From Bacillota bacterium (GTDB lineage: Bacteria > Bacillota > Sulfobacillia > UBA995 > UBA9673): a stretch of 41,687 nucleotides of DNA. This document shows, piece by piece, positions 1-41,687 of this stretch. The position numbers and the translations under genes are program-made. The stretch's first letter is position 1. Each line of letters begins with the position of its first letter. The DNA lies in contig QZJP01000097.1 in the NCBI GenBank assembly GCA_003599345.1, forward strand, positions 1 to 41,687, given 5' to 3'. Below the pieces are notes generated by a model that saw nothing but the letters and a program-made list of their open reading frames with translations, had not been told where the DNA came from and ran no database searches.

Positions 1-53
1 GGTAACCGTCCGGGAGAGTAGGTAGCCGCCGGGAAACCTTTCTCGCTTCACTC

Positions 54-89
54 TCAAGGCCCCCACCCCACAAGGGCGCGGGGCCTTGA
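54..89 (-). terminator. Hairpin after the DUF6379-like gene
   Basis: Bases 54-63 pair perfectly with 80-89 (10 bp, 16-nt loop). The hairpin lies just past the stop codon of the minus-strand gene ending at 95. No T-run follows on the minus strand, so termination is inferred from position and stem strength only. Confidence 0.45.
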
Positions 90-94
90 AGGCT

Positions 95-463
95 TCAGAA
101 CCGCATCTTGTCGGAGAAGCTCACCTCAAGGCGCCCCAACCCTTTCGCATCTACAGGCAGCCTGATTTTGTGCTCTCCCTCGCCGAGAACCCGTCCCTGG
201 ATTCTGACTTCGAACTGGTCGGTGGGAACCTTCCACGGCTTGCGGGGATTGATGTCCTTGGCCTGGCGGGCTTGGTCTTCGCCGGTGGCGAAGGACACGC
301 CGGCAATCGGCCACGGCTCACCGTCTATCTCCACGGGTAAGACCTTGGTGAGCATGACTCCCCGCCACTTGTTCTTGATTTTGAAGCTGAACCCATTCTG
401 AAGGGTTGAAAGACTGTCTTTTACGTAGAGGCCCTTGAGGGCCGACGTCGGTATCAGCTTCAT
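95..463 (-). CDS. DUF6379-like small protein (C-glycoside deglycosidase beta-subunit-like)
   Basis: A 122-residue soluble protein with no signal peptide or membrane segment. The N-terminal pattern (LKGLYVKDSL, then NGFSFKIKN, then an IDGEPW turn) and the overall beta-rich look recall the DUF6379 family. That family includes the small beta subunits of bacterial C-glycoside deglycosidases, which pair with a TIM-barrel alpha subunit. No such partner is visible here; it could lie left of the window. The start is ATG with a GGGAGG-type ribosome site a few bases upstream. The next gene upstream runs the other way, so this gene is first in its transcript or alone. The family call rests on remembered resemblance, so treat the enzyme role as a guess. 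Confidence 0.5.
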   Translation of the reverse strand: MKLIPTSALKGLYVKDSLSTLQNGFSFKIKNKWRGVMLTKVLPVEIDGEPWPIAGVSFATGEDQARQAKDINPRKPWKVPTDQFEVRIQGRVLGEGEHKIRLPVDAKGLGRLEVSFSDKMRF

Positions 464-538
464 GTCGGATCCGCCCTCCCCGATTGCATCGACCTAGTCT
501 TCCCTGGCTGGACCCGTCGAGCCTCCACGTCTCGATGA

Positions 539-934
<396 letters not shown>

Positions 935-1002
935 GCCGAAGGTCTTCCTCATGTGTCAAGGGGTTGTCCCCGTGTGGGCGTATCAGCTGGTTGACCGCTA
1001 AT

Positions 1003-1033
1003 AAGGCGGCCTGCGACGTTGCCAGGCCGCCTT
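1003..1033. terminator. Bidirectional hairpin between ferredoxin and acylphosphatase
   Basis: Bases 1003-1013 pair perfectly with 1023-1033 (11 bp, 9-nt loop). The hairpin sits between the converging ferredoxin (+) and acylphosphatase (-) genes, so it can serve both. On the plus strand it is followed by TTTGG. T-runs are short on both sides. Confidence 0.7.
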
Positions 1034-1086
1034 TGGCCTTGTACCGGGACGGGCCTCGCTCGACGGTCCTTCCGGACGAACGGACT

Positions 1087-1431
1087 CTAGAGCACGGAGA
1101 AGCGATCGAACTCACCAGTGTGCGGTTCCCAAACGACGGTCACGTTGGTGACCTTGGCTCTGGGGGAACCGCGGTGGCACCATTCCAGCATCGCCCTGAC
1201 CGACGGCTCGTTGCCTTCAAGGACCGCCTCCACGGACCCGTCGGGCACGTTGCGCACCCAACCCGTGAGCCCCAGCCGCCTGGCTTTGTTGCGGGCGTGG
1301 ACGCGGAAGTAGACGCCCTGGACGAGTCCCTGTACATTCACCCTGGCCCGGAGCATGGTCTCCTGGTATCGGTCAATCCGGTGCCGCCGGAACGGCCCCC
1401 TACGGAAAGCCTTGGCCAAATCGAGAAACAT
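1087..1431 (-). CDS. Acylphosphatase
   Basis: Hydrolyses acyl phosphates such as carbamoyl or 1,3-bisphosphoglyceryl phosphate. The core has the family signature GLVQGVYFRVHARNKA, giving the catalytic Arg of VYFR, and the later GWVRNVPDGSVEAVLEG with its catalytic Asn. The core is about 89 residues, the usual family length. The reading frame extends 25 residues upstream (MFLDLAKAFRRG...). The upstream ATG at 1431 has a strong AGGAGG 9 bases before it. The core ATG at 1356 has AGGAG only 3 bases before it. I therefore list the longer form but cannot exclude a start at 1356. The gene converges on the ferredoxin and diverges from the decarboxylase. Confidence 0.88.
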   Translation of the reverse strand: MFLDLAKAFRRGPFRRHRIDRYQETMLRARVNVQGLVQGVYFRVHARNKARRLGLTGWVRNVPDGSVEAVLEGNEPSVRAMLEWCHRGSPRAKVTNVTVVWEPHTGEFDRFSVL

Positions 1432-1656
1432 TGGAGATGGCCTCCTGGCGTGGAAGCATCGGTCGTCAACAGCGCGGCATTGCGTGTCTCGTCAGGCAGG
1501 TGACGCCAGTCGGAGCGGTTCGGGGCCCGGCGCCAACCTCCTTCCGGGCCGCGCCGCGCTGAGGCCCGCAAGAGGGAGGCCGACTACCGGGAATGAACTA
1601 ACGTCGCGGCATGACTACCCAGACATGACTATCCACGCGAGAGGTCGGAGGGAACG

Positions 1657-3297
1657 TTGGAAACCGGACGAGGGCTCTCGCAAGGGCGCGCGCCTCTCTG
1701 GGAAGCCCTGGTGTCCCACGCGGCGAGGAAAGCCCAGAGGTTCCACGTACCGGGGCACAAGGGTGGGCAGGGCTCTTACGGCGAACTGGCGGCCCTTCTC
1801 GGGGGCCGGGCGGCCTTCAGCCTGGACTTCACGGAGCTCGGCAGCTTGGACGACCCCCGCTGGCCCACCCCCGGGTCCCCGACCGCCGAGGCACAGGCCC
1901 TGGCAGCGGAGGCCTTCGGCTGGGACGAGGCCCGATTCCTCGTGGGTGGCGCCACCGCGGGAGTCCTGGCCATGGTTCTGGCCAATGCCGGCAGGGGAGA
2001 CACCCTCGTGGCGACCCTTCCGTTCCACCGTTCGGTCGTCTCGGCCTGTATTCTGGCGGGCTGCGAGCTCGCACCCGTCTTGCCGCGGGTCATCGGTCCA
2101 TTCGGAGTGCTGGCCGCAGCCGGTTCCGGTGAGGTCAACCGTGCCGTCCGGCGACATCGGGCGCCGGCCGTACTCGTCACGAGCCCCACGTATCAGGGGC
2201 TCGTGGAGGACCTGCCGGCTCTGGTCCGCTCGTGCCGCGAATCGGACATCCCGCTCCTCGTCGACGCGGCCCACGGCCCGCACTTCGGCTTCGGTCCCGG
2301 ACTTCCGGACGGAATCGCTTCGTCGGGCGCATCGGCGAGTGTGGTAAGCCTGCACAAGACCGCCGGAGCGCTCACCCCCGGAGCGCTGCTCCTCTTCGGG
2401 TCCCACCCGGGGTCCCACCCGGGGTCCCACGTGGGGTCCCACGTGGGGTCGCGTGCGGGGTCCCACGCGGGGTCGCGCGCGGCCGGGGGGCGGGCCCCCG
2501 CCGTGGATGTCGCTCGCCTCGATGCCGCTCTTCGACTGGTGGAGACCTCGAGTCCGCCGTTCCCCCTGCTGGCGTCGATGGACCTCGCCCGGCGCCGGTT
2601 GGCCCTCCACGGTGCCCGCGATTGGGCGCGAACCGTCGAGCTTTCGGTTCGGTCCTCCGCGCGGGTGGACCGGGAGACGGGCGGCGCTCTCTCGCCGCTC
2701 GAGCCGCCTGCCCCGCTGACCAAGGACCCGACGAGGCTGGTCTTCGGGCTCAGGGATTCCCCCGGTGTCCCTCCCGACTTGACGGGGTTCTCTCTGGCCG
2801 GGCGCCTAGGCGAGGCTGGAGTCGACATCGAGGCGACAGGGTGGGCCAGTATCACCGCGGTCGCGACTCCGGCCGACGACGAAGAGGCCTATGACCGCCT
2901 GGTCTCGGCGCTCGTGTCGGCCATGGTGCCGCCCCGGGCCGGGCCATCGGCAGACCGGGCCGGCCCTCGGGGCCGTGGCGGGGAACCGCCGGTCAGGCGG
3001 GAATTGGGCCTGGCCATGGAGAAAGACTGCTGGGAAGAGGCCTTCGTCAGGGAGATGTCTCTCACGGAGGCGTTCAGGTCGCCGCGCCGGCGAGTGCCGG
3101 TCGAGGGGGCGGCGGGAGACATCGCCGCCGATGTCGTATGTCCGTACCCTCCGGGTGTCCCCCTTGTCGTCCCGGGTCAGCGCATCAGCGGGAAGATCGT
3201 CCGCTACCTCGAGTACCTGATCCGGCACGGCGGGCGCGTCCAGGGGGTACATCACGGCCGAGACGGCCGGACAGAACTAGAGGTCGTTGCCTGGTGA
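1657..3297 (+). CDS. Orn/Lys/Arg decarboxylase family protein (PLP, fold type I)
   Basis: A 546-residue PLP enzyme of the SpeA/YaaO/LdcC family, which removes CO2 from arginine, lysine or ornithine to make polyamine precursors. The N-terminus has RFHVPGHKGG, and the family block SPTYQG follows. D and H of LLVDAAHG flank the cofactor site, and the Schiff-base lysine is K234 in SLHKTAGALT. The C-terminal domain (ICPYPPGVP-like block CPYPPGVPLVVPG) is intact. Start is TTG at 1657 with CGGAGGGA just upstream. B. subtilis also has yaaO next to tmk. Residues 248-275 are a Gly-Ser-His/Arg tetrapeptide repeat encoded by seven 12-bp units, inserted between the PLP lysine strand and the small helix. 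The stop overlaps tmk by GTGA. The substrate cannot be told from sequence. Confidence 0.88.
   Translation: METGRGLSQGRAPLWEALVSHAARKAQRFHVPGHKGGQGSYGELAALLGGRAAFSLDFTELGSLDDPRWPTPGSPTAEAQALAAEAFGWDEARFLVGGATAGVLAMVLANAGRGDTLVATLPFHRSVVSACILAGCELAPVLPRVIGPFGVLAAAGSGEVNRAVRRHRAPAVLVTSPTYQGLVEDLPALVRSCRESDIPLLVDAAHGPHFGFGPGLPDGIASSGASASVVSLHKTAGALTPGALLLFGSHPGSHPGSHVGSHVGSRAGSHAGSRAAGGRAPAVDVARLDAALRLVETSSPPFPLLASMDLARRRLALHGARDWARTVELSVRSSARVDRETGGALSPLEPPAPLTKDPTRLVFGLRDSPGVPPDLTGFSLAGRLGEAGVDIEATGWASITAVATPADDEEAYDRLVSALVSAMVPPRAGPSADRAGPRGRGGEPPVRRELGLAMEKDCWEEAFVREMSLTEAFRSPRRRVPVEGAAGDIAADVVCPYPPGVPLVVPGQRISGKIVRYLEYLIRHGGRVQGVHHGRDGRTELEVVAW
2398..2481 (+). repeat. Seven 12-bp tandem repeats inside the decarboxylase gene
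   Basis: In-frame units of the form GGGTCCCACnnG start at 2398, 2410, 2422, 2434, 2446, 2458 and 2470. They encode GSHP twice, GSHV twice, then GSRA, GSHA, GSRA. Adjacent units 1-2 and 3-4 are identical, which suggests recent slippage or unequal exchange. Each change of one unit would preserve the frame. Confidence 0.95.
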
Positions 3298-3941
3298 AGC
3301 GCAGGGGCGTCTTCATATCCATAGAAGGCGGGGAGAAGGCCGGGAAAACCACGCAGGCGGGGCTCCTAGCCGGCTACCTGCGCTCCCGGGGTTTCGACGT
3401 CGTCCTTACGAGGGAGCCGGGCGGCACGCCCGCGGGCGAGGCGATACGGCATATCCTCCTTCACAAGCAGGACGCCGGGCTCAACGCGGTGAGCGAGGTG
3501 CTGTTGTTCGCCGCCTCCCGGGGTCAGTTGGTGGAGGAGGTCGTGAGACCGGCGCTGAGGGACGGCAGGGTAGTGGTCGCGGACCGGTATGTCGACTCCA
3601 GCCTGGCCTACCAAGCCTACGGCCTAGGCCTTCCGCTCCAAAACGTCCTGGCGGTGAACGAATGGGCCACCGGCTCACTCTGGCCGGACCTGACCGTGCT
3701 CCTTGACCTTCCCAACCTGGCCGTCACCCAGACAAGACCTCGCAGCGGTCCGGCCGACCGTATAGAGAGACGGTCACGACAGTTCCACGAGCGGCTTCTC
3801 GAGGGCTACAGAACCCTTGCCGCCACCTACAAGGACAGGTACGTCGTAGTGGACGCTTCGGGACCCGTAGACGAGGTGTCAAGAGCGGTTCAGGCGGCTG
3901 TGCTCAGCCGCGTCACCGGAGAGGAGGTGCCCGGGCGATGA
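3294..3941 (+). CDS. tmk: Thymidylate kinase
   Basis: Phosphorylates dTMP to dTDP for DNA synthesis. The P-loop is EGGEKAGKTTQ (residues 11-21) with K18. TREPGGTPAGEAIR supplies the dTMP-binding Arg, and VVADRYVDSSLAYQ is the DR(Y/H) block. The lid region near RSGPADRIERR carries several arginines. At 215 residues it has the usual length. The usual Asp of the P-loop (EGxDGAGKT) is Glu here, a mild variant. Start is GTG at 3294, overlapping the decarboxylase stop (GTGA), with AGAGGT about 9 bases before it. The stop overlaps darA by ATGA, so the genes are translationally coupled. Order tmk-darA-holB-ricT-rsmI is the standard Bacillota arrangement. Confidence 0.96.
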   Translation: MKRRGVFISIEGGEKAGKTTQAGLLAGYLRSRGFDVVLTREPGGTPAGEAIRHILLHKQDAGLNAVSEVLLFAASRGQLVEEVVRPALRDGRVVVADRYVDSSLAYQAYGLGLPLQNVLAVNEWATGSLWPDLTVLLDLPNLAVTQTRPRSGPADRIERRSRQFHERLLEGYRTLAATYKDRYVVVDASGPVDEVSRAVQAAVLSRVTGEEVPGR

Positions 3942-4267
3942 AGCTGATTGTGGCCGTGGTTCAGGACAAGGACGCCCCGCGATTCCTGGGGGAGCTTGTC
4001 GAGAAGGGTTTTAGGGCCACCAAGCTCGCCAGTACGGGAGGGTTCCTGAGAGAAGGAAACACGACGATACTCGTGGGGGTCGAGGACGAGCATGTGGACA
4101 CAGTGATGGACCTAGTCCGCGCCACATGCCGTTCGCGCGAACAACTGGTCACGCCGATGACCTCGTCCGGAGGCGCTGTGGACGCCTACGTCCCCTACCC
4201 AATCGAGGTCGTGGTCGGCGGAGCGACGGTCTTCGTCCTGGACGTGGTGACGTGCGTCCGGACCTAG
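3938..4267 (+). CDS. darA: Cyclic-di-AMP receptor (PII-like, DarA/PstA/YaaQ)
   Basis: A 109-residue PII-like trimeric signalling protein that binds cyclic di-AMP in the cytoplasm. It starts MKLIVAVVQDKD, the first beta strand. The glycine-rich stretch TGGFLREGNTTILVGVED carries the GxFxxxGNxT ligand-binding motif. A B-loop region precedes the C-terminal strand with VVVGGATVFVLDV. Length and sequence match B. subtilis DarA (YaaQ) closely. The ATG overlaps the tmk stop (ATGA). The GAGGAGG-rich sequence at the end of tmk serves as ribosome site. Its cellular target is not known in general and is not revealed here. Confidence 0.95.
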   Translation: MKLIVAVVQDKDAPRFLGELVEKGFRATKLASTGGFLREGNTTILVGVEDEHVDTVMDLVRATCRSREQLVTPMTSSGGAVDAYVPYPIEVVVGGATVFVLDVVTCVRT

Positions 4268-4283
4268 GCCGGCCCGGTCCGAG

Positions 4284-5384
4284 ATGGGCCTGAAGGACTG
4301 CGAGGGACAGCCTCGCGTGGCGAGATCTCTTCTCTCGGCGCTACAACGCGGGCGCCTCGCCCACGCCTACCTTCTCGCCGGGCCGGTAGGCTCGGGAAAG
4401 CGGCGCGTCGCTACCGAGCTCGCGCGCGCGGCGCTTTGTGAGAGACCGTCCGCGGAGTCCGATGCCTGCGGCGGATGTGAAGCGTGCCGGGCGGTCGGCG
4501 ACGGGCGGCACCCCGACGTCGAGTTCTTCCGGCCACCTGACGATAAGGCCGCCTACCCGGTGAAGCAGGTGCGGGAACAGATCAAGCGCCACGCCTATCT
4601 CCGACCGGCCCTCGGGAAACGGCGCATGCTCGTCATCGAGCGGGCGGAAGCCCTAGTCAAGGGCAGCGGTGGGCAGAATGAGAGCGCGGACACCTTGCTG
4701 AAGCTTCTCGAGGAACCGCCCCGCGACACGGTGATCGTGCTGCTGGCGGCCCACCCTGAGCGGCTGCCCGAGACGGTCCGTTCCCGGTGCCAGTACATCC
4801 GGTTCGAACCCCCGAGCACTCTCGCTCTGGCGGAGGCCCTCATGGAGTCGGACCGGCTTGATCCGGACCAGGCTGCCTACGCCTCCCGCCTGTCGGGCGG
4901 GGACCTGGCCCTGGCCCGCGAGTTCGTCCGAGGCCGCAAGAAGGACAGCCCGAACCTAGGGCTCGTCCGCGAAGCGCTGCTGGACATCGTGCGCTTCGTG
5001 GGAACGATGACGGTTCCCGGCATTCTGGCCGTGGCAGCCAAGCTGGACGGGGCGGCGCGAGGTTGGCCGGCCCTCGTGGGAGCCCTGGGTATCCTGGCCC
5101 TGCTCTACCGCGACAGCGCCGTCAAGGCGGCAGCGCGCCACCAGGGAGGTTCGAGCAGCACCGTGTCTGTGGAGACGGCCCTGGCGTTCAGGACGGGTCC
5201 TGAAGCGTCGGCCACGTCCGACGCCGCCCGGGACTACGGGCCGGACACGCTACTGGAAATGGCTTCGAGGGTTCTGCGGGCGCAGGAGGATTGCGGGCGG
5301 TATCCGGCTAGACTCCTGCTCCTGGAGGTTCTGCTCCTGGATCTTGCGGGGCTGCCGCGGCATCCCCGGGAGGTGGCTCAATGA
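4284..5384 (+). CDS. holB: DNA polymerase III subunit delta-prime (clamp loader)
   Basis: Clamp-loader subunit, 366 residues, AAA+ fold. GPVGSGK at residues 33-39 is the P-loop remnant. A four-cysteine zinc module follows at C52, C62, C65 and C68. The DTLLKLLEEPP block and the SRC motif (VRSRCQYIRF) are both present; the SRC arginine acts in trans on the neighbouring DnaX ATPase. The C-terminal collar domain is less conserved. Start is ATG at 4284, 16 bases after darA, with only a weak ribosome site (GGTCCGAG). Translation may depend on coupling to darA. The stop overlaps ricT by ATGA. Confidence 0.93.
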   Translation: MGLKDCEGQPRVARSLLSALQRGRLAHAYLLAGPVGSGKRRVATELARAALCERPSAESDACGGCEACRAVGDGRHPDVEFFRPPDDKAAYPVKQVREQIKRHAYLRPALGKRRMLVIERAEALVKGSGGQNESADTLLKLLEEPPRDTVIVLLAAHPERLPETVRSRCQYIRFEPPSTLALAEALMESDRLDPDQAAYASRLSGGDLALAREFVRGRKKDSPNLGLVREALLDIVRFVGTMTVPGILAVAAKLDGAARGWPALVGALGILALLYRDSAVKAAARHQGGSSSTVSVETALAFRTGPEASATSDAARDYGPDTLLEMASRVLRAQEDCGRYPARLLLLEVLLLDLAGLPRHPREVAQ

Positions 5385-6145
5385 GCGAGAAGCGCGTGGT
5401 CGGCGTCCGGTTCAGGCACGCCGGCAAGGTCTACTACTTCGACCCCGGCGAGGCCGACGTCAAGCCGGGCGACACGGTCATCGTCGAGACGGTGCGGGGG
5501 GTGGAGGCGGCCGACGTCGTGTCGGGTCCCCGGATGGTTCCCGAGAGTTCCCTGAGCCAGCCCCTGAGGCTGGTTCTGCGCAAGGCTACCGCCGAGGACG
5601 CCGCCAAACTGGAGGAGAACCGGGCTAAGGAGACCGAGGCCCTCAGGGTCTGCAGGGAGAAGGTCGCCGAGCACAACCTCGACATGCAGCTCGTGGGAGC
5701 CGACTACACCTTCGACCGCGGCAAGCTTATCTTCTACTTCACCTCCGAGGGGCGCGTCGACTTCCGGCAGCTTGTGCGCGACCTGTCCGCGACCTTCAAG
5801 ACCAGGATAGAACTCAGGCAGATAGGCGTCAGGGACGAGGCCAAGATGCTCGGCGGCCTCGGCTCCTGCGGCCGCCAGTTGTGCTGCTGCACGTTTCTGA
5901 GCGAGTTCCATCCGGTGTCCATCCGCATGGCCAAGAGACAAGACCTTTCTTTGAACCCGGCCAAGATATCGGGCCTCTGCGGCCGGCTCATGTGCTGCCT
6001 CAGGTACGAGTTCGATGACTACGCCGACCCGAAAGCGGCCGCGGGGGCAACTGACGAACCCGCGGCATCGCCGGAGGAACCCGCCGAGACCGACAGTCCC
6101 GGGGACTCCGGGGACCAGCCCCCCGCCGGAGGCGGCGGTGACTAG
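5381..6145 (+). CDS. ricT: PSP1-domain protein RicT (YaaT)
   Basis: A 254-residue member of the RicA-RicF-RicT (YmcA-YlbF-YaaT) complex. In B. subtilis this complex promotes RNase Y-dependent mRNA processing and affects Spo0A phosphorylation. The PSP1 domain covers roughly residues 60-205. Its cysteines are prominent: GSCGRQLCCCTFL near residues 162-171 and SGLCGRLMCCLRYE near 196-209. These match the positions linked to [4Fe-4S] binding by the Ric complex. The tail after about 215 is Pro/Glu/Gly-rich and probably disordered. Start is ATG with GGGAGGTGG upstream, overlapping the holB stop (ATGA). The end overlaps rsmI. Confidence 0.93.
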   Translation: MSEKRVVGVRFRHAGKVYYFDPGEADVKPGDTVIVETVRGVEAADVVSGPRMVPESSLSQPLRLVLRKATAEDAAKLEENRAKETEALRVCREKVAEHNLDMQLVGADYTFDRGKLIFYFTSEGRVDFRQLVRDLSATFKTRIELRQIGVRDEAKMLGGLGSCGRQLCCCTFLSEFHPVSIRMAKRQDLSLNPAKISGLCGRLMCCLRYEFDDYADPKAAAGATDEPAASPEEPAETDSPGDSGDQPPAGGGGD

Positions 6146-6962
6146 AGCGAACCGGTCCTGGCCCGGACGTTCGCCGGGCTCGTCACCGGGGACTCTCCAT
6201 CTGGTGGCGACGCCCATAGGCAACCTGGAGGACGTCTCGGCTCGGGTCGTGCGTCTTCTCGGGGAGGCCGACGTCATCGCCGCGGAAGACACCCGGCAGA
6301 CGAGGAAACTCCTCTCCCATCTCGGCCTTCATACGCCGCTCGTCTCCTACCACCAGCACAGCGGGCCTTCACGCGCGGCGGAGTTGCTCCGGCGGCTGGA
6401 GGACGGGGAGGAGGTGGCTCTTGTCAGTGACGCCGGGACCCCGGCTATCAGCGATCCCGGTTGGTCGCTCGTGAGCCTGGCGGTCGAACGCGGCATCCGC
6501 GTGTCCCCGGTTCCCGGTCCGTCGGCTCTGATTCTGGCGTTGTGCGGCTCAGGGCTCCCGACCTCGTCCTTCATCTTCGAGGGCTTTCTCCCCAGGAGGC
6601 CTGGGCCGAGGCGGAGGCGCCTTTCGGAGTTGTCGAGTTCGGGTGTCACGCTCGTCTTCTACGAGTCTCCGCACCGCATCCTGGACGCCCTTGAAGACGT
6701 GGCGGAGACCCTCGGAGACCCGCCGGTCGCTGTGGCGCGCGAACTGACCAAGGTGCACGAGGAGTTCCTGAGGGGCAAGGCCTCCGAGGTCCTCGGAGAG
6801 CTCCGAGCCCGGGCGGCGCGTGACGGCAGGCCGCTCGGGGAGTTCACCGTGGTTGTGGCGAATCCGGGCGGGCGACGCGGTCGCGGCGCGGCCGGCGGCA
6901 AGGCACCCCGCGGCGACGAAGCGCCCGCGGCCCAGGGCCACGGGCGCTCCACCAAATCCTAA
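6138..6962 (+). CDS. rsmI: 16S rRNA (cytidine-1402 2'-O)-methyltransferase
   Basis: Tetrapyrrole-methylase-fold enzyme that methylates the 2'-O of C1402 in the 30S decoding centre using S-adenosylmethionine. Diagnostic blocks are LVATPIGNLEDVS, AAEDTRQTRKLL, LVSDAGTPAISDPG and VPGPSALI. FYESPHRI follows in the second subdomain. About 274 residues, normal length, with an Arg/Gly-rich tail after about 245. Start is GTG at 6138 with GGAGG five bases upstream, inside the end of ricT. It is the last plus-strand gene of the tmk operon and converges on abrB 21 bases later. No clear terminator lies between them. Confidence 0.94.
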   Translation: MTRANRSWPGRSPGSSPGTLHLVATPIGNLEDVSARVVRLLGEADVIAAEDTRQTRKLLSHLGLHTPLVSYHQHSGPSRAAELLRRLEDGEEVALVSDAGTPAISDPGWSLVSLAVERGIRVSPVPGPSALILALCGSGLPTSSFIFEGFLPRRPGPRRRRLSELSSSGVTLVFYESPHRILDALEDVAETLGDPPVAVARELTKVHEEFLRGKASEVLGELRARAARDGRPLGEFTVVVANPGGRRGRGAAGGKAPRGDEAPAAQGHGRSTKS

Positions 6963-6983
6963 AGCGCCTGAAGCTGGCGGTCT

Positions 6984-7232
6984 CTAGACGGCTTTGCTGT
7001 GCATGGCCTCCATGCAGTTGCGGCATACCTTCTTGCCCATGAACGTATCGACGTTATGGGCGTTGCCGCAGAAGATGCAGGCCGGTTCGTACTTCTTGAG
7101 GATGATCTGGTCCGCGTCCACGTAAATCTCCAGAGCGTCCTTCTGCTCGATATCGAGTGTTCGGCGGAGTTCAATAGGAATGACGACACGCCCGAGCTCA
7201 TCTACCTTGCGAACAATGCCGGTGGACTTCAT
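6984..7232 (-). CDS. abrB: AbrB-family transition-state regulator with C-terminal CxxC zinc-finger-like tail
   Basis: An 82-residue DNA-binding protein. The N-terminal swapped-hairpin domain (residues 1-47) is classical AbrB: STGIVRKVDELGRVVIPIEL, then DALEIYVD. The C-terminus differs from B. subtilis AbrB. It has C52-xx-C55 and C70-xx-C73, which could bind zinc, a form seen in many clostridial AbrB proteins. Start taken as ATG at 7232. An in-frame TTG one codon earlier sits better spaced from AGAAGGGG, so translation may begin there. A strong promoter lies about 50 bases upstream. It is expected to repress post-exponential genes, and often its own promoter. Confidence 0.93.
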   Translation of the reverse strand: MKSTGIVRKVDELGRVVIPIELRRTLDIEQKDALEIYVDADQIILKKYEPACIFCGNAHNVDTFMGKKVCRNCMEAMHSKAV

Positions 7233-7283
7233 CAAGCTGCATCTACCCCTTCTTCTACAATCTTCGACACAGCACCTAGCGAC

Positions 7284-7312
7284 AAGATACCAGGGGTGCC
7301 AGATTAAGTCAA
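7284..7312 (-). promoter_or_regulatory. Sigma-A promoter of abrB
   Basis: On the minus strand TTGACT (7312-7307) and TATCTT (7289-7284) are separated by 17 bases. Transcription would start near 7277, giving a leader of about 45 bases before the ATG. Confidence 0.8.
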
Positions 7313-7325
7313 TCCCTGGAAGTCA

Positions 7326-7356
7326 TTTCGCGGGCGGGAACTCTCGCCTGGCGAAA
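7326..7356. repeat. Imperfect 31-bp inverted repeat upstream of abrB
   Basis: TTTCGC at 7326-7331 mirrors GCGAAA at 7351-7356. The inner GGGCGGG and CTCGCCT arms pair with two G-T pairs and one bulged base, leaving a 4-base loop. It sits about 14 bases upstream of the abrB -35 box, where an activator or repressor could bind. It could instead act as a hairpin in an RNA. Confidence 0.55.
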
Positions 7357-7679
7357 CATAACTATATCTAAATCGCCGCTACTGCAAACGCGAGGGACCG
7401 TGCCCGAGACCAAGCTGCCTGATGGCGGTTTGTCGAACTGGAAACCTACGGTTCTACGCGGTTTCTCCTATTCCTTCTAGGGTTTCCCCTGCTTGGGTGC
7501 CTGAGCCACGGCGGGCCTCGGCCCGATCAACCGGACAGGTTTGTGGGCCCCCGCGACGACCGGAGAGCCTGGGGACCCGAGGCCCACGTGAGACCACGAC
7601 CCCACTGGGGACGATAGGGACAAGGGAGGGACCCCCGGCGTCCAGAATGGACCGGAGGAACGGGAAGGAGACCATCGCT
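7357..7679. other. Intergenic region between abrB and the tRNA-binding-domain gene
   Basis: No convincing gene. It holds a 7-bp inverted repeat (7543-7549 with 7581-7587) and short GC stems at 7512-7525 and 7600-7610. There is no T-box signature (no TGGNACCGCG) and no recognised riboswitch core. In B. subtilis a complete metS gene would occupy this space. No catalytic-domain remnant such as HIGH or KMSKS is recognisable. Confidence 0.5.
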
Positions 7680-8006
7680 ATGACCATCAGCATCGACGAG
7701 TTCGCAAGAGTCGATTTGAGGACGGCCAGAGTGCTCGAGGCCGACCGGGTCGAGCGCACCGACAAGCTCCTCCGGCTCCGGATAGACGTGGGTGGCGAGG
7801 AGCGTCAGATAGTCGCCGGCATCGGCGCCCACTACGAGCCCGGAACGCTAGTCGGCCGCACCATCGTCATTGTCGCCAATCTCGAGCCTGCCACCATCCG
7901 AGGCGTCGAATCCAACGGAATGCTCCTCGCGGCCCTGCACGAGGGCCGGCTCGCCGTTCTCACCACGGACGGGGGCGACTTCCCGCCCGGGGCCCAGGTG
8001 AGGTAG
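7680..8006 (+). CDS. Stand-alone tRNA-binding domain (MetRS C-terminal / Trbp111-like)
   Basis: A 108-residue OB-fold domain matching the C-terminal extension of MetRS (MetG beta region), CsaA and Trbp111. Recognisable features are DFARVDLRTARVLEADRVE-like strands (residues 5-25), a central RQIVAGIGAHYEPGTLVGR and the conserved ESNGMLLAA. Such domains dimerise and bind tRNA non-specifically through the elbow. Start is ATG at 7680 with AAGGAG 9 bases upstream. In B. subtilis the same slot, just before tatD, holds the full methionyl-tRNA synthetase. Here the catalytic part is missing, so the synthetase must be encoded elsewhere. It may act in trans as a tRNA chaperone. Confidence 0.88.
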   Translation: MTISIDEFARVDLRTARVLEADRVERTDKLLRLRIDVGGEERQIVAGIGAHYEPGTLVGRTIVIVANLEPATIRGVESNGMLLAALHEGRLAVLTTDGGDFPPGAQVR

Positions 8007-8015
8007 GGGAGCGCC

Positions 8016-8861
8016 GTGAGGCTGTTCGACACCCACTGCCACCTCATAGACCGTGCCTACGCCCAGGATATTGACCGGGTGCTCGACCGGGCGTGGAGGG
8101 CAGGGCTGGCCGGGGCTACCTGCGTCGGGTACGACCTTAGTTCCTCACTCGCGTCTGTGTCCCTCGCCGGCCGCGACGCGCGGCTCTGGGCGGCGGTCGG
8201 CGTCCATCCCCACGACGCCTCCCGAGTCTCGGGGGAGGACTTCGAGAAGCGGCTTCGGGAGATGGCGCGGGATGACAAGGTGGTGGCCATCGGAGAGACG
8301 GGCCTTGACTTCTACCGCGACCTCTCTCCTCGACCAGCCCAGCGGGAGGTGTTCCGGCGCCAGGTCAGGCTGGCGCTCGAACTGGGGCTCCCGTTGATAG
8401 TCCACGACCGGGACGCCCACGAAGAAACCCTCTCGGTCCTCCGTGAGTTCTACTCGTCGACCGCCGGAGACCGGCCCCGGGGGGTCATGCACTGCTTCTC
8501 GGGCGACACCGGGATGGCCGAGGCCTGCCTGGGCCTGGGGTTCTACATCTCCTTCGCCGGGCCCCTGACGTACCCGAAAGCCGAGAAGGCCAGGAGTGTC
8601 GCGAGGGTCGTGCCCTGGGACAGGCTCCTTGTGGAAACGGACTGCCCGTACCTCTCGCCGCAGAGTCGCCGCGGCCGGCGGAACGAGCCGGCTCACGTGG
8701 CCGATGTCGTCGTCGCCCTCGCCGCCGTCAAGGGCGTACCGCCTGAGGAGGCCGCACGCCGCACCTCCCGTAACGCCCGGACGCTTTTCGGGTTGGCAGG
8801 GAAGGACCCCGGGCGGGTGAATCCCTCGCCTGCGAGTTCGAGGGGAGAGAAAGAGCCTTGA
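8016..8861 (+). CDS. tatD: TatD-family metal-dependent deoxyribonuclease
   Basis: A TIM-barrel hydrolase of 281 residues; family members are 3'-5' exonucleases acting on DNA. Metal ligands are visible as H7 and H9 of FDTHCHL, the Glu of IGETGLDF, the His of IVHDRD, the His of MHCFSGD and the Asp of VETDCPYL. GVHPHDA is also typical. Start is GTG at 8016 with AGGGGAG just upstream. It lies in the standard metG-tatD-yabE-ksgA order. The Pro/Ser-rich tail after about residue 262 is not conserved. The stop overlaps the GGDEF gene start (TTGA). Confidence 0.94.
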   Translation: MRLFDTHCHLIDRAYAQDIDRVLDRAWRAGLAGATCVGYDLSSSLASVSLAGRDARLWAAVGVHPHDASRVSGEDFEKRLREMARDDKVVAIGETGLDFYRDLSPRPAQREVFRRQVRLALELGLPLIVHDRDAHEETLSVLREFYSSTAGDRPRGVMHCFSGDTGMAEACLGLGFYISFAGPLTYPKAEKARSVARVVPWDRLLVETDCPYLSPQSRRGRRNEPAHVADVVVALAAVKGVPPEEAARRTSRNARTLFGLAGKDPGRVNPSPASSRGEKEP

Positions 8862-10051
8862 GGGACACCGGGCCCCCGTCCCGGCCGACCGCGGGAACCC
8901 TCTCCGGGCTTACCCCTTTTCAGGAGCCGGACAGACGGCAGAAGAGTCTTTTCATTGTCGGTCTCCACTGGGGCATCATCGCTCTTGCTCCCATATTGAC
9001 CCTGCTCAGCGGGCGGGCGACCCACCCGGCCGTCTGGTACATCCTCGGCGCCTTCGTCCTGTTCACCGCGGCCCTGCAGGCGCTCGTCGGCCTCCGGCTC
9101 CCTGAGCGCGCCCTGCCCGCGCTCGGCTTCGGAGTCCTCATCGCTGACTTGTTCCTGGTTACGGCGCTTGTCTGGGCGAGGGGGGGACTGGCCAGCGACA
9201 CCTACCATTTGTACTACCTGGTCATCGTGGGCGCGAGCATCCTGTTCGGGGTCAGGGAAGCCGTGGGGTTCGCGGCCGCGAGCGGCCTGCTCTACGGGGC
9301 TGTTCTCTGGTGGGACGCCGGACCGGGGGTCATCGAGCGGGTGGCGATAAGGACGGTCTACTTCGTGCTCATCGGACTCGCCGCCGCCTACCTGTCAGCC
9401 CGCGAAGCCCGCCAGAGGACGGCCCGGGTCGAGGTCCAGCGCCTCCTGTCGGAAGTCCAGCAGGCTCACACAGAGCTCAAGATCCACGCGCGGGAGATGT
9501 CCCAGAGAGCCGTTACCGACGGGCTGACCGGCCTGTATAATCACACCTACTTCCACCGCCGCCTCTAGGAGGAACTCAGCCGCGCCGCCAGGTACGGTCG
9601 CCCGCTCTCCCTGCTCATGATGGACCTCGACGATTTCAAGGCCTACAACGACTCGAGCGGGCACCTGGCGGGCGACAACGTGCTTGCCCGGGTGGCGCGC
9701 GAGATCACGGGCTGTGTGCGAAGTGTGGACGTGGTCTGCCGGTACGGAGGCGAGGAGTTCGCGGTCATCATGCCCGAGACCGACAGCCGGGCGGCGGTCG
9801 CCGCTGCCGAACGAATCCGGGAGGTGGTGGCCGGTTCGCCGGCCGGGGTCGGGGAACCCATCGCGGGGCCCGACGGGTCGGAGGGCGGTCCCACCGTCTC
9901 CATCGGGGTGGCGACCTACCCGAACGACGCCGCCGGCCGGGTGGCCTTGGTGGAAGCAGCCGACCGGGCGCTCTACCTTTCCAAGAAGCGCGGGAAGAAC
10001 GTGGTCACCGTGTGGACCGCCGCTGGGTCGCTCCACAGCCCCGGCCGCTGA
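8858..10051 (+). pseudogene. Membrane-bound GGDEF diguanylate cyclase interrupted by an in-frame TAG
   Basis: The reading frame is continuous apart from TAG at 9566-9568 (codon 237). Residues 1-236 start at a TTG overlapping the tatD stop. They form about six membrane helices, then a coiled coil (about 182-215), then the first GGDEF block DGLTGLYNH. After the TAG the same frame continues with EELSRAARYGRPLSLLMMDL and the GGEEF active motif (near residue 296). An RSVD inhibitory site lies five residues before GGEEF. Thus every catalytic element is after the stop. An internal ATG at 9617 could make only a truncated domain lacking the first helix. The TAG stands where family members have Gln or Glu, consistent with CAG or GAG to TAG. 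Recent nonsense mutation, sequencing error or read-through are the options. Confidence 0.85.
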
Positions 10052-10120
10052 GCGAATTCCGGACGCCGTGCGGCCCAGCCACCGGGCGACCGGGCACAGG
10101 GCGGCCCTACCTCTCCCGCC

Positions 10121-10245
10121 CCGCGCACATAGGCCCCGCGCGGCCTTGGGGATACTCCAAGGAAGGCAGGTCCTACCAGCATCTGTAAAAGGTGCTTGCG
10201 CAGGAAAGGAGCCGGATTCCAGAGAAGAGCCGGCATGTCCTTTCC
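10121..10245 (+). ncRNA. Candidate structured leader upstream of the 3D-domain gene
   Basis: Four hairpins follow each other: 10121-10126 with 10138-10143; 10144-10149 with 10157-10162 (7-base loop); 10178-10183 with 10191-10196 (7-base loop TGTAAAA, one G-T pair); and a long one, 10203-10210 with 10238-10245 continuing into 10211-10215 with 10230-10234, with a 3-base bulge. I do not recognise a named riboswitch or T-box. In GC-rich DNA some pairing arises by chance, so the RNA status is tentative. Confidence 0.35.
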
Positions 10246-10307
10246 GGGAGAGTGGCAAGCTGCGTACGGTCCCGTGGATGCTCAACCTTCCAGCCTAGGG
10301 GGTAGCC

Positions 10308-11330
10308 GTGAGCCAGGGTCTCTTCCGTTCGCCGGTCTCCTACACCCAACGCGTGCTCTTGGCGGCCCTCGTCGTAGCCGCCATCCTCTCGGCCTGGTTT
10401 GGAGGAGGGCCCTGGTTCCAGAGGCAAGTGAGCATCCTGGTCGACGGCGAGGCGGTGGTGGTCAAGACGCGGGCCGAGACGGTGAGGGCGGCCCTCACGG
10501 TCGCCGGGGTGACGATCGGTCCGAGGGACGTGGTCATCCCCGAGCCCGGGACTCGCATCACCGGCGACACAGTCGTTGAGGTCAGGCGGGCGGTACCGGT
10601 GATCTTCTGCCTCGACGGACTCGAAATGAGGGTCTTGTCGGCCGCGTCCACGGTCGGCGAGGTCCTGGAGGCTTCGAGGGTGCCGGTAAGGCCCTCCGAC
10701 CGGCTCGACCCTCCACGCGGTTCTGTCGTCACACCCGGGCTCAGGGTGACCGTCACGCGCGTGGTCAACTCCTACCAGCACCGGGAGGATCCCATACCAC
10801 GCAAGGTCGTCCGGCTCGACGACATGAGCATGGACCTCGGCCAGACCCGCACGGTGCAAGAGGGTCAGGACGGCCTGCTTCACCGCTTGCTCATCGTCAC
10901 CTACGAGAACGCCGTCGAGGTGTCCAGCCGAGTCGTGTCGGAGACGGTGCTCGCTGAGCCGGTGGATAAGATAGTCCGCCACGGGACGGCGGGAACGATC
11001 GTCCGCGACGGTCAGACTATCAGGTTCCTGAAGGCCATGTCGGTCACGGCCACCGCGTACGACCCCGGCCCAATCAGCTGCGGAACCTCAGCCGACGGTT
11101 ACACGGCCCTCGGCCTCAAGGCGACCCGAGGGATCATCGCGGTGGATCCCCGGGTCATCCCGCTGTGGACCAAGGTCTACGTCGACGGCTACGGGTTCGC
11201 CGTGGCGGGCGACACGGGCTCGGCCATCAAGGGCGCCCGGGTAGACGTCTGCTTTGACACCTACGACGAAGCCGTCCGTTGGGGGGTAAGGCGCGTCAAG
11301 GTTTACATCCTGGAGCTGCCTTCGAGTTGA
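10308..11330 (+). CDS. yabE: YabE-like G5/3D-domain cell-wall protein
   Basis: A 340-residue exported envelope protein. One membrane helix or signal anchor lies at about residues 15-33 (RVLLAALVVAAILSAWF). Two DUF348-type ubiquitin-like repeats follow (about 40-90 and 97-150), then a G5-like segment, then a C-terminal 3D domain from about 245. The 3D domain shows the expected aspartates: VTATAYDPG, then VDPRVIPLWTKVYVDGYG, then GDTGSAIKGARVDVCF. Relatives (YabE, RpfB-like, MltA-fold) cut or remodel peptidoglycan. Start is GTG at 10308 after AGGGGG. The gene occupies the standard yabE position before ksgA; rnmV, normally between them, is missing. The stop overlaps ksgA by TTGA. A hairpin-rich leader precedes it. 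Confidence 0.9.
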   Translation: MSQGLFRSPVSYTQRVLLAALVVAAILSAWFGGGPWFQRQVSILVDGEAVVVKTRAETVRAALTVAGVTIGPRDVVIPEPGTRITGDTVVEVRRAVPVIFCLDGLEMRVLSAASTVGEVLEASRVPVRPSDRLDPPRGSVVTPGLRVTVTRVVNSYQHREDPIPRKVVRLDDMSMDLGQTRTVQEGQDGLLHRLLIVTYENAVEVSSRVVSETVLAEPVDKIVRHGTAGTIVRDGQTIRFLKAMSVTATAYDPGPISCGTSADGYTALGLKATRGIIAVDPRVIPLWTKVYVDGYGFAVAGDTGSAIKGARVDVCFDTYDEAVRWGVRRVKVYILELPSS

Positions 11331-12265
11331 CCCCCCCTCCGGAACCTACCCCCACGGCGCTTCTGGCGTCGCCGGCGTACGTCTCGGGCCTGGTGCGGTC
11401 GGGTCTGATAAGCCCGAGACGGCGACTCGGGCAGCACTTCCTGGTGGACAGCAACGTCCTGGAGAGAATTCTCGACGTCCTCACCGGCGGTGCCACTCTG
11501 CCGCGCGAGACCACTATCCTGGAGATCGGCGCCGGGCTCGGGGTGTTGACCGCCGCGCTGGCCGGCACCGGAGCCGGACGGGTCGTGGCCATTGAGAAGG
11601 ACCCCAAGCTTGCGGAGTTCCTCGTCCAGAACGTCGCCGGCCGTCCCGAGGTCGAGGTGGTCGTGGGTGACGCCCTGACTCTCGACATGCGGGCCTTGTG
11701 CGGCGGCGATTCGCTGGTGGTCGGGAACCTCCCGTACTCCGTCTCGACTCCGCTTCTTATGGCTATTCTGGAGCCTCCCGTATTCTGGCTCCGGGCCGTG
11801 GTGATGGTCCAGCTCGAAGTCGCCCGGAGGATTGCGGCTCCGCCGGGCGGGAAGGACTACGGGGCCCTGACCTTAGCCGTCAACGCCCTGGCCGAGCCGC
11901 GCGTGGCTTTCAGAGTGTCCCCGGCCTCCTTCTACCCCAGGCCCGGAGTGGATTCGGCCGTTGTCACGCTCCGCCGTCGGGCTGTCCCCGCCGGCGGGCT
12001 GGACGACGCGGGGCTCGCCCGGCTGAGAGCCGTGGTCCGGGCCGCCTTCTCCCACCGCCGGAAGACTCTCGCCAACGCTCTCTGCTCGGGGTTAGGCCTT
12101 GAGCGAGGCTGGGTCGCGGCCCTTCTCGAGCGGGTGGGTATCGACCCCTCCCGGCGCGGTGAGACGCTCTCCCTGGAGGAGTTCGTCCGGCTCCAGGAGG
12201 CTCTCGGCCCTCGCCTGGACCCGGCCGGGGCCGGCCCGCGACCACGCCCCGGCCGTGGGCGGTGA
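11327..12265 (+). CDS. ksgA: 16S rRNA (adenine-1518/1519-N6)-dimethyltransferase
   Basis: Dimethylates two adjacent adenines in helix 45 of 16S rRNA late in 30S assembly. Signatures: RLGQHFLVDSNVLERI, the AdoMet motif I LEIGAGLGVLT, the acidic VVAIEKDPKL, and the catalytic NLPYSVSTPLL. The C-terminal four-helix part has FYPRPGVDSAVV and AAFSHRRKTLANAL. About 312 residues; the tail after about 295 is Pro/Gly/Arg-rich. The start chosen is TTG at 11327, overlapping the upstream stop, with GGAG about 11 bases before; a slightly later start is possible because the first 25 residues are not conserved. Confidence 0.93.
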   Translation: MTPPPEPTPTALLASPAYVSGLVRSGLISPRRRLGQHFLVDSNVLERILDVLTGGATLPRETTILEIGAGLGVLTAALAGTGAGRVVAIEKDPKLAEFLVQNVAGRPEVEVVVGDALTLDMRALCGGDSLVVGNLPYSVSTPLLMAILEPPVFWLRAVVMVQLEVARRIAAPPGGKDYGALTLAVNALAEPRVAFRVSPASFYPRPGVDSAVVTLRRRAVPAGGLDDAGLARLRAVVRAAFSHRRKTLANALCSGLGLERGWVAALLERVGIDPSRRGETLSLEEFVRLQEALGPRLDPAGAGPRPRPGRGR

Positions 12266-12268
12266 TGT

Positions 12269-12298
12269 CTGGCAGCCCTGACCGGGGCAGGCTATAAT
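12269..12298 (+). promoter_or_regulatory. Probable sigma-A promoter of the YkuK-like gene
   Basis: A perfect TATAAT lies at 12293-12298. The -35 side is poor (CTGGCA at 12269-12274, 18-base spacer). It starts a transcript about 85 bases before the chosen start codon. Confidence 0.55.
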
Positions 12299-12392
12299 CA
12301 CCGTATAGACGGGCGGTCGGGCGTCGCCGCGGGGGTCCGTGGTGAGCGTGCCGCGCGGGGAAGCGCGCTACTCGGGGAGGGAGTGCACCACC

Positions 12393-12863
12393 TTGGCTTT
12401 CGTCAGCCCTACCCGTGGCGCGCTCACCTTCGACCAAATGTTCCAGGACATACGCGACTACGTCCAGCAGGACCCGGACGCGAGCTACCGGTTGATTGTC
12501 GGGACCGATTCCCGGGCCCGGGAGGAGATTACCTTCGTCTCCGCGGTGGTCATCCACCGCGTGGGAAAAGGCGCCCGCTACTACTACGACAAGCGTAAGC
12601 ATCGCAAGCTCGCCAGCCTCCGGCAGCGGATCTACTACGAGACCGCGTTGTCGCTCGACCTCGGAAGCAAGCTGGCCTCCCGCCTCGCGCACGACGGGCT
12701 CGCCCACCTCGACCTCGAGATTCACCTGGACGTCGGCCAGGAGGGAGCGACCAAGTCCTTGATCCGCGAGGTTGTCGGCATGGTGACCGGCAGCGGTTTC
12801 GATGCCAAGATAAAGCCGGAGTCCTACGGGGCCTCGGCCGTGGCCGACAAGTACACGAAGTAG
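12393..12863 (+). CDS. YkuK-like RNase H-fold protein (DUF458)
   Basis: A 156-residue protein like B. subtilis YkuK. The N-terminus (AFVSPTRGALTFDQMF) and the core YRLIVGTDSRAREEITFVSAVVIH match the DUF458 family, which adopts an RNase H-like fold. The Asp of VGTDSR, a later Asp of LEIHLDVG and the C-terminal Asp of AVADKYTK are candidate metal ligands. No function is established, though some members are tied to sporulation or nucleic-acid processing. The start is TTG at 12393, because GGGAGGGAG lies 9 bases before it and family proteins begin there. An in-frame GTG at 12339 would add 18 unlikely residues. A TATAAT precedes it, so it has its own promoter. Confidence 0.82.
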   Translation: MAFVSPTRGALTFDQMFQDIRDYVQQDPDASYRLIVGTDSRAREEITFVSAVVIHRVGKGARYYYDKRKHRKLASLRQRIYYETALSLDLGSKLASRLAHDGLAHLDLEIHLDVGQEGATKSLIREVVGMVTGSGFDAKIKPESYGASAVADKYTK

Positions 12864-12883
12864 CCTCGTCCCGAGCCCCGCCC

Positions 12884-12900
12884 CGCGAAGCGTCTTCGCG
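12884..12900 (+). terminator. Small hairpin after the YkuK-like gene
   Basis: CGCGAAG at 12884-12890 pairs with CTTCGCG at 12894-12900 around a 3-base loop. No T-run follows, so this is a weak terminator candidate. Confidence 0.35.
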
Positions 12901-12986
12901 CCATCCCCTCGAGCCTTCCCCCTCCGCCCCGGTCCGCCTGGCGGGACCGTCGGTGAGCCTCTAGCTGCACCCTTTCCGCCCACGCA

Positions 12987-12992
12987 TATAAT
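12987..12992 (+). promoter_or_regulatory. -10 box of the trypsin-fold gene
   Basis: A perfect TATAAT lies 28 bases before the GTG start. No good -35 box is seen 16-18 bases upstream (CTGCAC at best), so a helper factor may be needed. The leader would be about 20 bases. Confidence 0.5.
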
Positions 12993-13019
12993 GGAACGAC
13001 CGGAAAGGGGGGGAAACAT

Positions 13020-14066
13020 GTGGAACAGCTCAGGCCGCTAGTAGCCAAGCACGCCAGCCGCCTCATGAAGAAGGCCAACGTGGTGGGGGTGGGCATCGGC
13101 TACAAGGAGACCGGAGACCGGGTGACCGGCGAGCAAGCCCTCGTCGTTCTTGTCACGAAGAAGTGCCACCCGACGCGCCTGGCCCGGGCCGACAAGATTC
13201 CCAAGGCCCTTTCCGAGGTCAAGACCGACGTCATAGAGGTCGGGGAGCTCAAGATCCTCCCGGCGGCGGTACCCGAGGACAAGGAGGCCCTGGAGGAGAT
13301 AGACCGAAAGGCGCGCCATAGACCCGCGCGGCCGGGTATCAGCGTGGGCCACTACCAGGTCACCGCCGGGACTTTCGGAGCCCTCGTCTACGACGCCGAG
13401 ACACGCCTTCCGATGCTTCTCTCCAACAACCACGTCCTCGCCAACATAACCGACGGCCGTGACGGCCGGGCCAAGCAGGGCGATCCCATCTACCAGCCGG
13501 GAAGGTACGACGGCGGGGGACGGGACGATGCAATCGCCCACCTGGAGCGCTTCGTGCCAATCGTCCGGACGACCGCCGAAGAGACCTGTCCTATAGCCCG
13601 CCAGGCCGAGCGCGTCGGCAACTTCATTCTCAGGCACACGTTCGCCGGGCACGAACTCCGGTTCAGCCGGAAGACCGGCAAGGACAACCTGGTGGACGCG
13701 GCCGTAGCCGCCTTGATCAACCCCGATGACGCTATCCCCGACATCGTGGACATAGGACCCGTGAACGGAACGGCGACGCCCACCCCGGGGCTCAAGGTCA
13801 TGAAGAGCGGCCGGACGTCCGCCATTACCAGAGGTGTTGTCCGGCTGATAGGCGCGTCGGTCCGCGTGGGTCTAGGCGAGGTGGGGTCGGCCGTCTTCAA
13901 CGATCAGATAGTGACCACCGCCATCGCCCAACCTGGTGACAGCGGCTCCCTCGTCGTCACGGAGGACGGGCATCAGGCCGTCGGGCTCCTGTCCGCCGGG
14001 TCGTCGCAAGCTACCATCCTCAGCGATCTCGGGCACGTCTTCTCCCTTCTGGGGGTGACCCTCTGA
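13020..14066 (+). CDS. Trypsin-fold serine peptidase-like protein of unknown role
   Basis: A 348-residue protein without a signal peptide, so probably cytoplasmic. Residues 1-80 form a small domain with NVVGVGIGYKETGDRVTGEQ, VVLVTKK and TDVIEVGEL. A chymotrypsin-like domain follows. Its triad can be read as H138 in LLSNNHVLAN, an Asp (D226 in LVDAAVAALI, or less likely D169/D170) and nucleophile S308 in QPGDSGSLV. This two-part arrangement recurs in bacterial proteins related to plant NAL1-type peptidases; their substrates are unknown. Start is GTG at 13020 after a run of G (AAAGGGGGGG). It has a TATAAT upstream and stands alone. It may process a protein or may have lost activity; the sequence does not decide. 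Confidence 0.7.
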   Translation: MEQLRPLVAKHASRLMKKANVVGVGIGYKETGDRVTGEQALVVLVTKKCHPTRLARADKIPKALSEVKTDVIEVGELKILPAAVPEDKEALEEIDRKARHRPARPGISVGHYQVTAGTFGALVYDAETRLPMLLSNNHVLANITDGRDGRAKQGDPIYQPGRYDGGGRDDAIAHLERFVPIVRTTAEETCPIARQAERVGNFILRHTFAGHELRFSRKTGKDNLVDAAVAALINPDDAIPDIVDIGPVNGTATPTPGLKVMKSGRTSAITRGVVRLIGASVRVGLGEVGSAVFNDQIVTTAIAQPGDSGSLVVTEDGHQAVGLLSAGSSQATILSDLGHVFSLLGVTL

Positions 14067-14363
14067 CGGCGTAGGTGTCGCCGCGCATTTCCCGCTGAAG
14101 GCCGCTTCCCGGCCCGGTGCCGGCCAAGAGCCGCCGCCGGGCCCTTGTTCTGCGTTGCTGGCCGCGGGCATATCTCCCACTAGAGGCCTGTCCGCAGAAA
14201 TGTTCGTCAAAGCAAGACAATTGAGGTACAGACCAGCAGGAATCCCATACTCTTTTCAGCCAATTAGGACAAGGATGCGGAGGTGGTGCCAGGACCAAAG
14301 CTGCTCCTAGGTCCGAAAGCGGAAGCTATGGGAAGCTATGCCTAGAAGGGAGGATACTCTCTA
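14067..14363. other. Intergenic region before the acyl-CoA synthetase
   Basis: Contains an unusually AT-richer patch (about 14195-14290) for this GC-rich window and a perfect 10-base tandem duplication, GGAAGCTATG at 14321-14330 and 14331-14340. A weak promoter-like pair (TTGAGG at 14221, CATACT at 14246, 19-base gap) is not convincing. No ORF or RNA gene is seen. Confidence 0.5.
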
Positions 14364-16055
14364 GTGCCCGACCTGGAAAAGCTATGGCAGGCCAACTATC
14401 CCGACCACATCGGCCGGCATCTCGACTACCCCGACCTCGCTGTTCACCAGTTCCTCGAGCGGTCCGCCGAAAAGTATCCCGACAACCTCGCCACCGTGTT
14501 CATGGGAGGCAAGCTCACGTTCCGCCAGCTCATTGACAAGGTTTACAGGTTTGCCACGGCCCTGGCCGCTCTTGGGGTCAAGAAAGGCGACAGGGTCGCT
14601 GTGATGCTCCCGAACTGCCCCCAGATGGTCATCGCCTGCTACGGGATCCTCAAGGCCGGCGGCGTTGTGGTCGCCTTCAATCCCCTCTACGTCGAACGCG
14701 AAATCCAGCACCAGATCACCGACTCGGGGGCCAAGGTGATGGTGGCTCTCGACCTTCTCCATGGCCGCATATCGAACGTGCGTGGACCTTCCGGCCTCGA
14801 TACGGTCATCTGGACCGGCATCAAGGACTTCCTGCCCTTCCCTCTCAAGCAGCTCTACCCCATCAAGGCCAAGAAGGAGGGCATGTACGTCGAGATTCCA
14901 CCGGGGCCCGGGGACTACCAGTTCACCGACTTGCTCAAGAAGTACGACCCCAACCCGCCGTCCTACGAGTTCGACCTGGACGAGGACCTGTGTTGCCTGC
15001 AGTACACGGGCGGGACGACCGGGGTCTCAAAGGGCTGCATGCTGACACACCGTAACCTCGCTGTGAACGCCGTGCAGGTCTCGCGGTGGATGCCCGGGCT
15101 CAAGGAAGGCGGCGAGCGGGTCCTGACCGTCCTTCCCCTCTTCCACAGCTACGGCATGACCTGCTGCATGAACCTAAGCGCCGTCCTAGGGGCCGCCATG
15201 ATTCTGATTCCACGGTTCATCGTGGCCGACATCCTCAAGGCCATCGACAGGTGGAAGCCCACTCTGTATCCCGGGGCGCCGACCATGTACATAGCCATCA
15301 ACAGCCACCCCGACGTGAAGAAGTACAACCTGAAGTCCATCAGTGCCTGCATCTCCGGCTCGGCGGCCTTGCCCGTGGAGGTCCAGAAGACGTTCGAGGA
15401 ACTCACCGGTGGCCGCCTGGTGGAGGGCTACGGCCTGAGCGAGGCGTCCCCCGTGACCCACTCCAACCCGATCTACGGGCTCAGGAAGAACGGTTGCATT
15501 GGCCTACCCTTCCCGGACACGGTGTCCAAGATCATGGACATTGAGACGGGCGAAAAAGAGCTGCCCATCGGGGAGACGGGAGAACTCGTCATCAAGGGCC
15601 CGCAGGTCATGAAGGGCTACTGGAACAAGCCGGACGAGACGGCCGTCGCCCTCCGCGGCGGATGGCTCTACACGGGCGACATCGCCAAGATGGACGAGGA
15701 CGGCTACACCTACATAGTCGACCGCAAGAAGGAATTGATCATCGCGGGCGGCTTCAACATCTACCCGAGGGAAATCGAGGAGGTGCTCTATGAGCACCCC
15801 AAGATACTGGAGGCCGCGGCCATCGGCGTACCCGACGAGTACCGCGGCGAGACGGTCAAGATATTCGTCGTCCTGAAGCCCGGCGTGGAGGCCACAGCCG
15901 AGGAGATCATCGAGTACTGCCGGGCCAAGCTCGCCAAGTACAAGGTTCCGAAGTTCGTGGAGTTCCGGTCCGAACTGCCGAAGACGATTGTCGGAAAGGT
16001 GCTGCGTCGCATCCTCGCCGACGAGGAGCGGAAGAAGAGGCAGGAGGCCGGCTAG
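14364..16055 (+). CDS. Long-chain acyl-CoA synthetase (AMP-forming, FadD-like)
   Basis: A 563-residue adenylate-forming enzyme that activates a fatty acid through an acyl-AMP and transfers it to CoA. Motifs in order: the P-loop-like YTGGTTGVSKG, GYGLSEASPVTH, the hinge region GWLYTGDIAKMDEDG, VDRKKELIIAGGFNIYPREIE, and the C-terminal catalytic lysine block KTIVGKVLRR. Length and the N-terminal LEKLWQANYPDHI resemble long-chain fatty-acid CoA ligases of Bacillota. Start is GTG at 14364 with AGGGAGGA about 9 bases before it. A strong terminator follows directly. Chain-length preference cannot be read from sequence. Neighbours give no lipid context. Confidence 0.88.
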   Translation: MPDLEKLWQANYPDHIGRHLDYPDLAVHQFLERSAEKYPDNLATVFMGGKLTFRQLIDKVYRFATALAALGVKKGDRVAVMLPNCPQMVIACYGILKAGGVVVAFNPLYVEREIQHQITDSGAKVMVALDLLHGRISNVRGPSGLDTVIWTGIKDFLPFPLKQLYPIKAKKEGMYVEIPPGPGDYQFTDLLKKYDPNPPSYEFDLDEDLCCLQYTGGTTGVSKGCMLTHRNLAVNAVQVSRWMPGLKEGGERVLTVLPLFHSYGMTCCMNLSAVLGAAMILIPRFIVADILKAIDRWKPTLYPGAPTMYIAINSHPDVKKYNLKSISACISGSAALPVEVQKTFEELTGGRLVEGYGLSEASPVTHSNPIYGLRKNGCIGLPFPDTVSKIMDIETGEKELPIGETGELVIKGPQVMKGYWNKPDETAVALRGGWLYTGDIAKMDEDGYTYIVDRKKELIIAGGFNIYPREIEEVLYEHPKILEAAAIGVPDEYRGETVKIFVVLKPGVEATAEEIIEYCRAKLAKYKVPKFVEFRSELPKTIVGKVLRRILADEERKKRQEAG

Positions 16056-16072
16056 GACGTAAATACCCGAAC

Positions 16073-16103
16073 ACCACCCCGGCCAGACTATGGCCGGGGT
16101 GGT
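16073..16103 (+). terminator. Strong intrinsic terminator after the acyl-CoA synthetase
   Basis: ACCACCCCGGCCA (16073-16085) pairs perfectly with 16091-16103 (13 bp) around a 5-base loop, followed by CTCCTTTTCC. The only ATG for the next gene starts at the last loop base (16090), so this hairpin and the cphB initiation region overlap. Confidence 0.85.
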
Positions 16104-16986
16104 CTCCTTTTCCGGGCGAGAGGGGACGGAGGACAGGCCGGTCCCGAAGCCTGATGGCTCCAAGAGCGGCGGGCCGGGGCCTCTGGTAGTCATCGGCGGC
16201 GCGGAAGACCGGGACGGAGGCATCCTCCGTTCCTTCGTCACTCTCGCGGGGGGCCGGGACGCCGTCGTGGCCATCCTGGCGACGGCCTCCGACGAGCCCG
16301 AGGGCGCCGAGGAGGCCTACGTCGAGGCCTTCGGGCGGCTGGGCGTCCGTCGGGTTCTTACCCTACGGGTTGCCGAACGCGGCGACGCGGGCCGGGCCGA
16401 CATACTCAGGCAGGCGGAGCAGGCCAGCGGCTTCTTCTTCACCGGAGGGGACCAGCTACGGATCACCAGCACGATCGGGGGCACCGCCCTGGACGCCCTA
16501 CTCCACCGCAAGCTCGGCCTGGGAGTGGTCATAGCCGGCACATCCGCGGGGGCCTCGGCCATGAGCGAGACCATGATCGTTGCGGGGGACGACGATGACG
16601 CGCCCAAGAACTGCACCATCAAAATGGCCCCCGGAATGGGGTTTCTAAAGGGGACCGTCGTCGACCAGCATTTCGCTCAGCGAGGACGCATCGGTCGTCT
16701 TCTCACCGCCCTCGCCCAGAACCCGAGTGTCCTGGGCCTGGGAGTCGACGAGGATACCGCGGCCGTGGTTTTCCCCGACCGCACCCTCAGGGTGCTCGGG
16801 TCCCAGACGGTGACCGTCCTCGACGGCCGGACCATCGCGGAGACGAACGCGACGGAATCTCTCCCGGACGAACCGCTTGCCCTCACGGACGTGGTCCTTC
16901 ACGTGCTGCCCTCGGGCTACGGGTTCGACCTCAAGTCACGCCGGCCGCTGAGACTATCTCGACGCGAGATGGAGTCCCTGCCGTGA
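16090..16986 (+). CDS. cphB: Cyanophycinase
   Basis: Serine exopeptidase (S51, class-I-glutamine-amidotransferase-like fold) that cleaves cyanophycin into beta-Asp-Arg dipeptides. The N-terminal strand LVVIGGAEDRDGG, then AILATAS, FFTGGDQLRIT, and the nucleophile elbow AGTSAGASAMS (Ser near residue 149) are typical. VDQHFAQRGRIGRL supplies the conserved HF block, and GLGVDEDTA the acidic block. The first 30 residues are not conserved. The start is awkward: the ATG at 16090 and a GTG at 16099 lie inside a terminator hairpin, and no good ribosome site precedes them. The stop overlaps cphA by GTGA, so the pair is coupled. Confidence 0.92.
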   Translation: MAGVVSFSGREGTEDRPVPKPDGSKSGGPGPLVVIGGAEDRDGGILRSFVTLAGGRDAVVAILATASDEPEGAEEAYVEAFGRLGVRRVLTLRVAERGDAGRADILRQAEQASGFFFTGGDQLRITSTIGGTALDALLHRKLGLGVVIAGTSAGASAMSETMIVAGDDDDAPKNCTIKMAPGMGFLKGTVVDQHFAQRGRIGRLLTALAQNPSVLGLGVDEDTAAVVFPDRTLRVLGSQTVTVLDGRTIAETNATESLPDEPLALTDVVLHVLPSGYGFDLKSRRPLRLSRREMESLP

Positions 16987-19799
16987 GAATAACCCGCGTC
17001 CGGGTCTACGAAGGGCCGAACATCTTCAGCCATTTCCCGGTCGTGGCCATGCTGGTCGACCTCGGGAAATACGACGGCCGCAAGACCACCGACCTGCCCG
17101 GTTTCCAGGAGCTGCTACTGGCCGGCATGCCGGGGCTCAAGGCCCATCACTGCGCGAGTTCTCGTCCCGGCGGGTTCATGAGGCGCCTGGAGGACGGGAC
17201 CTTCCTAGGGCACGTCATTGAACACGTGGCCCTGGAACTTCAGGCGATGGCCGGATGGCACGTGGTCTACGGCAAGACCCGTCAATCAGAGAAGCCAGGC
17301 ATATACAACGTTGTCTTCGAGACGGGTCCTTCGGGAGCCGGGACCGAGGCCGGCCGGCGCGCCGTTGAGGTGGTCCGCGCCTGCGCGTGCGGCCGCTCCC
17401 CCGACGTGTCCGCTCACGTCGAGGCTGTCAGGCTGGCCGCCGAGGAGACAGGGCTCGGGCCGAGCACGGCGGCCATAGCCGCCGAGGCGGCGACGCGAGG
17501 TATACCGGTCAGGCGCGTGGGGCAAGGCAGTCTCCTGATCCTCGGGCACGGGTTTCGCCAGCGGCGGGTCTGGGCCACGGTCACGTCACGGACTCCATGC
17601 ACCGCCGTAGACATTGCCGGAGATAAGGGCCTGACCAAGGAACTGCTGGCGCGGGCCGGCCTTCCCGTACCCCCGGGCGTGACCGTGGGCAGCCGGCGGG
17701 AGGCCGCCCGCGCTCTGGCCGAGCTCGGGTCGCCCGTGGTCGTCAAGCCCGCCTCAGGCAATCAGGGCCGGGGGGTTAGCCTTAGCCTGAGCGGGCCGAG
17801 CCAGGTGAAGGAGGCCTATTGCCTGGCCCGCAAGGCCAACGGCAAGGTCCTCGTCGAGAAACAGGTAGCGGGACGGCACTACCGCCTTCTCGTCGTGGAG
17901 GGCGCCGTGGTAGCGGCCGCTGAAAGGCTCCCGGCTCGAGTGGTCGGGGACGGGATGAAGTCAATCCGCGAGCTGACAGAGGAGGCGAACCGCGACCCCC
18001 TACGAGGTGAGGGCCACCGGCGCCCCCTCACCCGCCTCTCGATCGACGACGTGTGTTTGGCCACCTTGGCCAGGCAAGGCCTGACTCCCGATAGCGTCCC
18101 GGCTGAAGGACGTCAGGTGAACCTCAGGGAGAACTCGAACCTATCGACCGGGGGTACCGCCAGAGACGTCACCTCCCAGGTCCACGCCGAGAACGCGGCG
18201 CTGGCCGTCAGGGCTGCCAGGCTGGTGGGGCTCGACATCGCCGGGGTCGACATCGTCACCCCCGACATCAGCCGGCCGCTGTCCCTTGACGGCGGTGTGG
18301 TCCTGGAAGTCAACGCCGCCCCGGGGCTGCGGATGCACCTGCACCCCTCGGAGGGCCAGCCGCGACCGGTGGCGGTGCCCATCGTCGACGCGCTGTTCAG
18401 GGGATGCGCAAGGGAGCTCGGCCGAGGCTGGTTCAGCCGCGGGTCCTGGAGCCGGACGCCCGGTCGCATTCCGACCGTGGCCGTCACCGGCACCAACGGG
18501 AAGACCACCGTCTCACGTCTTGTCGCCCACATCCTGACAACGGCCGGGCTCAACGTCGGGCTGGCCTCCACCGACGGCACCTGGGTGGGAGGGGACAAGG
18601 TCTCCGACGGGGATTGCGCCGGACCGCAGAGCGCGGCATCCATCCTCACGGACCCCTCGGTTCACGCGGCGGTGCTGGAAACGGCCCGGGGGGGAATCAT
18701 CCGTGAAGGTCTGGCCTTCGACCAGTGTGACGTCGGCCTGGTGACCAACATAAGCGCCGACCACGAAGGACAAGACGGGATGACGACCCTCGAGGACCTC
18801 GTATATGTCAAGGCCCTCGTGGTCGAGACCGTGTCGCGGTACGGTCACGCCGTCCTCAACGCCGACGACCCGTTCGTTCACCGCATGGCCGACCGCGCGC
18901 GGGGCGAGGTGGTCTACTTCAGCCGGAGCCCCGGGAACCTGGTTGTCCGGAAGCACCTGGTGGGCGGGGGCCGGGCCGTCTACGTGACTCCGGAAGGCCT
19001 GGTCCTTGAGGACGGCGGAGGGCCGGGCCTCACCCACACCCCGTCGGCCTCCGGACCTGGCCTGCACGCCACGGTCATCCCCTGGGACTGCCTGCCGATG
19101 ACCGTCGGGGGGCTGCTTCCGTTCCAGTGCGAGAACGCGGCGGCGGCCGTGGCCGCGACCTGGTCACTGGGAGTGCCACTGGAGGCGATTCACCGGGCCT
19201 TCCGGACATTCGGCCTGGCCGGAGCCCGCGGGTATGCCGCGAGCCCCGGTAGGTTCCAGGTGTGGCGCGTCGGCAGCCGGACCGTGGTTCTCGACTACGG
19301 TCATAACCGCGCCGCTTTCGCGGAAGTCCTCGGTGTGGCGGGCCGTCTCTGCTCCGGAAGACTCATCGCCGTGGTCGGGGCCCCGGGTGACCGGCTCGAC
19401 GACCACCTCCTGGAAATGGGCCGGGTCGCCGCGCGAATCGCGGACCACATCTACATCAAAGAGGACACCGACACCCGGGGCCGGGCCAGAGGGGAGGTAG
19501 CGTCGCTGTTCCTGCGGGGCGTGCTCGACACGGGCTTCCCCGAGGCCGCCGTGGACATCGTCCTCGACGAACGGGTCGCCGTAGAGAGGGCCCTTGAACG
19601 GGCCCGTGCCGGTGACTGGGTCCTGGCGTTCTACGAGAAACTTGGCCCGCTCACCGAACTCCTCCACGCGGCCCGGGGACGGCTGGTCTCTCCGGCGCGT
19701 CTGGTCCGGGATGCCGCGCCCGCCGGAGCCTCGGCCCGGCGCCGTCAGCGCTCACGCCGCGGCCCCCGGAAGTCCGCGGCGGCCCCGGGTTTGTCTTAG
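16983..19799 (+). CDS. cphA: Cyanophycin synthetase
   Basis: Builds cyanophycin, a poly-Asp backbone with Arg side chains, using ATP and no ribosome; an intracellular nitrogen store. At 938 residues it is slightly longer than usual (about 870-900). The N-terminal domain (1-160) is typical and includes GHVIEHVALELQ. The ATP-grasp part (about 210-480) carries VVKPASGNQGRGVSL and the metal-binding LEVNAAPGLRMHL; it adds Asp. The Mur-ligase-like part starts at GTNGKTTVSRLV (about residue 502) and includes TARGGIIREGLAF and NISADHEGQDG; it adds Arg. The tail after 905 is Arg/Ala-rich. GTG start overlaps the cphB stop. A promoter for ispE lies over its 3' end. Confidence 0.94.
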   Translation: MRITRVRVYEGPNIFSHFPVVAMLVDLGKYDGRKTTDLPGFQELLLAGMPGLKAHHCASSRPGGFMRRLEDGTFLGHVIEHVALELQAMAGWHVVYGKTRQSEKPGIYNVVFETGPSGAGTEAGRRAVEVVRACACGRSPDVSAHVEAVRLAAEETGLGPSTAAIAAEAATRGIPVRRVGQGSLLILGHGFRQRRVWATVTSRTPCTAVDIAGDKGLTKELLARAGLPVPPGVTVGSRREAARALAELGSPVVVKPASGNQGRGVSLSLSGPSQVKEAYCLARKANGKVLVEKQVAGRHYRLLVVEGAVVAAAERLPARVVGDGMKSIRELTEEANRDPLRGEGHRRPLTRLSIDDVCLATLARQGLTPDSVPAEGRQVNLRENSNLSTGGTARDVTSQVHAENAALAVRAARLVGLDIAGVDIVTPDISRPLSLDGGVVLEVNAAPGLRMHLHPSEGQPRPVAVPIVDALFRGCARELGRGWFSRGSWSRTPGRIPTVAVTGTNGKTTVSRLVAHILTTAGLNVGLASTDGTWVGGDKVSDGDCAGPQSAASILTDPSVHAAVLETARGGIIREGLAFDQCDVGLVTNISADHEGQDGMTTLEDLVYVKALVVETVSRYGHAVLNADDPFVHRMADRARGEVVYFSRSPGNLVVRKHLVGGGRAVYVTPEGLVLEDGGGPGLTHTPSASGPGLHATVIPWDCLPMTVGGLLPFQCENAAAAVAATWSLGVPLEAIHRAFRTFGLAGARGYAASPGRFQVWRVGSRTVVLDYGHNRAAFAEVLGVAGRLCSGRLIAVVGAPGDRLDDHLLEMGRVAARIADHIYIKEDTDTRGRARGEVASLFLRGVLDTGFPEAAVDIVLDERVAVERALERARAGDWVLAFYEKLGPLTELLHAARGRLVSPARLVRDAAPAGASARRRQRSRRGPRKSAAAPGLS

Positions 19800-19820
19800 C
19801 CCTTCGCGCGGGTCTATGAT
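19791..19820 (+). promoter_or_regulatory. Sigma-A promoter of the ispE operon
   Basis: TTGTCT (19791-19796) and TATGAT (19815-19820) with an 18-base spacer, located over the cphA stop codon. Transcription would begin near 19827, about 65 bases before ispE. Confidence 0.6.
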
Positions 19821-19892
19821 TAAGCTACCTGGGTCCCGCCGCCGACGAGGCCGGTCCGGCCCGGCGCGTCATAGCCCGGAGGGGAGACCCCC

Positions 19893-20948
19893 ATGCAATC
19901 TGTCACTTACCGGCTCTCGGCCCCGGCTAAAGTGAACCTCTTCCTCACCGTCGGCGGCCGGCGAGCCGACGGCTACCATGAGATTCTCACCGTCTTCGAA
20001 CCGATTCCGCTCGCGGACGAGGTCACCGTGACCATCGGGTCCGGCTCGGCGGGGAAATGGGCCGTGCGCGTCCGCCCGGGACCCTCCGTCCCTCGGGCGC
20101 CACGGGAGCCGGCCCCCTTGCCTCTCGACCTCGATAATCTCGCCGGGCGGGCGGTCATCCGCTACGCCCATGAGGTCGAGAGCCTGCACGCGGCGAGCCG
20201 CTCTGTCACTCCGGCCGGCGTGGAAATCATCATAGAGAAGCGCATCCCCATCGCGGCCGGGTTGGGCGGGGGTAGTTCGGACGCCGCGGCCGTCTTGTGG
20301 GCCCTCCAGGAGCACTTCGGACATCCGCTCGACTCACTCGCCCTGAGACGGGTCGCTCTCGACCTCGGGTCGGACGTGCCCTTCTTCCTCTACGGGGAGC
20401 GGGCCATCGGGCGCTCCCGGGGAGAGGATCTCGTCCCGATTCCACCCGAGCCCGGTCTCCCGCTTGTTGTCGGCCTGCCGGCCTTCTCTCTCGGCACGGC
20501 GGATGTCTACCGCCGGCACGATTGTCTCTCAGCCCGGGGGACTGCCGGTGCATCCGGGAGACAGGACCCGGAGCGGCCGCCGTCGGGCACGGACAGGGTC
20601 GGTCTCCTCCGGGAAGCTCTGGCCGGGGGCCGCATGCCCGAGGTCGCGCGAGCGCTCCATAATGACCTCGAACCGGCCGCCGTGTCCCTCCGACCCGAGA
20701 TACGACTGGCCCTCGAGGCCCTGCGCAAGGCCGGCTGCCTGGCGGCCATCCCCAGCGGGAGCGGGCCGTCCGTATTCGGACTGGCCCAGGACGAGAAAGA
20801 TCTCGGCAGCCTGGCCGCCCGGGCCGGGGAGTGGCTTTCCGGCACATCCCCGGGTGCATACGAGTTCGTGGCGATGGTGTCGGGCCCCGGGCCTGATACC
20901 CCCGGCGGTCGGTGGGGCCACCCCTCGCAGGTCCGGCGCCGCCGGTGA
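19893..20948 (+). CDS. ispE: 4-diphosphocytidyl-2-C-methyl-D-erythritol kinase
   Basis: GHMP kinase of the non-mevalonate isoprenoid pathway; phosphorylates the 2-hydroxyl of CDP-methylerythritol. N-terminal SAPAKVNLFLTVGGRRADGYHEI and the ATP loop PIAAGLGGGSSDAAAVLWAL are diagnostic; GSDVPFFL and the C-terminal SGSGPSVFGL complete the set. At 351 residues it is about 55 longer than usual because of Pro/Arg/Gly-rich inserts near residues 48-75 and 205-235. Start is ATG with GGAGGGGAGA upstream. First gene of a run with the nucleotidyltransferase and purR. A promoter precedes it. Confidence 0.93.
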   Translation: MQSVTYRLSAPAKVNLFLTVGGRRADGYHEILTVFEPIPLADEVTVTIGSGSAGKWAVRVRPGPSVPRAPREPAPLPLDLDNLAGRAVIRYAHEVESLHAASRSVTPAGVEIIIEKRIPIAAGLGGGSSDAAAVLWALQEHFGHPLDSLALRRVALDLGSDVPFFLYGERAIGRSRGEDLVPIPPEPGLPLVVGLPAFSLGTADVYRRHDCLSARGTAGASGRQDPERPPSGTDRVGLLREALAGGRMPEVARALHNDLEPAAVSLRPEIRLALEALRKAGCLAAIPSGSGPSVFGLAQDEKDLGSLAARAGEWLSGTSPGAYEFVAMVSGPGPDTPGGRWGHPSQVRRRR

Positions 20949-20976
20949 TGAATCCTTCCGGCGAGGTGATGAACGG

Positions 20977-21774
20977 ATGAGCCAGATGGAGTCCCCGGTC
21001 GTCGATGCGATCGTTCTTGCTGGAGCCCCAAACACGGGGAAACTCTCCGAGGTGTCGTCCGAGGCCTGGGAGGCCCTCATTGAACTCGATGGAGAGGCCC
21101 TGGTGTGCCGTTCGGTGCGGCCGCTCCTTGCCGCCCGGACAGTCGGCCGGATCGTCGTTGTCGGGCCGAAGCCCGAACTCGATGAGGCCTTGGCCGGATT
21201 CGACGTGGCCGTCATCCCGCCGACAGGCGATATGTTCGACAACGTCCTGGAGGGATTCAGGTACCTCTCCCGGACTTCCGGGCAGGAGCCCGGGCTTGCC
21301 CTCGTCTCATCGGCCGACGTGCCTCTGATCACCCCCGAGATTGTGGACGGGCTGGTGAAGACTTGTCTGGAGCGCGGCGGCGACGCCTTCTACCCGCTCA
21401 TGTCGCGCGAAACCATGGAGGCCGCGTTTCCCGGTACCAAACGCACCTACGGTAAGCTCCGCGACGGGACGTTCACGGGCGGAAACTTGTTCGTCGTCAA
21501 CGGGACCGTACTCGAGGGAGTCCGGGACAAGGCCCGGGCTCTCATCGACGCCCGGAAGAACGCGCTCAAGATGGCGGCCACCATCGGGTTCGGGTTCGTG
21601 CTGAAGCTGGCCCTGGGGCTGCTAACGGTCAAGGAGCTGGAGAACTACGTCGGCCGCACCTTCGGTTTCGAGGCCCGGGCCATGTTCGTGCCGTGGGCCG
21701 AGATAGGCATCGACGTCGACAAACCCGGAGACCTCGACCTTGTCAGGTCGTACCTGGCGTCAAGGTCATCCTAG
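20977..21774 (+). CDS. MobA-like nucleotidyltransferase family protein
   Basis: A 265-residue protein with the NTP_transf_3 fold. VDAIVLAGAPNTGKL is the glycine-rich nucleotide loop, shortened against the usual LAGGxGxRxG, and VSSADVPLITPEIVDG carries the metal-binding Asp. GTFTGGNLFVVNG and a hydrophobic stretch near residues 205-220 (IGFGFVLKLALGLLTV) follow. Genes of this type sit between ispE and purR in several clostridia, but I know of no proven substrate; nucleotide-sugar or cofactor work is possible. Start is ATG at 20977 with GAGGTGA 7 bases before it. Confidence 0.82.
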   Translation: MSQMESPVVDAIVLAGAPNTGKLSEVSSEAWEALIELDGEALVCRSVRPLLAARTVGRIVVVGPKPELDEALAGFDVAVIPPTGDMFDNVLEGFRYLSRTSGQEPGLALVSSADVPLITPEIVDGLVKTCLERGGDAFYPLMSRETMEAAFPGTKRTYGKLRDGTFTGGNLFVVNGTVLEGVRDKARALIDARKNALKMAATIGFGFVLKLALGLLTVKELENYVGRTFGFEARAMFVPWAEIGIDVDKPGDLDLVRSYLASRSS

Positions 21775-21795
21775 GAAGCGAGCGGGAAGCGACAC

Positions 21796-22665
21796 GTGGG
21801 TTCCAGGCAGAGGCGTGGAGAGCGGGTGGCGGCCGTCAGCGCGCTCCTCAATCAGAACCCGGGGCGCCTCTTCACCCTGTCGGAGCTGGCCGACCTCATC
21901 GGGGCGTCGCGCTCCAGCCTCAGCGAGGACCTGGCTGTCATCCGCGAGGTGACGGACCTCTACGGCCTGGGAGACGTCGTCACTGTGCCGGGGGCGACCG
22001 GCGGCGCCAGGTTTCTGCCCACTCCCGGCCCCGAGAACGCCCACCGGGCCATCACTGAACTGTGCCGCGAACTCTCCGACGCCCGCCGGCTAGTCGCCGG
22101 CGGCTACATCTACATGACCGACATCGTGTTCTCGCCCGTGTGGGCGAGCCGGCTGGGCGGGGTCTTCGCCCTTCTCTTCTCCAGGGCGACCGCGAGCCGC
22201 CGGCGGGCCGGCTCGCCGCCGGCCGCGAGCGTGGCCGACTACGTCGTGACCGTCGAGACCAAGGGCATTCCCCTCGCCCTGATGACGGCCAGGGCGCTGG
22301 GTCTCCCTCTTGTCGTCGCCAGGCGGGACCTCAGGGTCACCGAAGGCTCCTCGGTCACCGTCAACTACGTCTCGGGGTCCACCGGTCACATCCAGACCAT
22401 GTCACTGCCAAGGCGCGCTCTTCCGCAGGGAGCCAAGGTTCTGGTCGTGGACGACTTCATGAAAGGCGGCGGTACGGCCCGCGGCCTGAAGGAACTCCTG
22501 ACCGAGTTCAGCGCCCAGGTTCTGGCGATGGGCATCCTCACCGCGACGGCCCTCCCGGCCGAGAAACTTGTCGAGGATTACGTCGCCCTGACGGTGCTGC
22601 AGGGGGTCGACGAGAGGCGTCGCCTGGTGTCCGTGGTCCCTTCCCGGGCCGTGGCCGACCTTTGA
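21796..22665 (+). CDS. purR: Purine operon repressor PurR (PRPP-responsive)
   Basis: A 289-residue repressor. The N-terminal winged helix (about 1-75) includes FTLSELADLIGASRSSLSEDLAVIRE. The C-terminal type-I phosphoribosyltransferase-fold domain (about 80-280) carries the PRPP motif VLVVDDFMKGGGT, and VNYVSGSTGHIQTM is typical of PurR. PRPP binding relieves repression of pur genes in B. subtilis. Start is GTG at 21796 with a modest GGGAAG ribosome site. The order purR-spoVG-glmU-prs is conserved in Bacillota. Confidence 0.94.
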   Translation: MGSRQRRGERVAAVSALLNQNPGRLFTLSELADLIGASRSSLSEDLAVIREVTDLYGLGDVVTVPGATGGARFLPTPGPENAHRAITELCRELSDARRLVAGGYIYMTDIVFSPVWASRLGGVFALLFSRATASRRRAGSPPAASVADYVVTVETKGIPLALMTARALGLPLVVARRDLRVTEGSSVTVNYVSGSTGHIQTMSLPRRALPQGAKVLVVDDFMKGGGTARGLKELLTEFSAQVLAMGILTATALPAEKLVEDYVALTVLQGVDERRRLVSVVPSRAVADL

Positions 22666-22789
22666 CGCAAGTCCCGCCGCCGGCCTCTCCGCTCCCTCCG
22701 TCAGTTCCGGGCGACAGCCGTCTACAGGAGCCGCTTTCGCGGTGAACTTGCGGGCGGCGTGCGCCACCATCTCCCAAGGACGCGGCCGC

Positions 22790-22810
22790 ACGGAGGCGAA
22801 CAGCCTCCGT
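22790..22810 (+). promoter_or_regulatory. Hairpin in the spoVG leader
   Basis: ACGGAGGC (22790-22797) pairs with GCCTCCGT (22803-22810) around a 5-base loop, 38 bases before the spoVG start. It could end purR transcripts, stabilise the spoVG leader or be chance. No T-run follows. Confidence 0.35.
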
Positions 22811-22848
22811 CCCCAGGACAAACCCGGAGAAGGCGGTGGCGAAATACC

Positions 22849-23136
22849 ATGAAGGTAACCGACGTGCGAGTCAGGCGGCTCAACCCGGACGGCCGGATGA
22901 AAGCGGTGGCCTCGGTCACGCTCGACGGTGAGTTCGTCGTCCACGACGTGAGGGTGGTGGAGGGCCACAACGGGCTGTTCGTGGCCATGCCCAGCCGGAA
23001 GACCCCTGAAGGGGAGTTCCGCGACATCGCCCACCCCATAACCCCGGACGCCCGCGAGCGGATCCAGACGGCCGTCCTCAAGGCGTTCAGCGAGGCGCAG
23101 GCCCTCTCCGCGACCCTCGAGGTCGCCGAGGCCTAG
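22849..23136 (+). CDS. spoVG: Septation/sporulation regulator SpoVG
   Basis: A 95-residue nucleic-acid-binding protein conserved in Bacillota. It starts [20 protein letters not shown], then [18 protein letters not shown]. The signature [24 protein letters not shown] is complete. SpoVG affects asymmetric division, virulence and stress genes in different species, and binds DNA or RNA. Start is ATG at 22849 with GAAGGCGGTGG upstream. No obvious sigma-H promoter was found in the 180-base gap after purR. A small hairpin follows at 23141-23160. Confidence 0.96.
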
Positions 23137-23140
23137 CGGC

Positions 23141-23160
23141 CCTCTCTCCGACGAGAGAGG
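23141..23160 (+). terminator. Small hairpin after spoVG
   Basis: CCTCTCT (23141-23147) pairs with AGAGAGG (23154-23160) around a 6-base loop, 5 bases after the spoVG stop. No T-run, so termination is likely partial. Confidence 0.4.
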
Positions 23161-23236
23161 CTCACGCGTAGGGCAGGGTTTGGCCGGGCTGGACAGAATA
23201 CCCCAAAGGACGCCGGGTCGTGGAAGGGAGACCATC

Positions 23237-24031
23237 TTGGCGGGCAGGCCTTTGAAGGTTGTCGTCCTCGCCGCCGGGCAGGGAACGAGGATGAAGTCGG
23301 ACCTGCCCAAGGCTCTGCATCCGGTTCTCGGCCGGCCCATGGTCGATTACGTGATAGAAGCCGCTCGGGCTCTCGAGCCCGAGCGGCTCATCGTTGTGGT
23401 TGGTCATCGGGCCGGGGAAGTGCGGGAACATGTCGGCGACGGGGTCACCTACGCTCTCCAGCAGCCACAACTCGGGACGGGGCACGCCCTTCTGTGCGCG
23501 GCCGGTGCCCTGGGTGATCAAGAGGCCGACGTCGTCCTTCTCGCGGTCGACGTCCCGCTGGTGCGGGCCGACACGCTCTCCGGCCTCCTGGCCCACCACA
23601 GGCGTGCCGGGGCGGCCGCCACGGTCCTCACGGCCCGGGTCCCCGACCCGACGGGCTACGGTCGCATCGTCCGCGACCAGGACGGCAACATCCGGCGCAT
23701 CGTCGAGGAGAAGGACGCGAGCCCGGCCCTGCGGGCCATCAACGAGATAAACACCTGTATCTACTGCTTCCAGTGGCCTGAGATCCTATCGCCGCTGTCC
23801 AGGCTGACCGCGCTCAACCGTCAGGGCGAGTTCTACCTTGTCGACATCGTGGCGTTGCTCCTGGCGAACGGCCGGCCGGTGGAGACCGTGGAGGCGGCCG
23901 ACCCCGGTGAAGTGGAAGGTGTCAACGACCCGGCTCAGCTCGCGCGGGCCGAGGCCAGGATGAAGACTGACGCGATACGCCATCCGGAAAGGGTGAGGGA
24001 GCCGTGGGAAGGTTCTCGGGGGGACCCCTGA
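23237..24031 (+). CDS. GlmU-type uridyltransferase lacking the acetyltransferase domain
   Basis: A 264-residue protein matching only the N-terminal half of GlmU, the sugar-1-phosphate nucleotidyltransferase that makes UDP-GlcNAc. Motifs: VVLAAGQGTRMKSDLPKALHPV, PQLGTGHALLCA, VDVPLVRADT, GYGRIVRD and GEFYLVDIVALL. The left-handed beta-helix acetyltransferase half (about 190 residues) is absent. The stop is genuine, because prs begins 28 bases earlier and fills the space; there is no sign of a frameshifted second half. Start is TTG at 23237 with AAGGGAG six bases before it. GlcN-1-P acetylation must be done elsewhere, or this protein uses another sugar phosphate. Position between spoVG and prs is the normal glmU slot. 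Confidence 0.88.
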   Translation: MAGRPLKVVVLAAGQGTRMKSDLPKALHPVLGRPMVDYVIEAARALEPERLIVVVGHRAGEVREHVGDGVTYALQQPQLGTGHALLCAAGALGDQEADVVLLAVDVPLVRADTLSGLLAHHRRAGAAATVLTARVPDPTGYGRIVRDQDGNIRRIVEEKDASPALRAINEINTCIYCFQWPEILSPLSRLTALNRQGEFYLVDIVALLLANGRPVETVEAADPGEVEGVNDPAQLARAEARMKTDAIRHPERVREPWEGSRGDP

Positions 24032-24963
24032 AGATATTCCACGGGACGGCGACTCCGGGGTTGGCCGAGGAAATCGCCAATCACCTGGGGCTCCGCATCG
24101 GAGACTGCGGCGTGAGCCGCTTCCAGAACGGTGAGATCCAGGTCATCGTCAACGAGAGCGTGCGGGGGGACGACGCGTTTGTCGTCCAATCGACGTGCTC
24201 CCCCCCGAACGACACCCTGATGGAGCTTCTCATCCTCATCGACGCGCTGAGGCGTGCCTCCGCCCGCCGCGTGACCGCCGTCATCCCCTTCTACGGCTAC
24301 GCCCGCCAGGACCGCAAGACGCGCGGCCGGGAGCCCATAACGGCCAAGCTGGTGGCTAATCTCCTCACGACGGCCCACTGCGACCGGGTCTTGACTATGG
24401 ACCTACACGCCGGCCAGATTCAGGGCTTCTTCGACATCCCCGTAGACCACCTGACGGCCCTTCCGCTCCTGACCGACTACATCGTCGGCAAGCACTTAGA
24501 GGACCTTATCGTCGTCTCTCCGGATGTCGGCGGGGTCGCCCGCGCCCGCAACATGGCCGAGCGACTCGGCGCCACCTTCGGCGTCATAGAGAAAAGGCGC
24601 AGGCGCCCCAACGAGTCGGAAGTCATGACGGTCATCGGCGAGGTTAAGGACCGGACGGCGATCCTCTTCGACGACATCATCGATACCGGGGGGACTATCG
24701 CCAAGGCCGCCCACGCTCTCATCGAGAACGGGGCGAAGGCCGTCTACGCCTGCGCCACCCACCCCATCTTCGCCGGTGAGGCTTTCTCCACCCTGGCCGA
24801 GGCGCCGTTCGAGGAGATCATCGTAACCAACACCATCCCCGTAACGATGCCCCCCGAGAAGACGGAGGGACTCAACGTGAAGGTGTTGTCGGTCGCTCCG
24901 CTCCTGGCCGAGGCGATAGTCCGCATCCACGAGGACCTCTCGGTGAGCAAGCTCTTCGAGTAG
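24004..24963 (+). CDS. prs: Ribose-phosphate pyrophosphokinase
   Basis: Makes PRPP from ribose-5-phosphate and ATP, feeding purine, pyrimidine, His, Trp and NAD synthesis. Signatures are IFHGTATPGLAEEIA, the flexible-loop ARQDRKTRGREPITAK, the metal-binding VLTMDLHAGQIQGFF, VVSPDVGGVARARNMAERL, and the PRPP loop AILFDDIIDTGGTIAKA. 319 residues, normal. Start is GTG at 24004 inside the end of the upstream gene, with AGGGTGAGGGAG before it. PRPP is also the effector of PurR, encoded about 1.5 kb upstream. Confidence 0.96.
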   Translation: MGRFSGGPLKIFHGTATPGLAEEIANHLGLRIGDCGVSRFQNGEIQVIVNESVRGDDAFVVQSTCSPPNDTLMELLILIDALRRASARRVTAVIPFYGYARQDRKTRGREPITAKLVANLLTTAHCDRVLTMDLHAGQIQGFFDIPVDHLTALPLLTDYIVGKHLEDLIVVSPDVGGVARARNMAERLGATFGVIEKRRRRPNESEVMTVIGEVKDRTAILFDDIIDTGGTIAKAAHALIENGAKAVYACATHPIFAGEAFSTLAEAPFEEIIVTNTIPVTMPPEKTEGLNVKVLSVAPLLAEAIVRIHEDLSVSKLFE

Positions 24964-24987
24964 GGGCCGCGTGGCCGTGTCGCGGGC

Positions 24988-25905
24988 TTAGGGACCGCCG
25001 AGGCCCATGAGTCTCCGGGCGTTGCCCCCGAAGATCGCGGCGATGTCCTCGGGCTTCAGGTTCAGCCAGTAGCAGACGCGAAGCTGGTCTTGGAGGTAGC
25101 GGTAGGCGAACCCCCGAGGCAGCCAGCTGGAGTCCGTGCCGAAAACCAGGCGCTCCGGTCCTATCGTCTCGTAAGCCTTCCTGAAGAGGTCCTCGAGGGT
25201 CAGCGGGTAGGGCATCCACCTCATCCACTGGTTCGACCCCGACGTATCCACGTGAACGTTGGGGCAACTCCAGCAGAGCTGGAGGAGTTCCTGCCAGTAG
25301 CCGGTTCCGAAGTGCGGGATGACGAACGGTATCTCCGGATACCGGGACGCCACCGGATGGAGGGTAAGGGGGTTGAGCCGCGGGTGGTAGACGAGGCCAC
25401 CCGCGTGCCCGAGAAGGCCGAAGTGGATGAGGACGGGCAGTCGCTTCTCGGCGCAGTAGCGCCAGACGGGCTCAAGGGTTTCGTCTTCGAACGGGACGGG
25501 AACGAGCGGGGCCAGGAGCTTGTAGCCCACGAGCCCGAGTTCCTCCACGGCTCGCTCTAATTCGGCGGCGGCGTTCGGAGAGGTTATGGGGTGATGGGCC
25601 ATGCCGGCGAACTTGTCGGGGTGGCGGCGAACGACGCCGGCAAGAGTGTCGTTGTCCCGGCCTGTCACAAAGACCACTCGCTCCAGGCCGTGCCGCTCGA
25701 CCTCCGCCGCCCAGCGCTCCGCCGTCCGGGCGATTCCCTCGGGCGTTCCCGACACGGGTTCCCGCTCGGGAAGATCCCATTCCAGCCGCATCCGCTCGCT
25801 CCGGCGGCGGGCGTACTCGGCCGTGATGGGGTCGTGGTTGGGCCGCCAATCCCCTGTCGGGAAATGGGCGTGGAAGTCGACGACGGGCGGGCGAAGCGAC
25901 GGCAC
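24988..25905 (-). CDS. Amidohydrolase family 2 (TIM-barrel metal-dependent hydrolase)
   Basis: A 305-residue protein. The metal-binding HxH is H12-A-H14 in VVDFHAHFP; later candidate ligands are the His of LIHFGLLGHAGG, the His of IPHFGTGYW and the Asp of FGTDSSW. GNARRLMGL ends the domain. The family includes amidohydrolases, decarboxylases and lactonases; the substrate is unknown. Start is GTG at 25905 because AGGAGGT lies 8 bases upstream; in-frame upstream sequence is Pro/Arg-rich and unlike the family. It is the only long minus-strand gene between prs and rplY, which are adjacent genes in many relatives, so it looks inserted. Confidence 0.85.
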   Translation of the reverse strand: MPSLRPPVVDFHAHFPTGDWRPNHDPITAEYARRRSERMRLEWDLPEREPVSGTPEGIARTAERWAAEVERHGLERVVFVTGRDNDTLAGVVRRHPDKFAGMAHHPITSPNAAAELERAVEELGLVGYKLLAPLVPVPFEDETLEPVWRYCAEKRLPVLIHFGLLGHAGGLVYHPRLNPLTLHPVASRYPEIPFVIPHFGTGYWQELLQLCWSCPNVHVDTSGSNQWMRWMPYPLTLEDLFRKAYETIGPERLVFGTDSSWLPRGFAYRYLQDQLRVCYWLNLKPEDIAAIFGGNARRLMGLGGP

Positions 25906-26061
25906 TCGTGGTAACCTCCTATGGCCGGCTCGTGGGGGGCGGATTGCCGGGGTACCTGGCAAGGTCGCCCGGGCTTTCGCCGAGCCGACCGGCATTGCTG
26001 CCGGCCCGGCATAGGTTATCTCCCGCGGACCCTCACTCCTTCATCTAGCTGCCTTTCCGGT

Positions 26062-26090
26062 TTGACAGGTAAAGGGAAACGGGATAATAT
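26062..26090 (+). promoter_or_regulatory. Sigma-A promoter of rplY (ctc)
   Basis: Perfect TTGACA at 26062-26067 and TAATAT at 26085-26090, spacer 17. Transcription would start near 26097, leaving a leader of about 75 bases. Confidence 0.8.
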
Positions 26091-26172
26091 GATTGACGCT
26101 GCTTTCTGGCCAGACCATCCAGGCTTTGCCCGATGGCGTACAATCCACGCCCATTCTAGGGAGAAGAGGACC

Positions 26173-26835
26173 ATGGACCTTCTGAGCCTCCAGGCGTCCC
26201 CGCGCGTGCCCCACAAGGGTACGACTCACGCCATTCGCCGGGAGGGATACCTCCCCGTCGTCCTATACGGTCACGGCGTAGAGAGCCGGCCCCTCAAGAT
26301 CCGGGCCAAGGACCTCGAGCGCATACTTGCCTCCGGAGCAGGTCGCAACGCGCTCATCCGGCTGGAGATCGAGGGCGAAGGCGAGGGGGCCGACCCGCGC
26401 ACGGTCATGATCAAGGATGTCCAGACCGATTACATCAGGGGACGTCACATCCACGCCGACCTCCAGCAGATATCCCTCAAGGAGAAAATCAGGGCGAGAG
26501 TGCCCATAATCCTTTCCGGTGAGGACTCCATCACGCGCGAGGGCGCGATTGTCCAGCACCTCATGCGGGAGGTGGAGGTCGAGAGCCTCCCGACTGATCT
26601 CCCCGACCACATCACGTTCGACGTCAGCGGTCTCAGCGTCGGCGACACGGTCACCCTCGGGGACCTCACGGTAGCCGGCAACGTACGACTGACCGGCGAC
26701 CCGACCGAGGTCGTGGCGTCCATCCTCGCTCCCAAGCAGGTCGTCGAGGAAGGGCCGGCAGCCGAGGGCGTGGAGGGCGAGGAGCGGGAAAAGGAGACCC
26801 CTGGCAAGCCCGGAGAGGAAGAGGACGAGGACTAG
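26173..26835 (+). CDS. rplY: 50S ribosomal protein L25/general stress protein Ctc
   Basis: Binds 5S rRNA on the large subunit. The N-terminal L25 domain (1-95) includes PVVLYGHGVESRPLKI and MIKDVQTDYIRGRHIHADLQQIS; the C-terminal TL5/CTC domain (100-190) has DLPDHITFDVSGLSVGDTV. The last 25 residues are a very acidic Glu/Asp tail. 220 residues, in the range of Ctc/TL5 proteins. Start is ATG at 26173 with GAGAAGAGG upstream. Ctc is stress-induced in B. subtilis via sigma-B; here only a sigma-A-type promoter is seen. Confidence 0.94.
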   Translation: MDLLSLQASPRVPHKGTTHAIRREGYLPVVLYGHGVESRPLKIRAKDLERILASGAGRNALIRLEIEGEGEGADPRTVMIKDVQTDYIRGRHIHADLQQISLKEKIRARVPIILSGEDSITREGAIVQHLMREVEVESLPTDLPDHITFDVSGLSVGDTVTLGDLTVAGNVRLTGDPTEVVASILAPKQVVEEGPAAEGVEGEEREKETPGKPGEEEDED

Positions 26836-26920
26836 CCCTGCCCGAGGACGAACGGGCCATCGAGAGCGCGGCGTCCCGGTGCTGCGCTCTTGTCTTTTCC
26901 CCGGGAGGAGGTCACGCCGC

Positions 26921-27553
26921 GTGAAGCTCGTCGTGGGATTGGGTAACCCGGGACCCGCCTACGAAGGGTCCAGGCACAACCTTGGCGCTATGGCCGTGAG
27001 GCGCCTCGCCAGGGAACTCAATCTGGGGCGCTTCAGGCGGGTGCGCTACGGGCTGGCCGCGGGCCGCGAGACGCGGTTTGGGACCAGGCGAGGGCCTGCC
27101 GGCTCCCCGGACTTGGATATCACGCTCCTCCTCCCGACCACCTACATGAACCGGAGCGGGGTGGCCGTATCGTCCTTCATCCAGAGCCGTCCCATCCAGC
27201 CGGCGGACATCATAGTCATCCACGACGACCTGGACCTCGCCGTCGGCCGGGTCCGGGTCCGGGTGGGCGGATCGGCGGGCGGGCACAGGGGTGTGGCGTC
27301 CATCATCGACGAAACCGGGTTCGATGGTTTCGTGAGAGTGAAGATAGGCATCGGCCGCCCTCCGGATGACGTCGATCCCGTTGAGTACGTCCTGCGGCGG
27401 CCCGCCGGCGAAGAGCGTGCCTCCCTCCTGGAGGCTGTGGACGTCGCCGCCCGAGCGGTGCTCGCGGTCCTGAAGGACGGGCCCGGCGCGGCGATGAACC
27501 ACTTCAACCGCCGCGCCGAACCGACCCGGGACGAGACGGTGGTCCCTTGCTGA
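26921..27553 (+). CDS. pth: Peptidyl-tRNA hydrolase
   Basis: Cleaves peptidyl-tRNA released from stalled ribosomes, recycling tRNA. N-terminal VVGLGNPGPAYEGSRHNLG gives N9 and catalytic H19; TYMNRSG has the substrate-binding Asn; VIHDDLDL the Asp; GGSAGGHRGVASII completes the active site. 210 residues, slightly long. Start is GTG at 26921 with GGAGGAGGT 8 bases upstream; an in-frame start at 26879 would add 14 unlike residues. The stop overlaps the next gene start. Order ctc-pth-mfd matches B. subtilis. Confidence 0.95.
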   Translation: MKLVVGLGNPGPAYEGSRHNLGAMAVRRLARELNLGRFRRVRYGLAAGRETRFGTRRGPAGSPDLDITLLLPTTYMNRSGVAVSSFIQSRPIQPADIIVIHDDLDLAVGRVRVRVGGSAGGHRGVASIIDETGFDGFVRVKIGIGRPPDDVDPVEYVLRRPAGEERASLLEAVDVAARAVLAVLKDGPGAAMNHFNRRAEPTRDETVVPC

Positions 27554-28040
27554 CGGCTGAGTTCTCCGGGGGTATCGCCGGTAGGGTGCTCTTGGCGGCG
27601 GTGTCCGCCGCCGGCCTCTCCTACGCGTGTAACCGCCTCTCCCGGAGCCGCGCCGGCGGGGGCGCGGTCGTCTTTGTCGCTCCGGGCCTCGAGGAGTCGT
27701 TCAAGACTGGAGCCGCGCTCCTGGTCGGCGCCCCGGTCCTCCTGACCCACGTGGTCTTCGGGGGTCTTGAGGCCTTGTATGACCTGGGCCTCGGGGCCGG
27801 ACGAGCCCAGCCTCACGCTCCGACCGCCGCCACGGGAGCCGGGCCTGGTCCGACCGGAAGACACGCCGGTGCGGCGGTGGCCGGTCTGGTGGGCCACGCC
27901 CTGTTCGGAGCTCTGACCGTGGCGGTGGCGGCCGCCTGGGGCTGGTGGCCCCTCGGAGTCGGGGTGGCCTATCTCGCGCACGTGGCCTGGAACGCGTTGG
28001 TCATGGGAAGGGCTTCCCGAAGGGTGGGCTCCGACGGTCC

Positions 28041-28044
<4 letters not shown>
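27547..28044 (+). CDS. PrsW-like membrane protein (putative intramembrane protease)
   Basis: A 165-residue integral membrane protein with about four helices. It shows the spaced pattern of PrsW/CPBP-type glutamic or metal-dependent intramembrane proteases: E49-E50-xx-K53, F71-xxx-E75, H117 and H145-xxx-N149. A Pro/Gly/Ala-rich loop (about 85-106) separates the halves. PrsW itself cleaves an anti-sigma factor; no anti-sigma gene is near. Start TTG at 27547 overlaps the pth stop but has a poor ribosome site, so the start is uncertain. The stop overlaps mfd by ATGA. B. subtilis has a small gene (fin) at this place; this is not a fin homologue. Confidence 0.65.
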
Positions 28045-31643
<3,599 letters not shown>

Positions 31644-31673
31644 CAGCCACTCACGCGGGAGGGGAGAGCGAGC

Positions 31674-32441
31674 ATGTCTAGAGCGGAGCGCAGGGCCAAG
31701 GCGAGAGCCCGGGCGAAGCACCGGGAGCGGCTGGAGCGCCGGGAGAAGGGGCGGAGGGGCGTCATCTCCCCTCGCCTCTACCGGCTCATCACCCTGGCGT
31801 TGGTGGGTGTCCTGGTCCTGTCCTTGGCTGGCTGGGGAATAGCCGGCTACGTCAGCGGCCGGGCGGCGGCGACTAAGGTCCTCAAAGTCGTCAATGGGCA
31901 GAGCATAACCCAGGCGGAACTAACGACCAGGGCAAACGTCATTAGGTTCTTGTATGGACTTAGCAACATCGATGCCGATACGATGGCCGGCCTGCTCGAG
32001 GGGCTTGTGGACGAAGTCCTGATTCAGGCCGAGGCCGAACGCAGAGGTCTAGTTGTCTCCGATGAAGACCTGGCCGCAGCGGAAGAAGCCAACACGCGGA
32101 CCCTCGAGGTTCTCTACGGCTCAGCTCTGAGAATCACCGCGCAAAGGCTGCGACTCGGATTGAGCCGGGATGACCTGACCTCCTATCAGCGTATCCGCAT
32201 CTACGAGGGCAAGCTTTACGAGGACGTGACGGCAGGCGTCACGGCCACCGAGGAAGAGATTCTGGCTCTGTATGAGGAGTACAAGGAAGCCCTAGGCCAA
32301 CAGGGGTTATCTTTGGAGGAGGCCAGGGACACACTAGCCCAGGAAGTGACCACGACGAAACGGGGTGAGGTGTATACGGAATTCCTGGAAGGCCTGCGCG
32401 CCGAGGCCGTGATCACCGACCCCCAGCCAGGGGCTGGTTAG
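31674..32441 (+). CDS. SurA-N-domain membrane-anchored chaperone-like protein
   Basis: A 255-residue protein. A strongly basic N-terminus (residues 1-35, rich in Arg/Lys/Glu) precedes one membrane helix (about 37-60). An outer-facing helical domain follows with VNGQSITQAELTTRANV, GLVDEVLIQAEAERRGL and EEILALYEEYKEAL. This matches SurA_N/PrsA-type chaperone domains. No parvulin (PPIase) domain is present; the protein ends soon after the helical region. Such genes commonly sit between mfd and spoVT in clostridia. Likely role is folding or transport of secreted proteins, by family analogy. Start is ATG after GGAGGGGAG. Confidence 0.78.
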   Translation: MSRAERRAKARARAKHRERLERREKGRRGVISPRLYRLITLALVGVLVLSLAGWGIAGYVSGRAAATKVLKVVNGQSITQAELTTRANVIRFLYGLSNIDADTMAGLLEGLVDEVLIQAEAERRGLVVSDEDLAAAEEANTRTLEVLYGSALRITAQRLRLGLSRDDLTSYQRIRIYEGKLYEDVTAGVTATEEEILALYEEYKEALGQQGLSLEEARDTLAQEVTTTKRGEVYTEFLEGLRAEAVITDPQPGAG

Positions 32442-32478
32442 GACGAAAACGGGCGAGCCTTTGTCCCGATGCCAGAAA

Positions 32479-32507
32479 TGAATAAAGGTGTCAGTGGAGC
32501 TATACGA
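32479..32507 (+). promoter_or_regulatory. Possible sigma-G/F-type promoter of spoVT
   Basis: TGAATA at 32479-32484 matches the sigma-G -35 consensus; TATACGA at 32501-32507 matches five of seven bases of CATACTA; spacer 16. B. subtilis spoVT is controlled by sigma-G, which supports the reading. Confidence 0.45.
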
Positions 32508-32555
32508 TATCACACGGAGACAACGTTTGTGCGTCTGATAGAGGAGGGAATCCTA

Positions 32556-33119
32556 TTGAAGGCCACGGGGATTGTCCGCAGGATAGATGACCTTGGCCGA
32601 GTCGTCATACCCAAAGAGATCCGTCGCACCATGAGAATCCGCGAGGGAGACCCTCTGGAGATCTTCGTCGACCGCGAAGGAGAAGTCATTCTAAAGAAGT
32701 ACTCGCCGATCGGGGAACTCGGGGACTTCGCCAAGGAATACGCAGACTCTCTCTATGAAGCTGTCGGCCACATAGCCATGATCGCCGACCGTGACAGCGT
32801 CATCGCGGTTTCCGGGGCCCCCAAGAAGGAATTCCTCGACAAGCGTATTGGTCCACTGGCCGAGAGGACCATGGAGGAACGACGGAGTATCCTCCTCAAC
32901 CGCGGCCCCGACGAGGAGTTCGTCCCGGACGCCACCATCATCGAAGACGAGGATAAGTGCAAGTTCACGGCCCTGGTCGTCGCCCCGATCATCTCAGCCG
33001 GCGACCCGATCGGAGCCGTCGCCATGGTCTCCCGCGACCAGGACGCCGAGATGGGACCCACAGAGCTCAAGCTGGCCGAGACGGCTGCCGGCTTCCTCGC
33101 CAAGCAGATGGAGCAATAG
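32556..33119 (+). CDS. spoVT: Stage V sporulation protein T
   Basis: Forespore transcription regulator, 187 residues. The N-terminal AbrB-type swapped hairpin (1-50) reads KATGIVRRIDDLGRVVIPKEIRR-like, followed by a C-terminal GAF domain (about 60-185). IAMIADRDSVIAVSGAPKKEFL and VVAPIISAGDPIGAVAMVS are typical. In B. subtilis SpoVT tunes sigma-G genes. Start is TTG at 32556 with AGGAGGG seven bases before it; the upstream in-frame ATG at 32469 overlaps the promoter and has no ribosome site. A strong hairpin ends the transcript. Confidence 0.95.
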   Translation: MKATGIVRRIDDLGRVVIPKEIRRTMRIREGDPLEIFVDREGEVILKKYSPIGELGDFAKEYADSLYEAVGHIAMIADRDSVIAVSGAPKKEFLDKRIGPLAERTMEERRSILLNRGPDEEFVPDATIIEDEDKCKFTALVVAPIISAGDPIGAVAMVSRDQDAEMGPTELKLAETAAGFLAKQMEQ

Positions 33120-33156
33120 GCCGCCGGGGTACCGGCCGCTCCAGGCATAGCGGCTC

Positions 33157-33184
33157 CGCGAGCGGGCCTCCGGGCCCGCTCGCG
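33157..33184 (+). terminator. Terminator hairpin after spoVT
   Basis: CGCGAGCGGGCC (33157-33168) pairs perfectly with 33173-33184 (12 bp) around a TCCG tetraloop. It is followed by CTGTTCGC, a weak T-tract. Confidence 0.7.
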
Positions 33185-33266
33185 CTGTTCGCTAGGACCC
33201 GTCTTCCAGCCTCGGCGGACCCCCGACCCCCGGCGTGGTATGTGCCCTACCTCCAGCCGGACGCGA

Positions 33267-33275
33267 TGGTATAAT
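33267..33275 (+). promoter_or_regulatory. Extended -10 promoter of spoVB
   Basis: TGGTATAAT is a perfect extended -10 element (TGn plus TATAAT). No clear -35 box is present, as expected for extended -10 promoters. It lies about 55 bases before the spoVB start. Confidence 0.65.
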
Positions 33276-33327
33276 TGCTTGTATGCCATGACGACCCGTC
33301 AGAACGGAGTGGGGACGTGACGCCCGT

Positions 33328-34947
33328 TTGACGCCGGAGAGAGCCGGTAGGGAGACCTATCTCCAGGGGGCCTTCATCCTGGCCGGGGCAGCCATGATCA
33401 GTCGTATCCTGGGGGCCGTCTACCGCATTCCCCTCGCCCGCTTCATAAGCGACTACGGCATGGGGCTGTACGGCGCCGGCTATCAGATATACCAGGTTCT
33501 CCTCGGCATCTCCACGGTCGGCATCAACGTCGCTATCTCCAAGGTCATGGCGGAGAAGCTCGCCCGTGACGACGAGCGGGGAGCCTTCAGGGTGTTCGGC
33601 ATATCATTCCTCCTGTTGGCGGCGCTCGGGCTCGGGTCTGCCCTTCTCCTCGGTTTCGGCGCGAAGCCGCTGGCCGACCACTGGAATCCGGACGTCTTCT
33701 TCGCCGTCGTCGCCCTAGCCCCGGCCATCTTCCTCGTGGCTCTCGAAGGCTCGCTGCGGGGCTACTTCCAGGGCTACCAGCGGATGACCCCGCCGGCCGT
33801 TTCGCAGATCGTGGAGCAGTTCTTCAGGGTCTCGGCCGTTCTCGTCCTGGCCTATGTCCTCTTGCCCAGGGGCGAGGCGGTCGCCGCCGGAGGGGCCGCC
33901 CTCGGGGCGACCGCCGGCGCCATGCTTGGGGCGGTCTACCTCCTGTTTCCGTACGTCCGTTCAAGGGGAGATGTCCGGCGCCGCCTGGCGTCGCAGCCGG
34001 CGCCGCCGCGGCGTGGGCCGGTAGAACCCGCCGGCGATGTCGTCCGGCGAATAGTCACTTTGGCCGTTCCCATCTCCATCGCCGGGGTGGTCATCCCCCT
34101 GATGGGGATAGCCGACCTCCTCTTCGTCCCCGACCGGCTCGAGGCTATAGGGTTTTCCGTGGTCGAATCAACGAAGCTCTACGGTCAGCTCTCGCAGATG
34201 GCGATGGTTCTCATCAATTTCCCGGCCGTGGTGACCTACGGCCTTCAGACCAGCCTGGTGCCCGCTATCTCCGAAGCCCAGGCCCTGGGCGATACGGACG
34301 GCATTGTAAGGAAGGCGACCTCCGGCATAAGGGCCACTCTCCTCATAGCGCTCCCGGCCGCGGTGGGACTATGGGTCCTGGCCTCGCCCATCTGCGGCCT
34401 CCTCTACCGCCACCCCGAAGTCGGCGTGCCCTTGGCGGCCTTGTCGGGGGCGGTCATCTTCCTCATGATCCAGCAGACGACGTCCGGCGTCCTCCAGGGC
34501 CTCGGCCGGACAGATCTGCCGGTCCGGAACCTTATCGTCGGGGCCGTGGTGAAGACCGCCCTGGTCTGGTTCCTCACCGGAGTGCCCGCGCTCAACATCA
34601 GGGGGGCCGCCTACAGCACGGTTGCCGGGTTCCTCGTGGCGGCCGCTCTGAACGTCATTTCAGTGAGCCGCCTGGTGGGCCTCAAGGTCGACCTGGTGTC
34701 GTCCGTTCTCAAGCCGCTCGTGGCCTCGGCGGTGATGGGAGGGGCCCTCTACTTGGCCTTTCCCGTCCTCCAGCCGGCGCTCGGCGCGGACGTCGCCACT
34801 CTCACTGCGGTCGGCGCGGGAGGTCTAGTATATGGACTGGTCCTTCTCCTCGTCGGTGCGGTGAAGGAACGGGACCTCGCTCTCCTTCCGGGCGTCGGTT
34901 CCCGATTGGCCAGGCTCCTGAAGGGCGTGGGCCTGGTCCGTGACTAG
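33328..34947 (+). CDS. spoVB: SpoVB-like MOP-family polysaccharide/lipid flippase
   Basis: An integral membrane protein, 539 residues, with about 14 helices. N-terminal FILAGAAMISRILGAVYRIPLARFI and GLYGAGYQIYQVLL are typical of the PST/MurJ branch that includes SpoVB. A cytoplasmic loop near 213-232 is Arg/Pro-rich. SpoVB is needed for spore cortex synthesis; relatives flip lipid-linked wall precursors such as lipid II, so either job is possible. Start TTG at 33328 is chosen by frame and family N-terminus; the ribosome site (GGAGTGGGGA) is weak and rather distant. The stop lies inside the start of mazG. Confidence 0.9.
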   Translation: MTPERAGRETYLQGAFILAGAAMISRILGAVYRIPLARFISDYGMGLYGAGYQIYQVLLGISTVGINVAISKVMAEKLARDDERGAFRVFGISFLLLAALGLGSALLLGFGAKPLADHWNPDVFFAVVALAPAIFLVALEGSLRGYFQGYQRMTPPAVSQIVEQFFRVSAVLVLAYVLLPRGEAVAAGGAALGATAGAMLGAVYLLFPYVRSRGDVRRRLASQPAPPRRGPVEPAGDVVRRIVTLAVPISIAGVVIPLMGIADLLFVPDRLEAIGFSVVESTKLYGQLSQMAMVLINFPAVVTYGLQTSLVPAISEAQALGDTDGIVRKATSGIRATLLIALPAAVGLWVLASPICGLLYRHPEVGVPLAALSGAVIFLMIQQTTSGVLQGLGRTDLPVRNLIVGAVVKTALVWFLTGVPALNIRGAAYSTVAGFLVAAALNVISVSRLVGLKVDLVSSVLKPLVASAVMGGALYLAFPVLQPALGADVATLTAVGAGGLVYGLVLLLVGAVKERDLALLPGVGSRLARLLKGVGLVRD

Positions 34948-35686
34948 CAGGAAGCCTGACCGCGGGAGCCAGGGCCGGAGCCCCTGCCGGTTCCCGCTCG
35001 ACCCGGCCGTGGAAGTGACGGACCGTCTTCTCGGGCCCGGCGGCTGCCCTTGGGATAAGGCCCAGGACCACGAGTCGCTACGCCCCTACGTCATCGAGGA
35101 AGCCTACGAAGTAGTCGCGGCCATAGACGGCGGCGACCCCGCCCTCCTCAAAGACGAGCTCGGAGACCTGCTCTTCCAGGTTCTTTTCCACGCCGCCCTC
35201 GCGTCCCGTGAGGGGCTCTTCGACGTCAACGACGTCGTGGCGACCATCGCCGACAAGCTGGTCCGAAGACACCCCCACGTCTTCGGGGACGCCGAAGCGG
35301 CCACGGCTGAGGCGGTCCTCCGCCAGTGGGAGGACATCAAGAAGGACGAGGTTACGGGCGCGGGCGGCGACGGCCGGGGCCGCGTCCGGCTGGAGGCTCA
35401 CCTGCCCGCTCTGATGCAGGCCCAGAAGCTTCTCGAGAAAGCCGCGCGCCTGGGGCGTCCTCTCCCGGACCTCCCCGCCGCCGCACCCCCGCCGTGGGCC
35501 TCACCCGTCTCCGGGCTGGGCGAAGGAGAGGTGCGCGCGCGAGAACGCGAGTTCGGGAAGGCCCTTCTGGCCCTTCTCGAGCGCGGGCGTCGTCTGGGCA
35601 TCGACGCGGAGCTGTCTCTCCGTGAGGCATGCTTCGAGCTTGCCAAGCGACTGGACGCCCCCGAGGGCTCTAGCCGGAACGCCTGA
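34940..35686 (+). CDS. mazG: MazG-family nucleoside triphosphate pyrophosphohydrolase
   Basis: House-cleaning enzyme that hydrolyses NTPs/dNTPs to NMP and pyrophosphate. GPGGCPWDKAQDHESLRPYVIEEAYEVV contains the EExxE-like metal site (residues near 52-56). KDELGDLLFQVLFHA gives the ExxD pair. 248 residues. The second half is shorter and more divergent than in E. coli MazG. The B. subtilis counterpart YabN carries an extra N-terminal methylase domain that is absent here. Start is GTG at 34940, overlapping spoVB by 8 bases. Confidence 0.93.
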   Translation: MTSRKPDRGSQGRSPCRFPLDPAVEVTDRLLGPGGCPWDKAQDHESLRPYVIEEAYEVVAAIDGGDPALLKDELGDLLFQVLFHAALASREGLFDVNDVVATIADKLVRRHPHVFGDAEAATAEAVLRQWEDIKKDEVTGAGGDGRGRVRLEAHLPALMQAQKLLEKAARLGRPLPDLPAAAPPPWASPVSGLGEGEVRAREREFGKALLALLERGRRLGIDAELSLREACFELAKRLDAPEGSSRNA

Positions 35687-35910
35687 AACCCCCGCCCAGC
35701 CTACGCCGGAAGGTCCATCCCGGAATTATCCGCCCCACCGCTGGACAACCTTGGAGCGTCTGGCTCTGACGCGGCGCGCGTGGGGTTTACCGGGAGGCGA
35801 AGGCCTGGGTCGGGAGGCGACCGCCCCCCAATGTCTCCCTCATCTCTCGGAGGAATCGCCGGGGAGTCAACGAATAGGCGGGTTATTCTTGCTACAGGAG
35901 GGACCAGATA

Positions 35911-36186
35911 GTGAACAAAGCCGAGCTCGTCGCCAAGGTGGCCGAGAAGTCGGGCCTCACGAAGAAGGACTCCGAGAAAGCCGTCAGCTCTGTCTTCGAA
36001 ACCATCGAGGACGCCCTGGCCAAGGGAGACAAGGTTTCGCTCGTAGGCTTCGGAACGTTCGAACGTCGCCAGCGAAACGCCCGGGAAGGCCGCAACCCGC
36101 AGACCAACGCGATCGTCAAAATCCCCGCGGCAAAGGTCCCGGTGTTCAAGGCCGGCAAGGCCCTCAAGGAGCGGGTCAACCGGTAG
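35911..36186 (+). CDS. hup: HU-type DNA-binding protein
   Basis: Nucleoid protein of 91 residues that bends DNA as a dimer. Full HU pattern: [47 protein letters not shown], the intercalating proline in the arm (NPQT), and [18 protein letters not shown]. Start is GTG at 35911 with AGGAGGGA 8 bases before it. It lies alone in a 224-base upstream gap without a clear promoter and ends at a strong terminator. Confidence 0.96.
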
Positions 36187-36207
36187 TCCCGCGACGCGCG
36201 GTTATGC

Positions 36208-36234
36208 GGCCCCCCGGAAACCTTCCGGGGGGCC
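36208..36234 (+). terminator. Strong terminator hairpin after HU
   Basis: GGCCCCCCGGAA (36208-36219) pairs perfectly with 36223-36234 (12 bp, 3-base loop), followed by TTGGCGCTTTC. Confidence 0.75.
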
Positions 36235-36266
36235 TTGGCGCTTTCGGAGAGAGGGGAGCGGCGGCG

Positions 36267-36542
36267 ATGCGCCTTGACGTCTACCTCAAGGTCAGCCGGC
36301 TGGTGAAGAGACGCACTGTGGCCAAGGAAGCCTGCGCCAACGGCAAGATAACTCTCAACGGCAAGCCGGGCAAGGCCGGGGCGGACGTCGCCCCGGGCGA
36401 CGTCGTGTCGCTGGACTATGGGAGCCGGGTTCTCACGGTGGAAGTCGTCGAGGTGCCCGCGGGTCCGGTCCCCAGGTCAGCCGCAACCGGTCTCTACCGC
36501 GTTGTGGAGGACGCCCGCAAGGGCCCGCCGGATTACGTCTAG
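36267..36542 (+). CDS. rqcP: S4-domain RNA-binding protein RqcP (YabO)
   Basis: A 91-residue protein with one S4 domain: MRLDVYLKVSRLVKRRTVAKEACANG, then GKITLNGKPGKAGADVAPGD. In B. subtilis RqcP joins RqcH on stalled 50S subunits to support C-terminal Ala tailing. The acidic/Gly-Pro tail after residue 65 is variable. Start is ATG at 36267 with AGAGGGGAG 8 bases upstream. Order mazG-(hup)-rqcP-yabP-yabQ-divIC is the standard spoVB-divIC block. Confidence 0.93.
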   Translation: MRLDVYLKVSRLVKRRTVAKEACANGKITLNGKPGKAGADVAPGDVVSLDYGSRVLTVEVVEVPAGPVPRSAATGLYRVVEDARKGPPDYV

Positions 36543-36543
36543 G

Positions 36544-36568
36544 CCCCGGGGCACACACTACCCCGGGG
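36544..36568 (+). promoter_or_regulatory. Hairpin overlapping the ribosome site of the SpoIID gene
   Basis: CCCCGGGG at 36544-36551 and again at 36561-36568 pair as an 8-bp stem with a 9-base loop. The second arm ends two bases before the ATG and includes the only purine-rich ribosome-site candidate (GGGGTG), so the hairpin could limit translation. Confidence 0.4.
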
Positions 36569-36570
36569 TG

Positions 36571-37581
36571 ATGATGCCTGTGGGATTCAACTTCTCTAAG
36601 CTGGACTTCCTCAAGAACGTCCCAAGAAGGTATGTCTGGTTCGGCGCCCTAACCCTAACTCTGGTCGTCCTCGGGGCCATCTCGTGGAGCAGGTTCAGTG
36701 CTGGTCCCTTCGCCCGGCCGATTCCCGGCTCGAAGTGGACGCAGGCCACCCAGGAGCCCGACTTGAGGGTCTTCGTGAAAGAGACCGGGGCGGTCCGGAC
36801 GATGAAGTTCGAGGACTACATCGCCGGGGTGGTCGCGGCCGAGATGGACCCGTCCTGGCCCCTCGAGGCCCTTAAGAGCCAGGCCATAGTCGCCCGTACG
36901 TTCACCATCGAGCAGCTCGAGCGCAAGGGAGGCGTCGCCGCCGCCCACCCGGGAGCGGACGTGTCCACCGACCCCCAGGAGTTCCAGGCCTTCGACGCGG
37001 GCCGCGTGAACGACAATGTGAGGCGGGCCGTCCAGGAGACGAGGGGCGTCATCATCACCTACCGCGGCCGCCCGGTCAGGGCCTGGTTCCACTCCGACGC
37101 CGGCGGTCAGACGGCCACCCCCGTGGAGGGTCTGGGGGGCCAAGCAGAGGCCGGCGACTTCCCCTATCTCCGGACCGTGAGGGTGCCCTGGACGTCGCCG
37201 AACACCGAGTGGTCAGCGACGTTCACCCGCGACGAGGTCCGCCGCGCCGCCATGGAAGCGGGTCAGGACCCCGGCTCGGTAGCGAGCGTCTCCGTGGGTA
37301 GGAAAGGCCCCTCGGGGCGGGCCGTCGACATCGTGGTCGGAAACGCGACCGTACCGGCCCCCGATTTCCGACTCGCCATCGGGAGCGATCGGATGCGGTC
37401 GACTCTGATCACCTCGCTGACTATGCAGGGCGACAAGGTCGTCATGACCGGCCGCGGCAACGGGCATGGGGTCGGCCTGGCCCAGTGGGCGGCCAAGGCC
37501 ATGGCCGAACAGGGCCGGACCGCGGACGACATTGTCCGCTTCTTCTACTCCCGCGCCAGGCTGAGCAAGCTCTGGCCTTAG
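36571..37581 (+). CDS. SpoIID/LytB-domain protein
   Basis: A membrane-anchored protein of 336 residues with one N-terminal helix (about 22-42, VWFGALTLTLVVLGAI). The SpoIID/LytB domain follows. MKFEDYIAGVVAAEMDPSWPLEALKSQAIVARTF has the catalytic-type Glu in AAEM, and FHSDAGGQTATPVEG and GHGVGLAQWAAKAMAEQG are the other family blocks. SpoIID is a lytic transglycosylase that helps the mother-cell membrane engulf the forespore. In B. subtilis spoIID lies elsewhere, but clostridia often carry it between yabO and yabP. Starts ATG 36571 or 36574. Confidence 0.9.
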   Translation: MMPVGFNFSKLDFLKNVPRRYVWFGALTLTLVVLGAISWSRFSAGPFARPIPGSKWTQATQEPDLRVFVKETGAVRTMKFEDYIAGVVAAEMDPSWPLEALKSQAIVARTFTIEQLERKGGVAAAHPGADVSTDPQEFQAFDAGRVNDNVRRAVQETRGVIITYRGRPVRAWFHSDAGGQTATPVEGLGGQAEAGDFPYLRTVRVPWTSPNTEWSATFTRDEVRRAAMEAGQDPGSVASVSVGRKGPSGRAVDIVVGNATVPAPDFRLAIGSDRMRSTLITSLTMQGDKVVMTGRGNGHGVGLAQWAAKAMAEQGRTADDIVRFFYSRARLSKLWP

Positions 37582-37607
37582 GACCTCGCCAGCCGCCCGG
37601 GTGCCGG

Positions 37608-37635
37608 GTCTAAAGGCCTCCCCCGCACATACAGA
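37608..37635 (+). promoter_or_regulatory. Possible sigma-E-type promoter of yabP
   Basis: CATACAGA at 37628-37635 matches seven of eight bases of the sigma-E -10 (CATACAnT); a weak AT-rich -35 (GTCTAAA, 37608-37614) lies 13 bases upstream. B. subtilis yabP-yabQ is a sigma-E operon. Confidence 0.4.
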
Positions 37636-37674
37636 TTAGGGACACACCCCCGTAGGGGCCGGGGAGGCGGGACC

Positions 37675-37968
37675 GTGGAAGACAAGGACTTCGACGGCGC
37701 GGAGGGGCACGTCGTCACAATCACCAACCGCGAGCAGGTCTCCATAGGCGGGGTCATCCACGTTGACAGCTTCGACGACCAGGAGATCATCGTCGACACC
37801 GACCTCGGGACCCTGAACCTCAAGGGGGAGGACCTGCACATCAAGCAGCTCAGTCTGGATGAGGGCTACCTTGAGGTGGAGGGCGTGGTCAACTCCGTCG
37901 CCTACAGCATCCGTCCGAAGGGTCGCGGGGAAAGGGCCAAGAGCCTGCTCGAGCGCATCTTGCGCTGA
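37675..37968 (+). CDS. yabP: Sporulation protein YabP
   Basis: A 97-residue soluble protein: GHVVTITNREQVSIGGVIHVDSFDDQEIIVDTDLGTLNLKGEDLHIKQLSLDEGYLEVEG-type beta strands typical of the YabP/YqfC family. YabP is needed with YabQ for a normal spore cortex in B. subtilis; its chemistry is unknown. Start is GTG at 37675 with GGGGAGG before it. The basic tail after residue 80 is not conserved. Confidence 0.93.
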   Translation: MEDKDFDGAEGHVVTITNREQVSIGGVIHVDSFDDQEIIVDTDLGTLNLKGEDLHIKQLSLDEGYLEVEGVVNSVAYSIRPKGRGERAKSLLERILR

Positions 37969-37977
37969 CGGCCGACG

Positions 37978-38021
37978 CTGACCGGCCGCCACCCTGACCG
38001 GCCGCCACCCTGACCGGCCGG
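37978..38021. repeat. 16-bp tandem repeat after yabP
   Basis: CTGACCGGCCGCCACC occurs at 37978-37993 and 37994-38009, with a partial third copy at 38010-38021. Copies are identical over shared bases. Each unit contains a CCGGCC core that can fold. It lies in the gap between yabP and the transglycosylase gene. Confidence 0.9.
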
Positions 38022-38139
38022 CAGAGACCCTGGAGGGTTTTGGCCCGGCCGGATAGAACATACAGTCCCACCGAGTCTACACCCGCTGGCCGCAGGCCCT
38101 CGGGTCCGTTCCGACCCCTGGCTTCGTCCGGACGGAGGT

Positions 38140-39141
38140 ATGGCGTTAGCCCTACAGCCAGGCACTCCCCCCGCCATGCGACCACCCGAACCCCCTGGTG
38201 AGACGGAGACGGTCGTTTCCCGGGGGAGGATTGCGGTTTGGCTGCGTGACGCTCTCACCCCGGCTCTGAGGTGGCTCACCGTCGCGGCTTGGCGACTGGC
38301 GGCCCGCGCCCTGGGGGCGGCCCTACGCGGCCTGGTCTACATCCTGGCGAGTCCCGTCATTCTCATGGCCGACCTCATCCAGCCCGACCCGGGTCTGTCA
38401 CGCTCCTGGATCTCCGGTTTCATGGGCTTCATGACCGTTCTCATCGGGATTACCTGGGGGTTCGGCTACTTGGTGACCGTCGAGACTCTTGAGGGGAACG
38501 CCCTCATGACGACCTTCGCCGAGATCGGGCCCCAACTTGCGGGAGTCCCCTACGTGGACCACATCCAGGTGAGCGCGGCGGAACACGGTCTGGACCCCGC
38601 GCTGGTGGCCGCGATCATCACCCAGGAGAGCGGCTTCGACCCCAACGCCGTATCGCCGGCCGGAGCACGCGGGCTGATGCAGATCATGCCGTCGACGTGG
38701 CGCTTCACCTGCCCCGGTTCCCCGTGTGGCGGTGCGCACCAACCCCCGGCGTGCGGCCCGGACTGCATCTTCGACCCCGCGGCGAACATCCGCGCGGGCA
38801 CGAGGTACTTCGCCCGGGTCTTGGACCACTTCGACGGCAACACCGTTCTCGCGTTCGCGGCCTACAACGCCGGGTCGGCCTCGGTCCGCCGTTACTTGGG
38901 TCCTGACGAGAACGCCGGAAGTCTCGAGAGACTCCCGCCGTTCGCCGAGACCCGAACCTACGTCTACCGCGTGCTGTCCTTTTGGGCCGAACTGCGAGCC
39001 GGCGGTGTCCCCGACGTAGCCGTGTTGTCCGCTGAGGAGTGCCGCCTCCTGAGGCAACTGGCGACGGTATTCCCCGCTCTCGTCCTCGGTCTGTGGGGTC
39101 TGTTCGCGGCCTGGGTGGCCCGGCGCCTCTCGCAACGTTGA
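38140..39141 (+). CDS. Membrane lytic transglycosylase (SLT domain)
   Basis: A 333-residue protein with membrane helices near residues 41-75 and 92-115 and another near the C-terminus (about 308-325). The SLT fold begins near 145: VAAIITQESGFDPNAVSPAGARGLMQIMPSTW, with catalytic E163. AAYNAGSASVRRYLG completes the site. A Cys-rich insert (CPGSPCGG...CGPDC) lies between. Likely cleaves peptidoglycan glycan strands outside the membrane. It is inserted between yabP and yabQ, which are adjacent in B. subtilis. The ATG at 38140 has GGAGG only one base before it, too close, so the true start may differ (next ATG at 38176 lacks a ribosome site). Confidence 0.82.
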   Translation: MALALQPGTPPAMRPPEPPGETETVVSRGRIAVWLRDALTPALRWLTVAAWRLAARALGAALRGLVYILASPVILMADLIQPDPGLSRSWISGFMGFMTVLIGITWGFGYLVTVETLEGNALMTTFAEIGPQLAGVPYVDHIQVSAAEHGLDPALVAAIITQESGFDPNAVSPAGARGLMQIMPSTWRFTCPGSPCGGAHQPPACGPDCIFDPAANIRAGTRYFARVLDHFDGNTVLAFAAYNAGSASVRRYLGPDENAGSLERLPPFAETRTYVYRVLSFWAELRAGGVPDVAVLSAEECRLLRQLATVFPALVLGLWGLFAAWVARRLSQR

Positions 39142-39234
39142 ACCCGGCACGCCCCGCATATGATTGCCTGTATCGCGGTCGTGTCGCGGTCCCCTGGGGG
39201 GCCTGCGGCGGGGCCGCGCGGAGAGGGCGGGGCC

Positions 39235-39789
39235 GTGGGCATGTTATGGCGGGACACGCAACTCCTCTCGACAGCCGCGATGTTCCTTGCCGGCGCGGCC
39301 CTGGCTCTCCTCTACGACCTATTAAGTATCGTCACCGGTCGAGCCACGCCTCCGGCCAGGGTCCGCCGCCGCGGACCGCGCGTTCTCAGCCTGTGGGACC
39401 TTCTATTCTGGGTTGTGGCCACGCCGCTTGTGTTCGCGGCCAGCCTGGTCTCCAACCAAGGCGAGCTCAGGATCTACGTCTTCGTGGGCCTGGCTCTGGG
39501 TGCTGCGGCCTACCACTTCTTGGCCCGGGCCTTCGTTGTCAATGCGGGCCTCGCCACCAGGACCGGGCTCATCCGAACCGGTCGGTTTGTAGGGCGGGCG
39601 GTGGCGCGACCGGTGGGAGCGGCGTCACGAAAGGCGGTAAGGGTGGCTGGCGCTCTTGGGCGTTGGGCCCGCGGACGGGGAGAAGCCGCCGGCCGGAGCG
39701 TCCGCCGGGTTGCCGGGAGGGCCGGCGCTGGGCTCGCGGGGGCCGGACGGAGAATCCTGGGAGGAATCCGGTCGCGGCCCAAGGAATAG
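39235..39789 (+). CDS. yabQ: Spore cortex protein YabQ
   Basis: A 184-residue membrane protein with about three helices in the first 110 residues: TAAMFLAGAALALLYDLL, then SLWDLLFWVVATPLVFAASL, then RIYVFVGLALGAAAYHFL. The YDLL and LWDLLFW segments are typical of YabQ. The last 75 residues are very Arg/Gly/Ala-rich. B. subtilis YabQ localises to the forespore outer membrane and is needed for cortex formation. Start is GTG at 39235 (or ATG 39241) with GGAGAGG upstream; the upstream in-frame ATG at 39160 would add a poor N-terminus. Confidence 0.87.
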   Translation: MGMLWRDTQLLSTAAMFLAGAALALLYDLLSIVTGRATPPARVRRRGPRVLSLWDLLFWVVATPLVFAASLVSNQGELRIYVFVGLALGAAAYHFLARAFVVNAGLATRTGLIRTGRFVGRAVARPVGAASRKAVRVAGALGRWARGRGEAAGRSVRRVAGRAGAGLAGAGRRILGGIRSRPKE

Positions 39790-39837
39790 GCGGGTGACTG
39801 CTCTTCTCGTAGGTAGCGCAGGGGAGAAGTCACGGCG

Positions 39838-40281
39838 GTGGACGACATGGTGCTCGGTGGGAAGTCTAGAACGAGAAAGGGCTTTCGTCCCAGAGTCGTC
39901 CCCGGGCGGGTTCTGAGCCGGCCGGGTGCAGCCGGCGTCCCCGCGGCCGTCGGCCGCGGAGAAACGGCGAGCCGGAATGTGGGAGGCGAAACCGCGGGAC
40001 GTGGCCTCCCAAGGCTCGGACGTCTCGCGTTTCTCGTCGTTTTCGTTTACTTGTTCACTGGCCTCGTTCTTCAGAGCGTCGAGGCCATGGGTCTTGCGCG
40101 GCAGGCGCGAGACCTCGAGCAGCGGGTGGCGGCCTTGACCGAAGAAAATGAGCGCCTCGCCACCGAAATCGAATACGCCAAGACCGATGAATACATAGAG
40201 AGAATCGCCCGCGAGGAACTGGGGCTAACGCGGCCTAACGAGATACCGTACAGCACAGCCGGGGCGTCCACTGGACCCTAG
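39838..40281 (+). CDS. divIC: Septum formation initiator DivIC/FtsB family
   Basis: A 147-residue bitopic cell-division protein. Residues 1-58 are basic and cytoplasmic; one helix at about 62-82 (LAFLVVFVYLFTGLVL). A coiled coil (about 88-115, ARDLEQRVAALTEENERLATEI) and the conserved EYIERIAREELGLTRPNEI follow. It joins FtsL and DivIB to activate septal wall synthesis. Start GTG at 39838 with GGGGAGAA about 10 bases upstream. A perfect sigma-A promoter for the next gene follows its stop. Confidence 0.9.
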   Translation: MDDMVLGGKSRTRKGFRPRVVPGRVLSRPGAAGVPAAVGRGETASRNVGGETAGRGLPRLGRLAFLVVFVYLFTGLVLQSVEAMGLARQARDLEQRVAALTEENERLATEIEYAKTDEYIERIAREELGLTRPNEIPYSTAGASTGP

Positions 40282-40332
40282 TCAAACCGCGCGAGGAGAA
40301 GTCACCTAGCTGGGTGGTTGACCGTCGTCACC

Positions 40333-40361
40333 TTGACACCCCAAGGCGGCTAATCTATAAT
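40333..40361 (+). promoter_or_regulatory. Consensus sigma-A promoter of yabR
   Basis: Perfect TTGACA (40333-40338), 17-base spacer and perfect TATAAT (40356-40361). A start near 40368 gives a leader of about 34 bases. This is the best promoter in the window. Confidence 0.92.
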
Positions 40362-40364
40362 CTT

Positions 40365-40377
40365 GTTTTGCCAAAAC
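40365..40377. promoter_or_regulatory. Palindrome at the yabR transcription start
   Basis: GTTTTG and CAAAAC flank a single central base, a perfect 6-bp inverted repeat. It covers the expected transcription start of the consensus promoter, a normal place for an operator. No regulator is identified. Confidence 0.5.
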
Positions 40378-40401
40378 AGCTTGTGAGAGGACTGCGGGTT
40401 A

Positions 40402-40779
40402 GTGGCGGTAGTCGTCGGAAGCATCGTGGAAGGAACGGTCACGGGCATCACGCATTTCGGAGCCTTTGTGCTCCTTCCTTCGGGTGAGACCGGTCTCGTT
40501 CACATCTCCGAGATAGCTGACACCTACGTCAAGGACATTCGCGACTACCTCAAGGAGAATGACAAGGTCAAGGTCAAGATACTCTCGTTCGACGGCAAGA
40601 GCAAAATCGGTCTTTCGATTAAACAGGCGTTGCCGCCCAGCGCCCGCCGAGCCAGCCGCCAGTCGTTCGAGGAGAAGCTGGCAAGGTTCGTAAAGGACAG
40701 TGACGAGAAGCTCGCGGACCTCAGGAGGAGCACGGACGCCCGGCGGGGCGGCCGAGGTGGCGGGCGGAACGCCGGCTGA
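40402..40779 (+). CDS. yabR: S1-domain RNA-binding protein YabR
   Basis: A 125-residue protein with one S1 domain (residues 1-75): VGSIVEGTVTGITHFGAFVLLPSGETGLVHISEIAD and VKVKILSFDGKSKIGLSIKQA. A basic/acidic tail follows, ending in a Gly-Arg-rich stretch. General RNA-binding role. Relatives include GSP13/YugI and polynucleotide phosphorylase S1 domains. Start is GTG at 40402 with GAGAGG upstream. It follows divIC as in B. subtilis and has its own consensus promoter. Confidence 0.92.
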   Translation: MAVVVGSIVEGTVTGITHFGAFVLLPSGETGLVHISEIADTYVKDIRDYLKENDKVKVKILSFDGKSKIGLSIKQALPPSARRASRQSFEEKLARFVKDSDEKLADLRRSTDARRGGRGGGRNAG

Positions 40780-40837
40780 TCGGAGACAAGGCCGGCTGAC
40801 CGGGGATACCGGTAACCGGCTTCTCGATCAACCAGGC

Positions 40838-40867
40838 GTGACGTGCGGCATGGGCCTGGAGTATGAT
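40838..40867 (+). promoter_or_regulatory. Possible promoter of the tRNA pair
   Basis: TATGAT at 40862-40867 with GTGACG 18 bases upstream (40838-40843). The -35 is weak. It would start transcription about 33 bases before tRNA-Met. Confidence 0.4.
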
Positions 40868-40905
40868 ACTGTAACATTGTTGACAAGCGAAGAGAAGCCC
40901 TTGGT

Positions 40906-40982
40906 GGCGGCGTAGCTCAGTTGGCTAGAGCATGCGGTTCATACCCGCAGAGTCACTGGTTCGAATCCAGTCGCCGCTACCA
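40906..40982 (+). tRNA. tRNA-Met (CAT)
   Basis: Complete 77-base cloverleaf with encoded CCA. Acceptor GGCGGCG pairs with CGCCGCT (one G-T at the first pair). The anticodon stem TGCGG/CCGCA encloses TTCATAC, anticodon CAT. The T arm is CTGG-TTCGAAT-CCAG. The first pair and the absence of three G-C pairs at the anticodon stem base fit an elongator, not an initiator. A tRNA-Ile(CAT) modified by lysidine cannot be fully excluded. Confidence 0.95.
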
Positions 40983-41014
40983 TTTCATTTGTGATAACTT
41001 GTCGTTACGGTCTT

Positions 41015-41090
41015 GGGCCATTAGCTCAACTGGTAGAGCATCCGACTCTTAATCGGACGGTTTAGGGTTCGAGTCCCTGATGGCCCACCA
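41015..41090 (+). tRNA. tRNA-Lys (CTT)
   Basis: Complete 76-base cloverleaf with encoded CCA. Acceptor GGGCCAT pairs with ATGGCCC. The anticodon stem TCCGA/TCGGA encloses CTCTTAA, giving anticodon CTT. It lies 32 bases after tRNA-Met. A decayed integrase runs toward its 3' end, so it is the likely attachment site of a former integrative element. Confidence 0.95.
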
Positions 41091-41583
41091 GGATTGCGCA
41101 GGTAGACGGCCCGTTGCAGACGGGCCGTCTGCGTTGTGCGGGGGTAATCGGGGGTTCTGCAACAGAACTGCAACCGAACTCCATCGCTAGCCTACCCACC
41201 TGCCCTCTCGCCAAGATGTAGTCCATCGCGTCGGCGGCACCACGTTGCAGGTCGGAGTCAGTATGCGCGTAGATGCCCAGAGTCGTGCTGATGCTAGCAT
41301 GACCCAGCCGTTGCTGCATTACCTTCGCCGGAACGCCGTGCTTGAGCAGCAGGCTGGCGGGTGAGTGTCTGAGGTCATGGAAACGGACATGCGCCAGTCC
41401 TAGGACCTAGAGGACCCGGGAGAAGACTCTTGAAGCCTGACCTGGGTCCACAGAACCGCCACGCCCCGATTCGCTGAACCGGCCTCCACTGACCGTATAG
41501 CCCAACGACCCCTTCCGGCTCAGTACTATCCAGTTCCGCGGACCCTAGATAGTCCCGTACCGGACCTCAGGGCCTGTGTGCTA
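41062..41583 (-). pseudogene. Decayed tyrosine recombinase (integrase) at tRNA-Lys
   Basis: Reading the minus strand toward the tRNA, one frame gives integrase features. First comes NWIVLSRKG, then SRVFSRVL, then the catalytic box HVRFHDLRHSPASLLLKHG. VMQQRLGHASISTTLGIYAH with the catalytic Tyr follows, then the AADAMDYIL end helix. That frame is broken by TAG at 41407-41409, 41545-41547 and 41581-41583. A TGA lies further upstream near 41640, and no confident homology is seen beyond. The downstream open frame continues through a terminator-like hairpin and stops (TAA, 41062-41064) inside the tRNA-Lys T arm, so its original end is unclear. The enzyme cannot be functional as read. Confidence 0.75.
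41104..41130 (+). terminator. Terminator hairpin after the tRNA genes
   Basis: AGACGGCCCGT (41104-41114) pairs perfectly with 41120-41130 (11 bp, 5-base loop), 14 bases after tRNA-Lys. It is followed by GCGTTGTG, a weak T-tract. Confidence 0.7.
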
Positions 41584-41687
41584 TCCGACGTAGACCTCTC
41601 CGAGCATCCCGAGCGCTTGTGGATGCGACGTTCGACACCTTCACCATCTGGCCAAATCGCCTGCCACTGCTCTTTGACCCCGGGCTG

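Follow-up and report, generated by a model that had tools for sequence, protein, structure and literature searches.

Bacteria commonly lose genes through nonsense mutations. Degenerate diguanylate cyclases of Shigella flexneri are the nearest published parallel found for the gene described here, as far as the available part of that report extends (PMC11327459). In that part of the report, nonsense-mutated dgcE, dgcQ and dgcN still produced c-di-GMP, and bands of full-length size were obtained for dgcQ and dgcN despite their mutations. As in the present gene, premature stops in dgcE, dgcM, dgcN and dgcQ are combined with intact active-site motifs, and these genes are intact in other Shigella, as are the orthologs here. 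The Shigella stops, however, precede the GGDEF domain, and their product has been measured (PMC11327459, same part), whereas the present stop lies inside the domain and is known from sequence. The present case would matter only if a full-length product were demonstrated, in which case what was observed in Shigella would reach a distant lineage as well.

The read-through protein shares with membrane-anchored GGDEF proteins (PF00990, TIGR00254) a full domain, the GGEEF motif, an RxxD site and an N-terminal membrane segment, and differs from them in that the normal product lacks the domain because of one in-frame TAG. The reading that we favour, and hold to be probable though well short of certain, is that a dispensable diguanylate cyclase gene has recently acquired a nonsense mutation. 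The finding is ordinary, a probable pseudogene of recent origin or else a single-base error of the assembly; it has little significance as it stands, and mutation and error are indistinguishable from one assembly.

The interrupted gene and its surroundings

The window, the whole 41,687-nucleotide stretch that was analysed, corresponds to contig C9 in a 2.32-Mb assembly that comprises 101 contigs and is 82% complete. The features relevant to the interrupted gene are as follows.

8016-8861, plus strand: upstream neighbour, a TatD-family DNase
8858-10051, plus strand: interrupted membrane-anchored diguanylate cyclase gene, TTG start, TGA end
8948-9397, plus strand: N-terminal membrane segment, weakly PilS-like (hydropathy peaks, residues 31-180; Pfam match below cut-off)
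9509-10000, plus strand: GGDEF domain, split by the TAG (profile positions 1-160 of 161)
9566-9568, plus strand: in-frame TAG, codon 237, close to where the GGDEF domain begins and at a position that varies
9617-10051, plus strand: reading frame from the first in-frame start (ATG) past the TAG, 144 amino acids, whose product would lack the domain start
9719-9760, plus strand: motifs RSVD (RxxD inhibitory site) and GGEEF (active site), residues 288-301
10308-11330, plus strand: downstream neighbour, a YabE-like protein with DUF348, G5 and 3D domains
11279-12265, plus strand: rRNA adenine dimethylase (KsgA-like), which served as synteny anchor

The TTG start of the cyclase gene overlaps the stop codon (TGA) of tatD, and the downstream DUF348/G5/3D neighbour is YabE-like. 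The usual place of metG, just upstream of tatD, holds no metG in this contig, while 20 of 24 relatives' stretches have it there. Positions 6985-8006 contain instead a minus-strand AbrB-like gene (named by eye), followed by some 450 bases in which no gene is clear and then by a small stand-alone tRNA-binding-domain gene at about 7680-8006.

The original prediction was of a single frame cut by one TAG inside a GGDEF domain. This was confirmed by the frame itself (8858-10051, plus strand), which has exactly one internal stop, the TAG at 9566-9568, and by the Pfam GGDEF profile (PF00990), which the read-through protein matched with 148.3 bits over residues 218 to 381 (profile positions 1 to 160 of 161). 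Taken alone, the segment beyond the stop still matched with 121.6 bits from profile position 22, indicating that the TAG lies inside the domain, about 20 positions from its start. Both predicted motifs were present, with GGEEF at residues 297 to 301 and RSVD, five residues before it, at 288 to 291. Six membrane helices had also been proposed; a membrane segment was found, and the number six is not firmly shown, with a hydropathy scan giving five hydrophobic regions (31-54, 61-79, 88-106, 121-145 and 158-180) when adjoining peaks were merged by hand and the Pfam 6TM_PilS profile (PF25323) scoring below its cut-off of 27 bits for both the whole protein (21.9 bits) and the part before the stop (24.2 bits). 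Among the 21 NCBIfam families matching the read-through protein, only the GGDEF domain model reached its cut-off.

Four GGDEF matches were detected in the assembly, and a stop was present in one, the gene described here. PilZ and EAL gave no match in the assembly, these families being detected in just 5 and 6, respectively, of 14 control genomes. Searches with Rfam at the gathering score yielded no family beyond two tRNAs in the window, and the single match within 6900-10700 was at chance level.

Orthologs, rate of change and the residue at codon 237

A class-wide search of 154 genomes with a match threshold of E <= 1e-45 gave a match to the cyclase in 11, including the window's genome, which alone had the stop. 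Five of the ten other matching genomes were shown to be syntenic, with a stop-free ortholog in the same place by tatD and yabE or ksgA: one from the same family (G002), one from the same order (G005) and three from the same class (G031, G050 and G077). In three more (G047, G025 and G008), the stretches fetched around the matches had no match to tatD, yabE or ksgA; G151 and G021 were left out of the synteny count. The original prediction had proposed comparison with sister genomes for a sense codon at the position of the stop, and all five syntenic orthologs have one, encoding Ser in G002 and Asp in the other four. Hence, within the set of genomes that was searched, only the window's own has the stop. 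The nearest ortholog, that of G002, has 53% identity, and the set of 60 relatives contained none of the same genus.

The gene was absent from 17 of 20 further stretches around ksgA in relatives, all 17 showing tatD with yabE or ksgA; genomes lacking it between these neighbours included one of the same family (G001) and three of the same order (G004, G006 and G007). In the other three stretches (L164, L173 and L182) tatD is not seen, and these were left out of the count. These absences demonstrate that the gene can be lost, and it is an optional gene with a patchy distribution among relatives. Among the GGDEF matches listed, five others were flagged as containing one stop (G032, G004, G011, G028 and G010); in the four that were read (all but G004) the stop is the gene end, past the domain.

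Maximum-likelihood trees were made with FastTree, one small tree per gene, from five genomes each (four for yabE). The branch lengths for the window's genome and G002 were 0.471 and 0.433 for the cyclase, 0.314 and 0.290 for tatD, 0.384 and 0.354 for yabE, and 0.315 and 0.352 for ksgA, corresponding to ratios of 1.09, 1.08, 1.08 and 0.89. As the cyclase had changed no faster than in the sister lineage, a long period of relaxation is not indicated and the break is either recent or an error. By these protein branch lengths, normal constraint seems to have acted on the gene during the greater part of the period since the split from G002, recent constraint not being finely measurable because the closest ortholog has no more than 53% identity. 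The rates fit a recent mutation, an assembly error or read-through alike and do not choose among them. The three options offered originally (a recent change, a tolerated one or an error) were thus the right set, with recency backed by the unaccelerated protein change and read-through based on recoding left unsupported.

The residue at the stop had been expected to be Gln or Glu. In 94 related loci, all spanning position 237, the residues were E in 23, R in 12, D in 11, K in 11, F in 6 and Q in 5, the other 26 loci being spread over ten further residues. Glu is therefore the commonest, and E or Q occurs in 28 of the 94, but the position is variable and the orthologs have Ser or Asp. With 16 residues found there, the stop fell at a position that varies, and the expectation of Gln or Glu was too narrow. 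Of the 94 loci, 80 were the best matches kept from a capped scan over 584 relatives and were mostly GGDEF paralogs from other phyla. Positions 221, 256 and 261 were invariant over the same 94 loci, and none of the 94 had a stop at position 237.

Mutation, error or residual expression

Under the favoured reading of a recent nonsense mutation, a vertically inherited membrane-anchored diguanylate cyclase gene between tatD and yabE would have gained one nonsense mutation. Translation would stop at codon 237, leaving a stub that has the membrane segment but no catalytic domain, and this gene copy would make no cyclic di-GMP. The gene would be dispensable in the lineage, with three other stop-free GGDEF genes remaining in the assembly, and the rest of the frame would be undecayed because the change is recent. 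The stop in the sequence, the intact orthologs, the patchy presence and the lack of any sign of TAG recoding or of faster change are observed; that the base is real and the stub inactive we infer. The motifs are all intact, which fits an error or read-through too.

An error in base calling or consensus, or a mixture of strains, would leave the gene intact in most or all cells, and we regard this explanation as unlikely but deserving of real weight. The assembly is fragmented and incomplete, the GGDEF domain is undecayed and the stop is the sole one of its kind in the 480 kb surveyed. Local assembly trouble is conceivable, as the contig lacks metG upstream of tatD and no good match to a methionyl-tRNA synthetase was found in the assembly (best, 36.9 bits). 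Against an error, 12 other window genes aligned unbroken, for the greater part of each gene, with the syntenic contig from G002, although these genes were picked as open frames, so that a break could be missed, and nothing at the TAG base itself pointed directly to an error.

Low-level read-through of the TAG by near-cognate tRNAs, with the leaky stop setting a low dose of full-length cyclase, appears improbable. Frame and motifs are preserved on both sides of the TAG, codon 237 tolerates many residues and, in the available part of PMC11327459, the Shigella genes dgcE, dgcQ and dgcN yielded c-di-GMP in spite of their stops. The frame would, however, look alike soon after any mutation, the 94 related loci contain no such stop, and the intact release factor 1, the lack of a PylS match and the lack of a CUA tRNA in an incomplete tRNA set also speak against read-through (see below). 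Read-through is thus without support of its own. Its more specific form, by analogy with what is suggested for some Shigella cyclases a tolerated leaky stop giving a small, condition-dependent amount of full cyclase and acting as a dose setter, would be more doubtful still.

Restart of translation past the stop, giving a separate GGDEF fragment, is very improbable. Such a fragment would begin at ATG 9617, retain GGEEF and RxxD and match the GGDEF profile with 108.9 bits from position 37, and an AGGAGG lies directly at the stop (9567-9572). Shigella dgcM and dgcQ, which have a methionine next to the stop, each gave two products, according to the available part of the report (PMC11327459). Here, however, the AGGAGG sits 44 bases before the ATG. 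A spacing of this length is too far for normal initiation. Furthermore, the fragment begins MMDLDDFK, without the conserved DGLTGLYN stretch, and hence should not fold.

Decoding of TAG

Proteins with pyrrolysine or another residue encoded by a stop codon (PMC1914089, available part) resemble the present case in that the frame stays open after the TAG, but the cyclase differs in that TAG is not conserved in its orthologs, no PylS match and no CUA tRNA were found, and the position of the stop is variable. Release factor 1 was intact, with 543.5 bits against a cut-off of 423.25, and release factors 1 and 2 were both present above their NCBIfam cut-offs. PylS had no match in the 82% complete assembly. 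In the set of relatives, 47 of 61 genomes gave a PylS match at E <= 0.001 and just 3 were above the cut-off, none of these in the window's family or order. At 28 Rfam tRNA matches ARAGORN gave names to 27 tRNAs, none of them with a CUA anticodon; as many tRNAs are missing from the assembly, this absence is weak when taken alone.

A first survey of codon usage suggested recoding, with TAG in 14 of the top 16 rows listed; the stops among all of its 1396 candidates were TGA in 728, TAG in 527 and TAA in 141. This hint was dropped when the best frame was demanded on both sides of the stop, which left 21 stops flanked on either side by coding stretches in a single frame, in 480 kb or about a fifth of the genome. 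Twenty of these had the next in-frame start within 8 codons, like gene junctions (15 of the 20 being TAG), as judged by eye and from the next start. Fifteen places listed by the first survey had been read, and these include only some of the 20. The stop in the cyclase gene was the sole exception, its next start being 17 codons away. None of 59 ABC-transporter domain matches held a stop. All of these tests fit TAG being a normal stop codon in this organism. The use of TAG as a sense codon, by pyrrolysine or other recoding, can be set aside as extremely improbable, since the TAG share of the same-frame stops (16 of 21) and the three PylS-positive genomes are offset by 15 other TAG sites that look like ordinary gene ends with a new gene after, by the position of those genomes outside the window's family and order, and by the release factor, PylS and tRNA results for the window's own assembly.

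Several minor observations were made during the survey. In same-frame gene pairs the first gene mostly ends in TAG, though TGA is the commonest stop overall; this excess is probably a matter of geometry, as TGA tends to overlap the following ATG, placing the second gene in another frame. Six of the 21 same-frame stops were in one stretch (L149; G000:C13:1-20000), where the short sequences look phage-like. A tRNA-like element of 90 bases (L135, positions 1501-1590; G000:C7:20677-20766) was considered as a possible suppressor; its loop, CTAGCTA, would by our reading give anticodon AGC and not CUA. This element was not called by ARAGORN, scored 34.2 bits with Rfam against a gathering score of 29 bits, and is flanked by the complementary arms GGCTGGCGGC and GCCGCCAGCC.
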